Assembly: GCF_022354825.1 (NCBI RefSeq)
Contig: NZ_CP031168.1
Span: forward strand, 807,501-871,500
Origin: Paenibacillus sp. H1-7
Lineage (GTDB): Bacteria; Bacillota; Bacilli; Paenibacillales; NBRC-103111
Direction: 5' to 3'
DNA length: 64,000 nt
Position 1 is the first letter of the stretch; each line of letters opens with the position of its first letter. The position numbers and the translations under genes were made by a program. Under the pieces are notes generated by a model. That model made no database searches. It saw only the letters and a program-made list of their open reading frames with translations, and was not told the origin of the DNA. Below, one piece after another: positions 1 to 64,000 of the stretch.

Positions 1-1869
<1,869 letters not shown>

Positions 1870-2035
1870 ATCATCTGTCATACGAGGTATGGTCAGATAT
1901 GCAGTACACTTGCTCATTACACGCATCGTTTCGTATCTAGTTTTCAAGGAATAAATCCTTGAGCTGCATGCCCTTTTTAAGGGCTGATATTTTCTCGCAG
2001 CGAATTCGAGGCCGTAACGCTTCGAAAAATCCCGT
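1870..2035 (+). other. 23S-5S internal transcribed spacer
   Basis: This 166-base spacer separates 23S and 5S rRNA and contains no tRNA. Short self-complementary runs (AAGGATTT/AAATCCTT-like around 1948-1962, and CCCTTTTTAAGGG around 1971) probably belong to rRNA processing stems. No gene is visible. Confidence 0.7.
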
Positions 2036-2152
2036 TTGGTGATGATGGCGGAAGGGAACCACGCGTACCCATACCGAACACGACCGTTAAGCCTTCCAGC
2101 GTCGATGGTACTTGGACCGAAGGGTCCTGGGAGAGTAGAACGTCGCCAAGCA
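2036..2152 (+). rRNA. 5S ribosomal RNA
   Basis: This is a ~117-base 5S rRNA. It begins TTTGGTGATGATGGCGGAA and has the conserved loop segment CCATACCGAACACG and the 3' strand GAGAGTAGAACGTCGCCAAGC, which closes helix I with the 5' end. It follows 23S in the standard rrn order and is the last gene of the operon, since a terminator starts immediately after it. Confidence 0.96.
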
Positions 2153-2195
2153 AAAAGCAGTTGATCTTATTTAAAGATCAGCTGCTTTTTTATTT
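2152..2195 (+). terminator. rrn operon terminator
   Basis: A 12-bp stem (GCAGTTGATCTT pairing with AAGATCAGCTGC, one G-U) closes a short AT loop and is followed by T6. It is a classical intrinsic terminator directly after 5S rRNA. Confidence 0.93.
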
Positions 2196-2217
2196 TCATT
2201 AATAAGCTCGGTCCTCG

Positions 2218-2277
2218 CCACAAGGCAGCTGTTTGACATCGAAGTCAAAACGAAAACGCTGCTTTGTGGTTTTTTTA
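2218..2277 (+). terminator. second intrinsic terminator behind rrn
   Basis: CCACAAGGCAGC (2218-2229) pairs with GCTGCTTTGTGG (2258-2269) and is followed by T8. The loop holds a smaller hairpin, TTTGAC/GTCAAA. It probably backs up the first rrn terminator. Confidence 0.85.
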
Positions 2278-2310
2278 TGCCGATCTATGGTAATAAATGC
2301 CTTGGTAAAA

Positions 2311-2366
2311 TATAATAAACATAGAAACTAGTATGTCTGGTATGAATCAGTAATACAGATTATAGT
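2311..2366 (+). promoter_or_regulatory. Promoter/operator region of the GntR-LacI regulator
   Basis: A TATAAT hexamer lies at 2311-2316 with no good -35 box. A loose inverted repeat follows (ACTAGTATGTCTGG against ATACAGATTATAGT, 2327-2366) and reaches the start codon. This would suit autoregulation by the adjacent regulator, but the symmetry is imperfect. Confidence 0.3.
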
Positions 2367-3461
2367 GTGGGGGCGGTCGCGATAAATACCAATTCACTTC
2401 GTTACTTGCAAGTCAAGGAGCAGCTGATACAGCATATTTCATCCTTAAGGCCGCATGAACGGCTGCCGTCCAGAACGGACTTGTCCAAGGTGTATCAGGC
2501 TGCACGGACAACGATTGAGAGGGCTATATCCGAATTGATCGGGGAAGGAATCCTGTACGCGAAGGACGGAAGCGGAACCTATGTCTCGGAAGCGATGCGC
2601 GGACGTGCGGTCCGGCGCAAAAACGAACTAACGACATGGGGACTTCTTATCCCCGACATCCTGCATTACATTTACCCGGGTATCGTCAGGGGCATAAGCG
2701 ACGTAGCAAACGATCATGATGTCAATGTGCTGATCTGTAATACAGATAATAGTTATGAGAAGCAAACGAAACACATAAACAAGTTAATAGACAGCGGAGT
2801 ACAAGGAATGATCATAGTGCCGGCTATCAGCGGGACGATCGATTTAGAACCTTTTTATAAGCTGACGGAGGCGGGAATCCCGTTTGTATTTTGCCATCGT
2901 ATGGTGGAAGGCATCCAGGCTCCCAGGGTAATCTCAAACAACTTTTACGCGGGCTATATGGCAACTAAGCATTTGATCGCAGCTGGATGTACGAGGATTG
3001 CCTTCATTTCAAGGCCGGTCTATTCGACGTCTTCGGAAAGATACCAAGGTTATGCAAGCGCCCTCGCAGAAGCCAGCATGCCGCTGCGGCAGGATCAAGT
3101 TGTATTTGAAGCTACCTTTGATACGGACGGGGAGGGATATGCCAGCGCACAGCAGCTGCTCAGGCAGGAGGAACGGCCGGACGGAATTTTTTGCTTTAAC
3201 GATGGGATTGCGAAAGGGGCTTACGATGCATTAACCGAGCTAGGGCTGAAAGTGGGGCAAGATATTAAAATCGTAGCCTGCGACAATACGAACATATGCG
3301 AGACCCTGCCGACGAAGTTGAGCTCTGTGAAATTACCGACCTATGAGATGGGGGTTCAAGCTGCTCAGATGCTTGTCGACCATGACGCCTCTCTGCGTAA
3401 CCCGACCTTATTATTGCAGCCGGAATTGATTATTAGAGAAAGCTCAGGGCCTGTTGTATAA
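2367..3461 (+). CDS. GntR/LacI hybrid transcriptional regulator (AraR-like)
   Basis: This 364-aa protein has an N-terminal winged helix of the GntR type. Residues ~10-75 include LPSRTDLSKVY and the wing motif DGSGTYVSE. A periplasmic-binding-protein-like effector domain of the LacI type fills ~95-360, with DGIFCFNDGIAKGAYDAL and VVACDN-like motifs near the end. This is the architecture of AraR. It is expected to bind DNA as a dimer and release it when a sugar binds. GTG at 2367 is the only start that keeps the whole helix-turn-helix, although no clear Shine-Dalgarno precedes it. The AraC-type regulator follows 34 bases later. The proximity of sialic acid genes suggests a sialic acid or related ligand, which is inference. 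Confidence 0.88.
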   Translation: MGAVAINTNSLRYLQVKEQLIQHISSLRPHERLPSRTDLSKVYQAARTTIERAISELIGEGILYAKDGSGTYVSEAMRGRAVRRKNELTTWGLLIPDILHYIYPGIVRGISDVANDHDVNVLICNTDNSYEKQTKHINKLIDSGVQGMIIVPAISGTIDLEPFYKLTEAGIPFVFCHRMVEGIQAPRVISNNFYAGYMATKHLIAAGCTRIAFISRPVYSTSSERYQGYASALAEASMPLRQDQVVFEATFDTDGEGYASAQQLLRQEERPDGIFCFNDGIAKGAYDALTELGLKVGQDIKIVACDNTNICETLPTKLSSVKLPTYEMGVQAAQMLVDHDASLRNPTLLLQPELIIRESSGPVV

Positions 3462-3495
3462 GAAAGTATCCAAGGAACAAGGAGGTAAGAAAAAC

Positions 3496-5850
3496 ATGTT
3501 CCGGTGGTTTGCTGTATTGAATAAGTTGAAGAGGCGCAGCTTCTTCATCAAGCTGATCATGACTACCGTACTGATTGCCACAATTCCTAATCTGCTGTCC
3601 GATCTGGTGGCGTACCGCAAAGTGACCCGAACGTTCGAGCAGGAGACGGGGCAAAACAAGCTGCAATATTTGAACCAAACGATCAACGTGATGGAAATTG
3701 TATTGAACCGGATTAAGGAAAATTCCAACCTGCTGGTGCTGAATCAGTCTTTTCAGGACTTCGAGCGGTACCCGAACGGCAGCTACTATGAAGCGATACA
3801 GGGAGAAATATTGAAAGAGGATTTGCCCGCCCTATACGGGTACTTGGAGGCCAAGAAGAATGCGATTCTGACGATTAACGCGTTCAAGACGTCCAACGAA
3901 TATGTCGATTCTGTCTATTTTTACGATAAGAACAAAAACCTCATCATGACCTCGGAAAGCGACGGAGCCAATAGGCAGTTCCCTCCGGAAGCTTTTTATG
4001 ATAGTAACTGGTACAGTGCGCTAGCCGACTCCCATTATCTTGTTACCATGGAAACCCGAATGGCCAAACAGTATCATTCCTCTGAAAAGCATGTTTTATC
4101 CATCATCTACAAATCAACCAAAGGACAGAACGCCCTCATTATCAATCTCGATGCCGCTTTGATATACACCGAAATCATGAACAAGCTGAACCGTCAGGAT
4201 GACATGTACGTGGTATCTCCGGAAGGAACGGTTTTGTTCCACAGCGATCCACACCGAATGTTCAAGTCACTGGACACCATACTGCCGGATAACAGTCGCA
4301 TCTTTGGCGGCACAGGCTCTTTCGTAACGGAGCTGAATCAAAAGCAAATGCTGGTCAGCCACGCCACATCCAAACTTTTAAATTGGACGTTTATAAGCAT
4401 CTCGGATATGCAAGCGCTTTCGAAAGGGACGGCTTCCATTAAGCAAACCATAGCGTTATCGGCGTTACTGCTGTTATTGCTCTCTGTTGCGCTGGCATAC
4501 TTTTTCTCCAAAAGCTTGTATAAGCCCATTTCTTTACTTAGTGCGCTTACGATCGGCAAATGGGAGCGAAAGGCGGAGCATGCCGATGAAATTCATAGTA
4601 TAGGCAGCTTCGTGCAATCTACGATTCACGAAAGGGATTTTTATAAAGAGAAGCTGGAGGAAAGCTTGCCGTTTTACCGCGAAAAGTTCAAGTATACGCT
4701 GCTGCACCGGCATTCTCTGACCATGGAGGAAATGGAAGAGAAGAAGCACTACTTGGGTCTCACTATCGCATCGCATGATTTGGCGGTATTGCTGCTCTCT
4801 TTGGAGGACGGGCGCGGCCGTATAACGGGGAGCGATATGATCACAAGCGATCTTTACAAAATGCGGGTCATCGAGGCGATTGATCGGTGTTCCGTGATGC
4901 GGGACGGCTATTTTGTCGTGGATTCGGAGAAAGATAAAATTGCGATTGTGGTCCATTGTCCGGGAAGCGACCGGCAGCAGGTGTTTCAGCTTGCGCAAAA
5001 GCTGCTGGATGAAGTGAACCTCGAGCTGCAGAGCGAGCTGACGCTGGGAATCGGAAGACTCTGCCCGACGATTCTGGACTTACCCCAAGGGTATGAGGAA
5101 GCGCTGGAAGCCCTCAAATACCGTATTTTGTATGGGCAAGGGGATGTCATCTCCATCGACGATAGAATGATCGACAGCGAAAGCGAATTTACGTTTCCGA
5201 AGTTGAAGGAGGAGCTGCTGCTCAGCCATATTAAGACGGCCAGAGAAGCGGAAGCGATTCAGGTGCTCAACGAGATCGTCATGGAGATCCAAGCCTGTAA
5301 AAACACGCTGCACTATAACCATATCCAACCGATCTTCATGCAGCTGCTGACCGGAATTATGAATACATATCACCAGTTGGGGGCTGACGTACGCGCTGTG
5401 CTAGGCAATGAAGCGGATCCGTACCGTGAGCTGCTGGATCAGGACTCACTGGATAGCATCGGGCGGTGGTTTCACAGGCTTATCGGCCTTACGGTTGCTT
5501 ATATTGAGCGGGAAACGAGTGCCAGAGGGAACCAGCACATTGCCAAGGTGATCGATATTCTTGAGCGGGATTACAGCCAGGACATCTCCCTAAACTCGGT
5601 GGCGGAGCAATTGAACTTGAACCCTGCCTATATAAGCCGGTTGTTTAAGCAGAGCACCGGTCATCCGTTCGTCGATTATTTGAAGCGTGTCCGCATAGAG
5701 AGGAGCAAGGTGCTGCTGGCGGAGAGCGATATGAAAATCAATGAAATCGGCAAGCGGGTCGGTTACGGTAACTCGTATTATTTTATTAAGGTGTTTAAAG
5801 AGATGATGGGCTTGACGCCGGGCGAATATAAAAAAATAGTCGGTTCTTGA
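3496..5850 (+). CDS. Membrane-anchored AraC-family regulator
   Basis: This 784-aa protein has a transmembrane helix at ~18-38, an extracellular Cache-like sensor region (~40-310), a second helix at ~315-340 ending SKSLYKPISLL, a cytoplasmic linker, and a C-terminal AraC double helix-turn-helix (~685-780, including LNLNPAYISRLFKQSTG and VGYGNSYYFIKVFKEMMG). Such one-component regulators sit beside LplB/LplC-type sugar ABC systems in Paenibacillus and usually activate them. The longer TTG frame at 3454 overlaps the upstream gene. ATG 3496 has GGAGG ten bases before it and is preferred. It probably senses an extracellular glycan or the solute-binding protein of the next operon. Confidence 0.9.
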   Translation: MFRWFAVLNKLKRRSFFIKLIMTTVLIATIPNLLSDLVAYRKVTRTFEQETGQNKLQYLNQTINVMEIVLNRIKENSNLLVLNQSFQDFERYPNGSYYEAIQGEILKEDLPALYGYLEAKKNAILTINAFKTSNEYVDSVYFYDKNKNLIMTSESDGANRQFPPEAFYDSNWYSALADSHYLVTMETRMAKQYHSSEKHVLSIIYKSTKGQNALIINLDAALIYTEIMNKLNRQDDMYVVSPEGTVLFHSDPHRMFKSLDTILPDNSRIFGGTGSFVTELNQKQMLVSHATSKLLNWTFISISDMQALSKGTASIKQTIALSALLLLLLSVALAYFFSKSLYKPISLLSALTIGKWERKAEHADEIHSIGSFVQSTIHERDFYKEKLEESLPFYREKFKYTLLHRHSLTMEEMEEKKHYLGLTIASHDLAVLLLSLEDGRGRITGSDMITSDLYKMRVIEAIDRCSVMRDGYFVVDSEKDKIAIVVHCPGSDRQQVFQLAQKLLDEVNLELQSELTLGIGRLCPTILDLPQGYEEALEALKYRILYGQGDVISIDDRMIDSESEFTFPKLKEELLLSHIKTAREAEAIQVLNEIVMEIQACKNTLHYNHIQPIFMQLLTGIMNTYHQLGADVRAVLGNEADPYRELLDQDSLDSIGRWFHRLIGLTVAYIERETSARGNQHIAKVIDILERDYSQDISLNSVAEQLNLNPAYISRLFKQSTGHPFVDYLKRVRIERSKVLLAESDMKINEIGKRVGYGNSYYFIKVFKEMMGLTPGEYKKIVGS

Positions 5851-5855
5851 GCTGG

Positions 5856-5897
5856 CCCCTGTCACTGCCTGATGCAGCGGTGGCGGGGGTTTATTGT
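5856..5897 (+). terminator. Terminator after the AraC-type regulator
   Basis: CCCCTGTCACTGC pairs with GCAGCGGTGGCGGGG (G-U pairs and a small bulge) and is followed by TTTATTGTT. It separates the regulators from the transport operon. Confidence 0.65.
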
Positions 5898-5931
5898 TGG
5901 CAAATGCATAATAACATTTTGATATGTAAAA

Positions 5932-5976
5932 ATCGTAGTACGGATGTACGATATTTATTATTTAAAAACGCTTACA
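5932..5976 (+). promoter_or_regulatory. Palindromic operator candidate and cre-like site
   Basis: ATCGTA (5932-5937) and TACGAT (5947-5952) form an inverted repeat. TAAAAACGCTTACA (5963-5976) matches the catabolite-responsive element consensus TGWAANCGNTNWCA at 13 of 14 positions, the second base being the mismatch. Both lie 70-115 bases upstream of the solute-binding protein gene. They would allow specific regulation plus CcpA control. Assignment to particular proteins is inference. Confidence 0.55.
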
Positions 5977-6047
5977 TTGCATGCTACCGTTAGCTCAGAG
6001 TCAAGGTCCTGCACGTCGGGATCTGAAGCCAAAAGGGAGGAAAAGGG

Positions 6048-7589
6048 ATGGTAAGCAAAAAAACGATCAGTCTATCCGTCATTGTTGCTTTATCTGCATC
6101 CGCATTAGCGGCATGCTCCGGCTCCGGTACGAGCGGTACGGCAAATCAAGGGAAAGAGGCGTCCAACGGGAACGGTGAAGCGAAGGCGTTGCCCAAAATT
6201 TATATTTATCAGAACACGGGCGCATTGAACCAAAAGCCGGAGGGAAGCGTGCCGGAGAAGCTCGAAGAGATGAAGAAAATGTACGTGGATAAGCTGGGCA
6301 TTGAACCGATAGCGATTGTGCCGCCAAAAGGATCCGAAGGGGAGAAGCTGAACCTTCTGCTCGGCTCCAAGGATGAAATCGACACGTTCCAAGGCAATTG
6401 GGACGAATACGCGTCCAAGGGAGCGATTATTCCTTTGAATGATTTGCTCGATAAGTACGGGCAGGACATTAAGAAGGCATGGCCACAGGAAGCATGGGAG
6501 TACATGAAAGATAAGGACGGGAAAATATGGGGAATACCCCGTGGGGTACCATCGGTTCATTACCCGACTTGGGTTCGCTCAGACTGGGTTAAGAAGCTGA
6601 ATTTGAAAACTCCGCAAACGATTGATGAGCTGGAGGCGGTGCTCAAAGCTTTTAAAGAGCAGGACCCCGACGGCAACGGTAAAGCCGATACGATTCCAAT
6701 GATGACCGATCTGAATGGCATCAAGAATGCTCTGATGGGAGGCTTTGTAGAGCACGGGAACAGCAATTGGGTGGACCCTGCAGATAAGAAGCTGAAGCCG
6801 GTGGAGCTTGCTCCCGGATTCAAGGATTTTGTCGCCAAAATGGCCGACTGGTACCAGAAAGGCTACATCTATAAAGAAGCGTTCGCCAAGTTCGATCCGC
6901 TGGAGCTTCTGAAAACGAACCGGGTGGGCACTTCGACCATGTGGTATTCGAGAATCACGCTGCTATTCCCGCAAATCAAGCCGAGCCTTCCGCCGGAAGC
7001 GAATTATGAGATCGTGCGGGATATTCAAGGCCCCAAAGGCAAGCTGATCACAGCAACCGCAGCGAACACCAGCTCGATGGTCATTACGAAGAAAGCGAAG
7101 CATCCGGATGCGGTAATGAAGTTCATCAATTATCAATATCAGGATATGCCGACGAACACGCTGAACGCCGCCTTCGGAACGAACTGGAAATATACAGGGA
7201 ACAACAAGTTCGATATTGAGCTGTTAAACAAGGATTTGTCGTATGCAGGCGAGTACATGGTGTCGCTCGGCATTGCTACGGAAAATAAATACGGCTTCAA
7301 CGATCCGGTCAAAAAAATGCATGCGGATTATTTGAACAAGGAAGCACTGAATGTGAGCGTGGCGAAAATGCCGGTAGACGCAACCATCATGTACGATAAA
7401 AAAATGCTTCAGGAGAAAATCCCTACATTAGGCGATTTGGACCGTCTGCGCAGTGAAGAACTGGTGAAATTCGTTACGGGCGCAAGACCATTGAGCGATT
7501 TTGACAAATACATCGATCAGTTATACAAAGCCGGTTTGGACAAATGGATTGAAGAGTACACGAGACAATATAACGAAAAGAAGAAGTGA
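6048..7589 (+). CDS. Sugar ABC transporter solute-binding lipoprotein (LplA-like)
   Basis: This 513-aa extracellular solute-binding protein has a lipoprotein signal with lipobox SALAAC and acylated Cys23. A charged Gly/Asn linker follows, then a two-lobed binding fold typical of the Paenibacillus LplA/YtcQ family. The length fits that family (about 500-550 aa). GGGAGG seven bases before ATG 6048 supports the start. Two permease genes follow after a 165-base gap and no ATPase is encoded here, so a shared ATPase such as MsmX is likely. The downstream sialidases and lyase suggest a sialylated glycan or sialic acid as substrate. Specificity cannot be read from the sequence. Confidence 0.88.
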   Translation: MVSKKTISLSVIVALSASALAACSGSGTSGTANQGKEASNGNGEAKALPKIYIYQNTGALNQKPEGSVPEKLEEMKKMYVDKLGIEPIAIVPPKGSEGEKLNLLLGSKDEIDTFQGNWDEYASKGAIIPLNDLLDKYGQDIKKAWPQEAWEYMKDKDGKIWGIPRGVPSVHYPTWVRSDWVKKLNLKTPQTIDELEAVLKAFKEQDPDGNGKADTIPMMTDLNGIKNALMGGFVEHGNSNWVDPADKKLKPVELAPGFKDFVAKMADWYQKGYIYKEAFAKFDPLELLKTNRVGTSTMWYSRITLLFPQIKPSLPPEANYEIVRDIQGPKGKLITATAANTSSMVITKKAKHPDAVMKFINYQYQDMPTNTLNAAFGTNWKYTGNNKFDIELLNKDLSYAGEYMVSLGIATENKYGFNDPVKKMHADYLNKEALNVSVAKMPVDATIMYDKKMLQEKIPTLGDLDRLRSEELVKFVTGARPLSDFDKYIDQLYKAGLDKWIEEYTRQYNEKKK

Positions 7590-7754
7590 GGATTTGATCA
7601 AATGGAAGCTGCTGTAGGGCGGGAGTACGCTTATATCATGCAATGTGCGACGAGCTCGTTCGGGAATAAGGACGGGACCGTTCGCTGCAGATCCTGCCCC
7701 TTGCGGCTTGCCGTACCGTGAACGCATCATTTTTGTTGAAAGGAGGAAGCAGGT

Positions 7755-8738
7755 GTGAATACAAATACAAACGCAGAGCTGCCGCTTAGTCAAGCCTCCG
7801 CCTCCGCCAGGCAGTCCGTTTCCAGGAAAAAGCTATGGTCCGCGATCAAAATACACCGGTTTTACTACTATTTAATCATCCCGGGCATGCTGTATTTCCT
7901 GATTTTCGACTACATTCCGATGTTCGGCGTCATCATCGCTTTTAAAGACATTTCGCCCTTTGAAGGCGTCGAGGCGATTTTGACCGGACAATGGGTCGGG
8001 TTCAAGCATTTTATCCGCTTCTGGAATTCGTATTATTTCTGGAACGTGATGAGAAATACGCTGTTAATCAGCAGCTACAAGCTGTTTTTCGGCTTTCCCG
8101 CCTCCATTATTTTGGCCCTAATGCTCAACGAGCTGAGGCATGCTGTGTTCAAACGAGTCGTTCAGACGATTTCGTATTTGCCGCATTTCATCTCTACGGT
8201 TGTGGCAGCGGGGCTTGTCATGATGATTCTTTCCACCGATAAAGGACTGGTCAACGCGATTGTCGTTGCTTTCGGAGGGGAACCGGTCCATTTTCTCGGA
8301 GATCCCGATTATTTCCGGACGATTCTGGTAGCATCTCATGTATGGCAGACGATCGGTTGGGGGAGCATTTTGTATTTGGCGGCTATGTCCGGGATCGATC
8401 CGGGCTTGTACGAGGCGGCCAGAATGGACGGAGCTAGCCGGTTTCGGCAAATGTGGCATATTACGCTGCCGGGAATTACGCATGTTATCGTGATCATGCT
8501 GATCTTCTCCATCGGCGGTCTGTTGAATGCAGGCTTCGAGAAGGTATTGCTGCTGTATTCTCCGGCCGTGTACGAGGTCGCCGATATTATCGATACGTAC
8601 GTGTACCGGGAAGGGTTAATTTCACTCGATTATTCGTTTGCTACGGCGGTCGGCTTGTTCAAGAACCTATTGGCCATGATTCTCATTCTTGGAGCCAATT
8701 ATATAGCCAAAAAAATGAACCAGACGGGTATCTGGTAA
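7755..8738 (+). CDS. Sugar ABC transporter permease (LplB-type)
   Basis: This 327-aa inner membrane protein starts at GTG 7755 behind AAAGGAGGAAG. It has about six hydrophobic helices. The permease-ATPase coupling (EAA) loop is recognisable at ~215-235 as EAARMDGASRFRQMWHITLP. An N-terminal segment of ~30 residues precedes the first helix. With the next gene it forms the heterodimeric channel for the upstream binding protein. The 165-base spacer before it holds no obvious gene and only weak hairpins. Confidence 0.9.
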   Translation: MNTNTNAELPLSQASASARQSVSRKKLWSAIKIHRFYYYLIIPGMLYFLIFDYIPMFGVIIAFKDISPFEGVEAILTGQWVGFKHFIRFWNSYYFWNVMRNTLLISSYKLFFGFPASIILALMLNELRHAVFKRVVQTISYLPHFISTVVAAGLVMMILSTDKGLVNAIVVAFGGEPVHFLGDPDYFRTILVASHVWQTIGWGSILYLAAMSGIDPGLYEAARMDGASRFRQMWHITLPGITHVIVIMLIFSIGGLLNAGFEKVLLLYSPAVYEVADIIDTYVYREGLISLDYSFATAVGLFKNLLAMILILGANYIAKKMNQTGIW

Positions 8739-8756
8739 TGAAAGGAGGAAGTCTGG

Positions 8757-9641
8757 ATGAGTTCCTTAAAGCCGACGGCAGGCGAGAGGTTGTTTGACGG
8801 TGTTAATATGGCGGTGCTGGTTATGCTGTCACTGATGTTCTTGATTCCGTTCGTAGCGGTACTGTCCACCTCGTTCATCAGTGCGGAGGAGTCGATGCGC
8901 AGAGGGGCGTTCGTCCTCATTCCGGAAAAGCTCGATTTTACCGCCTATGACCTGCTCTTAAATCGTGGACCGCTCATTTTTAATGCGTATAAAGTGACGA
9001 TTTTCAAGGTGGTGGTCGGGACCTTCCTCAATCTGCTGTTTACGGCGACGCTGGCATATGGCTTATCGCGCAAGCAGCTCCCGGGTAGAAACGGGCTGGT
9101 GCTGATCATTTTTCTTACGATGATATTTCATGGCGGGCTGATTCCGACATACATGCTCATCGACAACTTGGGCATTAAGGATACGCTGTGGGCGCTTATT
9201 ATTCCCGGTTTGGTGAGTGCGTGGAATTTGTTCATTTTGCGTAATTTTTTCATGAGCCTGCCGGAGGAGCTGGAGGAGTCGGCCATTATTGACGGGGCGT
9301 CGCCGGCGGTCATTTTGTGGAAAATCGTCATTCCGCTGTCGATGCCAGCCATCGCTACGATCGGGCTGTTCTATGCGGTCCATCATTGGAATGACTGGTT
9401 CGGCGCCTCCATTTACATTAACGAACAGAGCAAGCTTCCGATTCAGGTTGTGATGAGAAATATTTTGTTAAGCGGTGTAACGCAAAACGAGACGCAGCTG
9501 GAGTTCGTTCACGATCCGCCTCCGGCGGCGACACTGAAATCGGCGATCATTATCGTGAGTACGCTTCCGATCTTGTTCGTGTATCCGTTCATTCAAAGAT
9601 ATTTCGTGAAGGGCGTCATGGTCGGCTCGATCAAAGGATGA
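8757..9641 (+). CDS. Sugar ABC transporter permease (LplC/YtcP-type)
   Basis: This 294-aa membrane protein has about six helices. Its EAA loop motif near residues 180-200 (ESAIIDGASPAVILWKIVIP) is the form usual in the second permease of carbohydrate ABC importers. It starts 18 bases after the first permease behind AAAGGAGGAAG and completes the importer. The C-terminal PFIQRYFVKGVMVGSIKG is the standard tail of this family. No nucleotide-binding subunit is encoded nearby. Confidence 0.9.
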   Translation: MSSLKPTAGERLFDGVNMAVLVMLSLMFLIPFVAVLSTSFISAEESMRRGAFVLIPEKLDFTAYDLLLNRGPLIFNAYKVTIFKVVVGTFLNLLFTATLAYGLSRKQLPGRNGLVLIIFLTMIFHGGLIPTYMLIDNLGIKDTLWALIIPGLVSAWNLFILRNFFMSLPEELEESAIIDGASPAVILWKIVIPLSMPAIATIGLFYAVHHWNDWFGASIYINEQSKLPIQVVMRNILLSGVTQNETQLEFVHDPPPAATLKSAIIIVSTLPILFVYPFIQRYFVKGVMVGSIKG

Positions 9642-9690
9642 AGGCTGAAGGCTGGAACACCACTGGAGTAAAAGAGGAGGATTTATAAAG

Positions 9691-10710
9691 ATGCTGCAGC
9701 AGGACGTATTGTTTGTGTCAGGACAGGACGGCTATCATACGTATCGGATCCCGTCCCTGCTTGTTACTTTGGAGGGCACGGTGCTTGCATTTTGCGAAGC
9801 GAGGAAAAACGGGGCGGGCGACGCGGGCGATATTGACGTCGTCGTTCGGCGCAGCCGGGATCACGGCAAAACGTGGGAGCCGTATCGGATTATCGCCGAT
9901 GACGGCACGAACACGATCGGCAATCCTTGTCCGGTTCAGGACAGGGAGACAGGGACGATCTGGCTGCTGCTCTGCCGCAATGCGGAGGACGGCCATGAGA
10001 AAGATATTCTCGCCGGGAGGGCGGCGAGAGAGGTGCTCGTCATGAAAAGCGACGATGATGGAGTCACCTGGAGCGAACCGCGAAACATCACGCGGGATGT
10101 GAAGCGTCCGGAGTGGACCTGGTACGCAACCGGGCCGTGCCATGCGATTCAGCTAAAGAGCGGCAGGCTGCTCGTCCCCTGCAACCATGCAGTGCTTCAG
10201 CCCGAAGCAGGGCGGTCGGGCCCGTATACTGCACACGTGATCTACAGCGACGATCACGGGGAGAGCTGGCACCTCGGCGGCATCGTCGGCGAGAATACGA
10301 ACGAATGCGCCGTCGCCGAGCTGCCGGATGGCACAGTGTACATCAATATGCGGAGCTACCATGGCCGCAACCGGCGCGCTTCCGCGTGGAGCCGGGATGA
10401 AGGGCGCACCTGGTCGGAGATCGCGCTGGACGAGGCATTGACGGAGCCGGTATGCCAAGGCTCCGTGCTGGAGGACGGGCGGGGCGGCATCTTGTTCTCG
10501 AATCCGGCCAGCACAGCGAGAGAGAAGCTGACGGTGCGAAGCAGCCGGGACGGAGGCAGAACATGGGCTGTACAGCAGGTGCTGCATGAAGGACCGGCCG
10601 CCTATTCCGATTTGGCCGTAACGAAGGACGGCCACGTCCTGTGCTTTTACGAATGCGGCGACGAAAGATGCTACGAGCGCATCACTTTGGCGCGTTATCC
10701 GCTCGAATAG
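9691..10710 (+). CDS. Cytoplasmic exo-alpha-sialidase (GH33)
   Basis: This 339-aa GH33 sialidase has no signal peptide. The first triad arginine is Arg19 in TYRIPS. Five Asp-box repeats are visible: SRDHGKTW, SDDDGVTW, SDDHGESW, SRDEGRTW and SRDGGRTW. They mark a six-bladed propeller that fills the whole protein. It should release terminal sialic acid from glycans inside the cell, which fits import of sialylated oligosaccharides by the preceding ABC genes. RBS GAGGAGG supports ATG 9691. The next gene is a secreted paralogue, so the pair probably arose by duplication. The exact product (free Neu5Ac or an anhydro form) cannot be judged. Confidence 0.88.
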   Translation: MLQQDVLFVSGQDGYHTYRIPSLLVTLEGTVLAFCEARKNGAGDAGDIDVVVRRSRDHGKTWEPYRIIADDGTNTIGNPCPVQDRETGTIWLLLCRNAEDGHEKDILAGRAAREVLVMKSDDDGVTWSEPRNITRDVKRPEWTWYATGPCHAIQLKSGRLLVPCNHAVLQPEAGRSGPYTAHVIYSDDHGESWHLGGIVGENTNECAVAELPDGTVYINMRSYHGRNRRASAWSRDEGRTWSEIALDEALTEPVCQGSVLEDGRGGILFSNPASTAREKLTVRSSRDGGRTWAVQQVLHEGPAAYSDLAVTKDGHVLCFYECGDERCYERITLARYPLE

Positions 10711-10768
10711 ACGTTCGGGCGAAGGTGCGCGTCGTCCGCAGAAGAAACGGAAGAAGGAGGCAGGAACG

Positions 10769-13507
10769 ATGAGGAGACAGCGACTCTTGCTTATCATCGC
10801 TTTCTTATTGGCGTTAGGTCAGGCGATTCCCTTGTTTGCCGCCGGTGTTCAGGCGGCTGAAAGAGAGGAGGCGGCGGATACGGACCCTTATTATCGCAAT
10901 ATGGATCTATATGCAGCAGGGACGGAAGGATATCATACGTTTCGCATACCTTCGGTTTTGACGACCTCGTCGGGAACGCTGCTGGCTTTTGCCGAAGGGC
11001 GGAAAAACAGCGCATCCGATACGGGAGACATCGATCTGGTGCTGAAGCGCAGCTTCGATGAAGGGCGCACGTGGCAGCCGCTGCAGATCGTCTGCAACGA
11101 TGGGATCAACACTTGCGGCAATCCGACTCCGGTGCAGGATGAGAGCACGGGCCGCATATGGCTGTTCATGACCCATAATTACGGCGAGGACACGATAGAG
11201 GAAATCAATAACGGCACGAGCAGAGGAGTCCGCACGATCTGGAGCTCATACAGTGACGACGAAGGTGCGACCTGGTCGGCGCCGGTCAACCGGTTCAACG
11301 AGGTGCAGCAGCCGAATACCCGGTGGGATGCGACAGGTCCCGGCATCGGCATCCAGCTTCGGCATGGTCCGCACAAGGGGCGGCTCGTCATTCCGGCTAT
11401 CGGCCGCAACCTGCAAAGCGACGACCACGGCCTGACGTGGCAGGAGAGCGGCAGAATGCCTGCCGGAACGAACGAAGCTACGGTCGTCGAGCTGACGGAC
11501 GGCACGCTGATGCACAACGACCGGCTCTCCACGCATCAGGAAGTGAGGAGGCGGGCGATCTCGACAAGCAGCGACCAAGGGGCTACCTGGTCGCCGATCC
11601 GTTACGCCGCAGAGCTGATCGATCCGATCTGCGAAGCGAGCATCATCCGGTATATGCCGGCCGACAACGGGCAAGGCAACCGGATGCTGCTGTTCGCGAA
11701 CCCGGCGGACGAGAACCGCCGGGAGAAGATGACGCTGCGCCTGAGCGAGGACGACGGCGCAACGTGGACGATGGCGAAGACCGTATTCAAAGGGCCTTCC
11801 GCCTATTCGTCCCTGACGGTGCTGCCTAACGGGCACGTCGGCTTGCTGTTCGAAGGCGGAGAGAACAACGCCTACGAGAAGATCATGTTCGCGACGGTGA
11901 ATCTTGCCTGGCTGTCTGTCGTCGAGCCCGATCTGGACAACGTAGTCATACCCGAAGGAGCATTAAGCCCCGTGTTCCGCGGGGATATCGAGGAATATCG
12001 GCTTCAGGTGTTCCCCGACATGGAGCAGGTGACGGTAACACCCGTCTCCTCGAACGGAAACATTACGATCGCGATCAACGGCGTGCAGGCGGTGGCTGGA
12101 GCTCCTAATGCCGTCCGTATTGCCGGGCTGGATACGATAACTATCCAAGCGAAGCTCGGGCAGCGAGTGAGGGATTATACGATACGGATCGATCGAACGA
12201 GGCAGAGGCCGGAGCTCATGCTGCACTGGAATTTCGATCAGACGAACTCTGGCGCCACCGTTACCGACCTGACCGGCAAGGGACACGCCGGGCTGCTGAA
12301 AAACGGGGCTGTCCTGCGGCAGGGAGCGGGAGCGTTAAGCGGATCGCTCTACTTAAACGGGAGCGGCGCTCATACGGAGATAACGAACGTTGAAGATTTG
12401 CATACCGGTACGGGTGACTTTACGTACTCCGTATGGGTGAAGCCCGAAGCGCTCGTGCAGCAGCGGCACATCATCTATTGGTACGGGCAAGCCGGCAAAG
12501 GTCTGCCGCAATGGTGGCTAGCCGTGGAAAAAAACGGCGCGGTCCGGATGAATATGACCGGATTGCCCTTGAAAGCCGAAGTGAGTGCCGTGACCCCTTC
12601 CGGATTAATCAAAGCCGGACAATGGGCGCATATCGCCGGAGTGAGGGACGGCTCCGTGCTGAAGGTATACGTGAACGGCGAATTGGCGAGCGCCGCCGTT
12701 ACGTTCGACAGCGCCGGAATGGACATTACGAACCGCAGCGTACCTCCGCTCGTCGGCTTGGATAAAGGGACGGTGAACAACCGTCATTGGCTGGGTGAGC
12801 TTGACGAGCTGCGCATCTATAAGCATGCGATGAATGCGCATGAGATCAAGGGCTTGTACTGGAACGGCGATCAAGCCAAGCCGGTAACGGAGGCATCGGT
12901 GGAGCCTCAGCAGCCTAACGGGAAGAACGGCTGGTATACTTCCGACGTTACGGTGACGTTATCCGTCTACGACGACTTATCCGTCTACGACGACTTATCC
13001 GGAGCCGCCGGCACCGAATACCGGCTCAACGGAGGCGGTTGGAAGCCGTATACCGCTCTTGTCGCAGTAGATACGGAAGGCGTCAACCGGCTGGAATACC
13101 GGAGTACGGACCGGGCGGGACACGTAGAAGATCCCAAGGCGCTGACGCTGCCCGTGGATAAGACGGCGCCGATGCTCAGCGTCACACCGGATAAGCTCAG
13201 CCTGTGGCCGCCGAACCACAAATGGATTCCTATCCAGGTGACCATTGATGCGAAGGATCGGTCATCCGGCAACGTATCCGTCGTGCTCGACTCCATAACA
13301 AGCAGCGAGCGCTCCGGCGGCGCGGCGAACGATTTCGTGCAGGAAGCGCAGTTCGGAACCGACGACCGGAGCTTCCTTCTGAAAGCCGAGCGAAACGACG
13401 GCGGAGCGGGCCGGGTATATACCATCGTCTATACGGCAGAGGACGAAGCGGGAAATCGGGCGAGTGGAACGGCAGCTGTGACGGTTCCGCACGACCAATC
13501 GAAGTAA
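10769..13507 (+). CDS. Secreted multidomain sialidase (GH33 with LamG-like domain)
   Basis: This 912-aa secreted protein has a signal peptide at 1-~29 (cleavage near VQA-AE). The GH33 propeller spans ~45-385, with Arg59 in FRIPS and Asp-boxes SFDEGRTW, SDDEGATW, SDDHGLTW, SSDQGATW and SEDDGATW. A cadherin-like beta-sandwich resembling pfam12733 follows (~388-475), then a LamG/concanavalin-type domain (~478-690) and two Ig-like C-terminal modules. The middle domains probably bind glycans or the cell surface. The protein would cleave host sialoglycans outside the cell and feed the importer upstream. GAAGGAGG precedes ATG 10769. No sortase motif or surface-layer repeats are seen. It contains an in-frame 18-bp tandem duplication. 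Confidence 0.88.
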   Translation: MRRQRLLLIIAFLLALGQAIPLFAAGVQAAEREEAADTDPYYRNMDLYAAGTEGYHTFRIPSVLTTSSGTLLAFAEGRKNSASDTGDIDLVLKRSFDEGRTWQPLQIVCNDGINTCGNPTPVQDESTGRIWLFMTHNYGEDTIEEINNGTSRGVRTIWSSYSDDEGATWSAPVNRFNEVQQPNTRWDATGPGIGIQLRHGPHKGRLVIPAIGRNLQSDDHGLTWQESGRMPAGTNEATVVELTDGTLMHNDRLSTHQEVRRRAISTSSDQGATWSPIRYAAELIDPICEASIIRYMPADNGQGNRMLLFANPADENRREKMTLRLSEDDGATWTMAKTVFKGPSAYSSLTVLPNGHVGLLFEGGENNAYEKIMFATVNLAWLSVVEPDLDNVVIPEGALSPVFRGDIEEYRLQVFPDMEQVTVTPVSSNGNITIAINGVQAVAGAPNAVRIAGLDTITIQAKLGQRVRDYTIRIDRTRQRPELMLHWNFDQTNSGATVTDLTGKGHAGLLKNGAVLRQGAGALSGSLYLNGSGAHTEITNVEDLHTGTGDFTYSVWVKPEALVQQRHIIYWYGQAGKGLPQWWLAVEKNGAVRMNMTGLPLKAEVSAVTPSGLIKAGQWAHIAGVRDGSVLKVYVNGELASAAVTFDSAGMDITNRSVPPLVGLDKGTVNNRHWLGELDELRIYKHAMNAHEIKGLYWNGDQAKPVTEASVEPQQPNGKNGWYTSDVTVTLSVYDDLSVYDDLSGAAGTEYRLNGGGWKPYTALVAVDTEGVNRLEYRSTDRAGHVEDPKALTLPVDKTAPMLSVTPDKLSLWPPNHKWIPIQVTIDAKDRSSGNVSVVLDSITSSERSGGAANDFVQEAQFGTDDRSFLLKAERNDGGAGRVYTIVYTAEDEAGNRASGTAAVTVPHDQSK
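12959..12994 (+). repeat. 18-bp in-frame tandem duplication in the secreted sialidase
   Basis: Two identical 18-base copies (TTATCCGTCTACGACGAC) lie head to tail and encode SVYDDL twice. A third partial copy (TTATCCG) follows. The length is a multiple of three, so the frame is kept. It lies in a loop of a C-terminal Ig-like module and looks like slippage. Confidence 0.95.
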
Positions 13508-13550
13508 GCGGCTTGAGAACGAAAACAGCTTTTTACAGAGGAGAGAGACC

Positions 13551-14462
13551 ATGACCATGGATACTGCAAAATTCAAGGGTATATTTACGGCGCTGTTGAC
13601 GCCTATGCAGGAAGACGGCAGCTTGGATTTGGAATCGCTGAACCGGTTGGTGGAGCACCAAATAGAACAGGGTATCAAAGGCTTCTATGTGGGGGGCAGC
13701 ACCGGAGAAGGCTTTATTTTGACAAGCGAAGAACGGATGACCGTACTGGAGACCGTCGTGCGTGCCGCCAGAGGCCGAGTCACCGTAATCGCCCATGTCG
13801 GCTGCATAAGCACGATGGAGAGCATCCGGCTGGCAAGGCATGCCGAGGAGCTCGGCGTCGACGCGATATCGGCGGTCGTCCCGTTTTATTACAAGGTCGG
13901 ACCGCAAGAAATTCGCGCGCACTATGAATCCATCATGGAGGCTTCGCAGCTTCCGATGATCGTGTATCATTTTCCGGGGGCGACAGGCGTTCAGCTGTCT
14001 CTCGAATTTTACGAGCAGATGGCCCGCCATCCCCGCTGTCTCGGCGTGAAATTCACTTCGCTTAATTTGTTCGAAATGCAGCAAATCCGCAGCCGCTGCG
14101 GAAGCGGCTTCCTGATCTGGAACGGCCACGATGAGGTGTACGCCGGAGGAAGCTTGATGGGAGCGGATGGGGCTATCGGCAGCACCTTTAATATGATGCC
14201 CGGGCTGTTCGTGGAGCTGTTCTCGCAAGCGTCGAGCAGCCGGTGGGAGGCTGTGCAAAGCCTGCAGGCGAATGCCAACGAAATCATCGCTCATATGCTG
14301 AATTATGACGTGATCCCTTACGAGAAATATATCTTGTTCCTGCAAGGAATCATTCGCACCCCAGCCGTCCGCCAGCCTTTAAGACAGTTTACGGAGGAGG
14401 AGAAAGCGGGCATGGAAGCCTTCTTCTCGAACTCCCCGATTCTGCAAGGGAAAGGCAAGTAA
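13551..14462 (+). CDS. nanA: N-acetylneuraminate lyase
   Basis: This 303-aa class I aldolase of the DapA/NanA family would cleave sialic acid to N-acetylmannosamine and pyruvate. The fold motif GGSTGE is at 48-53. Catalytic Tyr139 is in IVYHFPG and the Schiff-base Lys167 in GVKFTS. These correspond to Tyr137 and Lys165 of the E. coli lyase. Placement directly after two sialidases favours NanA over dihydrodipicolinate synthase. ATG 13551 has GAGGAGAG upstream, and ATG 13557 is a possible alternative. NanE and NanK were not found in the window. A terminator follows. Confidence 0.87.
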   Translation: MTMDTAKFKGIFTALLTPMQEDGSLDLESLNRLVEHQIEQGIKGFYVGGSTGEGFILTSEERMTVLETVVRAARGRVTVIAHVGCISTMESIRLARHAEELGVDAISAVVPFYYKVGPQEIRAHYESIMEASQLPMIVYHFPGATGVQLSLEFYEQMARHPRCLGVKFTSLNLFEMQQIRSRCGSGFLIWNGHDEVYAGGSLMGADGAIGSTFNMMPGLFVELFSQASSSRWEAVQSLQANANEIIAHMLNYDVIPYEKYILFLQGIIRTPAVRQPLRQFTEEEKAGMEAFFSNSPILQGKGK

Positions 14463-14490
14463 GTCTGTACAGGCAGGGTCCTCCATTAGC

Positions 14491-14529
14491 AGTCCCTTTA
14501 CGGTGGTTCGCCGTAGGGGGGCTTTTTTT
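14491..14529 (+). terminator. Terminator after nanA
   Basis: CCCTTTACGG pairs with CCGTAGGGGG (with G-U pairs) around a 7-base loop and is followed by GCTTTTTTT. It closes the sialic acid operon. Confidence 0.85.
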
Positions 14530-14564
14530 GCATGCATACGCTGCCATAATAAAAAATTTATAGG

Positions 14565-14613
14565 AAATAAAATTTCAAAAATGTATTTACAATGAGAAAT
14601 TTTATTTTATAAT
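14565..14613 (+). promoter_or_regulatory. Promoter with 12-bp inverted-repeat operator of the MurR-like operon
   Basis: TTTACA (14586-14591) and TATAAT (14608-14613) are separated by 16 bp, a good SigA promoter. A perfect 12-bp inverted repeat, AAATAAAATTTC (14565-14576) and GAAATTTTATTT (14596-14607), has its right arm exactly between the -35 and -10 boxes. That placement is what a repressor needs. The MurR/RpiR protein encoded just downstream is the natural candidate. Confidence 0.75.
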
Positions 14614-14671
14614 GAAATTGTAAAGAACAGTTACCGGTAGTTTATAAAAACCAGTTCAAAGGAGTCTATCG

Positions 14672-15535
14672 ATGTTAAACGGCGGTCTGATCGGAATCAA
14701 GGAAGCGATGGAATCATTAAAGCCCATGGAGCAAAAAGTCGCACAATACATTCTGGAGCACCCTGAGACGGTAGTTAACGCATCGGTGCAAAAGGTCGCG
14801 GAGCTCGCCGGCGTGAGCGAGGCGACGATTATCAGGCTGGCGCGATCGCTTCATTTGAAAGGGTTTCAGGAATTGAAGCTGCGGATTGCAGCGGATTTGG
14901 CGAAGGCGTCTATCCCTGCGGATAGGACGTCGTATCAGGAAATCCAAATCGACGGTACAGTGCAAGACCTGATCCAATCCATCTCCCATAACAATATGCT
15001 GTCGATTCAGGATACGCTGACCGTTTTGTCACCCAAGGACGTAGAGAGGGCTATCGATTGCTTGAGTGAAGCACGGCGGGTCTATTTCTTCGGTGTCGGC
15101 GCTTCAGCCGTCATAGCGCAGGATTTCAAGCAGAAGCTGTCGCGGATTAACCGGTGGTGCGAGGCTGCTACGGACTTTGATTCGCAGGCGACGCTTGCAG
15201 CCAATATGACGGAGGAGGACGTAGCGTTCGGCATTTCGTACTCCGGGCAGACGGAGAATATTATTCAAAGTCTGGAAATAGCGAAGGCGACTGGAGCCAC
15301 TGTCATCTCGCTTACCAAGTTCGGCAACAATCCTGTAGCGGAGACGGCAGACATCCGATTGTTCACGAGCTCTCTGGAGCAAAGCATCCGAAGCGGGGCT
15401 ATGGCGTCACGAATAGCGCAGCTGAACGTGATCGATATTTTGTACGTCGGCATAGCGAGCCGAACATACGAAGAGAGCATTCAGGCGCTGGAGAAAACGA
15501 GAAAAGCCGTCAGCGGGTCGAAGCGCAATGGATAG
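14672..15535 (+). CDS. murR: MurR/RpiR-family transcriptional regulator
   Basis: This 287-aa protein has an RpiR-type N-terminal helix-turn-helix (~1-78, including VAELAGVSEATIIRLARSL) and a C-terminal SIS phosphosugar-binding domain (~110-255, with FGVGASAVIAQDF and GISYSGQTENIIQSLEIAK). It heads an operon that ends with murQ, so MurNAc-6-phosphate is the likely inducer. This matches Bacillus MurR next to MurQ. AAAGGAG precedes ATG 14672. Its coding end overlaps the next gene by 8 bases. The minus-strand RpiR gene at 25872-26720 is a paralogue. Confidence 0.87.
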   Translation: MLNGGLIGIKEAMESLKPMEQKVAQYILEHPETVVNASVQKVAELAGVSEATIIRLARSLHLKGFQELKLRIAADLAKASIPADRTSYQEIQIDGTVQDLIQSISHNNMLSIQDTLTVLSPKDVERAIDCLSEARRVYFFGVGASAVIAQDFKQKLSRINRWCEAATDFDSQATLAANMTEEDVAFGISYSGQTENIIQSLEIAKATGATVISLTKFGNNPVAETADIRLFTSSLEQSIRSGAMASRIAQLNVIDILYVGIASRTYEESIQALEKTRKAVSGSKRNG

Positions 15536-16550
15536 CGTCGTCCGGCTCGTCGATCGTTGGGTCGAGGAACGTTCCATTCCCGGCGCCGTGCTGCATATTT
15601 CGCTCGGAAGCCGTTATCGGTGGCAGCAAGCGTTCGGGGAGGCGGACGTATCCTCTGAAAAGAAACCGTTTACAATCGATACGCGGTTTGACGCCGCCTC
15701 CTTGACGAAGGTTAGTGCGACGCTGCCCGCCATCTTAACGCTTGAGGCTCGCGGTTTCCTTGCGCTGAACGACCCGGTGCAACGATTTATACCGGAATTT
15801 CGCCATCGCAACGTAACGATAGCCCATTTACTGCAGCATGCTTCCGGTCTTCCGGCGGATTTGCCGGGCATGGAGCGCAGCGTGTACAGAGATGTCATGG
15901 AGGAAGCGTACCGGCAGGAGCTGCTGTTTGAACCGGGTCGTCAAGTGCTGTACAGCGACTTGGGTTTTATTTTGCTCGGAGCTGTAGTAGAGCGAATTAC
16001 AGGTGAGAAGCTTGCTGAGTTCGTCCGCCGGGAAATCCATCAGCCGCTCGGGATGGCGGATACCGGATTTGTACCCGCGGAGTCGGAGCGGTACCGGATT
16101 GCGCCGACGGAGTTGTACCGTGGCTCATATATTACCGGAGAAGTCCACGACGAGAAAAGCTATCACCTAGGCGGCGTATCGGGAAGCGCCGGGCTGTTCA
16201 CGACCGCTGCGGATTTGGCGCGGTACGGGGAGAGCTGGCTGCAGCCGGACGGCCCGGTTGTCCGGCGGGAATGGCGCGAGATATGCTGCGCGCAGCCTTT
16301 CATGGGACGCGGGCTCGGCTGGGAAGTATGGCACGGACAGGAGCCGGCGCCCAGCTGCAGCGACCGTTGGCCGCAAGGCAGCTTCGGCCATACCGGCTTT
16401 ACCGGAACGAGTCTGTGGATCGAGCCGCAGAGCAAGCTGGTCGTCGTCTTCCTGACGAATGCGGTTCATTTCGGCAGAGCGAATCCGATCCGGCGTCTGC
16501 GCCCTCTTTTGCATGATGTTATTTATTCCTCGATTTCAGGGGTTAAATAA
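15528..16550 (+). CDS. Beta-lactamase-fold serine hydrolase (YbbE/AmiE-like)
   Basis: This 340-aa serine hydrolase of the class C beta-lactamase/esterase fold has an SxxK catalytic motif at Ser58-Lys61 (SLTK), a YSD triad motif near residue 143, and an HTG-type third motif (HTGFTG). No signal peptide is present, so it should be cytoplasmic. In B. subtilis the murQ-murR operon includes ybbE, reported as an N-acetylmuramyl-L-alanine amidase of this fold. The same role, removing peptide from imported MurNAc-peptides, is inferred here. The start overlaps the regulator by 8 bases, implying translational coupling. A D,D-peptidase or esterase role is possible. Confidence 0.8.
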   Translation: MDSVVRLVDRWVEERSIPGAVLHISLGSRYRWQQAFGEADVSSEKKPFTIDTRFDAASLTKVSATLPAILTLEARGFLALNDPVQRFIPEFRHRNVTIAHLLQHASGLPADLPGMERSVYRDVMEEAYRQELLFEPGRQVLYSDLGFILLGAVVERITGEKLAEFVRREIHQPLGMADTGFVPAESERYRIAPTELYRGSYITGEVHDEKSYHLGGVSGSAGLFTTAADLARYGESWLQPDGPVVRREWREICCAQPFMGRGLGWEVWHGQEPAPSCSDRWPQGSFGHTGFTGTSLWIEPQSKLVVVFLTNAVHFGRANPIRRLRPLLHDVIYSSISGVK

Positions 16551-16585
16551 AAACACAAAGAACAATCCAAGGAGGAATAACAAGA

Positions 16586-17887
16586 ATGAAACAGGTTTCT
16601 CTGATTGTTGCAGCCGCAGTAGCGGTATCATTGGCAGGGTGCAGCTCGTCGACGACGCCCCCGGCCCAGCAACCGGCCAAAGAAGGTAATGGGGGACAGG
16701 TTCAAACGCCGCCTGCGCAAAAGGTGAAGCTGACCATGGGCAGCTGGCGGACGGAAGATAAAGAAGCGTATGAGAAAATCATCAAGGAATATCAAAAGAA
16801 AAACCCGAACGTCGAAATCGAGTTCAAGCCTACGAAAAATACCGAATATAATACGGTATTGAACACGTCGCTGCAAACGGGCAGCGGTCCGGACATCATC
16901 CAGCTGCGGCCTTATGCGGCGGGTATCGCTTTGGCGGATGCGGGATATCTCGAGCCGCTCGATTCGGTCAAAGGCTTGAGCGTCATGTCGAAGGAGACAT
17001 TGGCGGCGGCGACGGGCAAGGACGGCAAAGTATACGGCGTCCCTACCGTGTTCAGCTCTACGCAAATCTTTTATAACAAGAAGCTGTTCAAAAAGTTCAA
17101 TATCGAGGAGCCGAAAACGTGGGACGATCTTATTAAGGCGGCCGAGACGCTGAAGCAGAACAAGGTGGCACCGTTTGCATTCGGTTCGAAGGAAGGCTGG
17201 ATCTTATCGCTGACGCACGGGGCGCTCGGACCGGTATTTTACGGCGGAACCGACTTCGTGAACAAAGTCACCTCCGGCCAAACGAACTTCAAGGATAAAG
17301 CGTTCCTCGATTCGATACAAACGATGCAGGGGTTGACCAAATATTTCCCGGATAATTACGTCGGGCTGTCGATGGACGATATGCGTAATCTGTTCGTTAC
17401 GGAGCAAGCCGGGATGATGGTGATGGGCGACTGGGAATTTGCCGTGATGAAGAAGATGAACCCGGCGCTGGAGATGGATGTCTTCCCGGTTCCTGCTCCT
17501 GCTGGCGGCAAAACGTCGGTAACGACATGGGTGGACGGCTCGTTCTCGGTGAACAAGGCGTCGAAAAATAAAGCGGAAGCATTGAAATTCATCGAGTTCA
17601 TGACGACCAAGGAATTCGGTGCTCTTGTGGCAAACGAGCTGATGAAGCCGAGCACGATCCCGGGCGTGGAAGCGACGGACCCTACAGTAACGAAAATATC
17701 CAAGTTCGCCAACAGCATTTCTACTCCTTATTTATTCGTCGTCCATTTCAACTCGGGTAATCCGACATCGAAATCCGCATTTGAAGGTCTGCTGCAGGGG
17801 ATGTACTTGAACAAACAGACGCCGCAGCAGGTGACGGAAGAGCTGCAAAAAAGCGTAGACTCCTGGTTTAAACCGGCCGGGAAATAA
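16586..17887 (+). CDS. Sugar ABC transporter solute-binding lipoprotein
   Basis: This 433-aa solute-binding lipoprotein has lipobox SLAGC and acylated Cys19. A Gln/Pro-rich linker follows, then a two-lobed carbohydrate-binding fold of the MalE/UgpB class (~45-430). AAGGAGG precedes ATG 16586. It belongs to the operon running from the MurR-like regulator to murQ, so the cargo is probably MurNAc, GlcNAc-MurNAc or a muropeptide. The family alone does not fix the substrate. It is unrelated in subtype to the LplA-like protein of the sialic acid block. Confidence 0.88.
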   Translation: MKQVSLIVAAAVAVSLAGCSSSTTPPAQQPAKEGNGGQVQTPPAQKVKLTMGSWRTEDKEAYEKIIKEYQKKNPNVEIEFKPTKNTEYNTVLNTSLQTGSGPDIIQLRPYAAGIALADAGYLEPLDSVKGLSVMSKETLAAATGKDGKVYGVPTVFSSTQIFYNKKLFKKFNIEEPKTWDDLIKAAETLKQNKVAPFAFGSKEGWILSLTHGALGPVFYGGTDFVNKVTSGQTNFKDKAFLDSIQTMQGLTKYFPDNYVGLSMDDMRNLFVTEQAGMMVMGDWEFAVMKKMNPALEMDVFPVPAPAGGKTSVTTWVDGSFSVNKASKNKAEALKFIEFMTTKEFGALVANELMKPSTIPGVEATDPTVTKISKFANSISTPYLFVVHFNSGNPTSKSAFEGLLQGMYLNKQTPQQVTEELQKSVDSWFKPAGK

Positions 17888-17914
17888 TTTATTGGAAAAG
17901 GCGGCGAGGCGCAT

Positions 17915-18868
17915 ATGAAGGGGACGAACGTCCAATTGCAAACAGCCAGCTCAAAGCACAAACCATTCAACTGGAGAAAAGGGCTTGTCCATCTGTTCCC
18001 CCTCCCGGCCCTCGTCGTCTATACCCTGTTCATCGTTTATCCGATTGTGGCCGCTTTCAGCTACAGCTTGTTCGAATGGCAGGGGCTGCAAAAGGGCGGA
18101 TTCATCGGGCTGGGGAACTTCGTTACTCTGTTCACGGTTGAGCCATTCAACGAGCGGTTCTGGAATGCGTTCGGGCATAACGCCTATTATTTTCTTCTTG
18201 AAATGGTCGTACAGAACGGAATCGCTTTCGTATTAGCGTACATCATCTTTTCCAAAGTAAAGGGTGCCGAGCTGTTCAAGATGGCGTACTTTTTGCCGAG
18301 GCTGCTGTCGGTTATCGTAGTAGGCTTCTTGTGGAAGCTGCTGCTGAATCCGAACTTTGGCGCGGTGAATGTCGTGTTGAAGCAGATCGGGCTGGAGGCT
18401 TGGGCCAAGCCATGGCTGGGAGATCCGGCTACAGCGCTGACAGCGATCATTTTGGCTAACTGCTGGTTCGGTATCGGATTTTCGGTGCTGATCTTTTTGG
18501 CGGGGCTTCAATCGATCTCGCAGGAGGTGCTGGAAGCGGCGAAGCTGGACGGCGCCAGAGGGCTTCGTCTTATCCGCTCTGTGACTCTGCCGATGATGAT
18601 GCAATCCATTATCATTATTACGGTGTTCACGTTCGTTCACGCGTTTGAGGCGTTCGAGCTGATCTACGCGATGCAGGGCTCGCAAGGGGAGCCTTACTTT
18701 TCGACAGATACGCTTGCAGTCTTCTTTTACCGTACGGCCTTCGGCGGTTCGAGCGGGGACGGTGTGGCTATCGGGCTGGGATCTGCGCTTGCGGTTACCT
18801 TGTTCTTCATTATTGCGGTGCTGTCGGCGGGATTCATGGCCTGGATGAAAAAAAGGGATCTGGAGTAG
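17915..18868 (+). CDS. Sugar ABC transporter permease (UgpA/MalF-type)
   Basis: This 317-aa membrane protein has about six helices. The EAA coupling loop is at ~207-226 (EAAKLDGARGLRLIRSVTLP). An N-terminal amphipathic segment of ~25 residues precedes the first helix. It lies 27 bases after the binding protein and 12 before the second permease. No ATPase gene is present, so a genome-encoded multipurpose ATPase is expected. It forms the import channel of the proposed MurNAc/muropeptide transporter. Confidence 0.9.
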   Translation: MKGTNVQLQTASSKHKPFNWRKGLVHLFPLPALVVYTLFIVYPIVAAFSYSLFEWQGLQKGGFIGLGNFVTLFTVEPFNERFWNAFGHNAYYFLLEMVVQNGIAFVLAYIIFSKVKGAELFKMAYFLPRLLSVIVVGFLWKLLLNPNFGAVNVVLKQIGLEAWAKPWLGDPATALTAIILANCWFGIGFSVLIFLAGLQSISQEVLEAAKLDGARGLRLIRSVTLPMMMQSIIIITVFTFVHAFEAFELIYAMQGSQGEPYFSTDTLAVFFYRTAFGGSSGDGVAIGLGSALAVTLFFIIAVLSAGFMAWMKKRDLE

Positions 18869-18880
18869 GAGGCGAATAAG

Positions 18881-19705
18881 GTGAAACAACAAAAAGGAAT
18901 CCGCATTGTCCAGTACGTTATTGCATGGTTGTTCGCGCTTGTAAGCCTCTACCCGATCGGCTTGATGCTGTTGTCCTCGTTCAAAACGAACATCGAGATT
19001 TTCAAAAATCCGATGGCTTTGCCGCAAGCCTGGAGCTTGGCTGCTTACCGCAAGCTGCTCGAACAGCTGCCGTATTTCGGCTATTTCTGGAACAGCGTTA
19101 TCGTTAGCGTCGTATCGGTTGCCTTGATTATCGCTTTCGGCGCTCTGGCTTCCTTTTATATCGCGCGTTTTCCTTTCAAGTGGAACCCGGCACTGTTCTT
19201 CTTCTTTTTGCTGGGGATGATGATTCCGATCAAGCTGGGGATCGTCCCGCTGTTCATGCTGATGAAAAGCATGCAGCTGCTGAATACGCAGATGTCGTTG
19301 GTGCTCGTGTATACTGCGATTGGGCTTCCGCTGTCGGTGCTTATATTGACCGGGTTTTTCAAGACGCTGCCGAAGGAGCTGGAAGAGGCGGGAAAAATCG
19401 ACGGCTGCTCGAACCTGGGCATTTTGCTTCGCATCATCGCTCCTCTTATGAGACCGGCGCTCGGTACGGTGATGATCATGAATTTTATTACGGTATGGAA
19501 CGATTTTTTCTTTCCGCTCATCTTCGTCCAGGAGGAGGCACGAAAGACGATTCCGGTAGGGATGCTGACGCTGTTCAGCGAATACTCGACCGATTGGAGC
19601 GTGCTGTTCGCAGGCTTGACGTTATCGTCGCTGCCGATGATCGTGTTGTTCGCCGCAGCTTCCAAGCAATTTATGGACGGCATGACGGCCGGAGCGGTCA
19701 AATAG
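18881..19705 (+). CDS. Sugar ABC transporter permease (UgpE/MalG-type)
   Basis: This 274-aa membrane protein starts at GTG 18881 behind TAGGAGG. About six helices are visible. The EAA loop near 167-190 reads EAGKIDGCSNLGILLRIIAP. The C-terminus, QFMDGMTAGAVK, is typical for MalG-type permeases. It completes the importer whose other parts are at 16586-18868 and is followed by the kinase gene 33 bases later, which supports coupling of uptake and phosphorylation. Confidence 0.9.
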   Translation: MKQQKGIRIVQYVIAWLFALVSLYPIGLMLLSSFKTNIEIFKNPMALPQAWSLAAYRKLLEQLPYFGYFWNSVIVSVVSVALIIAFGALASFYIARFPFKWNPALFFFFLLGMMIPIKLGIVPLFMLMKSMQLLNTQMSLVLVYTAIGLPLSVLILTGFFKTLPKELEEAGKIDGCSNLGILLRIIAPLMRPALGTVMIMNFITVWNDFFFPLIFVQEEARKTIPVGMLTLFSEYSTDWSVLFAGLTLSSLPMIVLFAAASKQFMDGMTAGAVK

Positions 19706-19738
19706 AGCAAGATGCTGGTAGGGAGGAGGAGCGGCATA

Positions 19739-20854
19739 GTGGAAAAGGACTCGTATCGGATGGATGATAGCGGAGGCGAGTATGGGACGAGGCGTAATAT
19801 GGCTTTTGGAAGCGAGCCTGAAAGTCTAGGTCCCAGTCCAGGAGCTGGAGGGCGCAGGTTCATCGGCATTGACGGCGGGGGAACGAAAACCGCCTGCATG
19901 ATCGGAGATGAGTGCGGTACAATAGGCGCCGTTTGCTACGGACCGTCCAGCAGCATTACATCGCGTCCGTGGGACGAGGTCAAGCGCGTGCTGTCCGATC
20001 TTATTGCCCAGTCGCTGGAGCAGTCGCGAAGCGAGCTGTCCCAGCTGGAGGGGATTTTCCTCGGGATGGCGGGAGCGGATCGTTCGGAAGCCAAGGAGCG
20101 GTTGTACGCCTATATGCGCGAGCTGCTGCCGGAGCGTGTGACGGTAACGATCCATAACGATGCGGTTACTGTACTGACTGCAGGTACATGGGGAGAGAAG
20201 GGCATCGTGCTCATCTCTGGAACGGGATCGATTGCATGCGGCTATATTCCGGAATCCGACATTTATGTAAGAGTCGGGGGCTGGGGGTATTTGCTCGGGG
20301 ATGAGGGCAGCGGCTACGATATCGGGCGGCAAACGCTGAATGCGGTTATGAAGCAGCATGACGGGCGCGGCAAGAGAACCGTGCTGACGGAGCGGGTGCT
20401 GGAGCATTGGTCGCTGCCTGATCCGAACCGGATTATAACGCATGTGTACGGCCAGCCGAATGTACGGACGGCGATTGCCGAGGTGTCCAAGCTGACGGTG
20501 CTGGCGGCGCAGGAAGGCGATGAGGTTGCCGATGCGATTGTTACTTCAGCTGTAGAGGAGCTTGCTGTCTTGGCGGCATCGGCAGCGGCCGGATTGGTGG
20601 AAAGGCAGCCTGGATTGCAGGCGGCGGAAATGCCGCTCGTCCTGAGCGGAGGGTTGTTCCAGGACAATTGGTTCATGAACCGGTTGGCCGGTCATGAGCT
20701 GATCCGGTCCAACGGATTTCATGTGAACCGATTGACGGTTCCGCCCGTGACCGGCTGTTATTTGTTGGCGTTAAAGCAAACGGGTGTTCGGATCGATGAG
20801 GGCATCCGGCAGCGAGTGGAAGAGTGGAGACAGGGAGGGAAGCATATTGAATAA
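19739..20854 (+). CDS. BadF/BadG-family amino sugar kinase (MurK/NagK-like)
   Basis: This ~371-aa ATPase of the BadF/BadG/BcrA/BcrD type has phosphate-binding motif GIDGGGTKT near residues 42-50, the second motif ISGTGSIACGY and the adenosine segment GDEGSGYDIG. The family includes N-acetylglucosamine kinase and the clostridial MurNAc/GlcNAc kinase MurK. Directly before murQ, it would make MurNAc-6-phosphate from imported MurNAc, the step a PTS transporter performs in B. subtilis. GTG 19739 is chosen because GGGAGGAGG lies 10 bases upstream. The ~40 residues before the motif are poorly conserved and a later ATG (19760 or 19800) is possible. It overlaps murQ by 8 bases. Confidence 0.85.
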   Translation: MEKDSYRMDDSGGEYGTRRNMAFGSEPESLGPSPGAGGRRFIGIDGGGTKTACMIGDECGTIGAVCYGPSSSITSRPWDEVKRVLSDLIAQSLEQSRSELSQLEGIFLGMAGADRSEAKERLYAYMRELLPERVTVTIHNDAVTVLTAGTWGEKGIVLISGTGSIACGYIPESDIYVRVGGWGYLLGDEGSGYDIGRQTLNAVMKQHDGRGKRTVLTERVLEHWSLPDPNRIITHVYGQPNVRTAIAEVSKLTVLAAQEGDEVADAIVTSAVEELAVLAASAAAGLVERQPGLQAAEMPLVLSGGLFQDNWFMNRLAGHELIRSNGFHVNRLTVPPVTGCYLLALKQTGVRIDEGIRQRVEEWRQGGKHIE

Positions 20855-21770
20855 ACACTACACTAGTCAACCTGTAACCGAGCAAAGAAACGCTAAATCG
20901 GAGCAGTTGGACCGAGCCGGCGTCCTTGACATTATAAAAATAATGAATGAAGAGGATCAAACCGTCGCTTTGGCGGTGGAACGGGCTTTGCCTCGTATCG
21001 CCGAAGCGATTGAAGCGATTGTGCAGGTTATGCAGCACGGAGGCCGGCTCTTCTACGTCGGAGCCGGGACGAGCGGGAGGCTCGGCGTACTCGACGCTTC
21101 CGAGTGTCCGCCGACGTTCGGCGTGGACCGTACGCTTGTGACGGGCCTCATCGCAGGTGGCGAAGCGGCGATCACAACGGCGATTGAAAACGCCGAAGAT
21201 GACGAGGAAGCAGGAGCGAGGGAGATCACCGCACACATTACGGCGGGCGATGCAGTAGTAGGGATCGCCGCAAGCGGCAGCACGCCGTATGTGATCGGCG
21301 CCATTCGCCGGGCGAGGGAGCTTGGCGCCTTGACGGCGAGTATTTCCTGCAACGACTCCGCAGCGCTAAGCGAGGCGGCGGAATACGGGATCGAGGTGCC
21401 GGTAGGTCCCGAAGTCGTGACGGGCTCGACCCGGTTGAAGGCGGGGACGGCAACGAAAATGGTGCTGAACATGATCACGACGACCGCGATGATCAAGCTC
21501 GGCAAGGTGTACGGCAACCTGATGGTTAACGTACAGGCGACGAACGAAAAGCTGCGCGATCGCGTCGTACGCATCGTTAGCGAGGCGACCGGAGCAGCGC
21601 AGGTAACCGCTGCGCACTATGTGCAGCAGGCGGACGGAGACGCCCGTGTCGCGATATTGATGCTTCGCTTCGGCGTGGCGAAGGAGCAGGCGATGGAGGC
21701 GCTGCAGGCGTGCCGATATCATTTCGGCGACGCGGTGGCACGATTGGAGCAGAAGCAGGAGAGCGTGTAG
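20847..21770 (+). CDS. murQ: N-acetylmuramic acid 6-phosphate etherase
   Basis: This 307-aa SIS-domain enzyme would split MurNAc-6-phosphate into GlcNAc-6-phosphate and D-lactate. The signature GAGTSGRLGVLDASECPPTF is near residues 70-90, and GSTRLKAGTATKMVLNM follows at ~195-212. Both are characteristic of MurQ. TTG 20847 is preferred to the upstream in-frame ATG 20784, because GGGAGGGA lies seven bases before it and the protein then has the normal family length. It overlaps the kinase stop codon. The product feeds NagA, encoded 2.2 kb downstream on the other strand. Confidence 0.9.
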   Translation: MNKHYTSQPVTEQRNAKSEQLDRAGVLDIIKIMNEEDQTVALAVERALPRIAEAIEAIVQVMQHGGRLFYVGAGTSGRLGVLDASECPPTFGVDRTLVTGLIAGGEAAITTAIENAEDDEEAGAREITAHITAGDAVVGIAASGSTPYVIGAIRRARELGALTASISCNDSAALSEAAEYGIEVPVGPEVVTGSTRLKAGTATKMVLNMITTTAMIKLGKVYGNLMVNVQATNEKLRDRVVRIVSEATGAAQVTAAHYVQQADGDARVAILMLRFGVAKEQAMEALQACRYHFGDAVARLEQKQESV

Positions 21771-21861
21771 TAACGCGTGATCCGCTTGTGTGCTGTAGGG
21801 TATGTGGCGCATTGAGTGTGGTGTTTCAGCATGGGGGATTCGTGAGTGCACTGCTAGGCGG

Positions 21862-22425
21862 ATGGATCATGCCGGAAGGCGGGAGAGACATGGCGTGGTG
21901 CTATACGATGGAACGTACCGGAAGGGCGGAAGAGTCGAGGCGTGGTGCCAAGCGATGGATCGTGTGGAAGTGTGGAAGAGGCGAGGTGCGCGGCCTGGCG
22001 GCAATGGATCATGCCGGAAGGCGGGAGAGACATAGCGAGCTGCTACACGATGGAACGTACCGGAAGGGCGGAAGAGTCGAAGAGTGGTGTCGAGTGATGG
22101 ATCGTGCCGGAAGTGAGGAAGAGGCGAGGCGTGGTGCGGAGTGATGGATCGTGCCGGAAGGGCGGAAGAGTCGAGGCGTGGTGACAAGCGATGGATCGTG
22201 CCGGAAGGGTGGAAGAGTCGAGGCGAGCTGGCAAGCGATGGATCTTGCCGGAAGGCGGGAGAGACATGCGAGCTGCTATGCGATGGAACGTACCGGAAGG
22301 GTGGAAGAGTCGAGGCGTGGTATCAAGCGATGGATCGTGTGGAAGTGTGGAAGAGGCGAGGTGCACGGCCTGGCGGCAATGGATCATGCCGGAAGTGAGC
22401 AAGGGTTGAAGCGTGATGCATAGCG
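21862..22425 (+). repeat. ~47-bp tandem repeat array (12 degenerate units)
   Basis: Twelve units of 45-49 bases start ATGGA(T/A)C at 21862, 21908, 21955, 22004, 22050, 22097, 22144, 22191, 22238, 22283, 22330 and 22379. Each contains a GCCGGAAGG(G)CGGAAGAG-like core. The units fall into a few types, and the order A-B-C-A-B-D-D-D-A-B-C-E shows higher-order duplication. The strand is purine-rich. The period is not a multiple of three, so the open frames crossing it are not credible genes. Confidence 0.9.
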
Positions 22426-22479
22426 CACTATGGATGATTTGGTTAGAAATGGGGGTATGGTGTAAGGTGTTGATTATCG

Positions 22480-22810
22480 GGGAGGGGAGAGGATGTGAGG
22501 TTGAGTGCGGCTGGAGTTCGGAGGTAATTTTCACTCACGGTCTGCGCAGGGAGTACATTGATACGGAGTAGGCTTGAGGGAAATAGGGAAACAGGCTTAT
22601 GCCATGCCGAGGTAGCGGTTGATTCCAATGCGCCCAAATCCCAAGCGAGTTTCGGAGCCACGTGGCGATAGGTCAAACCCTACATTGGCAGAGAGGGTAT
22701 GCGAGGATGAGTGCAGCCGTGGTTCAGGAGCAAACTGGCTGCGATCTGCACAGGGTGAACGGAGTGGTACGCAGTGGACTGAAGGAAGAGGGTAACACTG
22801 GTGTTTGCAC
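22480..22810 (+). repeat. Degenerate ~210-bp direct repeat, two copies
   Basis: Two stretches about 208 bases apart align imperfectly. GTTGAGTGCGGCTGG near 22498 matches GGATGAGTGCAGCCG near 22706, and TCTGCGCAGGGAGTAC near 22540 matches TCTGCACAGGGTGAAC near 22746. No gene is recognisable on either strand between 22426 and 22957. Confidence 0.5.
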
Positions 22811-22957
22811 AGGTATGGAGGGAACGGCACCGGCACCGGGAAGCTTCATTTGAGAAGAAATAGGTGTGCATGGTGGAGATGCAGTCTGGCGTTGCGATCT
22901 GAGTAGCCTAAAACGTACTCATGGCTGTTGGGAGATTGGTTGTTGGTATAGAGTAAC

Positions 22958-23200
22958 TTAGGGTCCCGTCCATCCCCAAAAGAAACCGTCCCGATCCCAT
23001 GCCGCTTTTCCGTGATGCAGTTTTTTAAATATCTTTTTGACCTCTTTGGCGATCGACTGATTCCCGTTTTCATTCACATAGATAAACTCTTCGCCAAAGT
23101 TAGCCAAAATATAATTAACCGCGTCCTGCTGATACAGGATCCCTGCAAACCTGACTTCCTTCAGCATCCATTCAGCAACATCGTTTGCTGTAATATCCAT
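22958..23200 (-). CDS. Small conserved hypothetical protein (possibly DUF6953)
   Basis: This 80-aa protein begins MDITANDVAEWM. It has a predicted winged-helix-like alpha/beta pattern and a tryptophan-rich tail (WDRDGFFWGWTG). I recall similar small Firmicutes proteins (DUF6953), but the match is from memory. The minus-strand ATG at 23200 has TTAGGAGTGA just upstream. The longer TTG start at 23218 lies inside that ribosome binding site. It is the only convincing gene in the repeat island 21771-23942. No signal peptide or membrane segment is seen and the function is unknown. Confidence 0.7.
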   Translation of the reverse strand: MDITANDVAEWMLKEVRFAGILYQQDAVNYILANFGEEFIYVNENGNQSIAKEVKKIFKKLHHGKAAWDRDGFFWGWTGP

Positions 23201-23335
23201 AATTTTCACTCCTAACAATTAATGATGTGATTCCTGATTGTAACATAAGGCTGGGTGAGTTGCACGTGATGTTGCATTAGGGAAAACCGAGTGAGGAGAG
23301 AGTAAATCGGCTGAAGTTGCTGGAGGACGTCTTTT

Positions 23336-23673
23336 GTAGCGCGGAAAAACCGACTTACAGCAGCCGATGAAGGGATTGAGGGAGCTGTAACTCGGAAAAA
23401 CCGCGTTAGGAAGGGTGAATCGGCTGTGAAGGCAGAAGAGCGGTTCTGTAGCGCGGAAAAACCGTCTTACAGCAGCCGATGAAGGGATTTGATGAGCTGT
23501 AACGCGGAAAAACCGCGTTAGAGAAGGGTGAATCGGCTGTGAAGGCAGAAGAGCGGATCTGTAGCGCGGAAAAACCGACTTACAGCAGCGGATGAAGGGA
23601 TTGAGGGAGCTGTAACGCGGAAAAACCGCGTTAGGGAAGCGTAAACCGGCTGAGCTAGCGTAAAGCGGTTCAG
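23336..23673 (+). repeat. Three ~112-bp repeats carrying AAAAA-loop hairpins
   Basis: Units begin GTAGCGCGGAAAAACCG at 23336, 23448 and 23561. Each has an imperfect hairpin (GTAGCGCGG, A5 loop, CCGxCTTAC) and then a near-perfect one with stem TAACGCGG/CCGCGTTA around AAAAA. These are enclosed by CAGCCGAT and ATCGGCTG, which are complementary. The DNA or RNA could therefore fold into nested stems. A partial copy precedes the array near 23280 and a related AATGCGGG/CCCGCATT hairpin follows at 23687-23711. Confidence 0.9.
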
Positions 23674-23833
23674 CTGTGATGGTAGAAATGCGGGGGTAAA
23701 ACCCGCATTACAAATACAACCGCGGCCGTGGCGGCGAAAGCACCGGGAAAGCTCCAGCAGCATTCCCGGCTTGAGGCCTACGCCACGTTCCCGCCCCGCT
23801 CGCGATGCTTGCGCCGCCCGCGAGCCAAACCCA

Positions 23834-23940
23834 AATACCCCGGCCAGCTCCACATATGGGAGCTGGCCGGGGTATTCGTGCACCCGCTCTTCGCGCAAGC
23901 GAAGAGCGCGACGCTGCCTTGCCGCACCTAGAGCGGCAAG
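23834..23940. other. Three consecutive strong hairpins downstream of nagA
   Basis: An 18-bp perfect stem (23834-23851 with 23859-23876) is followed by CGCTCTTCGC-GCAA-GCGAAGAGCG (23885-23908) and CTTGCCGC/GCGGCAAG (23918-23940). The last ends three bases from the nagA stop codon. None has a T-tract on either strand, so they may stabilise RNA ends or act as a barrier. Confidence 0.7.
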
Positions 23941-23942
23941 CC

Positions 23943-25127
23943 TTACAACAGTACGCGTCCTTGCGACCAGACGCGTTCGAGCTCCAGCTGCTGATTGAGC
24001 AGCAGCACGTCGGCTTGCTTGCCCGGCGCGAGGGAGCCGGTCAGCCGGTCAATGCCGAGCCTGCGGGCAGGTGTGCCGCTGGCCATCCGGCTGGCGTGCT
24101 CGACGCTGATGCCGACTTCGCGTACCGCATAGCGGAACGCTTCGATCATCGTGAGCGTGCTGCCCGCGAGGCTGTCGCCTTCCTTGAGGCGCGCGACGCC
24201 GCCGTTGACGACAACGTCAAGCCCGCCAAGCTTGTATTCGCCGTTGCCGAGTCCGGCGGCGGACATGGCGTCGGTGATGAGCAGCAGGTTGTCGGGGCCC
24301 TTCGTCTGCGCGAGCAGGCGAATGCATGCGGGATGCACGTGATGGCCGTCGGCGATCACTTCCGCCATGATGCCGGGATTGGTCAGCACGGCGCCGACCG
24401 TGCCCGGATCGCGATGATGCAGGCGCGTCATCGCGTTGAACGTATGCACCGCGTGGCTTAAGCCATGCTCCACCGCGAGCTGCACTTGATCGTACGTAGC
24501 GTCGGTGTGACCGAGCGCCGCAATGATCCCTTTGCCGGTCAAAGCTTCGATGTAGGCAAGAGCGCCTTCGGTTTCCGGCGCGAGCGTCTGCATGCTGATG
24601 AGACCCGGGAAGCGCTGCGTCCAATCCTCCAGCCAGGCAGGCTGAGGCGCTACAATGTGCTGCGGGTTTTGTGCTCCCGGCCATTTGGCGCTTATGTACG
24701 GCCCTTCCAGGTGGACGCCGTGCAGCTGCGCGTAAGGCATTCCGGCCTCCCGATACGCATGTACGCGCTCAAGCACCTGATCCAAGTCCGCTTTCGGAGC
24801 CGTTACTGTCGTTGCCAGCATCACGGTCGTACCGTTTTGTCCGTGAAAACGGGTAATCTCGTCAAGGCCCTTTGCATCCGCATCCATAAAATCATGGCCG
24901 TAGCCGCCATGGACATGGACATCGATGAAGCCCGGCAGCACGTATCCGCCTTGGCCGTCAATCACTTCACAATGCTGTGCGAGCGTGCGCGCATGCTCTA
25001 CGCTTCCGGTTTCTTTGCCTATAGCGGAAATTCGCCCGTCAGTAAGGAGAATCCATCCGTTTTTCACGGTTGTATCGGGTGTGACAATGGTTGCGTTATA
25101 GATATATGTTGTTTTTACTTCATTCAT
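23943..25127 (-). CDS. nagA: N-acetylglucosamine-6-phosphate deacetylase
   Basis: This 394-aa amidohydrolase converts GlcNAc-6-phosphate to glucosamine-6-phosphate and acetate. Metal and substrate motifs of NagA are in order: HVHGGYGHD near 70, HLEGPYIS near 140, GHTDATYDQV near 210, HTFNAMTRLHHRDPG near 230, and the catalytic Asp in ITDAMSAAG near 290. The length is typical. ATG 25127 overlaps the nagB stop (ATGA), and GGGAGG precedes it. With nagB and the RpiR gene it forms an amino sugar degradation operon that receives the products of the murQ pathway and probably the nan pathway. Confidence 0.95.
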   Translation of the reverse strand: MNEVKTTYIYNATIVTPDTTVKNGWILLTDGRISAIGKETGSVEHARTLAQHCEVIDGQGGYVLPGFIDVHVHGGYGHDFMDADAKGLDEITRFHGQNGTTVMLATTVTAPKADLDQVLERVHAYREAGMPYAQLHGVHLEGPYISAKWPGAQNPQHIVAPQPAWLEDWTQRFPGLISMQTLAPETEGALAYIEALTGKGIIAALGHTDATYDQVQLAVEHGLSHAVHTFNAMTRLHHRDPGTVGAVLTNPGIMAEVIADGHHVHPACIRLLAQTKGPDNLLLITDAMSAAGLGNGEYKLGGLDVVVNGGVARLKEGDSLAGSTLTMIEAFRYAVREVGISVEHASRMASGTPARRLGIDRLTGSLAPGKQADVLLLNQQLELERVWSQGRVLL

Positions 25128-25852
25128 TTGAACAGCCTCCCTGCTTCGGAATCCAGTAGTACGACCAGGTGCGGATGCGTCTGCAGGAGCGATGCCGGGC
25201 AGTCCGTCGTGATCGGCCCGGTCAGGGCGCGGTGAACGATTTCGGCTTTGTCGGCTCCCTTAACGACGAGCAGAATCATTTTCGCCTTCAAAATCGTCCC
25301 TACACCCATAGTCAATGCATGCGTAGGCACCTGATCCATCGAATCGAAAAAGCGGGCGTTCGCTTTGCGGGTTTGCTCCCGCAGCTCTACGACATGCGTG
25401 CCGCTGATCAGGGCGTGATCCGGCTCGTTAAAGCCGATATGCCCGTTGTGGCCGAGGCCGAGCAGCTGCAGGTCGATTTGCTTGGCTTGCTCCAGCAGCT
25501 TGTCATAACGCTTGCACTCCGCTGCCGGATCGGCTGCGTTGCCGTCGGGAATGTGCGCTTGGCTGCGGGGCAGATCGATATGATTGAACAGATGCATGTT
25601 CATATAATTGCGGTAGCTCTCCGCGTGGTCCTCGGGAAGCCCGACATATTCGTCGAGATTGAACGACGTGACGTCACGGAAGGAAACGATGCCGCGCTGG
25701 TAGCTTTTGACGATTTCCTCGTAAATGCCTACCGGCGTTCCGCCGGTGGCCAGTCCGAGCACCGAGCGGGGATTCGTTTGGACGAGGCCGGTAATAATGC
25801 TGGCCCCGGATTCATGCAGCTTGTCATGAGAATCGAAAGTAAGTAAATTCAC
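25124..25852 (-). CDS. nagB: Glucosamine-6-phosphate deaminase
   Basis: This 242-aa enzyme makes fructose-6-phosphate and ammonia from glucosamine-6-phosphate. It shows ATGGTPVGIYEE near residues 35-46, FNLDEYVGL near 62-72 with the catalytic Asp, and LLGLGHNGHIGFNEP near 128-142 with the catalytic His. It starts at GTG 25852 behind AAGGAGC. The length matches the short Bacillus-type NagB, which lacks the allosteric C-terminal extension of the E. coli enzyme. It is translationally coupled to nagA by a 4-base overlap. Confidence 0.95.
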   Translation of the reverse strand: MNLLTFDSHDKLHESGASIITGLVQTNPRSVLGLATGGTPVGIYEEIVKSYQRGIVSFRDVTSFNLDEYVGLPEDHAESYRNYMNMHLFNHIDLPRSQAHIPDGNAADPAAECKRYDKLLEQAKQIDLQLLGLGHNGHIGFNEPDHALISGTHVVELREQTRKANARFFDSMDQVPTHALTMGVGTILKAKMILLVVKGADKAEIVHRALTGPITTDCPASLLQTHPHLVVLLDSEAGRLFK

Positions 25853-25871
25853 GGGTATCTGCTCCTTGTGA

Positions 25872-26720
25872 CTAACGGTATTTTTTAACCATTTGAAATG
25901 AATTTTCGAGACGGGGCACCAGGTCGTCGAACTGCTCGCTGATCAAGCCCACGAACAAAATATCGATGACATGCAGCTGAGCGATCCGCGAAGCCATATC
26001 TCCGCGCCGCATCCCTTCCTCCAGCGTAGAGGTGAACAATGAGATCGAGGCGAGGGAGGTCAGCGTGTTCGCGCCGAATTTCGTTAAGGAAATCGTCGTT
26101 GCTCCGTTCTCGGCCGCACATTTTAACGCCGCTATCGTCTCCGCCGTTTCCCCGGAATAAGAGATGCCGATCGCCACATCCTGCTCTGTCAGGCTGGAGG
26201 CCGAAGTGACCTGCATGTGCGGGTCCGAAAACGTCACGGCCCGCTTGCCGATCCGGATCAGCTTCTGGTAAAAATCCTGCGCGACGAGACCGGACGTCGC
26301 CACTCCGTACAGATCGATCTGCCGTGCCGACTTGAGCGCATCGATCGCCTTCTGCAGCTGCTTCATGTCAAGCAGCCGTGTCGTATCGGTAATCGAATTG
26401 ACGTGATTCGCCTCCATGGCGGCAACGATGCTCGTAAGCGGGTTGCCTGCGACGATATCCTGATAGGACTGCACGCCGGATGGCGGCTGCTGTGCAAGCT
26501 CGGCGGCCAGCTTGACCTTGAACTCCATATATCCTGCAAAATGAAAATGCTTGCAGAAGCGGGAGATGGTCGCCGTGCTGCTCCCGGACTGCTGAGATAG
26601 GTCGGTAATGCCCATCTGGACTACGTCGTGGGAGTGGGCGAGGACGTAGGCTGCGATTTCTTTTTCCTTCGGATTCATCGTGTCCATTTGTTCTTGAATC
26701 GCGCTTAAAATTCCTGGCAT
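25872..26720 (-). CDS. RpiR-family regulator of nagBA
   Basis: This ~282-aa paralogue of the MurR-like protein has an RpiR helix-turn-helix (~1-75, DLSQQSGSSTATISRFCKHF) and a SIS domain (~110-250, YGVATSGLVAQDF and GISYSGETAETIAALK). It is the first gene of the nagBA operon and probably responds to an amino sugar phosphate such as GlcNAc-6-phosphate. ATG 26720 follows GAGGAAG. An upstream ATG at 26759 is in frame but has no ribosome binding site. Two direct operator-like repeats lie just upstream. Confidence 0.85.
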   Translation of the reverse strand: MPGILSAIQEQMDTMNPKEKEIAAYVLAHSHDVVQMGITDLSQQSGSSTATISRFCKHFHFAGYMEFKVKLAAELAQQPPSGVQSYQDIVAGNPLTSIVAAMEANHVNSITDTTRLLDMKQLQKAIDALKSARQIDLYGVATSGLVAQDFYQKLIRIGKRAVTFSDPHMQVTSASSLTEQDVAIGISYSGETAETIAALKCAAENGATTISLTKFGANTLTSLASISLFTSTLEEGMRRGDMASRIAQLHVIDILFVGLISEQFDDLVPRLENSFQMVKKYR

Positions 26721-26737
26721 AGGCTTCCTCATTATAA

Positions 26738-26784
26738 GAAAATATTTTTCATAAATCATTAATATTGAAGAAAATGTTTTACAT
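26738..26784 (-). promoter_or_regulatory. Direct repeats upstream of the RpiR-nagBA operon
   Basis: GAAAATATTTTTCAT (26738-26752) and GAAAATGTTTTACAT (26770-26784) differ at two positions and are spaced 32 bp start to start, about three helical turns. Each half is also nearly palindromic. They are likely RpiR-type operators for autoregulation. Confidence 0.6.
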
Positions 26785-26906
26785 TTTAACTATACCGAAT
26801 TTCACGGCCAATAGCAATACGCTGCCGTACCCTTGTACATAATAGGGCGGTTCAACAGACACACTAGAGCGTGATAGACCGTCTATTGACGCAGGAGGTG
26901 AATATT

Positions 26907-27071
26907 ATGGTCGAGAACAAGGAGCTTCGGGATCTGAAGACGCACCAGATGGGTGCGGTGGGGATGCATGAAACGCGTACGACGGACAAGCCCGTGCAAA
27001 TAAATCCCCCGGTTTCGCCGAATCCGGGACCGGTCGATATGCGTGACGGGGACGAAGACGTTCAAGAATAA
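26907..27071 (+). CDS. Small hypothetical protein, 54 aa
   Basis: This 54-aa hydrophilic protein begins MVENKELRDL, has a proline-rich middle (INPPVSPNPGPVDM) and ends in acidic residues. It contains no membrane segment. ATG 26907 is preferred because CAGGAGGTGA sits at ideal spacing. The longer frame from 26871 lacks such a site. It is monocistronic, with its own terminator 13 bases downstream, and divergent from the RpiR gene. I do not recognise the family. The good ribosome binding site and terminator are the reason to call it real. Confidence 0.65.
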   Translation: MVENKELRDLKTHQMGAVGMHETRTTDKPVQINPPVSPNPGPVDMRDGDEDVQE

Positions 27072-27083
27072 AAACGAAGGGAA

Positions 27084-27115
27084 GGTTCGGCCTGGCGCCG
27101 GATCTTTTCTTTTTG
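27084..27115 (+). terminator. Terminator of the small gene
   Basis: GGTTCGGC (27084-27091) pairs fully with GCCGGATC (27097-27104), including two G-U pairs, across a 5-base loop, and is followed by TTTTCTTTTTG. Confidence 0.85.
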
Positions 27116-27178
27116 TCCATGCCCTCAATCCTCGTTTCGGACGTGCTGCCGGACAGTAATGGGACGATAAGATAGCGG

Positions 27179-27240
27179 TTCCAAAATTGAGAAGACGATT
27201 CCATAATTTATAAGACGACCCGTACCCGCGGGTGTAGAAT
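27179..27240 (+). promoter_or_regulatory. Tandem 20-bp repeats and TAGAAT -10 box before the oxidoreductase
   Basis: TTCCAAAATTGAGAAGACGA and TTCCATAATTTATAAGACGA are adjacent 20-bp direct repeats, 17 of 20 identical (27179-27198 and 27199-27218). A TAGAAT -10 box lies at 27235-27240 with no proper -35 hexamer. The second repeat occupies the -35 zone, the arrangement expected for activation by a dimeric response-regulator-like protein. Confidence 0.55.
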
Positions 27241-27280
27241 GAAGCTTGCAATGAACTTGTAAAACCGAGGTGAAGGAAGA

Positions 27281-28480
27281 ATGAGCGGGAATAGGGTATC
27301 CATTTTATTGGTCGGCATTGGCGGCTATGGAGCCAACTATGTTAACGAAATGCTGAACGGAAACTATGAAAATGAAGCTTTTATCGCAGGGGTAGTCGAT
27401 GTAAAGCCGGAAACGAGCAAGTTTTACGAGGCGCTGAAGGAACGGAACGTGCCGTTTTATCCGACGATGGAAAGCTTTTATGCTCAAAGCACGGCGGATC
27501 TTGCCGTAATATCCACACCGATACAATTTCACTGCGAGCAGACCTGCCTGGCGCTGTCGAAGGGGAGCAACGTGCTGTGCGAGAAGCCGATTTCTCCTAC
27601 GGTACAAGACGTTCACAAGATGATGGAAGCACGGGACCGTGCAGGAAAGTTCGTGGCCATCGGCTTCGACTGGTCGTTTACGCCGCAAATTCAGCAGCTG
27701 AAGCAGGATATTTCCGGCGGCTTGTTCGGGAAGCCGAAGCGGCTTAAGTCCATCGTGCTGTGGAGACGGACAGACAGCTATTTCATGAGCGGGTGGAAAG
27801 GCCGGAAAAAAGGCGATAACGGCGAGTGGATTTTGGACAGCGTAGCTCATAACGCTACGTCTCATTATTTGCACAATATGTTTTATGTCCTGGGAGGCCA
27901 GACGGATCGCAGTCTGCCGCTGCAAACCGTAGAGGCGGAGCTGTACAGGGCGAACAAGATTGAAAATTTCGATACGTGTGCGCTCAGGGCTTATGGCGAT
28001 AACGGCGTGGAGGTTTTGTTTTACGCTACCCATGCAGTTAGCGACAACTACGGTCCTGCGCTTCATTTTGAATTTGAAAACGCTGTTATTACCTATTCGT
28101 CAGGAACAAACGAGAACCGTATCGAGGCGGTATTTAATGACGGTACGGTCAAGCACTATGCGCAGCAAAAATACAGTAAGCTCGGCACCTGCATCAAAGC
28201 TGTCTCTAACGGCGGATCAACCATTCCGTGCGGACTGGAAGCGGCGTATGCGGAAGTGCTGTGCATGAACGGGATGCTGGAATCGATGCCGGCTATCCGC
28301 ACGTTCCCTGAGGAGCTGATCCAAAGGGACGAGGAAGTGAAGTTCAATTGGGTGCTAGGCTTGCGCGAAGCATTGCTGGACAGCTTCCATCGCGGGTCTC
28401 TGCCATCGGAGCTCGGGTACGAATGGGCGGCTAAAGGGCGCAGCACCGAATTGACTGAATACCGTGCTTATACAGGATAA
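27281..28480 (+). CDS. Gfo/Idh/MocA-family oxidoreductase
   Basis: This 399-aa dehydrogenase has an N-terminal Rossmann domain (LLVGIGGYGANYVNEM, residues ~9-24; VVDVKPE; ISTPIQFH) and the family signature CEKPISPTV near residue 105. The C-terminal alpha/beta domain includes the usual substrate-pocket His in DSVAHNATSHYLHNM. It would oxidise or reduce a sugar or cyclitol with NAD(P). Substrate is not predictable. GAGGTGAAGG precedes ATG 27281. It stands alone between two terminators, so its role comes only from its own promoter with tandem repeats. Confidence 0.87.
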   Translation: MSGNRVSILLVGIGGYGANYVNEMLNGNYENEAFIAGVVDVKPETSKFYEALKERNVPFYPTMESFYAQSTADLAVISTPIQFHCEQTCLALSKGSNVLCEKPISPTVQDVHKMMEARDRAGKFVAIGFDWSFTPQIQQLKQDISGGLFGKPKRLKSIVLWRRTDSYFMSGWKGRKKGDNGEWILDSVAHNATSHYLHNMFYVLGGQTDRSLPLQTVEAELYRANKIENFDTCALRAYGDNGVEVLFYATHAVSDNYGPALHFEFENAVITYSSGTNENRIEAVFNDGTVKHYAQQKYSKLGTCIKAVSNGGSTIPCGLEAAYAEVLCMNGMLESMPAIRTFPEELIQRDEEVKFNWVLGLREALLDSFHRGSLPSELGYEWAAKGRSTELTEYRAYTG

Positions 28481-28496
28481 AATGAATAGGAACGGG

Positions 28497-28543
28497 AAAA
28501 CCGCTGATTCAAGCTGAGGCTTGAACCGGCGGTTTTATTTTTG
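28497..28543 (+). terminator. Terminator after the oxidoreductase
   Basis: AAAACCGCTGATTCAAG pairs with CTTGAACCGGCGGTTTT (one mismatch region) around CTGAGG and is followed by ATTTTTG. Confidence 0.88.
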
Positions 28544-28586
28544 TTTAGGAAATTATGCGGAGCAATTTCCTATGGATAATGGGGGC

Positions 28587-28650
28587 TCCCCCAAAAGCAA
28601 CAGGATTAAGCTTCGAAGCATGATCTTAACCTTTGGGGGATTTGTTTTTA
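28587..28650 (+). terminator. Second hairpin with T-tract upstream of the DUF6483 gene
   Basis: TCCCCCAAA (28587-28595) and TTTGGGGGA (28632-28640) are perfectly complementary, with an inner GGATTAAG/CTTAACC stem, and are followed by TTTGTTTTTA. It lies between a complete terminator and the next gene. It may be an attenuator or an inserted element. Confidence 0.55.
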
Positions 28651-28737
28651 AGCCGGTGTGGTCCGGTGCGGAATTTTTCAATACCCAATCCCATGCGTTA
28701 CAATAGAAGAAATCCGTCATGGGCTGGAGGGATGGCG

Positions 28738-29409
28738 TTGTATCGCAGAGACTATCTTTTACGAATGATTGAGCAGTTCACGGTTACAATGGCGCAGGTG
28801 CTGCTGAAGCGGCAAAACCGCAGGCTCGCGGAAGCGATGGAGCTTATCGCCCAGGCGATGAAGCAGCTGCTTGGACTCAATTCCAAGCTGGTCCGGGCGC
28901 TGTCCGTCAAGGATATCATTGGCTTGCTTTCGGCTAACGGCCATTTTGATGCGGGAAAAGGATTGCTGCTGAGCGACATGCTGAAGGCGGAAGGGGAGCT
29001 GCTTGGTGATGCCGGTGAGCCGTTGGAAGCGGAGAGCTGTTTCTTGAAGTCGCTGGAGCTGCTTCTGGAAATACGGCAAATGGAAGATGCGGAAGAGCTG
29101 CATCGTGACGCGGAGGAACGGGTGAGCATCCTACTGCCTCAAGTGAAGCAGACCAGAATGAATTTGCGGCTGATGGAGCTGTTGCTCGGCCACTACGATG
29201 CGACGGGCCAGCTGGCGAAGGCGGAGGACATGCTGTTTTTCATGCTCGACGACGATCCGGGCAATCCTAAGCTGGTGGAGCGCGGCATCGACATGTACGA
29301 GCGTTGGTCTGAGCTTGAGCCGGAGCAGTGGGCGGAGGGCAATTTGAGCGGGGAGGAAATTCAGGAAAGCCGTGAATTGTTGATTAAAATGAAACAAAAT
29401 GGGAGTTAA
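28738..29409 (+). CDS. DUF6483-family protein with TPR-like helices
   Basis: This 223-aa all-helical acidic protein begins MYRRDYLLRMIEQF, which matches my recollection of DUF6483 proteins. Repeated helical pairs in the second half (LLLGHYDATGQLAKAEDMLF) look TPR-like. Function is unknown. TTG 28738 is chosen because GGAGG at 28726-28730 is seven bases away. The in-frame ATG at 28732 would be only one base from that site and is unlikely, but it cannot be excluded. No signal peptide is present. The purine operon promoter follows. Confidence 0.75.
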   Translation: MYRRDYLLRMIEQFTVTMAQVLLKRQNRRLAEAMELIAQAMKQLLGLNSKLVRALSVKDIIGLLSANGHFDAGKGLLLSDMLKAEGELLGDAGEPLEAESCFLKSLELLLEIRQMEDAEELHRDAEERVSILLPQVKQTRMNLRLMELLLGHYDATGQLAKAEDMLFFMLDDDPGNPKLVERGIDMYERWSELEPEQWAEGNLSGEEIQESRELLIKMKQNGS

Positions 29410-29438
29410 CTCCACATTTTGCCCGGTTATGCTATTTG

Positions 29439-29518
29439 AAATGCGAACTTTATAGGATTCTGATTCACATAATGTTCGTCTTTTTTTGTTGACACATGCC
29501 TTCCATCACTGGTAAACT
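29439..29518 (+). promoter_or_regulatory. PurR-box-like sites and promoter of the pur operon
   Basis: AAATGCGAACTTT (29439-29451) and, inverted, AATGTTCGTCTTT (29471-29483) resemble the B. subtilis PurBox AWWWCCGAACWWT at 12 and 11 of 13 positions and are 19 bp apart in opposite orientation. TTGACA (29489-29494), an 18-bp spacer and TAAACT (29513-29518) form the promoter. This suggests PurR repression relieved by PRPP, as in Bacillus. Confidence 0.75.
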
Positions 29519-29565
29519 AAAAGTGTAATCGTAACGTGGATTTTTAGCTGAAAATGTCAAATTTT

Positions 29566-29632
29566 CTCGTATAATGTCGGGGATATGGCCCGGAAGTATC
29601 TACCCAAAAACCATAAATTTTTGGACTACGAG
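29566..29632 (+). promoter_or_regulatory. Guanine riboswitch (purine aptamer) of the pur operon
   Basis: The 67-base aptamer has P1 strands CTCGTA/TACGAG, a P2 hairpin TCGGGGATATGGCCCGG, J2/3 GTATCTACC, P3 CCAAAAACCATAAATTTTTGG, and J3/1 ACTACGAG. The C in GGACTACG corresponds to C74, indicating a guanine or hypoxanthine ligand. Downstream, ATACTCGT (29687-29694) is complementary to ACGAGTAT (29628-29635), which includes the P1 3' strand, so it can form an antiterminator competing with P1. A weak terminator (GATAG/CTATC stem then GTTTTGTGTTT, 29701-29755) follows. Ligand should switch purine synthesis off. Confidence 0.95.
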
Positions 29633-29774
29633 TATGCGTGTTCGAAGGTCGGCACACCGGTGCTCGGCCTTAGCTTGCGCTGTGCAATACTCGTCGTCCT
29701 GCCGATAGACCATTACGGTGCCTATCTGCCGGGCGTTTTGTGTTTAATCAGGAAAATAGACGACGGAGGTTATT

Positions 29775-30260
29775 ATGTCTGCTCTTGTTGGAGTGATCAT
29801 GGGAAGCAAGTCCGATTGGGAAACCATGAAGCATGCTTGCGACATGCTGGAGGAACTCGGGGTGCCTTACGAGAAGCAAGTCGTATCGGCTCACCGTACG
29901 CCGGATTTAATGTTCGAGTATGCGGCGTCCGCGGCCGAACGCGGATTGAAGGTTATTATCGCGGGAGCGGGCGGAGCCGCTCATCTGCCCGGCATGGTCG
30001 CCGCAAAAACGGAGCTGCCGGTTATTGGCGTGCCTGTCAAAACGTCCACGCTGAACGGAATGGACTCGCTGCTGTCGATCGTGCAAATGCCGGGCGGCAT
30101 TCCTGTGGCGACGGTAGCCATCGGTCATGCCGGCGCAACGAACGCCGGACTGCTGGCAGCACAAATCCTGGGCGCGTTCGATGCCGAGCTGCAGCAAAAG
30201 GTGCGTGACCGCCGCGAGCGGATTCGCCAATCGGTCATAGAAAGCAGCGTGCTCGAATGA
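29775..30260 (+). CDS. purE: N5-carboxyaminoimidazole ribonucleotide mutase
   Basis: This 161-aa class I PurE moves the carboxyl group of N5-CAIR to give CAIR. The signature GSKSDWETM is at ~11-19 and [17 protein letters not shown] at ~66-82 with the catalytic His. The length is typical. ATG 29775 follows GGAGGTT. It is the first gene of a 13-gene operon with the B. subtilis order and ends with an ATGA overlap into purK. Confidence 0.97.
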
Positions 30261-31444
30261 GCCAAGCACAGAACAACAACGAGACGGGCAAGGTAATTCG
30301 TCCCGGAGGCACGATCGGCGTACTTGGCGGCGGCCAGCTGGGCCGCATGCTCGCATTGGCCGGAAGGGCCATGGGCTACCGCTTCGTGACGCTGGATCCG
30401 ACCCCGGATGCGCCTTGCGGACAAGTGGCCGACCGGCAGATCGTCGCTTCCTATGATGATGTGGAAGCTGCAAGAGCTTTGGCGGAGCAATCGGACGTCA
30501 TCACGTATGAGTTCGAAAATGTCGACGCCGACGTAACCGGCCTGCTGATGGCCGAATCGTACGTCCCGCAGGGAAGCCAGCTGCTGTATACGACGCAGCA
30601 TCGTCTGCGCGAGAAGCGGGCGATTGAAGCGGCGGGCGTGAAGGTGGCGCCTTATGCGGAAATTGCCAGCGCCGAACAGCTTCGCGAAGCGGTACAACGC
30701 TTCGGTACGCCGTGCGTGCTGAAGACGGCGACCGGCGGCTACGACGGCAAAGGCCAATGGGTCATCCGGTCGCTGGATGAAGTCGAGGAAGCTTTCGCAA
30801 CGCTGAGTAAAGCGAAGACGGAGCTGGTGCTCGAACAGTTTATCCACTTCGAGAAGGAACTATCCGTCATAGCGGCAAGAAGCCCAAGAGGCGAAGTGAA
30901 AGCATTCCCTGCGGCGGAGAACATTCATATCAATAATATATTGCATCTATCCATTGTTCCTGCGAGAACGAGCGAGAGCATTCAGCAGGAGGCGGAGCGG
31001 CTAGCGATGAGAATCGCGGCATCGCTGAACGTGATCGGGCTGATCGCCGTGGAGATGTTCCTTACCCGCGACGGACAGCTGTTCGTCAATGAGCTGGCTC
31101 CAAGGCCGCACAATTCGGGGCATTACACGATGGAGGCTTGCGCCACGTCGCAGTTTGAGCAGCATGTGCGCGCCATCTGCAATTTGCCTCTCGGATCAAC
31201 GGAGCTTTTGACCCCGGTGGTGATGGTCAACGTGCTCGGACAGCATGTCGAGCCGCTGCTGGATTGGATCGTGAAGCCGGAATCGGAGCAGGTTGCTCCG
31301 GGCGTTACGGCTAAGGTTCATCTGTACGGCAAGAGCGAGAGCAAGCATAACCGGAAGATGGGGCACGTCAACGTGCTGGCCGGATCGACGGATGCGGCTA
31401 TGCAGTGGATAGAGGCTTCGGACATATGGAAATCTAATAATTAG
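30257..31444 (+). CDS. purK: N5-carboxyaminoimidazole ribonucleotide synthase
   Basis: This 395-aa ATP-grasp enzyme uses ATP and bicarbonate to carboxylate AIR. It has the preATP-grasp nucleotide motif [18 protein letters not shown] (~23-40), the ATP-grasp lid [13 protein letters not shown] (~155-167) and the metal-site segment [15 protein letters not shown] (~273-287). It overlaps purE by four bases and is translationally coupled. PurK with a class I PurE shows the usual two-step bacterial route to CAIR. Confidence 0.97.
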
Positions 31445-31474
31445 AACGAAAAGCATAGAATCGGAGGAAATACA

Positions 31475-32770
31475 ATGATCGATCGTTACACAAGACCGGA
31501 AATGGCACGCATTTGGACTGAAGAGAACAGATTCAACGCATGGCTTGAAGTAGAGCTGCTTTCCTGCGAAGCATGGGCTGAGCTCGGCGTTATTCCGAAA
31601 GAAGACGTCAAGGAGCTGCGTAAGAACGCCGCATTCGATATCGACCGCATTTATGAAATCGAGCTGGAAACACGCCACGACGTAATCGCGTTTACCCGCG
31701 CCGTTTCCGAGAAGGTCGGACCGGAGCGCAAATGGGTGCATTACGGCTTGACTTCCACCGACGTGGTGGATACTGCTCTTGGCTACTTGCTGAAGCAAGC
31801 CAACGAGATTTTAGAGAAGGACATTATCAATTTCATCGAAATTTTGAAAAACAAAGCAATCGAGCACAAAGATACGGCAATGATGGGCCGTACGCATGGA
31901 GTACATGCCGAGCCGACAACGTTCGGATTGAAAATGGCTCTCTGGTACGAAGAGATGAAACGGAATCTCGAGCGCTTCCGCTTTGCGGCTGACGGCGTAC
32001 AGTACGGGAAAATTTCCGGCGCGGTAGGCACGTACGCGAACATCGATCCTTTCGTGGAAAAGTACGTCTGCGACAAGCTCGGAACGAACCCGGCTCCGAT
32101 CTCGACCCAAACGCTGCAGCGTGACCGTCACGCTGAATATATGGCTACGCTGGCGCTGGTTGCCACTTCGCTCGACAAGTTTGCTACCGAAATTCGCGCG
32201 CTGCAAAAGAGCGAATTCCGCGAAGTCGAGGAGCCGTTCGCCAAAGGGCAAAAGGGCTCGTCCGCGATGCCGCACAAGCGCAACCCGATCGGCTGCGAAA
32301 GCATCTCCGGCTTGTCCCGCGTGATCCGCGGCCACATGATTTCCGCTTACGAGAATGTAACGCTGTGGCATGAGCGCGACATTTCGCACTCGTCCGTAGA
32401 GCGCATTATTTTGCCGGATGCGACGACGCTTTTGAACTACATGCTGAACCGTCTCGGCAATATCATCAAGAACTTGACCGTGTTCCCAGAGAATATGAAG
32501 CGCAATATGCAAAGCACGTACGGCGTTCCGTTCTCCGGCCGCGTGATGACGAAGCTGATCGACAAAGGCTTCAGCCGCGAGCAAGCGTACGATACCGTAC
32601 AGCCTAGAGCAATGCAGGCTTGGGAGCAGCAGCGTTCGTTCCGCGAGATCATCGAGAGCACGCCGGAAATCCGCGAGCAGCTGAGCCTGGAGGAAATCGA
32701 GGATTGCTTCAATCCTAGCTGGCATTTGAAGCATGTGGATACGATCTTCGAGCGTTTGGGCTTAATTTAA
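31475..32770 (+). CDS. purB: Adenylosuccinate lyase
   Basis: This 431-aa member of the fumarase/aspartase superfamily releases fumarate from SAICAR and adenylosuccinate. The superfamily signature [10 protein letters not shown] is near residues 263-272, the first catalytic His is in [20 protein letters not shown] near 140, and [12 protein letters not shown] near 300 carries another conserved His. CGGAGG precedes ATG 31475. The length equals that of the B. subtilis enzyme (431 aa, from memory). Confidence 0.97.
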
Positions 32771-32873
32771 TCTATAAATAAAACGTGTTTGAAGCATGAT
32801 CAGGGCGGACAAGTAATGGTATAGGATCTCAGCTCTCATGCTTCAGGCACCTTTGGGGAGGACCAACTCAATC

Positions 32874-33758
32874 ATGGCCGTAACGAAGGCGATTTCTAGC
32901 GCTGAACCTTTTGTCAAAGCACCACTGCTGTATAAAGGCAAAGTCCGCGAGCTGTACGATCTGGGAGAGTATTATCTTATCGCGGTAACCGACCGCATCT
33001 CGGCGTTTGACTGGGTGCTCTCGCCAGCCGTAACCGATAAAGGGAACGTGCTGAACAGCTTGAGCAAGTTCTGGTTTGAGCAAACGAAACACATGATGCC
33101 TAACCATGTGGTACATGGCGATGTAGAGCAGCTCGGCGATATCGTCACCGACCGCGACATCATGAAGGACCGCTTCATGGTGACCAAGAAAGCGGAGCGG
33201 ATCGACATTGAATGCGTCGTGCGCGGCTACATAACCGGCGGCGGCTGGCGTCAGTATGAGAAGACAGGCGAGATCAACGGGCACAAGCTGCCTGAAGGAA
33301 TGCGCAAAAACGAGCGTTTCCCGAAGCCGATCTTCACTCCTGCCGCGAAAAACGACGTAGGCCACGACGAAGACATTTCGATCGAGCGTATGAAGGAGCT
33401 TGTCGGCGCCGAGCTGACGGAGCAGCTGGAAGCGAAGAGCATCATGCTGTATGAATTTGCCCGCCAGTTTTGCGAGGAGCGGGGCATCATTTTGGCGGAT
33501 ACGAAATTCGAGTTCGGCCTGATCGACGGAGAAATTATTTTAATAGATGAAATTTTCACTCCGGACTCCTCCCGTTTTTGGGCGAAGGAAAACTACGCAT
33601 TCGACATCGAGATCGACAGCATGGATAAAGAACCGGTCCGGACCTACTTGTCGGGAACCGATTGGGACAAAAACAGCGAGCCGGACCCGCTGCCGGATGA
33701 CGTCGTTGAGGAAACGTCCCGCCGCTACAGAGCGATTTACGACCGTTTGGTGAAATGA
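32874..33758 (+). CDS. purC: SAICAR synthase
   Basis: This 294-aa phosphoribosylaminoimidazole-succinocarboxamide synthase joins CAIR with aspartate. The glycine-rich loop KGKVRELYDL is near residue 20, ECVVRGYITGGGW near 110 and LADTKFEFG near 205. The protein is of the longer PurC type, about 50 residues larger than the 241-aa B. subtilis form. ATG 32874 is preferred. The upstream ATG 32838 precedes the ribosome binding site GGGGAGG at 32855, so the twelve extra residues are unlikely. The 100-base gap before it shows no terminator. Confidence 0.95.
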   Translation: MAVTKAISSAEPFVKAPLLYKGKVRELYDLGEYYLIAVTDRISAFDWVLSPAVTDKGNVLNSLSKFWFEQTKHMMPNHVVHGDVEQLGDIVTDRDIMKDRFMVTKKAERIDIECVVRGYITGGGWRQYEKTGEINGHKLPEGMRKNERFPKPIFTPAAKNDVGHDEDISIERMKELVGAELTEQLEAKSIMLYEFARQFCEERGIILADTKFEFGLIDGEIILIDEIFTPDSSRFWAKENYAFDIEIDSMDKEPVRTYLSGTDWDKNSEPDPLPDDVVEETSRRYRAIYDRLVK

Positions 33759-33852
33759 TTCGACGACCGAATTATTAGCGCCGTTCACGATATACGAGAT
33801 CCATCATTTATAGTGTGAAAGAAACCACTTACTCCCAAGGAGGATTCACCCC

Positions 33853-34095
33853 ATGTTAAAAGCAACCGTTTATGTAACGATCAAGCAAAGCGTACTCGAT
33901 CCGCAAGGCGTAGCCGTTCAAGGCGCTCTTCATTCCATGGGCTTTGACGAAGTGGGCAAAGTGCGCGTAGGCAAATACTTGGAGCTGGAGCTCGGCACGA
34001 CAGACCGCGCTGTAGCGGAAGAACGCGTAAAGGCGATGTGCGAGAAGCTGTTGGCTAACACCGTTATCGAAGATTACCGCTACGAGCTCGTTTAA
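33853..34095 (+). CDS. purS: FGAM synthase subunit PurS
   Basis: This 80-aa PurS protein would bridge PurQ and the small PurL in the three-part formylglycinamidine synthase complex and help ammonia channelling. The sequence VYVTIKQSVLDPQGVAVQ and the central VRVGKYLELEL are typical. CAAGGAGG precedes ATG 33853. It lies between purC and purQ as in Bacillus. Confidence 0.96.
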   Translation: MLKATVYVTIKQSVLDPQGVAVQGALHSMGFDEVGKVRVGKYLELELGTTDRAVAEERVKAMCEKLLANTVIEDYRYELV

Positions 34096-34170
34096 TCCAG
34101 ACTACCATCCGGACACGACGGATTTATAAATCGACAGAGAATAGATCGACCCTTAAAGGAGGAGCACGTG

Positions 34171-34866
34171 ATGAATTTCGCTGTACTGGTGTTTCCCGGC
34201 TCTAATTGTGACATCGACTGTTATAAAGCGGTAGAGGACACGATCGGCCAGCCTGTTAGCTACGTTTGGCATACCGAAACGGATTTATCTTCTTATGACT
34301 GTATCATCGTTCCAGGAGGCTTCTCTTACGGAGACTACCTGCGCTGCGGCGCTATCGCCCGCTTTGCTCCGGTAATGAATGCGCTCGTTCAAGCTGCGGA
34401 GCAGGGAAAATATATTATCGGGATTTGCAACGGATTTCAAATTTTGCTTGAATCGGGCTTGCTTCCTGGAGCTATGCTTCGCAACGAATCGCTCAAATTC
34501 CGCTGTCACGCAGCGATGCTGCAGGTGGAAAATACGGCGACTCCGTTTACGTCGGAGTACAAGCAAGGCGAGCTGATCAACATTCCGATCGCTCACGGCG
34601 AAGGCAACTACTACTGTGACGATGCAACATTGGCGGAGCTGAAAGCCAACAATCAGATCGTGTTCCGTTACGAAGCGGGCAGCAATCCTAACGGTTCCGT
34701 GGACGACATCGCGGGAATCTGCAGCAAAAACGGCAACGTGCTTGGCATGATGCCGCATCCGGAGCGCGCAGTGCACGAGCTGCTCGGTTCGGCGGACGGC
34801 AAACGGATGTTCACATCGATCTTGAGCACTTGGAGGGAAAAACATGGCGCAGCAACTATCGGCTAA
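34171..34866 (+). CDS. purQ: FGAM synthase glutaminase subunit PurQ
   Basis: This 231-aa class I glutamine amidotransferase supplies ammonia to PurL. The nucleophile elbow [15 protein letters not shown] carries the catalytic Cys near residue 88, and the His/Glu pair is in [14 protein letters not shown] near 194-207. GTG 34168 and ATG 34171 are adjacent. ATG has the better spacing from AAAGGAGGA. The 3' end overlaps purL by 23 bases. Confidence 0.96.
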
Positions 34867-37087
34867 GGAGCCAACTGCAGAACAAATCGCAGAACAACAA
34901 ATTTACAAGCAGATGGGCGTAACCGATGCCGAATACGATAAAATTTGCGGCTTCCTCGGTCGTCAACCGAACTATGTGGAAATCGGCGTATTCAGCGTTA
35001 TGTGGTCCGAGCACTGTTCTTATAAAAATTCCAAGCCTGTACTTCGCAAGTTCCCGGTAACGGGTCCTCGCGTATTGATGGGACCGGGCGAAGGCGCGGG
35101 AATCGTCGATATCGGCGACAACCAGGCGGTCGTATTTAAAATCGAAAGCCATAACCATCCGTCCGCGATCGAGCCTTATCAAGGCGCAGCGACAGGGGTC
35201 GGCGGCATTATCCGCGACATTTTCTCGATGGGTGCGCGTCCGGTAGCATTGCTGAACAGCTTGCGCTTCGGCCGTCTCGAGAATGAGCGCGTCAAATATT
35301 TGTTCGAGCATGTAGTATCCGGGATTGCAGGCTACGGTAACTGTATCGGCATTCCGACCGTCGGCGGCGAAGTGATGTTCGACGAGAGCTACGAAGGCAA
35401 TCCGCTCGTTAACGCAATGTGCGTAGGGATCATCGATCACGACAAAATTCAAAAAGGCGTAGCCAAAGGGGTAGGCAACCCTGTGTTCTACGTAGGTCCG
35501 GCAACGGGCCGCGACGGCATCCACGGTGCGACGTTCGCATCCGAGGAACTGACCGCCGAATCCGAAGCGAAGCGTCCGGCTGTGCAAGTCGGCGATCCGT
35601 TCATGGAGAAGCTCGTATTGGAAGCTTGTCTTGATCTGATCAACTCCGGCATCGTGCTCGGTATTCAAGATATGGGTGCCGCAGGCTTGACTTGCTCCAG
35701 TGCGGAAATGGCAAGCAAAGCGGGCAACGGTATGGAGCTGTACCTCGACGAGGTTCCTCAGCGCGAGGAAGGCATGACGCCTTACGAAATGATGCTGTCC
35801 GAATCGCAGGAGCGCATGCTGTTCGTTGTCGAGCCTAAGCATGAAGCTCAAGCCAAAGCAATCTTCGAGCGTTGGGGCCTTCACTGCGCGAAGGTCGGCA
35901 AAGTTACCGACGACGGCCGTCTGAAGCTCTTTCACAAAGGCGGGCTGGTAGGCGACATGCCTGTAACCGCGCTTGTAGACGAGTGCCCGGTATACAACAA
36001 GCCTTCCCAGGTTCCTGCTTATTATGTTGACAATGCTTCCGTCGATACGACTCGGTATCCGGAAGTGACCGATTTGAACGGCGCTTTGGAAAAAGTGCTC
36101 GCATCCCCTACGGTTGCAAGCAAAGAGTGGGTTTACAACCAATACGATTACATGGTTCGCACCAGCACGGCGGTACGCCCCGGCTCCGATGCGGCTGTAG
36201 TAACGATTAACGGCTCGCGCAAAGCGTTGTCGATGTCCACGGACTGCAACGGCCGCTATGTGTACCTCGATCCGGAAGTAGGCGGTATGATTGCGGTTGC
36301 CGAAGGCGCACGCAACAACGTATGCTCCGGTGCGGAGCCATTGGCGATTACGGATAACTTGAACTTCGGAAGCCCGGAGAAGCCGGATATTTTCTGGCAG
36401 CTGGAAAAAGCGGCGGACGGTATGGCGGAAGCTTGCCGCAAGCTGGAGACTCCGGTTATCGGCGGTAACGTCAGCTTGTACAACGAAAACGCAAAAGGCG
36501 CGATTTACCCGACGCCGGTTGTCGGCATGGTAGGTCTCGTACACGATACGGATCACATTACAACACAAGGCTTCAAAAAAGAAGGCGACATCATCATCCT
36601 GCTCGGCGAGACGAAAGCGGAGCTGGGCGGAAGCGAGTTCCAATACGTGCTTCACGGCGTAACGGAAGGACGTCCTCCGCAAATCGATCTGGATGTAGAG
36701 AAAAAGCTTTTGAATACCGTTCTTGGCGCGATCCAAAAAGGGTACGTTGCTTCTGCGCATGACTTGTCCGACGGCGGCTTGGCCGTTGCTTTGGCCGAAA
36801 GCTGCATCAGCGGCCGTCTGGGAGCCAGCGTGAACTTCACCTCCGAGCTGCGCAACGATATCGCGCTGTTCAGCGAGAGCCAATCCCGTATCCTGCTAAG
36901 CGCATCGCCTGAACAAGCCGGAGCATTGAAGCAGTGGATCGCCGAGCAAGGCGTACCGTATCAAGAGCTAGGCCAGGTTCAAGGCAACGAATTACAAATC
37001 CAAGTGAACGCTAAACCAGTCATCCAAGCACCTGTTGCACAACTAGAAAAGGTTTGGAAGGATGCGATTCCATGTCTGATGAAGTAA
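34844..37087 (+). CDS. purL: FGAM synthase large subunit PurL (small type)
   Basis: This 747-aa ATP-dependent enzyme converts FGAR to FGAM with ammonia from PurQ. It belongs to the small PurL class that needs PurS and PurQ. Motifs include [13 protein letters not shown] near 45-57, [20 protein letters not shown] near 88-107, [19 protein letters not shown] near 168 and [17 protein letters not shown] near 640. GGAGGG precedes ATG 34844. It overlaps purQ at its start and purF at its end. Confidence 0.97.
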
Positions 37088-38559
37088 TGCAGCCGCAACC
37101 GCAGCTTTGGACAGGACGTTTCTATAATGATGGAATCAACAGCCATGACGGTCTGTTTGACAAGCTTCGCGAGGAATGCGGCGTATTCGGAGTGTACGGT
37201 CACTCCGAAGCCGCAAACCTTTCGTACTACGGGCTTCATGCTTTGCAGCACCGCGGTCAGGAAAGCGCAGGCATTTGCGTAGCCAACGGAACCGACTTTC
37301 ATTATCACCGCGGCATGGGTCTGGTCAAGGAAGTATTCAACAACGACAATCTCAGTACCATGACGGGATCCAATGCGATCGGCCATGTCCGATATTCCAC
37401 GGCTGGCGAGAGCAAGCTGGCGAACGCTCAGCCGCTGGTGTTCAAATACCGTGGAGGCGATCTTGCCATCGCTACGAACGGGAATCTGCACAACGCGGGC
37501 GAGATCAAGAAAGAGCTGGAGGCTCAAGGGTCGATCTTTCAAACGACGAGCGATACCGAGGTTATAGCTCACTTGATCGCCCGTTCCAAGCAGGATGATA
37601 TCGTAGCGGCTATTAAGGAAGCGCTGCTCCGGGTAGACGGAGCGTATGCCTTCTTGTTCCAAACCAAAGATAAAGTGATCGCTGCTCGCGACCCGCACGG
37701 CCTGCGCCCGTTCGTTATGGGGCGCCTCGGCACCGCGTACTTGTTCGCGTCCGAGACCTGTGCGTTCGATGCGGTCGGCGGCACGTATTACCGCGATGTC
37801 GAGCCGGGCGAGCTGCTTGTGCTCGACCCGAAGCACGGCTTGAAGGAAGACCGTTTCTCGCCGATCAAGCAGCGCGCTATCTGCGCAATGGAGTACATTT
37901 ACTTTGCGCGTCCGGACAGCGATATCGACGCGATCAACATCCATTCCGCGCGCAAGCGGATGGGCCGTCAGCTCGCGCTTGAGTCGTTCGTGGACGCCGA
38001 TGTCGTTACCGGCGTGCCGGATTCCAGCATCTCGGCTGCCATCGGCTATGCGGAGCAGACCGGTATCCCTTATGAGCTTGGGCTCATTAAGAACCGGTAT
38101 ACCGGCCGCACGTTCATTCAGCCGAGCCAGGAGCTGCGCGAGCAGGGCGTGAAGATGAAGCTGAGCGCCGTGCGCAGCATCGTAGCGGGCAAACGCGTCG
38201 TCATGATTGACGACTCCATCGTCCGCGGCACGACTTCGCTGCGCATCGTCAATCTGCTTCGCGAAGCGGGGGCTACCGAAGTGCACGTGCGCATCAGCTC
38301 GCCGCCGTTCAAGAACCCTTGCTTCTACGGCATCGATACGCCGGACCGCAAGGAATTGATCGCCGCTCAGAAGTCGATCGAGGAAATTCGCAAAGCGATC
38401 AACGCCGATTCGCTGCATTTCTTGAGCAAGGACGGCCTGCTCGCTTCGATCGGCCGTCCGAACGTCGAATTCAACCGCGGCCATTGCACGGCCTGTTTTG
38501 ACAACAGCTACCCTACTCGCGTCACGGAGGAGTCTTCTATCAGCTGCGGCTGTGATTAA
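37072..38559 (+). CDS. purF: Amidophosphoribosyltransferase
   Basis: This ~495-aa enzyme catalyses the first committed step of purine synthesis. The glutaminase domain begins at the nucleophile Cys in [15 protein letters not shown] (~29-43), so a propeptide of about 31 residues must be removed, longer than the 11 of B. subtilis. The PRPP motif is [14 protein letters not shown] near 375-388. Cysteines for a [4Fe-4S] cluster are visible in the C-terminal part ([11 protein letters not shown] and SCGCD). ATG 37072 follows GGAAGG. The longer TTG frame at 37054 begins before that site. Confidence 0.95.
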
Positions 38560-38617
38560 GGTATTGTCGCTATAATTAGGCTAATCAGAAGCCTGCGATG
38601 AAGTCCAGCGAGAAATA

Positions 38618-38705
38618 GGTGGCGAGCAGCGCCTGCAAAGGGCGCTCTGCAATGCCACCAGCAATCTTATTAAAAACCAAGGCGGAGGAGGATAACGACT
38701 CCGCC
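38618..38705 (+). other. Structured 274-base spacer between purF and purM
   Basis: In an otherwise tightly packed operon, 38560-38833 is non-coding. It holds a long stem (GGTGGC...GCAGCGCC with GGCGCTCTGC...GCCACC, 38618-38659) and a second hairpin GGCGGAG/CTCCGCC (38681-38705). No T-tract follows and no known riboswitch consensus is recognised. Confidence 0.55.
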
Positions 38706-38833
38706 ATTCTATACTAAACGCAGCCGAGTTTGAGGCGCGTTGGAAGCGGTCTGGCTAAGCCGCCAAGGCACCATGAGCCACACACCTTTTCCAAGCGCCA
38801 CAAATCTCGGCCCTAACTGAGGAGTGAAACCCT

Positions 38834-39874
38834 GTGTCGGATGCATATAAAAAAGCCGGCGTCGATATCGCGGCGGGCAACGAAGCGGTAGAACGAATGA
38901 AGAAGCACGTGAAAACGACGTTCCGTCCCGAGGTATTGACCGATTTGGGCGGATTCGGCGCGCTTTTCGGCTTGAACAAAGACAAATACGAGGAGCCGGT
39001 GCTCGTTTCCGGTACGGACGGCGTAGGCACGAAGCTGAAAATTGCTTTTGCCATGGATAAGCATGACACCATCGGTATCGACGCGGTTGCCATGTGCGTC
39101 AACGATATCGTGGTACAAGGCGCGGAGCCGCTGTTTTTCCTGGATTACCTCGCCTGCGACAAAGTGATCCCTGAGAAAATCGAAGCGATCATCAAAGGGA
39201 TCAGCGACGGCTGCGTGCAATCCGGCTGTGCCTTGATCGGCGGCGAAACGGCGGAGATGCCGGGCATGTATTCCGAAGGCGAGTACGATATCGCCGGCTT
39301 CACCGTAGGGATCGTGGACAAAAAGAAAATCATCGACGGCTCGACCATTCGTCCGGGCGATGTCGTGCTTGGCCTTGCATCCAGCGGCGTACACAGCAAC
39401 GGGTTCTCGCTCGTCCGCAAGCTGCTGCTTGAAGAAAAAGGCTACAGCCTGCATGACCACATCGATGCGCTGGGCGGCAAGCTGGGCGACGTCGTTTTGG
39501 AGCCGACCAAAATTTACGTGAAATCCGTATTGGCAGCATTGGAGTCCGTTCAGCTTAAAGGCTTGGCGCACATTACAGGCGGCGGTTTTATCGAGAACAT
39601 TCCTCGTATGCTTCCGGCTGGCGTCAATGTAGAGATCGATTACGGCTCCTGGCCGATTTTGCCGATCTTCCAGCTGATGCAGCAAGAGGGCGCGATCAGC
39701 AACAACGACATGTTCCGTACGTTTAACATGGGCATCGGCATGGTGATTGTCGTTTCCGAACAGCAAGCAGCGGAAGCAGCGCGCATTTTCGAACAGCACG
39801 GAGAGAAAGTATATACGTTAGGCCGAGTGACAGCAGGTGAACGCATCGTAACGTTTAACGGGGCGGTAGTATGA
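38834..39874 (+). CDS. purM: AIR synthase (FGAM cyclo-ligase)
   Basis: This 346-aa ATP-dependent enzyme closes the imidazole ring of FGAM to AIR. It has [18 protein letters not shown] at the N-terminus, [15 protein letters not shown] near 55-69, the signature [12 protein letters not shown] near 97-108 and [11 protein letters not shown] near 136-146. It starts at GTG 38834 behind GAGGAGTG and overlaps purN by an ATGA junction. Confidence 0.97.
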
Positions 39875-40500
39875 ATAAGCCCCTTCGCATAGCCATATTC
39901 GCGTCCGGAAGCGGGTCGAATTTCCAGGCCATTGCGGATGCGGTACAAGGTGGCAAGCTCGATGCGAGCATCGAGCTTTTGGTTTGCGACCGGCCTCAAG
40001 CGCCGGTCGTTCAGCGCGCGCAGGAAGCGGGGGTAGCGGTACATACGTTCCGGCCGAAGGAATATCCGTCGCGCGAAGCGTACGAGCAGGAAATATTGGA
40101 GCTGCTGCGCGGCAAGCAGGTTGATCTGGTGGTGCTTGCCGGCTACATGCGGATTTTGACCGATGTGCTGGTCGGAGCTTATTGGGGACGGATGATCAAC
40201 ATTCACCCGTCGCTCTTACCGTCTTTTCCGGGATTGCATGCGGTGCGTCAGGCGCTGGTGCATGGCGTCAAGGTGACCGGCATTACGGTACATGTGGTCG
40301 ACGGCGGGCTCGACAGCGGGCCGATTTTGGCACAGCGCGCACTCGATATTGTTCCCGGTGATACCGAGCAATCGCTCAGCGAGCGCATTCATCCGATGGA
40401 GCACGAACTGCTGCCGCACGTCATAAGCCAGATCGCTTCAGGACAAATTGATCTAGAACCTTATATAAATCTCAAACCGAAGGATGGGATCCACTCATGA
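39871..40500 (+). CDS. purN: Glycinamide ribonucleotide formyltransferase
   Basis: This 209-aa 10-formyl-THF-dependent enzyme converts GAR to FGAR. The nucleotide-binding start [15 protein letters not shown] is at ~10-24. The catalytic Asn and His are in [14 protein letters not shown] near 108-121, and the Asp in [13 protein letters not shown] near 140-152. It overlaps both purM and the next gene by four bases. Confidence 0.97.
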
Positions 40501-41684
40501 GCCAGACTACGAACGGGACGAACGTGCTGGAATTGCGTTACGGCATGAACCCGCATCAAAAACAAGCGAAGCTCTACACCGAAGGTGAACTGCCGATCAA
40601 AGTTCTGAACGGGGACCCGGGTTTCATTAACCTGCTGGACGCGCTTAACGGGTTCCAATTGGCACGCGAGCTTCGCCTTGCGACCGGTTTGCCAGCAGCA
40701 GCATCGTTCAAGCATGTCAGCCCTGCAGGCGCTGCAGTAGCAGCACCGCTCACAGACGATCTGAAAAAAGCTTACTTCGTCGAAGGCTTGGAGCTGTCTC
40801 CGCTCGCGACGGCATATGCACGCGCGCGCGGAGCGGACCGGATGTCCTCCTTCGGTGACGCAGCCGCACTGAGCGACGTAGTGGATGCTTCCACGGCATT
40901 GCTGCTGAAGCGCGAAGTGTCCGACTTGGTCGTTGCACCTGGTTATACGGATGAAGCGCTGGAAATTTTGAAAGCGAAGAAGAACGGCGGCTACCTCATC
41001 TTGCAAATCGATCCGGACTATGTGCCGAATCCGGTAGAAACGCGCACGCTGTTCGGCTTGACGATGCAGCAGGAGCGCAATAACGGCGTTATCGACGCGT
41101 CCGCTTTGGACAAAATCGTAACGGAGAACAAAGACCTTCCCGACAATGCGAAGCGTGACCTTCTGATCGCGCTCGTGACGTTGAAATATACCCAATCCAA
41201 CTCGATCTGCTATACGCTCGACGGACAGACGATCGGTATTGGAGCGGGGCAGCAGTCCCGGATTCACTGTACCCGACTTGCCGGCGATAAAGCGGACCGT
41301 TGGTTCCTTCGCCAGCATCCGCAGGCGCTCAACATGAAATTCCGCCAAGGGCTTTCCCGCGCGGAGCAAAACAACGCCATCGACCTGTGGCTCGAAGAAG
41401 AGCTGACTCCGGTAGAGCAGGCGGCATGGGAAGCATGCTTCGAGGAAGTACCTGCACGATTGACCCGCGACGAGAAGCGCGCATGGCTCAGCAAGCTGAC
41501 GGGCGTATCCTACGGCTCCGACGCTTTCCTGCCGTTCCGCGACAATCTTGACCGTGCGAGCCGCAGCGGCGTGAAATACGTCGTTCAAGCGGGCAGCTCC
41601 ATGCGTGACGAAGAAGTGGTCAAAGCCGCTAACGACTACGGTATGGTCATGTGCTATTCCGGCGTTCGTTTGTTCCATCACTAA
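40497..41684 (+). CDS. Stand-alone AICAR formyltransferase (no IMP cyclohydrolase domain)
   Basis: This 395-aa protein corresponds to the C-terminal transformylase domain of PurH. LRYGMNPHQKQAKLY opens the domain. The catalytic Lys-His pair is in SFKHVSPAGAAV near residue 73. SNSICYTLDGQTIGIGAGQQ near 236-255 and a C-terminal CYSGVRLFHH also match. The ~200-residue N-terminal IMP cyclohydrolase (MGS-like) domain of normal PurH is absent. The start is fixed by the ATGA overlap with purN. It would formylate AICAR to FAICAR using 10-formyl-THF. The next gene supplies the missing cyclohydrolase activity. Confidence 0.92.
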   Translation: MSQTTNGTNVLELRYGMNPHQKQAKLYTEGELPIKVLNGDPGFINLLDALNGFQLARELRLATGLPAAASFKHVSPAGAAVAAPLTDDLKKAYFVEGLELSPLATAYARARGADRMSSFGDAAALSDVVDASTALLLKREVSDLVVAPGYTDEALEILKAKKNGGYLILQIDPDYVPNPVETRTLFGLTMQQERNNGVIDASALDKIVTENKDLPDNAKRDLLIALVTLKYTQSNSICYTLDGQTIGIGAGQQSRIHCTRLAGDKADRWFLRQHPQALNMKFRQGLSRAEQNNAIDLWLEEELTPVEQAAWEACFEEVPARLTRDEKRAWLSKLTGVSYGSDAFLPFRDNLDRASRSGVKYVVQAGSSMRDEEVVKAANDYGMVMCYSGVRLFHH

Positions 41685-41715
41685 TCCACGCATAAGCCTA
41701 GGGAGGATATAAACC

Positions 41716-42447
41716 GTGACAACGACAAGAGCCGCTCAAGCGGATCAATATTTGAACAGCTTGCAAAACAATGTGTATCCGGGCCGCGGTATCGTGATTG
41801 GCGCAACGCCGGACGGTACCCGACTCGTACAGGTGTACTGGATCATGGGACGCAGCGAAAACAGCCGCAACCGGGTGTTTATCCAGGAAGACAACGGCTT
41901 TGTACGCACGGAAGCCAAAGATCCCGCGAAATTGACGGATCCTTCGCTTATTATTTACTATCCGGCAAGACATGTGGACGGAGCTCATATCATTACGAAC
42001 GGGGACCAAACCGATACGATCTATGAAGCTCTGCAATCCGGCGGCACGTTCGAATCGGCGCTTGCAACCCGTACTTATGAGCCGGACACACCGAATTTCA
42101 CGCCGCGCATCAGCGGACTGGTCGATCGGAAGGACGGCCAATTTGCTTATAAGCTGTCGATTTTGAAATCGAACGACAATGTGGAAGACCAGACGCTTCG
42201 TCATACGTATACTTACGAAAAAGCGATTCCAGGCTACGGCCATTGCATTCATACGTACCAAGGAGACGGCAACCCTCTGCCGTCGTTCCAGGGCGAGCCG
42301 GCGCTGGTTCCTCTGTCCGACGACATTCGTGAAATCGCCGACGTGTACTGGAAGGCGCTGAACGAAGAGAACAAAATCTCTTTGCTTGTCAAAACGATTC
42401 AAATCGGAAGCGGCGAAACCGAGCTGCTTGTTGTGAACAAACAGTAA
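41716..42447 (+). CDS. purO: IMP cyclohydrolase, PurO type
   Basis: This 243-aa protein resembles archaeal-type IMP cyclohydrolase (PurO, pfam07826), which closes FAICAR to IMP. Typical segments are NNVYPGRGIVIGATPDG near 17-33, an R-N-R-rich stretch (GRSENSRNRVF) near 52-62, YPARHVDGAHIITNGDQTD near 82-100 and DTPNFTPRISG near 125-135. It is unrelated to the PurH N-terminal domain. It lies between the AICAR transformylase and purD, exactly where bifunctional purH normally sits. GGGAGG precedes the GTG start. Confidence 0.88.
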   Translation: MTTTRAAQADQYLNSLQNNVYPGRGIVIGATPDGTRLVQVYWIMGRSENSRNRVFIQEDNGFVRTEAKDPAKLTDPSLIIYYPARHVDGAHIITNGDQTDTIYEALQSGGTFESALATRTYEPDTPNFTPRISGLVDRKDGQFAYKLSILKSNDNVEDQTLRHTYTYEKAIPGYGHCIHTYQGDGNPLPSFQGEPALVPLSDDIREIADVYWKALNEENKISLLVKTIQIGSGETELLVVNKQ

Positions 42448-42463
42448 AGGGGAGCTTAATACC

Positions 42464-43723
42464 GTGCGGATATTAGTAGTTGGCGGCGGAGGCCGCGAGC
42501 ATGCGATTTGCTGGGCGCTGAAGAAAAGCCCGAAGGTGCGCGAGCTGTACTGCGCTCCGGGTAACGGCGGCATTGCCGAGGTTGCGGAATGCATCCCGCT
42601 GCAGGTCAATCAGTTCAATGAGATCGGCGAATTCGCCATCGACAATGCGATCGATCTGGTCGTTATCGGACCGGACGATCCGTTGTCCGAAGGGATCGTG
42701 GATCATCTGGAAGCAAAGAACATCCCGGTCTTCGGACCGCGTCAAAATGCCGCGATTCTAGAATCGAGCAAGGTGTTCTCGAAGCAATTGTTCAAGAAAT
42801 ACAACATTCCTACCGCTGCCTACGAGTCGTTCGACGATTATGAAGCCGCGCTTGCCTATTTGCGCAAGCAATCGATTCCTACGGTTATTAAGGCGGACGG
42901 CCTTGCGGCCGGCAAAGGCGTCGTCGTAGCGCAATCGATGGAAGAAGCGGAGAAGGCGCTTCACGATATTATGGTGAGCAAAATTTTCGGCGATTCCGGC
43001 AATCAGGTCGTGATCGAGGAGTTCCTCACCGGTCAGGAAATGTCGATTCTGTCGTTCGTCGACGGCAGCGTCGTCCGTCCGATGGTACCGGCTCAGGATC
43101 ATAAAGCCGTATTTGACGGCGACAAGGGACCGAATACCGGCGGTATGGGCACTTATACGCCGCTGCCGCATATTCCGCAAGCCGTGATCGACGAAGCGAT
43201 CGAAACGATCATCAAGCCGACGGCGGCTGCGATGGTCAGCGAAGGCCGCCCGTTCCGCGGCGTGCTGTTCGCGGGACTTATGATCACGCCGCAAGGGCCT
43301 AAGACGATCGAGTTCAACGCACGCTTCGGCGACCCGGAAACCCAAGTCGTGCTGCCGCGGCTGAAAACCGATCTGCTCGATATTTTCCTTGCTGCCGTGA
43401 ATGGCCATCTGGAGCAAATGGATATTCAATGGTCCGATGAAGCCGCCGTATGCGTCATTCTCGCTTCGGAAGGCTATCCTGGCTCGTACCCGAAAGGCTT
43501 GCCTATCGAAGGCTTGAACGAGGTTCAAGGCTCCGTCGTCTTCCACGCAGGCACTGCCCTGAAGGACGGTCAGATCGTGACGAACGGAGGCCGTGTGCTC
43601 GGTGTTACCGCGCTTGGCAAGGATATTGCCGATGCCCGCGCCAAAGCGTACGCAGACGCGGACCGCATTCGTTTCCAAGGTAAGCATTACCGTACCGATA
43701 TCGCCAAAAAAGCGCTTGTATAA
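42464..43723 (+). CDS. purD: Phosphoribosylamine-glycine ligase
   Basis: This 419-aa ATP-grasp enzyme joins phosphoribosylamine and glycine. It has VVGGGGREHAICWALKKS at 4-21, VVIGPDDPLSEGIVDHL near 64-80, the lid KADGLAAGKGVVVA near 141-154 and the metal-site IEFNARFGDPETQ near 283-295. GTG 42464 follows AAAGGGGAG. It is the last gene of the operon and is followed by a strong terminator. Confidence 0.97.
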   Translation: MRILVVGGGGREHAICWALKKSPKVRELYCAPGNGGIAEVAECIPLQVNQFNEIGEFAIDNAIDLVVIGPDDPLSEGIVDHLEAKNIPVFGPRQNAAILESSKVFSKQLFKKYNIPTAAYESFDDYEAALAYLRKQSIPTVIKADGLAAGKGVVVAQSMEEAEKALHDIMVSKIFGDSGNQVVIEEFLTGQEMSILSFVDGSVVRPMVPAQDHKAVFDGDKGPNTGGMGTYTPLPHIPQAVIDEAIETIIKPTAAAMVSEGRPFRGVLFAGLMITPQGPKTIEFNARFGDPETQVVLPRLKTDLLDIFLAAVNGHLEQMDIQWSDEAAVCVILASEGYPGSYPKGLPIEGLNEVQGSVVFHAGTALKDGQIVTNGGRVLGVTALGKDIADARAKAYADADRIRFQGKHYRTDIAKKALV

Positions 43724-43734
43724 AGCGCTGCGGC

Positions 43735-43770
43735 AAGCCTGAAAGAATTCGTTCTTTCAGGCTTTTTTTC
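43735..43770 (+). terminator. Terminator of the pur operon
   Basis: AAGCCTGAAAGAA pairs with TTCTTTCAGGCTT across a TTCG tetraloop and is followed by a T-rich tail. It is an unusually stable intrinsic terminator. Confidence 0.95.
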
Positions 43771-43823
43771 TTTTTTCGGGCGGGGCCGTAATCAGGGCTG
43801 ATAGAACGTGTAGGAGTGACTGC

Positions 43824-43955
43824 TCACTTTCGGCCGCTGCCCTTAATAATAATCCGGTCCCAATTTTTATAGACAAGAATGGCTGCCCCGATAAGTCCTA
43901 CAATGAGTACGGACGAAAGCCAGTAGTGATGAAAATAATAGGAAAAACCGTTCAT
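43824..43955 (-). CDS. Small single-span membrane protein, 43 aa
   Basis: This 43-aa frame on the minus strand begins MNGFSYYFHHYW. One hydrophobic helix (~13-29: LSSVLIVGLIGAAILVY) is followed by a basic tail ending KGSGRK. The ATG at 43955 has GGGAGGGA upstream at good spacing. It is convergent with the pur operon and divergent from map. I do not recognise the family. A clear ribosome binding site, a coherent membrane helix and positive charges on one side support a real gene. Its function is unknown. Confidence 0.6.
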   Translation of the reverse strand: MNGFSYYFHHYWLSSVLIVGLIGAAILVYKNWDRIIIKGSGRK

Positions 43956-44119
43956 GGCTTATCCCTCCCGGCTGCATTTTTCCTTATCGTTTCCTGCCGC
44001 TCCTCAGTTCATTCCGGACCGTGAAAAAGTTCACCGGTCCTCCATCATCTTTTACCCCAAAAGCTGTTATACTAAAAGGATATACAGTGGAATTTGAAAA
44101 ACCGGGAGTGATAAAGCCG

Positions 44120-44866
44120 ATGATGGTTATTAAAACAAAAAGCGAAATTGAGCTTATGCATGAAGCCGGCAAGCTGCTTGCCGCCTGTCATAGAGAAATT
44201 GCCAAGCTAATCAAGCCGGGCGTTACCGGGTTGGATATCGACCGATTCGTCGATAAGTTTTTGGCGGAGCATGGCGCAACACCGGAGCAAAAAGGATATA
44301 ATGGGTATCCGTTCGCGACATGCTCCTCGGTGAACGATGTTATATGCCACGGGTTCCCTACCGATAAGCCATACGAGGACGGCGATATCGTCACGATCGA
44401 TATGGTAGTGAATCTGAACGGCTGGCTTGCAGACTCCGCCTGGTCGTATCGGGTCGGCAGCGTGTCGCCGGAAGCTGACAAACTGCTGCGGGTTACGGAA
44501 GAAGCCTTGTACAAGGGAATCGAGCAGGCAGTAGAAGGAAATCGGATTGGGGACATCTCCCATGCGATTCAGGTGTATGCCGAGGCGGAGGGGCTGTCCG
44601 TAGTGCGGGATTTCGTAGGTCACGGGATCGGCAGCAAAATGCACGAGGAGCCGCAGGTGCCGCATTACGGCCCGGCGGGCAAAGGCCCGAGATTGAAGGA
44701 GGGCATGGTCATTACGATTGAACCGATGCTCAATATCGGCGGCTTTAAGGCAAAAGTCGATGCCGACGGATGGACGGCGCGAACCGTGGACGGAAGCTTG
44801 TCGGCGCAGTATGAGCATACTATCGCCATTACGGCGGAAGGTCCTCTGATTCTTACGAAGCAATAA
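44120..44866 (+). CDS. map: Methionine aminopeptidase, type I
   Basis: This 248-aa enzyme removes the initiator methionine. Metal ligands are recognisable: Asp in DIVTIDMVV and Asp in WLADSAW, His in FVGHGIGSKMHEEP, Glu in ITIEPML and Glu in QYEHTIAIT. An MxICSSVNDVICHG-like segment (CSSVNDVICHGFP) lies near residue 72. ATG 44120 has GGGAGTG nine bases upstream and gives the same length as the B. subtilis protein. The longer frame from 44021 adds an unconserved 33-residue tail. It is monocistronic and not linked to secY or rpsM, so it may be a second Map paralogue. Confidence 0.93.
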   Translation: MMVIKTKSEIELMHEAGKLLAACHREIAKLIKPGVTGLDIDRFVDKFLAEHGATPEQKGYNGYPFATCSSVNDVICHGFPTDKPYEDGDIVTIDMVVNLNGWLADSAWSYRVGSVSPEADKLLRVTEEALYKGIEQAVEGNRIGDISHAIQVYAEAEGLSVVRDFVGHGIGSKMHEEPQVPHYGPAGKGPRLKEGMVITIEPMLNIGGFKAKVDADGWTARTVDGSLSAQYEHTIAITAEGPLILTKQ

Positions 44867-44869
44867 GGG

Positions 44870-44911
44870 AAAAAGCTCCGAAACCGTTGGATACGGGTTC
44901 GGAGCTTTTTT
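44870..44911 (+). terminator. Terminator after map
   Basis: AAAAAGCTCCGAA pairs with TTCGGAGCTTTTTT around a partly paired loop. The poly-T follows directly, and because A5 flanks the left arm it could also act on the minus strand. Confidence 0.9.
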
Positions 44912-44989
44912 GCTGAGAAACCAAAGGAAATCGAATTTTGATTGTATACTCCGATGGCGGGGTACGCCCCTTCAGACAGGCTGCGAAGG

Positions 44990-45121
44990 ATCGGACAGGA
45001 GATCCGTTATTTCGTGAAATCATGATGTTTTTGGGGAGCGATCGGACCGAGAGGCCGTTATTTGCTATTTTTACCTCGAAAACAAGTGAATTTCCGCGAA
45101 ATAAAGGTTCTGTAGTCCGAT
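44990..45121. repeat. Three copies of a 25-base ATCGGAC...TTATTT motif
   Basis: Copies at 44990-45014 and 45041-45065 are direct, and one at 45097-45121 is inverted. All share ATCGGAC at one end and (C)CGTTATTT or CCTTTATTT at the other. The surrounding 44912-45451 has no credible gene on either strand. Confidence 0.7.
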
Positions 45122-45370
45122 CATCCTGCAAATTGAGCCATTTTTGGTAAAATAGCGGATTCAGGGTCCATAGAGCTTGCCGAGAAACCTTACTAGCGGC
45201 AATTTTCTGAAAACAAAGCCGAGCGCATGCGCTCCTTCAACAGATACCCCGCCTACCCCCTAAGGCATTTTCGAGTAAAAATACTCGACAATCTGAACGG
45301 ACTTACGGTCCGCAACTCAAGTACGTTCACCAACGGATGGGTACACTAACGAGTTGGGAGTCAACAGCCT

Positions 45371-45405
45371 GGCTCCGAGTCGTTCAATACGGTTCGGAGC
45401 TTTTC
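45371..45405 (+). terminator. Orphan terminator-like hairpin
   Basis: GCTCCGA (45372-45378) pairs with TCGGAGC (45394-45400) and is followed by TTTTCT. It resembles the map terminator in sequence but has no gene directly upstream. It may be a duplicated end or a terminator for read-through or a small RNA. Confidence 0.5.
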
Positions 45406-45451
45406 TGTAATAATAGTCGCGCCTCACACTTAATAGCGTCTTCGGGAGCGG

Positions 45452-46333
45452 CTACTTGGATACAGGAACCGCGTTATAATATTCCTCCATCGTGATGCCT
45501 TTGCTTGCAATCTCTTTGGCGATGGACTCTCCTACATAACGGAGATGCCATGGCTCATATTGATAGCCGGTGATAGACTCCTTGCCTTTCGGATAGCGGA
45601 TGATGAAGCCGTACTCTTGAGCGTGCTTGGCAAGCCATTCGGCTTCCTTCGTTCCTCCGAAGCAGTCCTGTGCGGCGCATTTGCCGTCGCTGCCGGATAC
45701 GTCGATGGCGAGTCCGGTTTCGTGCTCGCTTGTTCCGGGAACCGCACTGTACATCTTCGCTTTTTCTTCCCCGTCTTTTTTGACGTAGTTGTTGAACAAT
45801 GTTGTTTGTGTCGCATGGGAGCGGTAGGCGGATACACCGGCCAGCGAAATGCCGCTCTTTTTGGCGCCGGCAAACATTTTCTCCAGCGCCCCTGCAGCTT
45901 CCTTACGCATTTGGCGTTTCTCTATTTTCTCTTTAAAGGTAAAAGGAACGTCAGGGTATACGAGATCCGCAGGCGCGTATTTATCCGGAAGGGAGAACTG
46001 CTTGTTCACCAGTACGGTAATGCTTTCTGGCTTGGCCACGACCTGGATGGATCCTTTGCCGGCGTCCGAGGTTTTCCCTTTATCGCTATTTCCCGCTGAC
46101 CCTCCAGGAGCAGGAGTTGAGGAAGGGGTAGGTGTCGGTGTAGAGCTTGAACCGGGCTTCGGCGTCCCTCCCGCCTGATTGGCAGGCGGTGTAGCGGCCG
46201 TATTGTTGTTTTGCGCAGCCGGCGGAGGCGTCTCGGATGGATTGGCGGCCGAGTCCGTCTTGGAGCTTTCGCAGCCCGCAAATAAAGCAAGAGATGAAGC
46301 AAGCAGCAAAGCGGTTAAAGATGTTTTTTTCAT
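45452..46333 (-). CDS. VanY/LdcB-type carboxypeptidase lipoprotein
   Basis: This 293-aa lipoprotein has lipobox LFAGC with acylated Cys21, then a long low-complexity Pro/Thr/Gly linker (~25-95). The C-terminal peptidase domain (~150-290) has Zn motifs SEHETGLAIDV (SxHxxGxAxD) and the last ligand in PWHLRYVG. It should trim D-Ala or a tetrapeptide from peptidoglycan at the outer membrane face. ATG 46333 follows CGGAGG. The longer frame from 46420 would add residues before the signal peptide. D,D- and L,D-specificity cannot be separated from sequence alone. Confidence 0.88.
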   Translation of the reverse strand: MKKTSLTALLLASSLALFAGCESSKTDSAANPSETPPPAAQNNNTAATPPANQAGGTPKPGSSSTPTPTPSSTPAPGGSAGNSDKGKTSDAGKGSIQVVAKPESITVLVNKQFSLPDKYAPADLVYPDVPFTFKEKIEKRQMRKEAAGALEKMFAGAKKSGISLAGVSAYRSHATQTTLFNNYVKKDGEEKAKMYSAVPGTSEHETGLAIDVSGSDGKCAAQDCFGGTKEAEWLAKHAQEYGFIIRYPKGKESITGYQYEPWHLRYVGESIAKEIASKGITMEEYYNAVPVSK

Positions 46334-46555
46334 AATTCCTCCGTTGTCCTTGATGAATCTATCGTTTTCATTTGAATTGCGAAGCGGAGCATGGTTCCGC
46401 AAGTCGCATTTTCTTATCATACTATAGACTGTGGTTTGCCTTCAAAAGTTACACGTATGCTATGAAAATCCCGAAACGGTTGACTTGCCCATCGTTTTCG
46501 TAAACGATAGATACAGAGACTGGCAACGGAGCCGGAACATCGGGAGGAGAAACAA

Positions 46556-47572
46556 ATGAGCATTGCTTACGGAGTGCTAAAGTGCAAAGCGATCGGCCGG
46601 AAGGCGGGAACGGGAGCCCATCCCCATTTCCAGATCCATGGCATAGCCGGAGGAGTACAATATCGGATAGCCGTAAACGTAAAATCACAGCTTCATCCAT
46701 CGGAATTGCTGTATTACACCGACGAATGGTTCGAGCATGAAGTGACGGCGGGCCTGCCTGAGCTGCCGTTCGGCTTTACACGTCTGCCGAACCGGCCCGG
46801 AGGCATGGCGCTGGATTATATTCGCGGTAACTTGTTCGACCGGCGGAACCTGGTTCCGCTTGCGTTTGATGTCCCGGGACGGGATAACGATTTAAACGAG
46901 AAGCTGGAAATGTACATCAAACGCGCTATGGATTGCGAAGATGCCGTGCTGTATGCGTATGGCGATCCATGGGGGCCGGAGCCGAAGCTGCCGGACACCG
47001 TGTTCGGCTTCGTTCCCGGCAGCGGAGTTCATGATATTCACATGAATCAAGGCAATTCCGGCTCCTACGCTAAGGATAACGGCGTATATCGGGACGGGGG
47101 CCTGCTGATCCATTTCCCGGCGGATCGCCGCTGGATCGCGATCTTTCTCGCGTTTCAATCGCAATCGTGGCATACGGACGACCGGACGGGCAGTCCGCTC
47201 GATTGGGACGGGCAGACAGAGCATGGCCCGTCTCCAAATGCCATAACGGCACCGGAGGAAGCCGTTACCATTGTCGGCGCTGTCGTCCTGCCCGCGAGAC
47301 GGGCAGGCTTCGCGACGGTCACGCTGCTGAACGCTTCGGAACAAACCGTCCTGCTGGACGGATGGTCTCTCGCGAACAAGCTGAAGCAAAAATACCGGCT
47401 GTCAGGCGGCATCGCTCCCGGCCAATTCAGGACGCTGGAGCTGGAGGGACAGCCGGATTTCCTCAAGCAGCGGGGAGACATTATTACGCTGCTCGATCCG
47501 CGCGGACTGAAGGTCCACGGCGTCTCCTACACCCGCCGTCAAGTCCGCCCCGGCTGGACGATCCGCTTCTAG
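46556..47572 (+). CDS. DUF2278 (YukJ-like) protein with lamin-tail-like C-terminus
   Basis: This 338-aa protein has an N-terminal DUF2278 domain (~1-220), recognised from MSIAYGVLKCKAIGR, a DHP-like segment HPHFQIHG and the conserved GVHDIHMNQGNS motif. The rest (~235-338) looks like a lamin-tail beta-sandwich (VTLLNASEQTVLLDGWSLANK). No signal peptide is present. The family resembles B. subtilis YukJ and its function is unknown. GGGAGGAG precedes ATG 46556, and a hairpin terminator follows. Confidence 0.83.
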   Translation: MSIAYGVLKCKAIGRKAGTGAHPHFQIHGIAGGVQYRIAVNVKSQLHPSELLYYTDEWFEHEVTAGLPELPFGFTRLPNRPGGMALDYIRGNLFDRRNLVPLAFDVPGRDNDLNEKLEMYIKRAMDCEDAVLYAYGDPWGPEPKLPDTVFGFVPGSGVHDIHMNQGNSGSYAKDNGVYRDGGLLIHFPADRRWIAIFLAFQSQSWHTDDRTGSPLDWDGQTEHGPSPNAITAPEEAVTIVGAVVLPARRAGFATVTLLNASEQTVLLDGWSLANKLKQKYRLSGGIAPGQFRTLELEGQPDFLKQRGDIITLLDPRGLKVHGVSYTRRQVRPGWTIRF

Positions 47573-47589
47573 TAGCTGCAGCATCCGAT

Positions 47590-47620
47590 AACCCCATCAC
47601 CCCGATGGGGGTCTTTGTGT
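47590..47620 (+). terminator. Terminator after the DUF2278 gene
   Basis: ACCCCATC pairs with GATGGGGGT around ACCCC and is followed by CTTTGTGTT, a short and imperfect T-tract. Confidence 0.7.
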
Positions 47621-47725
47621 TGTTCGGATGACAAATGTCATATGAAATCGATGACGTTCATGAATACCTTAACCGGCGCTGCGCCTTTACACTAAGTACA
47701 TGAAATAAACGACGAGGTGAACGAA

Positions 47726-48640
47726 ATGAATCCGGCTATCCAACTGGAGCATGTGAGCAAGCATTATAAAGGAAAGATTGCCGTAGACGATCTGTCCTTG
47801 ACGATAGAAGAAGGCAGCGTCGTCGCGCTGCTCGGGCCCAACGGTGCAGGCAAAACGACGACGGTGTCGATGACGCTCGGGCTGCAGCAGCCGACGTCGG
47901 GCACGATCCGGCTGCTGGACGGGAGCCCACAGGACCGGCATGTCAAAAACCGGCTGGGCGCGATGCTGCAGGATGTGAACGTCATTGACGGGCTCAAGGT
48001 AGGAGAGACCATCGAGCTGTTCCGCCACTATTACACGAATCCGCTGTCCATGAAGCAGCTGCTGAAGCTGTCCGATCTGGAGGCGGAGAAGGGCAAGATG
48101 GCGACTTCGCTGTCCGGAGGCCAGAAGCGCCGGCTGAATTTCGCCTTGGCTCTGGCGGGCGATCCGTCGATTATGTTCCTGGACGAACCGACGGTCGGAA
48201 TGGATGTGACGTCGCGGCGCACGTTCTGGGAGGCGATAAGAGAGATGGCCGGGAGCGGACGCACCATCATATTGACGACGCACTATTTGGAGGAAGCGGA
48301 TGCCATTGCGGACCGCATCGTGGTCGTAAATAACGGGCGCCTGATCGCAGACGGCACGCCTGCATCCATCAAAGCGTCCGTTAGCGGACGGACGCTGTCG
48401 TTTACAGCGGGAGCGGGCGTAACGGACGAAACCGTCCGGCGTCTGCCTGGAGTCCGCCGGACCGATTGGCACGGGCGCAGAGTGAGCATTGTGAGCGATG
48501 ATACGGATCTTCTCGTCAAGGCTATTGTGCTGCATGAGCTCGAAGCCAAAGATATCGAGATCCGAAGCGGCGGTCTGGAAGAGGCGTTCCAGCAGCTGGT
48601 GCATCATGAAGCCAAAGAGCAAGAATTTGAAAGGAGATGA
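47726..48640 (+). CDS. ABC transporter ATP-binding protein (YvfR-like)
   Basis: This 304-aa ATPase has Walker A GPNGAGKTTT near residues 37-46, signature LSGGQKRRLNFALALA near 132-147 and Walker B IMFLDEPTVGMD near 154-165. A C-terminal ~80-residue domain follows, as in DrrA-type exporters. ATG 47726 has GAGGTGA seven bases upstream. GTG 47717 lies inside that site. It is the first gene of a four-gene operon with a permease, histidine kinase and response regulator, matching yvfRSTU of B. subtilis. It probably exports an antimicrobial or lipid-like compound, which is inference. Confidence 0.88.
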   Translation: MNPAIQLEHVSKHYKGKIAVDDLSLTIEEGSVVALLGPNGAGKTTTVSMTLGLQQPTSGTIRLLDGSPQDRHVKNRLGAMLQDVNVIDGLKVGETIELFRHYYTNPLSMKQLLKLSDLEAEKGKMATSLSGGQKRRLNFALALAGDPSIMFLDEPTVGMDVTSRRTFWEAIREMAGSGRTIILTTHYLEEADAIADRIVVVNNGRLIADGTPASIKASVSGRTLSFTAGAGVTDETVRRLPGVRRTDWHGRRVSIVSDDTDLLVKAIVLHELEAKDIEIRSGGLEEAFQQLVHHEAKEQEFERR

Positions 48641-48645
48641 ACCTG

Positions 48646-49386
48646 ATGACGGGCATGATAGCTCAATGCAAGGCGGAAATATTGCGTACGCTAAGAAACC
48701 GGAAATTCGTTGTGACGGCTTTGCTGATGCCGGCCATCTTTTACTTTATATTTACAAGCACGATGGATGCGAATATGAATATCGGCGGAATTCAATGGAA
48801 AGCGTATTACTTAATGTCCATGACTGTATTCGGAGTCATCGGGGGGAGTATGAACACGATCAGCATCCGGTTCGCGCAAGAGCGCAAGCAGGGCTGGGTG
48901 CAGCTGCTGCGCATCACGCCGCTTCCGTCCGGAGCGTATGTATTTTCAAAAATCGCCGCTCAGTCGGTTATAAATCTCGGCACGATTGTGTTCATGTTTC
49001 TTATCGGCGGTCTGTTCAAAGGAGTGGAGCTGACGTTCGTACAATGGCTTTCCTGCGGGTTGTGGATTTGGATCGGCATTCTCCCCTTTCTTGCTCTTGG
49101 AACGCTCATAGGGACTATCCGCAGCGTTGAGGTGGTACAAGTGATATCACAGGTGATCTTCATTGTCATGTCGGCGCTCGGCGGTCTTTGGATGCCCATT
49201 CAGTCCATGCCGTCGCTAATGCAGCACATTGCGGAATGGCTTCCTTCGTACCGGTACGGACAAGGAGCGTGGAATATGGTGGCGGGAGCTTCTCCGGATT
49301 GGATAGGCATTGCTCTGCTTGCTGCTTACGCCGCCGTCTTTATGGTATTATCTTCCTATAGAATCAAGAGACAGGAAGCGATATAA
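48646..49386 (+). CDS. ABC-2 type permease (YvfS-like)
   Basis: This 246-aa integral membrane protein has about six helices and an ABC-2 fold. The N-terminus reads MIAQCKAEILRTLRNRKFV, then the first helix. ATG 48646 is nine bases from AAGGAG. ATG 48637 overlaps the site and the ATPase stop codon, so it is less likely. It forms the transporter with the preceding ATPase. The histidine kinase gene starts three bases after its stop codon. Confidence 0.86.
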   Translation: MTGMIAQCKAEILRTLRNRKFVVTALLMPAIFYFIFTSTMDANMNIGGIQWKAYYLMSMTVFGVIGGSMNTISIRFAQERKQGWVQLLRITPLPSGAYVFSKIAAQSVINLGTIVFMFLIGGLFKGVELTFVQWLSCGLWIWIGILPFLALGTLIGTIRSVEVVQVISQVIFIVMSALGGLWMPIQSMPSLMQHIAEWLPSYRYGQGAWNMVAGASPDWIGIALLAAYAAVFMVLSSYRIKRQEAI

Positions 49387-49389
49387 GCG

Positions 49390-50535
49390 ATGTTCAAGAA
49401 AGCGTCCGAGCCTTTCGGCAGCGGAATCAGTATTTTCCAAATGATTTGGCTGGTGTATATGGCTGCTCCCATCTACAGCATGCTGCAAAAGCCGGTTCCC
49501 GAAATGTGGATCGGTTTTCCTTTATTGATATTATTTGTAGCCTTAAATATCGCCTCGTACAGGGATGTGCCGCGCCGGCTCCTGTATGTGCTTCTGATGT
49601 ACGGCATCGTGGTCTATTTATGCTTCCGCTACGATATCACCTTTTGGTTCATGGGCTTCTATGCGGCTCCGATCATTGGGCTGCTTCCCTCCAGGAAGCA
49701 ATTTTACTCGGGCATGGCTGTTATGCTGCTCTTGTTTGTATTTGTATTCGGCTCACATACGCATCATTTCACCGGGAGCGATCTGGTGCTTATGATCCCT
49801 TCCTCGGCGCTGATGATCGGATTGCCGTTCATTCTCCGTGCCGGTGTGAGGTCAAGGGAGCTTAAGGCCAAGCTGCATTCGGCCAACGAGGAAATAGCAA
49901 GGCTTGTGCAAATAGAGGAAAGGCAGCGCATATCCCGGGATTTGCACGATACGCTGGGACATACGTTATCTTTGATCACGTTAAAAAGCGAGCTCGCGGA
50001 AAAGCTGGTGTTGAAGCAGCCGGAGCGTGCCGTACAGGAAGTCAGGGATATTCAGATGACGGCTCGCGCTGCGCTGAAGCAGGTGCGTGAGCTTGTATCG
50101 GGAATGAATGCGGTGACGCTGACGGAGGAAATTCAGCATGCAGGACGGATATTAGCTGCAGCCAATATGGAGCTTACCGTGGAAGGAGATGCTTCGCAGC
50201 TCAAAGCGTCGCCTGTCATCCAAAACATCCTCGGCATGTGTCTGCGAGAGGCAGTTACGAATGTCGTCAAGCACAGCAAAGCGACATGCTGTGGGATTGT
50301 TGTGCAGGAAGACCGAAGCGAAATTACCGTCACAGTCCGTGACAACGGCGTCGGACTGCAGGAGGCGGCTGTCGCAGCATCGCCCTCCGGCCATGGACTG
50401 GTAGGGATGAAGGAACGTCTCGACTTGATCGACGGCAGGCTGGAGCTGCAATCGGAACCGGGAAAAGGGACGCAGGTCACACTATCCGTACCCAATATCG
50501 TGAAGAATCAACAGGCAGGTGACAATAAACGATGA
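49390..50535 (+). CDS. NarL-type sensor histidine kinase (YvfT/DesK-like)
   Basis: This 381-aa kinase has about five N-terminal transmembrane helices (~15-155) with little extracellular sequence. A HisKA_3 dimerisation domain carries the phosphoacceptor His186 in RDLHDTLGHTLS. The HATPase domain shows an N-box-like REAVTNVVKHSKA and the G-box DNGVGLQ and GHGLVGMKERL. The intramembrane sensor suggests detection of membrane stress or the transporter substrate, as in DesK or LiaS. It overlaps the response regulator by ATGA. Confidence 0.9.
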   Translation: MFKKASEPFGSGISIFQMIWLVYMAAPIYSMLQKPVPEMWIGFPLLILFVALNIASYRDVPRRLLYVLLMYGIVVYLCFRYDITFWFMGFYAAPIIGLLPSRKQFYSGMAVMLLLFVFVFGSHTHHFTGSDLVLMIPSSALMIGLPFILRAGVRSRELKAKLHSANEEIARLVQIEERQRISRDLHDTLGHTLSLITLKSELAEKLVLKQPERAVQEVRDIQMTARAALKQVRELVSGMNAVTLTEEIQHAGRILAAANMELTVEGDASQLKASPVIQNILGMCLREAVTNVVKHSKATCCGIVVQEDRSEITVTVRDNGVGLQEAAVAASPSGHGLVGMKERLDLIDGRLELQSEPGKGTQVTLSVPNIVKNQQAGDNKR

Positions 50536-51134
50536 AAGTGATTATTGCAGAGGACCAACGAATGCTGCGGGGCGCCCTGAGCGCTCTTCTCGATCTGGAG
50601 GACGATATCGAAATCATCGGACAGGCGGAGCAAGGGGAGGAAGCGCTGCGCATGATTGTGGAGCTGAATCCCGATTTGTGCCTGCTCGATATTGAAATGC
50701 CGCGGATGACCGGCCTCGACATCGCCGAGCGGCTGCAGGAGCTTGGGCATCCGTGCCGTGTCGTCATTTTGACGACGTTTTCCCGTGCCGGCTACTTTCA
50801 ACGGGCGATGAAGGCGGGAGTGCAAGGGTACTTGCTTAAGGATTCGCCTATCGACGAACTTAGCAGCGCGCTGCGCAAAGTTCACGCCGGGGGCAAAGCG
50901 ATCAGTCCCGAGCTGGCCTTCTCGTTCTGGGAGGCGGAGAATCCGCTCACGGATCGGGAGCAGGAGGTGCTGATGCTGGTGGCCCAGGGCATGTCGGCGA
51001 ATGAAATCGCCCGGGAGCTGTTCTTGTCGGGCGGGACGGTACGTAATTACGTATCGGAAATTATGCAAAAGCTGGAGGCAAAAAATCGGATCGAAGCCAT
51101 CCAGATCGCCGAGAAAAAGGGTTGGCTGAAATAA
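50532..51134 (+). CDS. NarL/LuxR-type response regulator (YvfU/DesR-like)
   Basis: This 200-aa protein has a receiver domain (~1-120) with acidic pair ED at 8-9, phosphoacceptor Asp53 in LLDIEMP, a conserved Thr in ILTTFSR and a Lys in YLLKDSP. The C-terminal LuxR helix-turn-helix (~138-198) contains LTDREQEVLMLVAQGMSANE. It is the partner of the adjacent kinase and probably controls this ABC operon. AGGTGA precedes ATG 50532. No clear terminator follows. Confidence 0.92.
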   Translation: MKVIIAEDQRMLRGALSALLDLEDDIEIIGQAEQGEEALRMIVELNPDLCLLDIEMPRMTGLDIAERLQELGHPCRVVILTTFSRAGYFQRAMKAGVQGYLLKDSPIDELSSALRKVHAGGKAISPELAFSFWEAENPLTDREQEVLMLVAQGMSANEIARELFLSGGTVRNYVSEIMQKLEAKNRIEAIQIAEKKGWLK

Positions 51135-51305
51135 AAGGGACGGTGAAGGGGCAACAAAGCATGCGACGGCTCGGACAAGGGGTCACGATTTACGAAAAAT
51201 GCAGAATGAGTGAGCAGGAGGCAGTATTCTAGAGATCGATCTTTAAGTAAGCGTTACCATGATTTGAATTCGTTTTATATCATCGCACAAGTCCCTCGGG
51301 TGTTC

Positions 51306-51334
51306 TTTACAGAAAGGAGCAACAGGCGTAATAT
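51306..51334 (+). promoter_or_regulatory. Candidate promoter of the c-di-AMP riboswitch operon
   Basis: TTTACA (51306-51311) is separated by 17 bp from TAATAT (51329-51334), about 40 bases before the first riboswitch. It is the best SigA-like match in 51135-51370. That stretch otherwise holds no gene. Confidence 0.5.
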
Positions 51335-51370
51335 ACAATTCATGATTTGTTAATGTAGTTTCGATTCTTG

Positions 51371-51540
51371 ATCGCTCAATTTCCGTAACTGGAAAGCGGG
51401 GGAACCAACGAAGCGGTGCGCGTACGGTGTGAGAGCCGTTCGGGTATTGCTAGGGGTGAATCCCAAGGCATTCGCAGCAATGCTTTGGGTAGGGCGACTC
51501 TCACCGCCCGAATCCGACAGCTAACCTCGTCAGCGTGGAT
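51371..51540 (+). promoter_or_regulatory. c-di-AMP riboswitch (ydaO/yuaA), first copy
   Basis: P1 strands CGCT (51373-51376) and AGCG (51532-51535) enclose the conserved blocks GCGGGGGAACCAA, GGGGTGAATCC, TAGGGCGACTCTCACC, GCCCGAATCCGACAGCTAACC and CTCGT. These match the ydaO consensus almost base for base. c-di-AMP binding is known to switch such genes off by termination. A terminator follows at 51614-51647. Confidence 0.96.
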
Positions 51541-51613
51541 AGACATGGCTTGTTTATAAGCAAAGCGGACATGTCAATGAGAGAGGATGATGAAGCTTGT
51601 GATCGTTTATTAC

Positions 51614-51647
51614 GGCCACAGGGCTTATGCCTCTGTGGTCTTTTTTG
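51614..51647 (+). terminator. Terminator of the first c-di-AMP riboswitch
   Basis: GGCCACAGGGC pairs with GCCTCTGTGGTC (one bulge) around TTAT and is followed by T6. It lies 74 bases after the aptamer. A GACATG/CATGTC stem sits between them and may belong to the expression platform. Confidence 0.9.
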
Positions 51648-51668
51648 CGTTCAAACATAGCAAAATGA

Positions 51669-51822
51669 ATCGCTGAGTCCTTGGGCTATAGGTCTTAAGG
51701 ATCGGGGGAACCGACGAGCCAAATGGCTCATGGGGTGAATCTTGCAGCAGGAGCGGTTAATCCAGGGTGCAAGTAGGGCGACTCTCACGCCCGAATCCGA
51801 CAGCTAACCTCGTAAGCGTATC
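51669..51822 (+). promoter_or_regulatory. c-di-AMP riboswitch (ydaO/yuaA), second copy
   Basis: A second complete aptamer starts at CGCT (51671-51674) and closes with AGCG (51815-51818). Conserved blocks are ATCGGGGGAACCGAC, GGGGTGAATCT, TAGGGCGACTCTCACG, GCCCGAATCCGACAGCTAACC and TCGTAAGCG. Its variable stems differ from the first copy, so it is not a recent duplication. It has its own terminator at 51875-51917. Confidence 0.96.
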
Positions 51823-51874
51823 GGGAGAGGCAACTAATATCGTGTGCAGGCACAGCGGAATGCTGTGCTCTTAA

Positions 51875-51917
51875 AGAAGCCGCGAGAAGAGTTCTCTTCT
51901 CGCAGGCTTCTTTTTTG
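51875..51917 (+). terminator. Terminator of the second c-di-AMP riboswitch
   Basis: GAAGCC-G-CGAGAAGAG pairs with CTCTTCTCG-CA-GGCTTC and is followed by T6. A separate stable hairpin, GCACAGC/GCTGTGC, lies just upstream (51850-51868) and may take part in switching. Confidence 0.92.
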
Positions 51918-52056
51918 CTGCCTCGGAAACGGACGATACTAATTTTCGTTGCCGTCAGGGATGAGGCCAAAATTTGCGGATATAAAAAATGGCAGATTTG
52001 TGCGTCTCCCGGGGATAACGGTTGCCTCCTCAAGGGAGAATAGGAGGAAGAGATCG

Positions 52057-52467
52057 ATGAACGCCACGCAAGAGTACATTCTTGTATCGGCACCAAACAA
52101 AACCGGAGAAAGCTTCATCCGGATGCTCATGTCCAAAGAAATTCCCTTCGCCGTCATAACAAACAGCAAGGGAGAGCAGGGCCGGCTCGCCCGGATTGGC
52201 GTAAAGCATATTATTTTCATTGATACGAACGAATATGAATCATGGGTGTTACCCGAGCTTCCCATCGGCAAAGTATTTTTATTCGAAAGCTCCTTAAATT
52301 TATGCTGCCGGTTTATCCAAATATGCAGAACGTGGACGTCCCAAGATATATGCGTTATCACGCACAATAGCAATCCGAGGCTCGTATATAAAGGCCTTGG
52401 AGCGGATGAAGTGATTCATACGCCGAGCCACGAAGTGTCCTTTTTGGTAGAGGGCAGGGTGCAATAG
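52057..52467 (+). CDS. Small RCK-N/TrkA-N-like protein
   Basis: This 136-aa protein has alternating beta/alpha elements like a Rossmann RCK-N domain of potassium channel regulators: YILVSAPNKTGESFIRML, FAVITNSKGEQ, VFLFES, DICVITHN and a C-terminal GLGADEVIHT, which matches the usual GADEVI ending of the fold. The dinucleotide loop GxGxxG is replaced by APNKTG, so NAD binding is doubtful. ATG 52057 follows TAGGAGGAAG. It is the first gene after the two c-di-AMP riboswitches and 42 bases before the KdpD-like gene, which supports a role in potassium homeostasis. The fold call is from pattern only. Confidence 0.65.
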   Translation: MNATQEYILVSAPNKTGESFIRMLMSKEIPFAVITNSKGEQGRLARIGVKHIIFIDTNEYESWVLPELPIGKVFLFESSLNLCCRFIQICRTWTSQDICVITHNSNPRLVYKGLGADEVIHTPSHEVSFLVEGRVQ

Positions 52468-52509
52468 CTTGCCGGCAGACGGTGTCATTTATCAATCCGG
52501 GAGGATGCC

Positions 52510-54849
52510 ATGGAAACCTTTAGAGGGAAAACGCCGGAGGAAATACTGTTATCCATCTCCAGGCTCCATCGCGGAAGACTGAAGGTGTACATCGGCGCTG
52601 TCAGCGGCTCCGGCAAAACCTACCACATGCTCCGTGAAGGGCAGGCGCTCAAGCAGCAGGGGATCGATGTGGTTATCTGCGCGGTCTCGACGATGCAACG
52701 GCCGGAGACGGTAGAGCAAATAGGCGACCTGGAGCGGGTGCCGAGCATCCATTGGCACGGCAAGGAAGGTACGGAGAAGAAGGATTTGAATCTGGAAGCG
52801 CTGCTTAAGCGTAATCCCGAGGTTGTTCTGGTTGACGGATTGGCCCACCGGAACCGCAAGGATGCCCGTTACCCTACCCGTCTGGATGACATCAAGCAGC
52901 TGCTCAGCCATGGCATAAGCGTTATTACGACGATCAACGTGTATGAGCTGGAAGGAGCGACGGAGCTGGCCAAACGGTGGACCGGTATCGAAGTGCGCGA
53001 AACCGTACCAGCCGACACGCTGGAGCTGGCGGATGAGGTCGTGCTCATCGACGTGACGCCGGAAACGCTGCTGACCCGTGCGGCTGAAGGGCAAATGCGG
53101 CTCAGCTGCGAAGCGGATATTTACAAGCGGGGGAACCTGGCCGTGCTGCGGGAGCTGGCGCTTCGTCTCGTTGCCGAAGGCGTGAACGACACGCTGGAGA
53201 AGCACCGCGAGGAAATGGGGCTCCTGGGGCCCTCAGGCGCCGCAGAGCGCATTCTCGTGTCCGCGCAATACCATTGGAACGGATCGATCCACGTGCGCCG
53301 CGGACAGCAGATCGCCAAGCGGCTGAACGGCGAGCTGGTCGTCGTAACCTTCAAGGGGAAGCGGGAGATGACCAAGGAGGAGGCCGCCTTCAAACGGTCG
53401 ATCGTGAAGCTGACCGAGAAGGTAGGCGGAAGCTTCGAGGAGCTTCCTTTGGGCTCGCGCCGGGCACTCCCGAAGCGGCTGGTAGATTATGCGATCGAGC
53501 ACAATGTAACGAGAATCGTCATGGGCCATTCCAAGCAAACGCGATGGCAGGAGCTGTGGCAAGGCTCGATCGTTCACGACATGCTGAAGCGGACGAAGAA
53601 TATCGACATCTTCATCGTTGCGGACCGGGCGGAGCACGAGGGAGAACGGATTCTTCCGGCCCGGATGACAAGGCAGGCGGACGACCCTTACCGCCGGCTC
53701 AGCATGAAGGAAGTGGAGAAGCGGATCCAGCAGATCAAACGGGGACGGCTTAAGGTATATATCGGTGCCGCGCCCGGAGTAGGCAAAACCTATACGATGC
53801 TGCGAGAGGGCAACGATCTGCTACGCAAAGGCGTATCGGTAAAGATCGGCTTGCTGGAAACCCACGGCCGTAAGGAGACCAAAGATCAGATCGGCGCACT
53901 GGACACGATTCCCCGCAAGGTCATTGATTACCGGGGAACCCGCCTCGAAGAAATGGATACGGACGAGATTATCCGTCTCGCTCCGGAAATTGTTCTCGTA
54001 GATGAGCTGGCGCATACGAATGTGCCGGGCAGCAAATACAAGAAGCGCTATGAGGACGTATTGGAAATATTGGATGCCGGCATTTCCGTCATTTCCACGG
54101 TCAACGTGCAGCATCTCGAAAGCTTGAACGATGCGGTGGAACAAATGACCGGTGTCCGTGTCCGGGAAACCGTACCGGACCGTATATTGCGGCTTGCGGA
54201 TGAAGTACAGCTGATCGATGTCGCTCCAGCGTCGTTGCAGCAGCGGATGAAGGAAGGCAAAATCTACGCGATGGACAAAGTGAACCAGGCGCTGGGCAAC
54301 TTCTTCAAGACGGGCAATCTTATCGCCCTCAGGGAGCTGGCGCTTCGGGAAATCGCCGATGATGTAGACGAACGCCTGGAATCGCTGGAGCGCAAAGGCT
54401 CTCTACGGGGTCCGTGGCGTCGCCGTGAGGTCATCTACGTCGGTGTCAGCAGCACGCCTAAGGCGGAGCGGCTCGTAAGAAGAGGCTTCCGGATCGCGCA
54501 TCGGCTAAAGGCGGCTTGGTATGTCACTTATGTGCAGACCAAGCATAGGAAGCAGCCGGATGATCTGGAAGAGAGACTGGAGCAAATCCGAAAGCTGACC
54601 GAGCGTCTCGGGGGAACGTTCGAGATGCAGGCCGCGGATCACCGCAGCCAAATTGCCGACGTGCTCGTAGCCAAAGCCAAGGAGTACAAGGCTACGCAAT
54701 TAATCATCGGCCAATCGGGGCAGACCGTGTGGCAGGAGTGGTGGCACGGCTCGCTGGTCAAAAAGCTGCTGCGCTTGTCACGGCATGCCGATGTGCTGGT
54801 CGTTGCCGATTATGACCCGAATCTTCAGCTTCAGCCAGGCCAAGAGTAA
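52510..54849 (+). CDS. Tandem KdpD-sensor/USP fusion without kinase domain
   Basis: This 779-aa protein consists of two KdpD N-terminal units in a row. Unit 1 (~12-390) has Walker A at 29-37 (GAVSGSGKT) but VLVDGLAH at 106-113, with Gly110 in place of the Walker B Glu. A divergent USP domain follows (~246-380). Unit 2 (~402-775) has canonical GAAPGVGKT (419-427), VLVDELAH with Glu499, and a well-formed USP ending GQSGQTVWQEWWHGS. There are no transmembrane helices and no HisKA or HATPase domain. KdpD sensors govern potassium uptake, and the USP of Staphylococcus aureus KdpD binds c-di-AMP. Solo KdpD N-terminal proteins are known, but a double unit is unusual. GGGAGGATG precedes ATG 52510. Confidence 0.88.
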   Translation: METFRGKTPEEILLSISRLHRGRLKVYIGAVSGSGKTYHMLREGQALKQQGIDVVICAVSTMQRPETVEQIGDLERVPSIHWHGKEGTEKKDLNLEALLKRNPEVVLVDGLAHRNRKDARYPTRLDDIKQLLSHGISVITTINVYELEGATELAKRWTGIEVRETVPADTLELADEVVLIDVTPETLLTRAAEGQMRLSCEADIYKRGNLAVLRELALRLVAEGVNDTLEKHREEMGLLGPSGAAERILVSAQYHWNGSIHVRRGQQIAKRLNGELVVVTFKGKREMTKEEAAFKRSIVKLTEKVGGSFEELPLGSRRALPKRLVDYAIEHNVTRIVMGHSKQTRWQELWQGSIVHDMLKRTKNIDIFIVADRAEHEGERILPARMTRQADDPYRRLSMKEVEKRIQQIKRGRLKVYIGAAPGVGKTYTMLREGNDLLRKGVSVKIGLLETHGRKETKDQIGALDTIPRKVIDYRGTRLEEMDTDEIIRLAPEIVLVDELAHTNVPGSKYKKRYEDVLEILDAGISVISTVNVQHLESLNDAVEQMTGVRVRETVPDRILRLADEVQLIDVAPASLQQRMKEGKIYAMDKVNQALGNFFKTGNLIALRELALREIADDVDERLESLERKGSLRGPWRRREVIYVGVSSTPKAERLVRRGFRIAHRLKAAWYVTYVQTKHRKQPDDLEERLEQIRKLTERLGGTFEMQAADHRSQIADVLVAKAKEYKATQLIIGQSGQTVWQEWWHGSLVKKLLRLSRHADVLVVADYDPNLQLQPGQE

Positions 54850-54887
54850 CAAAGAAACGAATCAACTTAGGGAGAGATGTACTTACA

Positions 54888-55061
54888 ATGGGGATATTTG
54901 TGTTTGTGTTCGTCTGTCTGTTTGCAGCAGGATACTTAATCATTAACATGTTCGACAACCGGCGCACATCGAACAAGGAGGGTGTCCGCAAACGGATTAT
55001 CATTTCGATTAGTCAGGCGGCCATCATCTCCAGCATCATTCAGCTGATTATACATGAATAG
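54888..55061 (+). CDS. Small two-helix membrane protein, 57 aa
   Basis: This 57-aa frame begins MGIFVFVFVCLFAAG. A first hydrophobic helix (~3-20) is followed by a charged loop (FDNRRTSNKEGVRKR) and a second helix (~37-55) ending IHE. AGGGAGAGATG precedes ATG 54888. It lies 38 bases after the KdpD fusion and before the operon terminator, so it should be under the same riboswitches. It may anchor the KdpD-like protein to the membrane or be a KdpF-like peptide. Both ideas are inference and I do not recognise a family. Confidence 0.7.
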   Translation: MGIFVFVFVCLFAAGYLIINMFDNRRTSNKEGVRKRIIISISQAAIISSIIQLIIHE

Positions 55062-55071
55062 CAAAACAGCG

Positions 55072-55125
55072 ACGGGAAGGTCTTCTTGGCGGTGCTGCGC
55101 GAGATGACCTTTCCGTTTGGGTTTT
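55072..55125 (+). terminator. Terminator of the riboswitch-controlled operon
   Basis: ACGGGAAGGTC (55072-55082) pairs with GACCTTTCCGT (55106-55116), with a partly structured 23-base loop, and is followed by TTGGGTTTT. Confidence 0.75.
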
Positions 55126-55177
55126 AAGCCGCGAGGGCTAGGTGTTCTTGCGAGGAAGGGACTGTGGCAGAAGCTTC

Positions 55178-55447
55178 TTATTGATTGATGAAGGTTTTCA
55201 ACGGACCTATCATCAGATTCATTCCGTCAACCATGCCTTGCAAATAGATCACCTTTTCTTTATCCTGCGGTACCTGCTCCGATACATCCGTCAGCTTTCT
55301 GCGAAACTTGTACTGAGTTTGCTCAAGATTTTCAACCAGTCCTGCGAAATCCTTGACGGCTTTCTGGCAATCGGTAAAGTCATGCTCGGTGAACAGATCG
55401 TTATTTTTCTCAATAAGCTCTTTAATAAAATGCTCGGTTGAATTCAT
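55178..55447 (-). CDS. Small helical hypothetical protein, 89 aa
   Basis: This 89-aa all-helical protein begins MNSTEHFIKELIEKNND. It is rich in Lys, Glu and Gln and predicted to form two or three helices without a membrane segment. The minus-strand ATG at 55447 has GGGAGGTGAAG upstream. The longer frame from 55465 starts inside that site. It is convergent with the riboswitch operon and divergent from the Rrf2 regulator. I cannot assign a family. A single cysteine and the EQTQYKFRRKL segment do not point to a function. Confidence 0.7.
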   Translation of the reverse strand: MNSTEHFIKELIEKNNDLFTEHDFTDCQKAVKDFAGLVENLEQTQYKFRRKLTDVSEQVPQDKEKVIYLQGMVDGMNLMIGPLKTFINQ

Positions 55448-55513
55448 GGCAGCTTCACCTCCCACCCGTAGAATCGGTTAGGTAAGCCTTTTTTATACAT
55501 GGGGAAAGGGCCC

Positions 55514-55542
55514 TTGACAATTATAACTGTAATCAATATAAT
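55514..55542 (+). promoter_or_regulatory. Consensus promoter with operator of the Rrf2 gene
   Basis: TTGACA (55514-55519), a 17-bp spacer and TATAAT (55537-55542) form a perfect SigA promoter. TTATA and TATAA flank the spacer as an inverted repeat, and AACTGTAATC inside it recurs at 56045-56054 ahead of the next gene. These are good candidates for Rrf2 binding sites. Confidence 0.8.
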
Positions 55543-55595
55543 AACAGATAAGAAGCAGATGAGATTCCAAGCAGAAGTCGGGAGGTTGCATTATT

Positions 55596-56024
55596 TTGAA
55601 TAGCGAGTTTACCATTGCGGTTCATAGCCTAGTATTGCTCGCTTACCGGCCTGATCATATGGCAACCAGCGATATGATCGCCCACAATGTATGCACACAT
55701 CCCGCCCGGGTGCGAAAGGTCATGGCTCTGCTTCGCAAGCACGGGTACGTTGCAGCCAAGGAAGGAACGGGAGGCGGTTTCTTGCTTCACTGCGAACCGG
55801 CGGAAGTAACGCTGGCGGATATGTACCGTCTGACCTCTCTGGGTTCGGTTAAGCCCGGCTGGTGCTCAGGCGACGTGGAGCAGGATTGCATGATTGCGTG
55901 CAATATGGCCACGGTAATGGATCATATTTTTTCCGGGGCGGAGAAGCAGTTGATCGATTATTTCGGGCATTGGACGATTCACGATGTACTCGAGCAGCTG
56001 CGTAAGGAGCAGGATAAGAAATAG
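55596..56024 (+). CDS. Rrf2-family transcriptional regulator
   Basis: This 142-aa protein of the Rrf2 family has a winged helix at ~1-70 (HMATSDMIAHNVCTHPARVRK and the wing GTGGGFLLH). The C-terminal part carries three cysteines in WCSGDVEQDCMIACN (spacing C-x7-C-x3-C), different from the C-x5-C-x5-C pattern I recall for IscR. It may sense redox or a thiol compound, perhaps without a cluster. TTG 55596 is used, with GGAGG ten bases upstream. A perfect promoter with operator-like symmetry suggests autorepression. Thioredoxin is encoded 600 bases downstream, which fits a redox role loosely. Confidence 0.87.
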   Translation: MNSEFTIAVHSLVLLAYRPDHMATSDMIAHNVCTHPARVRKVMALLRKHGYVAAKEGTGGGFLLHCEPAEVTLADMYRLTSLGSVKPGWCSGDVEQDCMIACNMATVMDHIFSGAEKQLIDYFGHWTIHDVLEQLRKEQDKK

Positions 56025-56200
56025 CCCTTGTTTTGTTTTCGTGAAACTGTAATCGGGTAACTATCAGTTAGAGGGAGATTTCATTTCTGCACCTGCATCG
56101 TTAGGTGGAAGCCGAAGCATTGCAATCTTTTATTTGAACTGTTACTTAAATCGTTTCAGTTAATTCAATGTCAGGTACAGATGGAAGGAGAGTGGCAGGT

Positions 56201-56587
56201 ATGGCGGTGGCAAAACAAGAGTGGATTCGGGTAGGAGATTGGGTTAGCGGCACTTCAACGGAGGATGAGAAGTTCATCGGCTATGTGGAGTCGGTTGACG
56301 TATTCGGCGGCGCAAGAGTTCGCGTTACGCAATGCGACCATGAAGCGGCGATCGGTGAATTGGTGGATAGCACGCTCAGCAAAATCGAGAAGCTTGCCGA
56401 CTATGTGCCGGCGGAAGAAGCCGACCTGCGCAGCTTGATGGATCTGGCTCTGATGACACGGGATCAAGCGTGGTTTGATGACTTGTACGCATCATTGAGA
56501 ATGATTCAATTCGACAGCAAAAACGGCAGTAAGCCAACGAAAGGTTATGGATCAGGTCCGTTCACCAGCCGCGTCAAGATCGATTGA
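56201..56587 (+). CDS. IDEAL-domain protein
   Basis: This 128-aa protein has an N-terminal small beta-barrel-like part (WIRVGDWVSGTSTEDEKFIGYV) followed by a motif resembling the IDEAL domain (MDLALMTRDQAWFDDLYASL, ~81-100), found in short Bacillales proteins of unknown function. AGGAGAG precedes ATG 56201. The longer frame from 56168 lacks a proper site. Rrf2-like motif AACTGTAATC and TGTTACTTAA lie upstream, so it may be controlled with the regulator before it. Confidence 0.75.
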   Translation: MAVAKQEWIRVGDWVSGTSTEDEKFIGYVESVDVFGGARVRVTQCDHEAAIGELVDSTLSKIEKLADYVPAEEADLRSLMDLALMTRDQAWFDDLYASLRMIQFDSKNGSKPTKGYGSGPFTSRVKID

Positions 56588-56639
56588 TAGGATGCTGGAC
56601 GCTGGATTGATATAAATATTAATTAAGGAGTGGATTCCT

Positions 56640-56960
56640 ATGGCATTGATTAAAGTGGAAGACAACAATTTCAAAGAAACGATAGCACAAGACGGTTTGG
56701 TGCTTGTAGATTTCTGGGCCCCTTGGTGCGGTCCTTGCAAAATGATTGCTCCCGTCCTTGAGGAAATGAACGCTCAATTGGGGGACAAATTGACCATCGC
56801 CAAAATGAACGTCGACGACAATCCTGAAACTCCAGGAGCGTACGGGATCATGAGCATTCCTACAATGAAGCTGTTCAAAAACGGGGTGGAGGTTTCCACA
56901 ACGGTAGGCTTCAGACCGCTGCAGGATATGCTGTCTTGGGTAGAGCCTCATTTGGCATAA
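56640..56960 (+). CDS. trxA: Thioredoxin
   Basis: This 106-aa thioredoxin has active site WCGPCK near residues 29-34, cis-proline segment SIPTMKLF near 74-81 and the C-terminal GFRPLQDMLSWVE. It is a cytoplasmic disulfide reductant recycled by thioredoxin reductase. AAGGAGTGG precedes ATG 56640. A bidirectional hairpin terminator follows. It may be the housekeeping TrxA or a paralogue. Confidence 0.96.
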   Translation: MALIKVEDNNFKETIAQDGLVLVDFWAPWCGPCKMIAPVLEEMNAQLGDKLTIAKMNVDDNPETPGAYGIMSIPTMKLFKNGVEVSTTVGFRPLQDMLSWVEPHLA

Positions 56961-57009
56961 TAGTTTATTGCGTTAAATAATTTCAGCCGGGATTCAAGGC
57001 AGGACGAAT

Positions 57010-57050
57010 AACCCTATCGGGATTGCTTATGCAGCCGTTAGGGTTCTTTG
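57010..57050. terminator. Bidirectional terminator between trxA and the ABC operon
   Basis: AACCCTA (57010-57016) pairs with TAGGGTT (57039-57045), flanked by CTTTG on the plus side and AT-rich sequence on the minus side. It ends trxA and the convergent minus-strand operon. Confidence 0.6.
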
Positions 57051-57061
57051 TCGTTATGAAG

Positions 57062-57946
57062 TTAGAAGTCTTTACGGCGGAACATGAGTAAGCCAAGTCC
57101 AAGCGCAGCGAGTGTATAACAAGCGGAATACAGCAGAAAAGCGTTGGACGGGATTTGTCCGATACCGAACGGTCCGAGGTCCATATCGAACGGCACCAGC
57201 TCCCGCATCTCGGACAACGAGAACAACTCCGACAGCATGCGATGCTGCAGCGACTCCGTTGGCATGAGGAGAGACATGATGCCGGCAATGGTCATCAGAG
57301 GCTTCACGGCTTCGTCCTCCAGCCGGGCGAAGCTGCCCACCTTCTCGATCATACCCCCGAGCCAGCCGGCGCCGTACAGCATCGTCATGAACACGCCGTT
57401 GCCAAGGGCGGAGAACAGGCAGGAGCCGAGCATTGAGATCGAGACAAGGATGGGTACGATCCATGCAAACAGCAAAAACGATTTGATTAAAGATACCGGT
57501 TCCGCGGGAATGCTGGAATTAGCGTTCGTAATGAGCAGGATCGAAAGGAACAGCAGAGCGGCGTAGCCTATGCCCAGGCTTACATATCCGATCCATCGGC
57601 CCATGTACCAGTGCCAGCGGGGCAGCGGCCGCGGAAGCAGCGCCTGCAGCACTCCCTGCTCGGCTTCGCCGGATATGACGGAGAACGAACTGAATATCGA
57701 TAAGAAAGCGATGACGAAAGCGCCGAAGAAAAAGCCCAGCGTCAAGGTGATGCTGCCGAGCTGGAAGCTTTCGATCAGGTAAGCGGTGCTTGTTTTGTCT
57801 TGCAGGTAAGGGGAGTCGAGACGTTCTCCCAAAGTTTTGGCGACAAACCAGAACGCCAGCAAGAACACGGCAGTCATAAGCAGCGTTAGTATCATGACCC
57901 GTTTGCGGAGCAGCTCCTTCCAGGTCATTCCAATGATCGTTATCAT
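57062..57946 (-). CDS. ABC-2 type permease
   Basis: This 294-aa membrane protein has about six helices. It begins MITIIGMTWKELLRKRVMI, and the region EAEQGVLQALLPRPLPRWHWYMGRW (~90-114) is typical of NosY/ABC-2 permeases of the YhaQ or YtrC kind. It is the last gene of a four-gene operon: sigma factor, anti-sigma factor, ATPase, permease. ATG 57946 overlaps the ATPase stop codon by four bases. Cargo is unknown. Confidence 0.86.
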   Translation of the reverse strand: MITIIGMTWKELLRKRVMILTLLMTAVFLLAFWFVAKTLGERLDSPYLQDKTSTAYLIESFQLGSITLTLGFFFGAFVIAFLSIFSSFSVISGEAEQGVLQALLPRPLPRWHWYMGRWIGYVSLGIGYAALLFLSILLITNANSSIPAEPVSLIKSFLLFAWIVPILVSISMLGSCLFSALGNGVFMTMLYGAGWLGGMIEKVGSFARLEDEAVKPLMTIAGIMSLLMPTESLQHRMLSELFSLSEMRELVPFDMDLGPFGIGQIPSNAFLLYSACYTLAALGLGLLMFRRKDF

Positions 57947-58902
57947 GCGCGTTCCCCCCTATGGCTTAATCCGGAAACCGCGCTCATGAACCATTCGTCC
58001 AGTCTGGTTTTCGATTTTTTGACCTCATATAGCGTCATTCCTTGCTCGATGACGAGACTGTTCAGCCAGCCGATCTGCTCGTCGTCCTCCAGGACGGCTT
58101 CGAGCCAGACCGAATCGCTGCCGGCCGGTACCGGCAGCGGTACCGTACTCACCGGCATCCCGATCATGTCGCTCAGCCAGGCCGCCGCAAACGGCGTGAA
58201 CCCGCCGACACGCAGGTGCCAGCGGGTTTTCTCCTGCAACACGTCGGCGACAGCGCCGGTGTGCAGGATTTGTCCATTATTTAATAGTGCGACGCGATCG
58301 CACAGCATTTCGACATCCTCAAGCAAATGGGAGTTGAGGAAGATCGTCTTGCCTTGCTTGCGCAGCTCGCGAAGCAGCTCGCGGACCTCCATCCGGCCGA
58401 TCGGGTCGAGGGCGGATGCGGGCTCGTCCAGAAAGACGAGCTTCGGGTCGTTGACAAGGGCGCATGCCAAGCCAAGCCGCTGCTGCATTCCCTTGGAGTA
58501 ATGCTTCACCCTGTCGCGTCCGCGGAGGCCGATGCCGACCCGATCGAGCAGCTCGGGAATGCGCTTCTTAGCGAGGGCGGGTTCGATGCCGCACAGCTTC
58601 GCGTGCAGGCTTACGACCTCCTCGCCGCTAAGCCATTCCTGATAGCGGTACAGCTCCGGCAAGTAGCCGATATGGCGTCTTGCCTCGATGGTTCCGATAG
58701 GCTCGCCCATGATCGTCGCCGAGCCTCCGGTAGGACGGATGAGTCCGACGAGCATTTTGACGAAGGTGCTCTTGCCGGCTCCATTCGGCCCGAGGAAGCC
58801 GAAGGCTTCCCCTTTGCCGACTTGAAGCGTAATGTTGCGGCAGCCGCGTCCGTTGCCGTAATCTTTGCTTAAACCGCGAGCTTCAATCATTGGATGAATC
58901 AA
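57943..58902 (-). CDS. ABC transporter ATP-binding protein
   Basis: This 319-aa ATPase has Walker A GPNGAGKSTF near 38-47, signature YSKGMQQRLGLACALV near 133-148, Walker B LVFLDEPASALD near 155-166 and a His switch in NSHLLEDVE. The C-terminal ~90 residues form an accessory domain. TTG 58902 overlaps the anti-sigma stop codon (TTGA). ATG 58890 is a plausible alternative start. It pairs with the following permease and is likely under the ECF sigma factor two genes upstream. Confidence 0.87.
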   Translation of the reverse strand: MIHPMIEARGLSKDYGNGRGCRNITLQVGKGEAFGFLGPNGAGKSTFVKMLVGLIRPTGGSATIMGEPIGTIEARRHIGYLPELYRYQEWLSGEEVVSLHAKLCGIEPALAKKRIPELLDRVGIGLRGRDRVKHYSKGMQQRLGLACALVNDPKLVFLDEPASALDPIGRMEVRELLRELRKQGKTIFLNSHLLEDVEMLCDRVALLNNGQILHTGAVADVLQEKTRWHLRVGGFTPFAAAWLSDMIGMPVSTVPLPVPAGSDSVWLEAVLEDDEQIGWLNSLVIEQGMTLYEVKKSKTRLDEWFMSAVSGLSHRGERA

Positions 58903-60065
58903 GACTTGATCAACTCCGATACTTTGTTCACTACGGCTTCCTTATCCGTTAGGAGATTATTTCCGCTCAAGCGGAACAGCTGTCCTTCCTTAACCCAGGT
59001 CGCCGTGAAGTAAGTGCGCTGCTGCTTTTCGTCGTTATACGAAGTGCCCGATACAATGACTTCGACGCCGTCCACTTTCACCTTTTCTACTTGGCCTGAT
59101 TCGATAATAGGCAGCGGAACGGAGCCGCCCTGCAGGATGCCCGCCGTTTGCAGGTTCTGCCTGATGTCATCCGGTAACAGAGGGAACTGCATAATGGCAT
59201 CCAATGCTTCCTTCATTGGGATCGAAGGATCTACCGTAACGGTAGGAAGCGGCGTTTGGGTCAGGGAATAGCCTTTTGTATTTTTTTTATCTTCCGATTG
59301 ATTCGAAACGTACAGATGAGTGGATGATCCCATTTCCAGCGTAATCGGTTTGCCGTCAACGGATTGCGGCATCAATTTCTTCGCTCCGAGACGCTGCATC
59401 GCCTTGTTCACTTCATCCACATTCATCTTGAACGTAATGCTGTTGGAAGGGGAGACGTATATTTTTTCTTTTCCGTCGTAATCCTTAGGGATGACGACTT
59501 TATGTCCGAGCGCTTTGGCCGCTTCGTTCGCATCGGCTTCACCGATCGCTTTGCCGGACACCTGCGTGAATTCTCCGAATGTATTGATCGACTGGCGTTC
59601 CTTTCCGTCGCCGAAGGCCCCGTTCAGTATCGCTTGCAAGTCGTTCTCCTGAACGACGGTCAGCTGCTGCATGCGGAACTTGTTCAAAATGGCGGCGAGC
59701 GCCTGATTGCCGGCCGGTGTTGCAATAGTAACGGCAACTACGCTGACGGCCGCTGCCGCTGCAACCCATCTTTTGCGCTTGCGCATCCACTCGCCGAAAG
59801 CATTCGGCTTGCGGGCAGCGGCTGCGCCGTCCGCCTCGGCGGAAAGCTGAACGCGGCTATGCTGCGTGGACGAACCGCACGCTTCAGCCGCAGGCGCGTC
59901 CTCTGCATCCTCGCTGCCGGCCGGCATCATCGAGGATGCGGCGGTGAGCTGTGCGGACCAGCGGGACCATTGCGGCGATTCCGCTTCGCCGGAAAGCTTT
60001 TGCTGGAGGCGGGCCCAGGCGGCGTCCGTCAGCTCCATGTCGTTCTTTTTATTGGCTTCACTCAT
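58899..60065 (-). CDS. Anti-sigma factor-like membrane protein
   Basis: This 388-aa protein has an N-terminal cytoplasmic region of ~95 residues, rich in Ala and acidic residues, one transmembrane helix (~100-118, WVAAAAAVSVVAVTIATPAG) and a large extracellular domain resembling DUF4367-type sensors. Encoded right after an ECF sigma factor, it is probably its membrane anti-sigma factor. The classical anti-sigma HxxxCxxC zinc motif is not visible. AGGAGG precedes ATG 60065. The extracellular part likely senses an envelope signal, as inference. Confidence 0.8.
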   Translation of the reverse strand: MSEANKKNDMELTDAAWARLQQKLSGEAESPQWSRWSAQLTAASSMMPAGSEDAEDAPAAEACGSSTQHSRVQLSAEADGAAAARKPNAFGEWMRKRKRWVAAAAAVSVVAVTIATPAGNQALAAILNKFRMQQLTVVQENDLQAILNGAFGDGKERQSINTFGEFTQVSGKAIGEADANEAAKALGHKVVIPKDYDGKEKIYVSPSNSITFKMNVDEVNKAMQRLGAKKLMPQSVDGKPITLEMGSSTHLYVSNQSEDKKNTKGYSLTQTPLPTVTVDPSIPMKEALDAIMQFPLLPDDIRQNLQTAGILQGGSVPLPIIESGQVEKVKVDGVEVIVSGTSYNDEKQQRTYFTATWVKEGQLFRLSGNNLLTDKEAVVNKVSELIKS

Positions 60066-60083
60066 GTATTTGTTCCTCCTAAT

Positions 60084-60626
60084 TCAATCTAGAGCCTGTG
60101 CATGCGTCTGCTGCTCGGCATGGCGTCTTAACCGTTCCGTAGCCCGGTGGAGCAGAGTTCCGACCAGCGGCGGCCTGACTTGCAGCTGCTCGGCAATTTC
60201 AGCGTAGCTGTAACCCGAGTACCGCAGCAGCAGAGCCTTGCGATCCCGTTCCGGCAGCTCCTCGAGCCACTCGCGCACCTCTTCCTGATCGAGCTGCCTC
60301 ATCAGCAGCTGCTCGTTCGACGGCTGTTCGCCGTCCAGGCTGAGCACGTTCAGCGTCTGTTTCTCGTGAAGGGCGCGTTCCCGCGATTTTTTGTTCAGGT
60401 GGTCGTAAGCGATCCTCGTCAATACCCGGTGCAGCCAGGCACCCATGAGAGAAGGATCGTCCGGCGGGTTGCGGTAGAGCCGCAAGAACACCTCCTGAGC
60501 CAAATCTTCGGCAGCGGCCTCGTCACGTACAAGCGCGATCAGCTTGCGGCGCACGGTAGGGTAATGTATATAAAATACTTCTCGAAAAAACTCGGTTGTC
60601 GTTTGTTGCGTTTGTTGCTGTTCCAA
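60084..60626 (-). CDS. ECF-family RNA polymerase sigma factor
   Basis: This 180-aa sigma factor has region 2 (~20-90, AAEDLAQEVFLRLYR and a WLHRVLTRIAYDHL stretch) and region 4 (~118-175, LPERDRKALLLRYSGYSYAEI and the recognition helix near LVGTLLHRATERLRR). TTG 60626 is the start, with AAAGGAGG eight bases upstream. It heads the operon with its putative anti-sigma factor and an ABC transporter. The 264-base divergent region 60627-60890 should hold its promoter, but I found no convincing ECF motif there. Confidence 0.92.
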   Translation of the reverse strand: MEQQQTQQTTTEFFREVFYIHYPTVRRKLIALVRDEAAAEDLAQEVFLRLYRNPPDDPSLMGAWLHRVLTRIAYDHLNKKSRERALHEKQTLNVLSLDGEQPSNEQLLMRQLDQEEVREWLEELPERDRKALLLRYSGYSYAEIAEQLQVRPPLVGTLLHRATERLRRHAEQQTHAQALD

Positions 60627-60890
60627 TCGATTGTCCTCCTTTCAGCTGCAGCTATATATAAGACGGACCCTAATGTTATTTTGTATCACAGAAGCGAACA
60701 AAATCATGATACTATAAAAATAAGACAGGATGAACGGGTCTTGTAAAGGGCGGAAACGGGCATGAAATCGACTTGTGCCGCATAATGAATACCGTTTGGC
60801 TGCGGTAACAGCCGGGAAGATGCCGGGCCGGGATGGAACAGCCCAAGAAGAAATCGTTAGCGAAATAGGACGTATAGGGGGCGAAGGTTG

Positions 60891-61661
60891 ATGGTTCCAG
60901 CTTTGTTCGTTGCTCATGGCATTCCATCCATCGTATTGGAATCAAGCCGGTATACGAAATTTTTGCGCCAGCTCGGCATGCTTTTGCCCAAACCTACCGG
61001 CATTGTTATCCTCAGCGCTCATTGGGAGGATGCAGTTCAGCAAATAGCGGCGGCTCCTCAGCCTGAAACGATGTACGATTTTTTCGGCTATCTCCCGCAG
61101 CTGTACGAAATGACGTATCCCGCGAGCGGCGATCTGGTTCTCAGCCTGGAGATCGAGAGCTTGTTTGCAGCGGAGGGCATACGGTGCGAGTTGAATCACC
61201 ACAGGGGCTTGGATCATGGAGCGTGGTCGGTGTTATCGCTGATGTATCCTGCCGCGGCCATCCCGGTTGTAGCGCTCTCGGTAAATCCGAAGCTTGTCCC
61301 CGAGGAGCAGTACCGGATCGGAAAGGCGCTGTTGCCGCTCAGAGCCAAAAACATCATGATCATCGGCAGCGGAGGGACGGTCCACAATTTATCTAAGCTG
61401 CAGTGGAACAACGACGCCGCGGACAGGTGGGCGATCCGGTTCGATCAATGGTTAGCGGAGGCTGTCAGCGTGTGGGATCTCGAGGCTTTGTTCGATTATG
61501 AGCAAAGGGCTCCGTACGCCGCGGATGCGGCACCGACCAAAGAGCATCTGATGCCGCTGTTCATTGCAATGGGAGCCGGGGATAAGCATCGTTCCGGGCG
61601 ATTGCTGCATCAGCAGTATGATTATGGGACTATGAGCCTTATGACGTGGATGTTCAAGTAA
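60891..61661 (+). CDS. LigB/DODA-type extradiol dioxygenase family protein
   Basis: This 256-aa protein of the class III extradiol dioxygenase family (YgiD/4,5-DOPA dioxygenase) has FVAHGIPSIVLE near residue 6, ILSAHWED near 37, a His pair in HHRGLDHGAWSVLSLMYP near 103-120, VVALSVNP and IGSGGTVHNL near 160. Histidines in these motifs bind the active-site metal. The natural substrate is unknown. ATG 60891 and TTG 60888 are adjacent, and ATG is chosen for spacing from the GGGGGCGAAGG stretch. Confidence 0.87.
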   Translation: MVPALFVAHGIPSIVLESSRYTKFLRQLGMLLPKPTGIVILSAHWEDAVQQIAAAPQPETMYDFFGYLPQLYEMTYPASGDLVLSLEIESLFAAEGIRCELNHHRGLDHGAWSVLSLMYPAAAIPVVALSVNPKLVPEEQYRIGKALLPLRAKNIMIIGSGGTVHNLSKLQWNNDAADRWAIRFDQWLAEAVSVWDLEALFDYEQRAPYAADAAPTKEHLMPLFIAMGAGDKHRSGRLLHQQYDYGTMSLMTWMFK

Positions 61662-61811
61662 ATGCTCTAGAAAATGAAAGAAAGTTATCTGAATTTTTAA
61701 AATGTTCACGTTAACATAGATAAAAAGGACGGAGCCTGTTATAATTTCATTAGGCTAAACCGCTTCTCCAATAGGGTAGCACAAACTTATAAACAAGCTG
61801 GAGGTTAAGTG

Positions 61812-62669
61812 ATGAAACTGTCCGTATTTACTGTCGTTACGCCGGATTTGACACCGGAAGAGCTTGCCGTCGCCGCTAAAGAGGCAGGGATTGAAGGCAT
61901 TGAATGGCGTTTTAAAGAAGTACCGGAGGAATTCAAAAACGAGAAGCCGTCGTTCTGGCGCAACAATCTGTGCTCGATCGATCCTGCAGCAACCGATGAA
62001 GAGCTGGAGCGCTTCGCCAAAGCAGCCCGCGATAACGGTCTGCAAACGATCAGCGTGACGCCTTATGTTAAGGCAGGGGATATCGAAGCTACGGAGCGGG
62101 TGCTTGAAGTAGCCCAAAAGCTGGGAGCGCAAGTGATCCGTGTCGGCGTGCCGGTATATGACCGTTCCACGCATTATAACGAGCTGTTCGAGCAAGAAGT
62201 CCGCTATTTGCAAGCCGTAGAGCCATTGGCGAAAAAATATGGCGTCAAATGCCTCGTAGAAACGCATCACAACACGATCATCGCCAGCGCTTCCGCGGCG
62301 CTTCGACTGGTAAGCCAGTTCGATCCGAAGCACATCGGCGTGCTGTTCGATCCGGGCAACATGGTGCACGAAGGCTACGAAAACTTCCGTATGGGCTTGG
62401 AAATGCTGGGACCTTACCTTGCACATGTTCATATTAAAAATACCGGCTGGAAAAAAACAGATGTCCGCGAAGACGGCTCGCAAGCATGGACTTCCTACTG
62501 GGAGCCAAACCTGGGCGGCATCGTAAACTGGAAGCAAGTGCTGTCCGACCTGAAGGCTATCGGCTACGACGGCTATTTGGGAGTGGAGGATTTCAGCGGC
62601 AAGTACGGCTCCAAGGAGCTGCTGAAGCAATACGGCGAGGAAGTCCGCGCTATTTTGGCAGAAATTTAA
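61812..62669 (+). CDS. Sugar phosphate isomerase/epimerase (AP endonuclease 2 fold)
   Basis: This 285-aa TIM-barrel protein of the xylose-isomerase-like family begins MKLSVFTVVTPDLTPEE. Metal-binding segments include CLVETHHNT near 153, GVLFDPGNMVHEG near 175-188, HVHIKN near 207 and YLGVEDFSGKYG near 252. Members isomerise or epimerise ketoses or inosose. The natural substrate is unclear. GGAGG precedes ATG 61812 by seven bases. A TATAAT box lies near 61738. It is monocistronic, with its own terminator. Confidence 0.87.
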   Translation: MKLSVFTVVTPDLTPEELAVAAKEAGIEGIEWRFKEVPEEFKNEKPSFWRNNLCSIDPAATDEELERFAKAARDNGLQTISVTPYVKAGDIEATERVLEVAQKLGAQVIRVGVPVYDRSTHYNELFEQEVRYLQAVEPLAKKYGVKCLVETHHNTIIASASAALRLVSQFDPKHIGVLFDPGNMVHEGYENFRMGLEMLGPYLAHVHIKNTGWKKTDVREDGSQAWTSYWEPNLGGIVNWKQVLSDLKAIGYDGYLGVEDFSGKYGSKELLKQYGEEVRAILAEI

Positions 62670-62711
62670 TCCGTTAGGCTGCGCATTTACTGCGGAGGCT
62701 CTGGCATGACT

Positions 62712-62749
62712 AAACCCGTTCATCGGTTCACACCGGTGGCGGGTTTTTT
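62712..62749 (+). terminator. Terminator after the isomerase gene
   Basis: AAACCCG...CGGT pairs with ACCG...CGGGTTT across a TCAC loop with small internal loops and is followed by T6. Confidence 0.85.
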
Positions 62750-62803
62750 GATTTGTTGCGGAAGGGATCGGTAGAGCTAGGAGAAAAATAGTTTCAGACA
62801 CTC

Positions 62804-62832
62804 TTTACAACGTAACAGTGTTATGTTACATT
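62804..62832 (+). promoter_or_regulatory. Promoter with palindromic operator upstream of the MFS gene
   Basis: TTTACA (62804-62809) and TACATT (62827-62832) are 17 bp apart. Between them lies GTAACAGTGTTATGTTAC (62812-62829), an inverted repeat GTAACA/TGTTAC. This position suits a TetR- or MarR-type repressor. No such gene is in the window. Confidence 0.6.
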
Positions 62833-62849
62833 ACTGGATGAAGATGCTT

Positions 62850-62941
62850 ATGCTTATAAACGGAATGATGGTACGGCTGGATGAGGCTTGGATTCATTCC
62901 GGCCGCAATATACAGCCAATCGGCTGTCGGCTTATAAGCAT
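62850..62941 (+). other. Long stem-loop in the MFS leader
   Basis: ATGCTTATAA (62850-62859) and TTATAAGCAT (62932-62941) are perfect 10-base complements. CGGAATGA (62861-62868) can pair with TCATTCCG (62894-62901) inside. The stretch 62753-63160 has no gene, and this leader stem could be a post-transcriptional control element. Confidence 0.5.
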
Positions 62942-63005
62942 CGTATGCATTTTAATTCCGAAATAGTTCAATAAAACAAAAATCGAGACATCAAATCGTC
63001 TGGTT

Positions 63006-63026
63006 AACGTAACAATGTTTTGTTTA
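63006..63026 (+). promoter_or_regulatory. Second operator-like copy before the MFS gene
   Basis: AACGTAACAATGTTTTGTTT repeats the sequence at 62809-62828 with three differences. It lies 135 bases before the start codon. Two copies about 197 bp apart could allow looping by one repressor. Confidence 0.55.
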
Positions 63027-63160
63027 GTTGAGCTTCTATACGGAACAAACTTGTGACTAGGCCTCCGTCTCCGTTCCCACTCTTCTCATTAGAGGCAGGA
63101 TGCGAAGCGGAATACGGAAGGCGGGCCGCCGTAGTTCATTAAACAGGAGGTTGAGTAATT

Positions 63161-64000
63161 TTGGATACACCATTGGCAAATGACAAAGCTCCCGGTCTGC
63201 TGCGTAATCGTTTCATGCAGGTGATTTTGTTATCCAATTTGCTGCTGCAGCTTGGGATTTGGGTGAGGAATTTCGCCATTCTCCTCTATGTTGCCGATAC
63301 TACGAACAACGATCCGTCAGCCATTTCGTTGATCAGTGTAGCGGAATTCGCGCCCATCTTCGTCTTTTCATTCATTGGAGGCACGTTCGCCGATCGCTGG
63401 CTGCCGAAACGGACGATGATTTGGTGCGATTTCCTATCCGCCGTATCGGTGTTCGCCGTGCTGCTGACCATTCATTTCGGTTCCTGGCAGTCCGTTTACT
63501 TTGTCACCTTCATTTCGGCTGTTCTTTCGCAATTCTCGCAGCCTTCGGCGCTCGCTTGTTCAAGCAGCATGTGCCGGAAGAGCAGCTGCAGCAGGCGATG
63601 GCCTTGTTCCAGACGTTAGTAGCGATGTTCATGGTACTCGGACCGATGCTCGGAACCTTCACTTACAGCACGTTTGGTCTAGAAACGTCCATCGCGGTAA
63701 TGGGAGTCATCTTTCTGCTTTCTGCACTCGTCTTGTTTCTATTGCCCAAAGATATGCAGCAATCGCAGACAGGTGGCGTGAACGGGGAATTCCACCAGCA
63801 ATTCATGGAGGGCTTTCGTTATGTATGGCGGAGTCCAGTGCTGCGGATGCTTGGAGCCGCATTTATTGTCGCCGGTCTCGGCGTAGGCATTTCCCAAACG
63901 CTTAATTTGTTCGTTGTCACGGAGCGGCTTGGCAGAAATGAGGAATTTCTTCAATACCTGCTGATGGTGAACGGGGCCGCCATGCTGGTCGGAGGAGGGG
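63161..64000 (+). pseudogene. MFS transporter, frameshifted and cut by the window end
   Basis: The frame from TTG 63161 (GGAGG nine bases upstream) encodes an MFS N-terminus with helices at ~18-38 and ~48-70 and the loop motif GGTFADRWLPKRTMI. After SQFSQPS, near 63547, the family continuation (GARLFKQHVPEEQLQQAM) appears in the -1 frame, as if one G were missing from a GGG run. That frame stays open to base 64000 with further helices (VAMFMVLGPMLGTF, IAVMGVIFLLSALVLFLLP). A real mutation or a sequencing error both fit. The family is drug/lipid efflux-like. Confidence 0.8.

Follow-up and report, generated by a model that had tools for sequence, protein, structure and literature searches.

We found by computation that an operon in the genome of Paenibacillus sp. 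H1-7, headed by tandem c-di-AMP riboswitches, has lost its kdp pump genes in place, and that the only kdpABC of this genome, encoded far away, is the pump of another lineage than that of the resident operon. Most likely, the operon is what is left of the regulatory part of a kdp operon of the Paenibacillus type, with a retained double KdpD protein (KdpDD) that would act on the unlinked, other-lineage pump. The operon lies in a stretch of 64,000 nucleotides that was analyzed as a whole (the window); all coordinates below are positions within it, and all features given with coordinates are on the + strand.

Operon layout and riboswitch leader

The operon consists of the tandem aptamers followed by genes for P1 (136 aa), KdpDD (779 aa), and a 57-aa protein. 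Its leader opens with a sigma-A-like promoter, TTTACA-17-TAATAT (51306..51334), whose TTTACA element is invariant in 9/9 aligned sequences, the window included; the promoter consensus scan by itself was at chance level (3 found vs. 2.8 expected). The original prediction that two complete c-di-AMP aptamers, each with a terminator, precede the genes held up well. A covariance-model search with RF00379 places a distal aptamer at 51363..51551 (87.1 bits, E 5.9e-19) and a proximal one at 51661..51834 (87.2 bits, E 5.5e-19), both at full model length and well beyond the 38 bits of the Rfam gathering threshold, and a hairpin with a T run lies behind each. The intrinsic terminator of the distal switch spans 51614..51645 (hairpin and T run 51614-51640; -19.9 kcal/mol with 51600-51646 folded), and that of the proximal switch spans 51873..51916 (hairpin and T run 51882-51903; -27.6 kcal/mol with 51868-51916 folded). 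The terminator scan by itself was not above chance (5 found vs. 4.0 expected), and we credit these calls because of their position behind the aptamers rather than on scan statistics. A terminator 3' of each aptamer suggests an OFF-switch arrangement. Free MFE folding of the leaders formed the terminators and did not reproduce the aptamer fold; we therefore claim no antiterminator beyond two candidate duplexes of -13.1 and -12.1 kcal/mol.

Tandem c-di-AMP riboswitches are already in print, with 77 doublets published (PMC9481103). The arrangement here, two aptamers in series with a terminator between them, does not differ in kind from those, and the genes behind the doublets are not named in the part of that source drawn on here. 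The whole genome carries 14 c-di-AMP aptamers, one of which precedes a TrkH/KtrB-KtrA-like pair, as well as two matches to the diadenylate cyclase domain. The potassium/c-di-AMP context proposed earlier for the operon is supported.

P1 is encoded at 52057..52467, its start being an ATG that follows a ribosome-binding-like site (the ORF as called mechanically begins upstream), and KdpDD at 52510..54849. The last ORF, at 54888..55061, encodes the 57-aa protein, which has two hydrophobic stretches, judged by eye, and no Pfam or NCBIfam match above cut-off. The expectation that these three genes are kept together was borne out for P1 with KdpDD, a widespread pairing, but not for the 57-aa gene, which is present in only 4/80 named loci, those of the closest relatives. 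As noted earlier, no transporter gene adjoins the operon in this genome.

Loss of the pump genes and the distant kdpABC

In 11/11 same-genus relatives with KdpD, kdpABC sits between P1 and KdpDD. The left flank in the window encodes an ABC protein, a permease, a kinase, and a regulator, and the right flank a 95-aa protein, an Rrf2 protein, a 139-aa protein, and a thioredoxin-like protein; these flanks share synteny with the four closest named loci, on both sides in three of them and only on the right in the fourth. Given kdpABC in the operon of the relatives and syntenic flanks, this genome has lost the pump genes in place. With these same 11 relatives, the idea of a stand-alone module by nature is not supported. 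What survives of it for this genome is the lack of an adjoining transporter, but the sole kdpABC lies elsewhere behind tandem riboswitches of its own. In 99 family genomes, three further KdpD loci have no kdpA in the 12 kb around them, one of them a second copy and two in assemblies of >400 contigs, and a clean split between regulator and pump was found in one genome only. P. filicis has a comparable P1-KdpC fragment-KdpDD locus alongside a complete kdp locus.

The genome, which is a single contig, contains one KdpA above cut-off, outside the window. The sole kdpABC is located 0.6 Mb from the window, in a module of 7.5 kb that has separate tandem riboswitches and a P1 paralogue. At the site of this module, no match to kdp, P1, or P2 was found in any of the five relatives examined. 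In two of them the DUF72 and HtpX-like genes are ~25 bp apart, with 7.5 kb between them here; the site is less clear in the other three, one being without DUF72 and two having 2.9 kb of other DNA. In a tree of 25 pump loci, hand-picked from 80 named loci, this genome's pump stands apart from those of its closest relatives (AU p 0.0018, a somewhat flattering value because a quick KdpB tree was already at hand when the test group was chosen). Its KdpDD groups with theirs (SH-aLRT 100). Locus L052, whose KdpB matches are split over two frames, is outside the 25 tree loci. That the distant "250-kb" pump is simply the resident one moved to a new site was considered and rejected on the same AU test. 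The TGES motif is present in 63/63 KdpB sequences, including that of this genome (S157).

Domains of KdpDD and fold of P1

KdpDD had been described as a double KdpD/USP protein, correctly: two of its stretches match PF02702 (E 1.3e-161) and two match USP, and it matches NCBIfam NF038185, "KdpD-like non-kinase potassium sensor," twice (780.5 bits vs. a cut-off of 550). The NF038185 model is a single unit of 373 positions, whereas KdpDD has two units, with both halves matching; the halves are 39% identical to each other. A hidden full-length KdpD was rejected, given that DUF4118 (PF13493) was matched in 0/13 genus genomes (3/14 control genomes were positive) and that both PF02702 matches of the whole genome, its only KdpD matches, fall inside the window. 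On this PF13493 search, the histidine kinase with a DUF4118 sensor by which a KdpDE two-component system is recognized was not found.

Residue conservation was counted over 61 KdpDD sequences. Walker A GKT is present in both halves in 61/61, and the aromatic residue at the place of W39, which in E. coli KdpD coordinates adenine together with R190, is Tyr in both halves (61/61), as in D. radiodurans. Arg190 and Arg579, the putative equivalents of E. coli KdpD R190, are invariant (57 rows). KdpD domain 1 (52576..53181), a predicted pseudo-kinase, also has Asp109 in 61/61, and its catalytic Glu is replaced, residue 110 being Gly in 55 sequences, Ser in 3, and Asn, Arg, and Glu in 1 each; with the Walker B Glu missing in 60/61, we do not file the N-terminal half as a kinase. 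KdpD domain 2 (53743..54369), predicted to be a live atypical serine kinase, has Asp498-Glu499 in 61/61, and residues 411-624 of KdpDD match 2r8r, a solved N-domain of KdpD (E 5.1e-67). USP domain 1 (53245..53634) contains a candidate ligand site, the near-invariant loop SAQYHWNGS, in which Q253, N257, and S259 are each found in 61/61; this conservation suggests ligand binding by the N-terminal USP. USP domain 2 (54427..54819) has a variable loop and a mean column identity of 0.616, the lowest among the four domains.

The label "kinase-less" for KdpDD is probably wrong. It holds for the histidine kinase, which is absent, but a published report describes the KdpD domain itself as an atypical serine kinase (ASK) with KdpB as its substrate, for which E. 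coli KdpD needs both the Asp and the Glu of Walker B (PMC11018627). Walker A and Asp-Glu of this published kinase are retained in the second half of KdpDD. The short KdpD/Usp of D. geothermalis, which like KdpDD combines KdpD and Usp without a histidine kinase and shares Walker A and Asp-Glu with its C-terminal half, phosphorylates the KdpB of E. coli, with stimulation by c-di-AMP, the input published for DgKdpD (PMC11018627). KdpDD differs from it in having two KdpD/Usp units per chain, of which the first lacks the catalytic Glu in 60/61 homologues. KdpDD may also bind c-di-AMP, although the c-di-AMP motif of the S. aureus KdpD USP, (A/G/C)xSxSx2N(Y/F) (PMC8214093), occurs in neither half of any KdpDD (0/61); the short KdpD of D. 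radiodurans likewise lacks it. The USP fold resembles 7ji4 (Foldseek E 1.3e-6, TM 0.84 over the target, the aligned half being unspecified). The structure model of KdpDD has a pTM of 0.43 with an unreliable interdomain part and was therefore not used for domain arrangement.

The guess that P1 is RCK-N-like stands by fold and not by sequence. P1 has a KTN Rossmann-type fold, as in KtrA, but neither the window copy nor the pump-module copy has a Pfam or NCBIfam match, and profile comparison with the KtrA-like protein of this genome gives only a weak match (hhalign probability 2%, E 0.024). A third P1 copy in the genome has just two Pfam matches, both below cut-off. Unlike the KTN (RCK_N) domains of KtrA/TrkA, P1 has no room for RCK_C and is without the GxGxxG nucleotide-binding loop (0/81 P1 sequences); because the latter is missing, we do not count it among the classical KTN proteins. 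Candidates rejected for P1 were a DNA-binding regulator, the predicted fold being KTN, and a Pfam-recognizable TrkA_N protein, on the family searches and hhalign probability just given. The pump-module P1 (best identity 65%) is not clearly nearest any single clade, and its kinship was therefore not used as evidence.

Competing readings and the proposed control of the pump

Across the 99 family genomes, P1 tracks kdpA, being found in 68/80 kdpA-bearing genomes versus 1/19 others. This near-restriction argues against a stand-alone potassium/c-di-AMP sensing module that serves a non-Kdp target, such as Ktr or a broader osmotic response, as do the retention of kdpABC in the same operon by same-genus relatives and the reported KdpB substrate of the KdpD serine kinase (PMC11018627). 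We regard such a module as improbable, even with no transporter adjoining the operon, with one of the 14 aptamers placed before a TrkH/KtrB-KtrA-like pair, and with P1 found at 17/80 named loci that have no kdp genes in the examined stretch. That the operon is a decaying, functionless relic of a lost kdp locus seems very improbable: the pump genes are gone, and the P. filicis locus with its KdpC fragment offers a parallel, but the P1 and KdpDD ORFs are both intact, the kinase residues are retained along with the promoter element and the two aptamers, and the operon holds the genome's only KdpD matches. Further, in comparisons with three relatives, P1, KdpDD, and each KdpDD half have a dN/dS of ~0.04-0.10 where computable, with dS at or near saturation.

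The KdpDD/riboswitch scheme leaves the role of P1 unexplained. Compatible with our preferred explanation is a tentative possibility that P1 is a KTN-type regulatory subunit docking on KdpA like KtrA on KtrB, as an RCK-like gate. Against this are the missing GxGxxG, a length too short for RCK_C, the P1 copies away from kdpA, the P1 that remained with KdpDD here after the pump genes were lost, and the 12/80 kdpA-bearing family genomes without a P1 match; a common fold proves no function. The fuller combination for the Kdp pumps of Paenibacillaceae, in which a sensing pseudo-kinase switches on the live half of the double KdpD, P1 gates KdpA as KtrA gates KtrB, and the whole unit, in this genome, outlived its own pump and governs another lineage's pump in trans, is rather doubtful.

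If the operon is a regulatory remainder, as we prefer, the ancestral layout would have been tandem c-di-AMP riboswitches, P1, kdpFABC, and double KdpD, with the pump genes then lost. At low K+ and c-di-AMP, both riboswitch pairs would allow read-through, so that the pump, P1 proteins, and KdpDD would be made together. When c-di-AMP rises, the riboswitches would terminate both transcripts, and pre-made KdpDD would phosphorylate the KdpB TGES serine (S157) and stop the pump. The C-terminal half of KdpDD would be the live serine kinase and the N-terminal half, a pseudo-kinase conserved along with its USP loop, probably the sensor, and the protein would act in trans on a KdpB encoded 0.6 Mb away; this division of labor and the action in trans are suggested by conservation. 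For KdpB phosphorylation by KdpDD and the OFF direction of the riboswitches we argue by analogy, as the serine-kinase step has been shown in a Deinococcus protein (PMC11018627) and the riboswitch step in Bacillus thuringiensis, where c-di-AMP promotes termination before kdpFABC (PMC6488665). Deletion of the truncated kdpD leaves kdp transcription alike there, which fits a post-translational role (PMC6488665). Against our explanation, neither USP has the S. aureus motif, and the reach of KdpDD to a foreign KdpB is a proposal.

B. thuringiensis BMB171 resembles the window operon in having a c-di-AMP aptamer in the kdp leader, upstream of kdpFABC, and a truncated KdpD without histidine kinase; no kdpE was found there (PMC6488665). 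Its KdpD is single (365 aa), whereas KdpDD is double (779 aa), and its operon includes kdpFABC, whereas the window operon lacks these genes and has two aptamers. The part of the source used here names kdpF, A, B, C, and kdpD and mentions no P1-like gene. It also reports 12 species in which a c-di-AMP riboswitch occurs together with KdpD, the latter truncated in all; thus, the pairing of riboswitch and truncated KdpD is already known. Control of Kdp by c-di-AMP at two levels, the riboswitch and the short KdpD, is in print for some Bacillota. Searches of open-licence PMC papers, judged by title and abstract, yielded nothing on double KdpD, P1, or a pump swap.

What this clade adds is the duplication of KdpD into a predicted pseudo-kinase and a predicted live copy, which would make KdpDD a natural separation-of-function protein for studying the activation of KdpD by c-di-AMP. 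With P1 comes the question of whether a P-type ATPase complex can bear a KTN regulator like those of Ktr/Trk, and the split genome may serve as a natural experiment on whether a retained brake works on the pump of another lineage.

The window operon and its counterparts in the genus

The operon that follows the tandem leader is built as the original prediction described it: two c-di-AMP aptamers, each trailed by a hairpin and T run, then P1, KdpDD and a 57-aa ORF. Checking the leader against RF00379 with cmscan recovers both aptamers at full length, the distal (5') one at 51363-51551 with 87.1 bits and the proximal (3') one at 51661-51834 with 87.2 bits (gathering score 38). The hairpins behind them fold at -19.9 kcal/mol (distal) and -27.6 kcal/mol (proximal), and further upstream, at 51306, is a TTTACA box that all nine aligned sequences, the window included, keep unchanged. 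P1 (52057-52467, 136 aa) ends 42 bp before the start of KdpDD (52510-54849, 779 aa), which has two PF02702 stretches and two USP stretches and scores 780.5 bits with NF038185; the 57-aa ORF occupies 54888-55061. Elsewhere the window carries a purine riboswitch (RF00167, 29547-29648, 81.4 bits) and the 23S and 5S end of an rRNA operon (1-2151).

The further proposal of a stand-alone module is not borne out by descent. We searched 13 genomes of the genus, the window's own included, for P1, KdpD, riboswitches and KdpA. P1 is present in 12, and P1, KdpD and KdpA are all absent from the remaining 4.4-Mb genome (G012). In all 11 other genomes having KdpD, kdpABC sits between P1 and KdpDD, in the order P1-kdpA-kdpB-kdpC-KdpDD on a single strand; KdpB of G009 and KdpDD of G011 are each split over two frames as sequenced. 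Upstream of P1, two aptamers exceed the gathering score in eight of these genomes and one does in three (G004, G005, G010). Between P1 and kdpA, the four loci inspected (three relatives and the pump module, the kdpABC segment elsewhere in the window's genome) share an approximately 36-aa ORF and a 25-aa KdpF-like ORF.

The window operon is flanked on the left by genes for an ABC transporter, permease, histidine kinase and response regulator, and on the right by a 95-aa gene, Rrf2, a 139-aa gene and a thioredoxin-like gene. Because both flanks surround a complete kdp operon, in the same order, in Paenibacillus sp. UNC451MF, Paenibacillus sp. RC67 and P. doosanensis (in Paenibacillus sp. 32352 synteny holds on the right only), the gene order indicates that the pump genes disappeared in place. 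For P1, KdpDD and each of its halves, dN/dS against three relatives is about 0.04-0.10 where computable, with dS at or near saturation, and the function of both proteins has probably been kept.

Spread of P1, kdp genes and aptamers

Scanning the genome collection for the P1 alignment by way of two short peptide patterns yielded 92 encoding stretches, and 80 loci are listed of these. P1 lies upstream of kdpA in 62 of the 80; in one it is followed instead by a KdpC fragment and then KdpDD; in the other 17 no kdp gene follows within the sequence stretch, some of which end shortly past P1 (L060, L089). The single case is P. filicis (L096, 8869-13067), parallel to the window in its order of tandem aptamers, P1, KdpC fragment and KdpDD, with a complete kdp locus (L055) elsewhere in the genome. 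Using a covariance model made from the genus's own aptamers on the region within 1.1 kb upstream, we found at least one match in 77 of the 80 listed loci (two truncated at a contig end; the L127 match is weak, 27 bits), and a pair of matches in 44 of the 63 kdp loci.

Among 99 genomes sampled from the family, with kdpA called over cut-off, P1 matches occur in 68 of 80 kdpA-bearing genomes, leaving 12 with none, versus 1 of 19 without kdpA (Fisher p 6e-11, with no correction for relatedness and with linkage contributing). The sole exception, G058, has a KdpA match that falls below cut-off. P1 adjoins kdpA at 65 of 82 kdpA loci. KdpD without kdpA inside 12 kb occurs at four loci: the window's, one second copy (G095) and two loci whose assemblies exceed 400 contigs. 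Conversely, kdpA lacks a KdpD inside that distance at five loci, including that of the window's genome and two second kdpA copies (G040, G060). Since the other kdpA-less KdpD loci are a second copy or lie in such fragmented assemblies, a clean split of pump and regulator is counted in one genome only.

Several further loci deserve mention. The window's genome has a third, divergent P1 copy (43%; L043 10839-11520, G000:C1 about 4875339-4876020) behind a single c-di-AMP aptamer and downstream of genes judged by eye to be ectoine biosynthesis- and ectoine uptake-like. Its other c-di-AMP aptamers precede a permease, KimA-like by eye (L045 3357-5527), a TrkH/KtrB and KtrA-like pair (L047 4258-6500), and secreted proteins of cell-wall type by eye (L044, L050). 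Proteins with a single USP domain, akin to the USPs of KdpDD, stand divergent from a solitary P1 in L103, L108 and L112 (about 8100-8900, minus strand), adjoined in L103 and L112 by a match to P2, an approximately 150-aa family. The close likeness of L064, L073 and L079, kdp loci of Paenibacillus sp. 32O-W, Siminovitchia terrae and a Brevibacillus MAG, would reflect recent transfer or contamination.

Two unlike halves of KdpDD

We aligned 61 KdpDD sequences, the window's and those of 60 of the 80 listed loci (ORF >700 aa). Identity between the two halves is 39%, and both keep the Walker A GKT in 61/61. The second half has Asp498-Glu499 throughout; in the first, Asp109 is invariant and is followed by Gly in 55 sequences and by Glu in one. 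According to PMC11018627, E. coli KdpD needs both Walker B residues (Asp, Glu) for KdpB phosphorylation. USP conservation runs opposite to that of the kinase residues: in the USP1 loop (S-A-Q-Y-H-W-N-G-S) Q, N and the final S are invariant, whereas the USP2 loop varies. Mean column identity is 0.787 for KdpD1, 0.760 for USP1, 0.856 for KdpD2 and 0.616 for USP2, and the single-unit KdpDs of D. radiodurans and Picosynechococcus are nearer the second half (43-45%) than the first (34%). Because the kinase residues are kept in the second half and the USP loop in the first, we infer from conservation that KdpDD joins a sensing pseudo-kinase and a live kinase in one chain.

The S. aureus USP c-di-AMP motif, (A/G/C)xSxSx2N(Y/F) (PMC8214093), occurs in none of the 61 sequences. 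It is likewise absent from the D. radiodurans short KdpD, whose D. geothermalis relative is reported to respond to 1 mM c-di-AMP (PMC11018627); to judge by this kinship, the motif may not be decisive. The predicted KdpDD model matches 7ji4, a USP structure with c-di-AMP bound (E 1.3e-6), and the genome encodes two diadenylate cyclase domains.

Elements of this system are published. PMC6488665 describes how a riboswitch controls kdpFABC and counts 12 species that combine a c-di-AMP riboswitch with a truncated KdpD; PMC11018627 covers c-di-AMP control of KdpB by serine-kinase action of short KdpD, and remarks that in some Bacillota the entire Kdp system is under c-di-AMP; tandem c-di-AMP riboswitches (77 doublets) appear in PMC9481103. 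Our search of titles and abstracts of open-licence papers returned no report of a double KdpD with division of labour, of a P1 family with KTN fold within kdp operons, or of pump replacement with the brake retained.

The pump elsewhere in the genome

In this genome, a single contig of 8.38 Mb, the sole KdpD matches are those in the window. The genome's sole KdpA match (248087-249733) is followed by kdpB and kdpC, all over cut-off (TIGR00680, TIGR01497, TIGR00681). Upstream of this kdpA lie two aptamers and a P1 paralogue 62% identical to window P1, and the module also has P2 (L042 11241-11699, G000:C1 about 251740-252198), pointing away from P1/kdp behind its own, third c-di-AMP aptamer. P2, which has neither a Pfam match over cut-off nor an NCBIfam match, is matched in many of the 80 listed loci. 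The KdpB target motif TGES is present in 63/63, including this pump. Outside that count, L078 (2029-7585) and L129 (3509-8599) have a c-di-AMP aptamer, P2, a KdpB-like ATPase 62-63% identical to KdpB and an approximately 757-aa protein, with no adjoining KdpA match; the L129 ATPase is without TGES.

No match to kdp genes, P1 or P2 occurs at the module's site in any of five relatives. The DUF72 and HtpX-like genes that 7.5 kb separates in the window's genome are about 25 bp apart in G009 and G007; G005 lacks DUF72, and there the cls-like gene next in line is directly adjacent to HtpX; in both G003 and G008 the cls-like and HtpX-like genes are separated by about 2.9 kb of other DNA. Given the five relatives and the close spacing in two, the module was most likely inserted at its present site.

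In a tree built on KdpA+B+C of the window's genome and of 25 hand-picked loci, the pump groups with those of P. hemerocallicola, P. solanacearum, P. koleovorans and P. ginsengarvi (support 96/97). The alternative, in which it joins pumps from three of the closest relatives of the window, is rejected (AU p 0.0018, somewhat flattering as the group was chosen after a quick KdpB tree had been seen). KdpDD groups with L051, L052 (outside the 25 loci) and L054 in a quick tree (SH-aLRT 100). Because the pump is separated from those of close relatives and KdpDD groups with theirs, the trees indicate that this genome combines a pump of another lineage with its native regulator.
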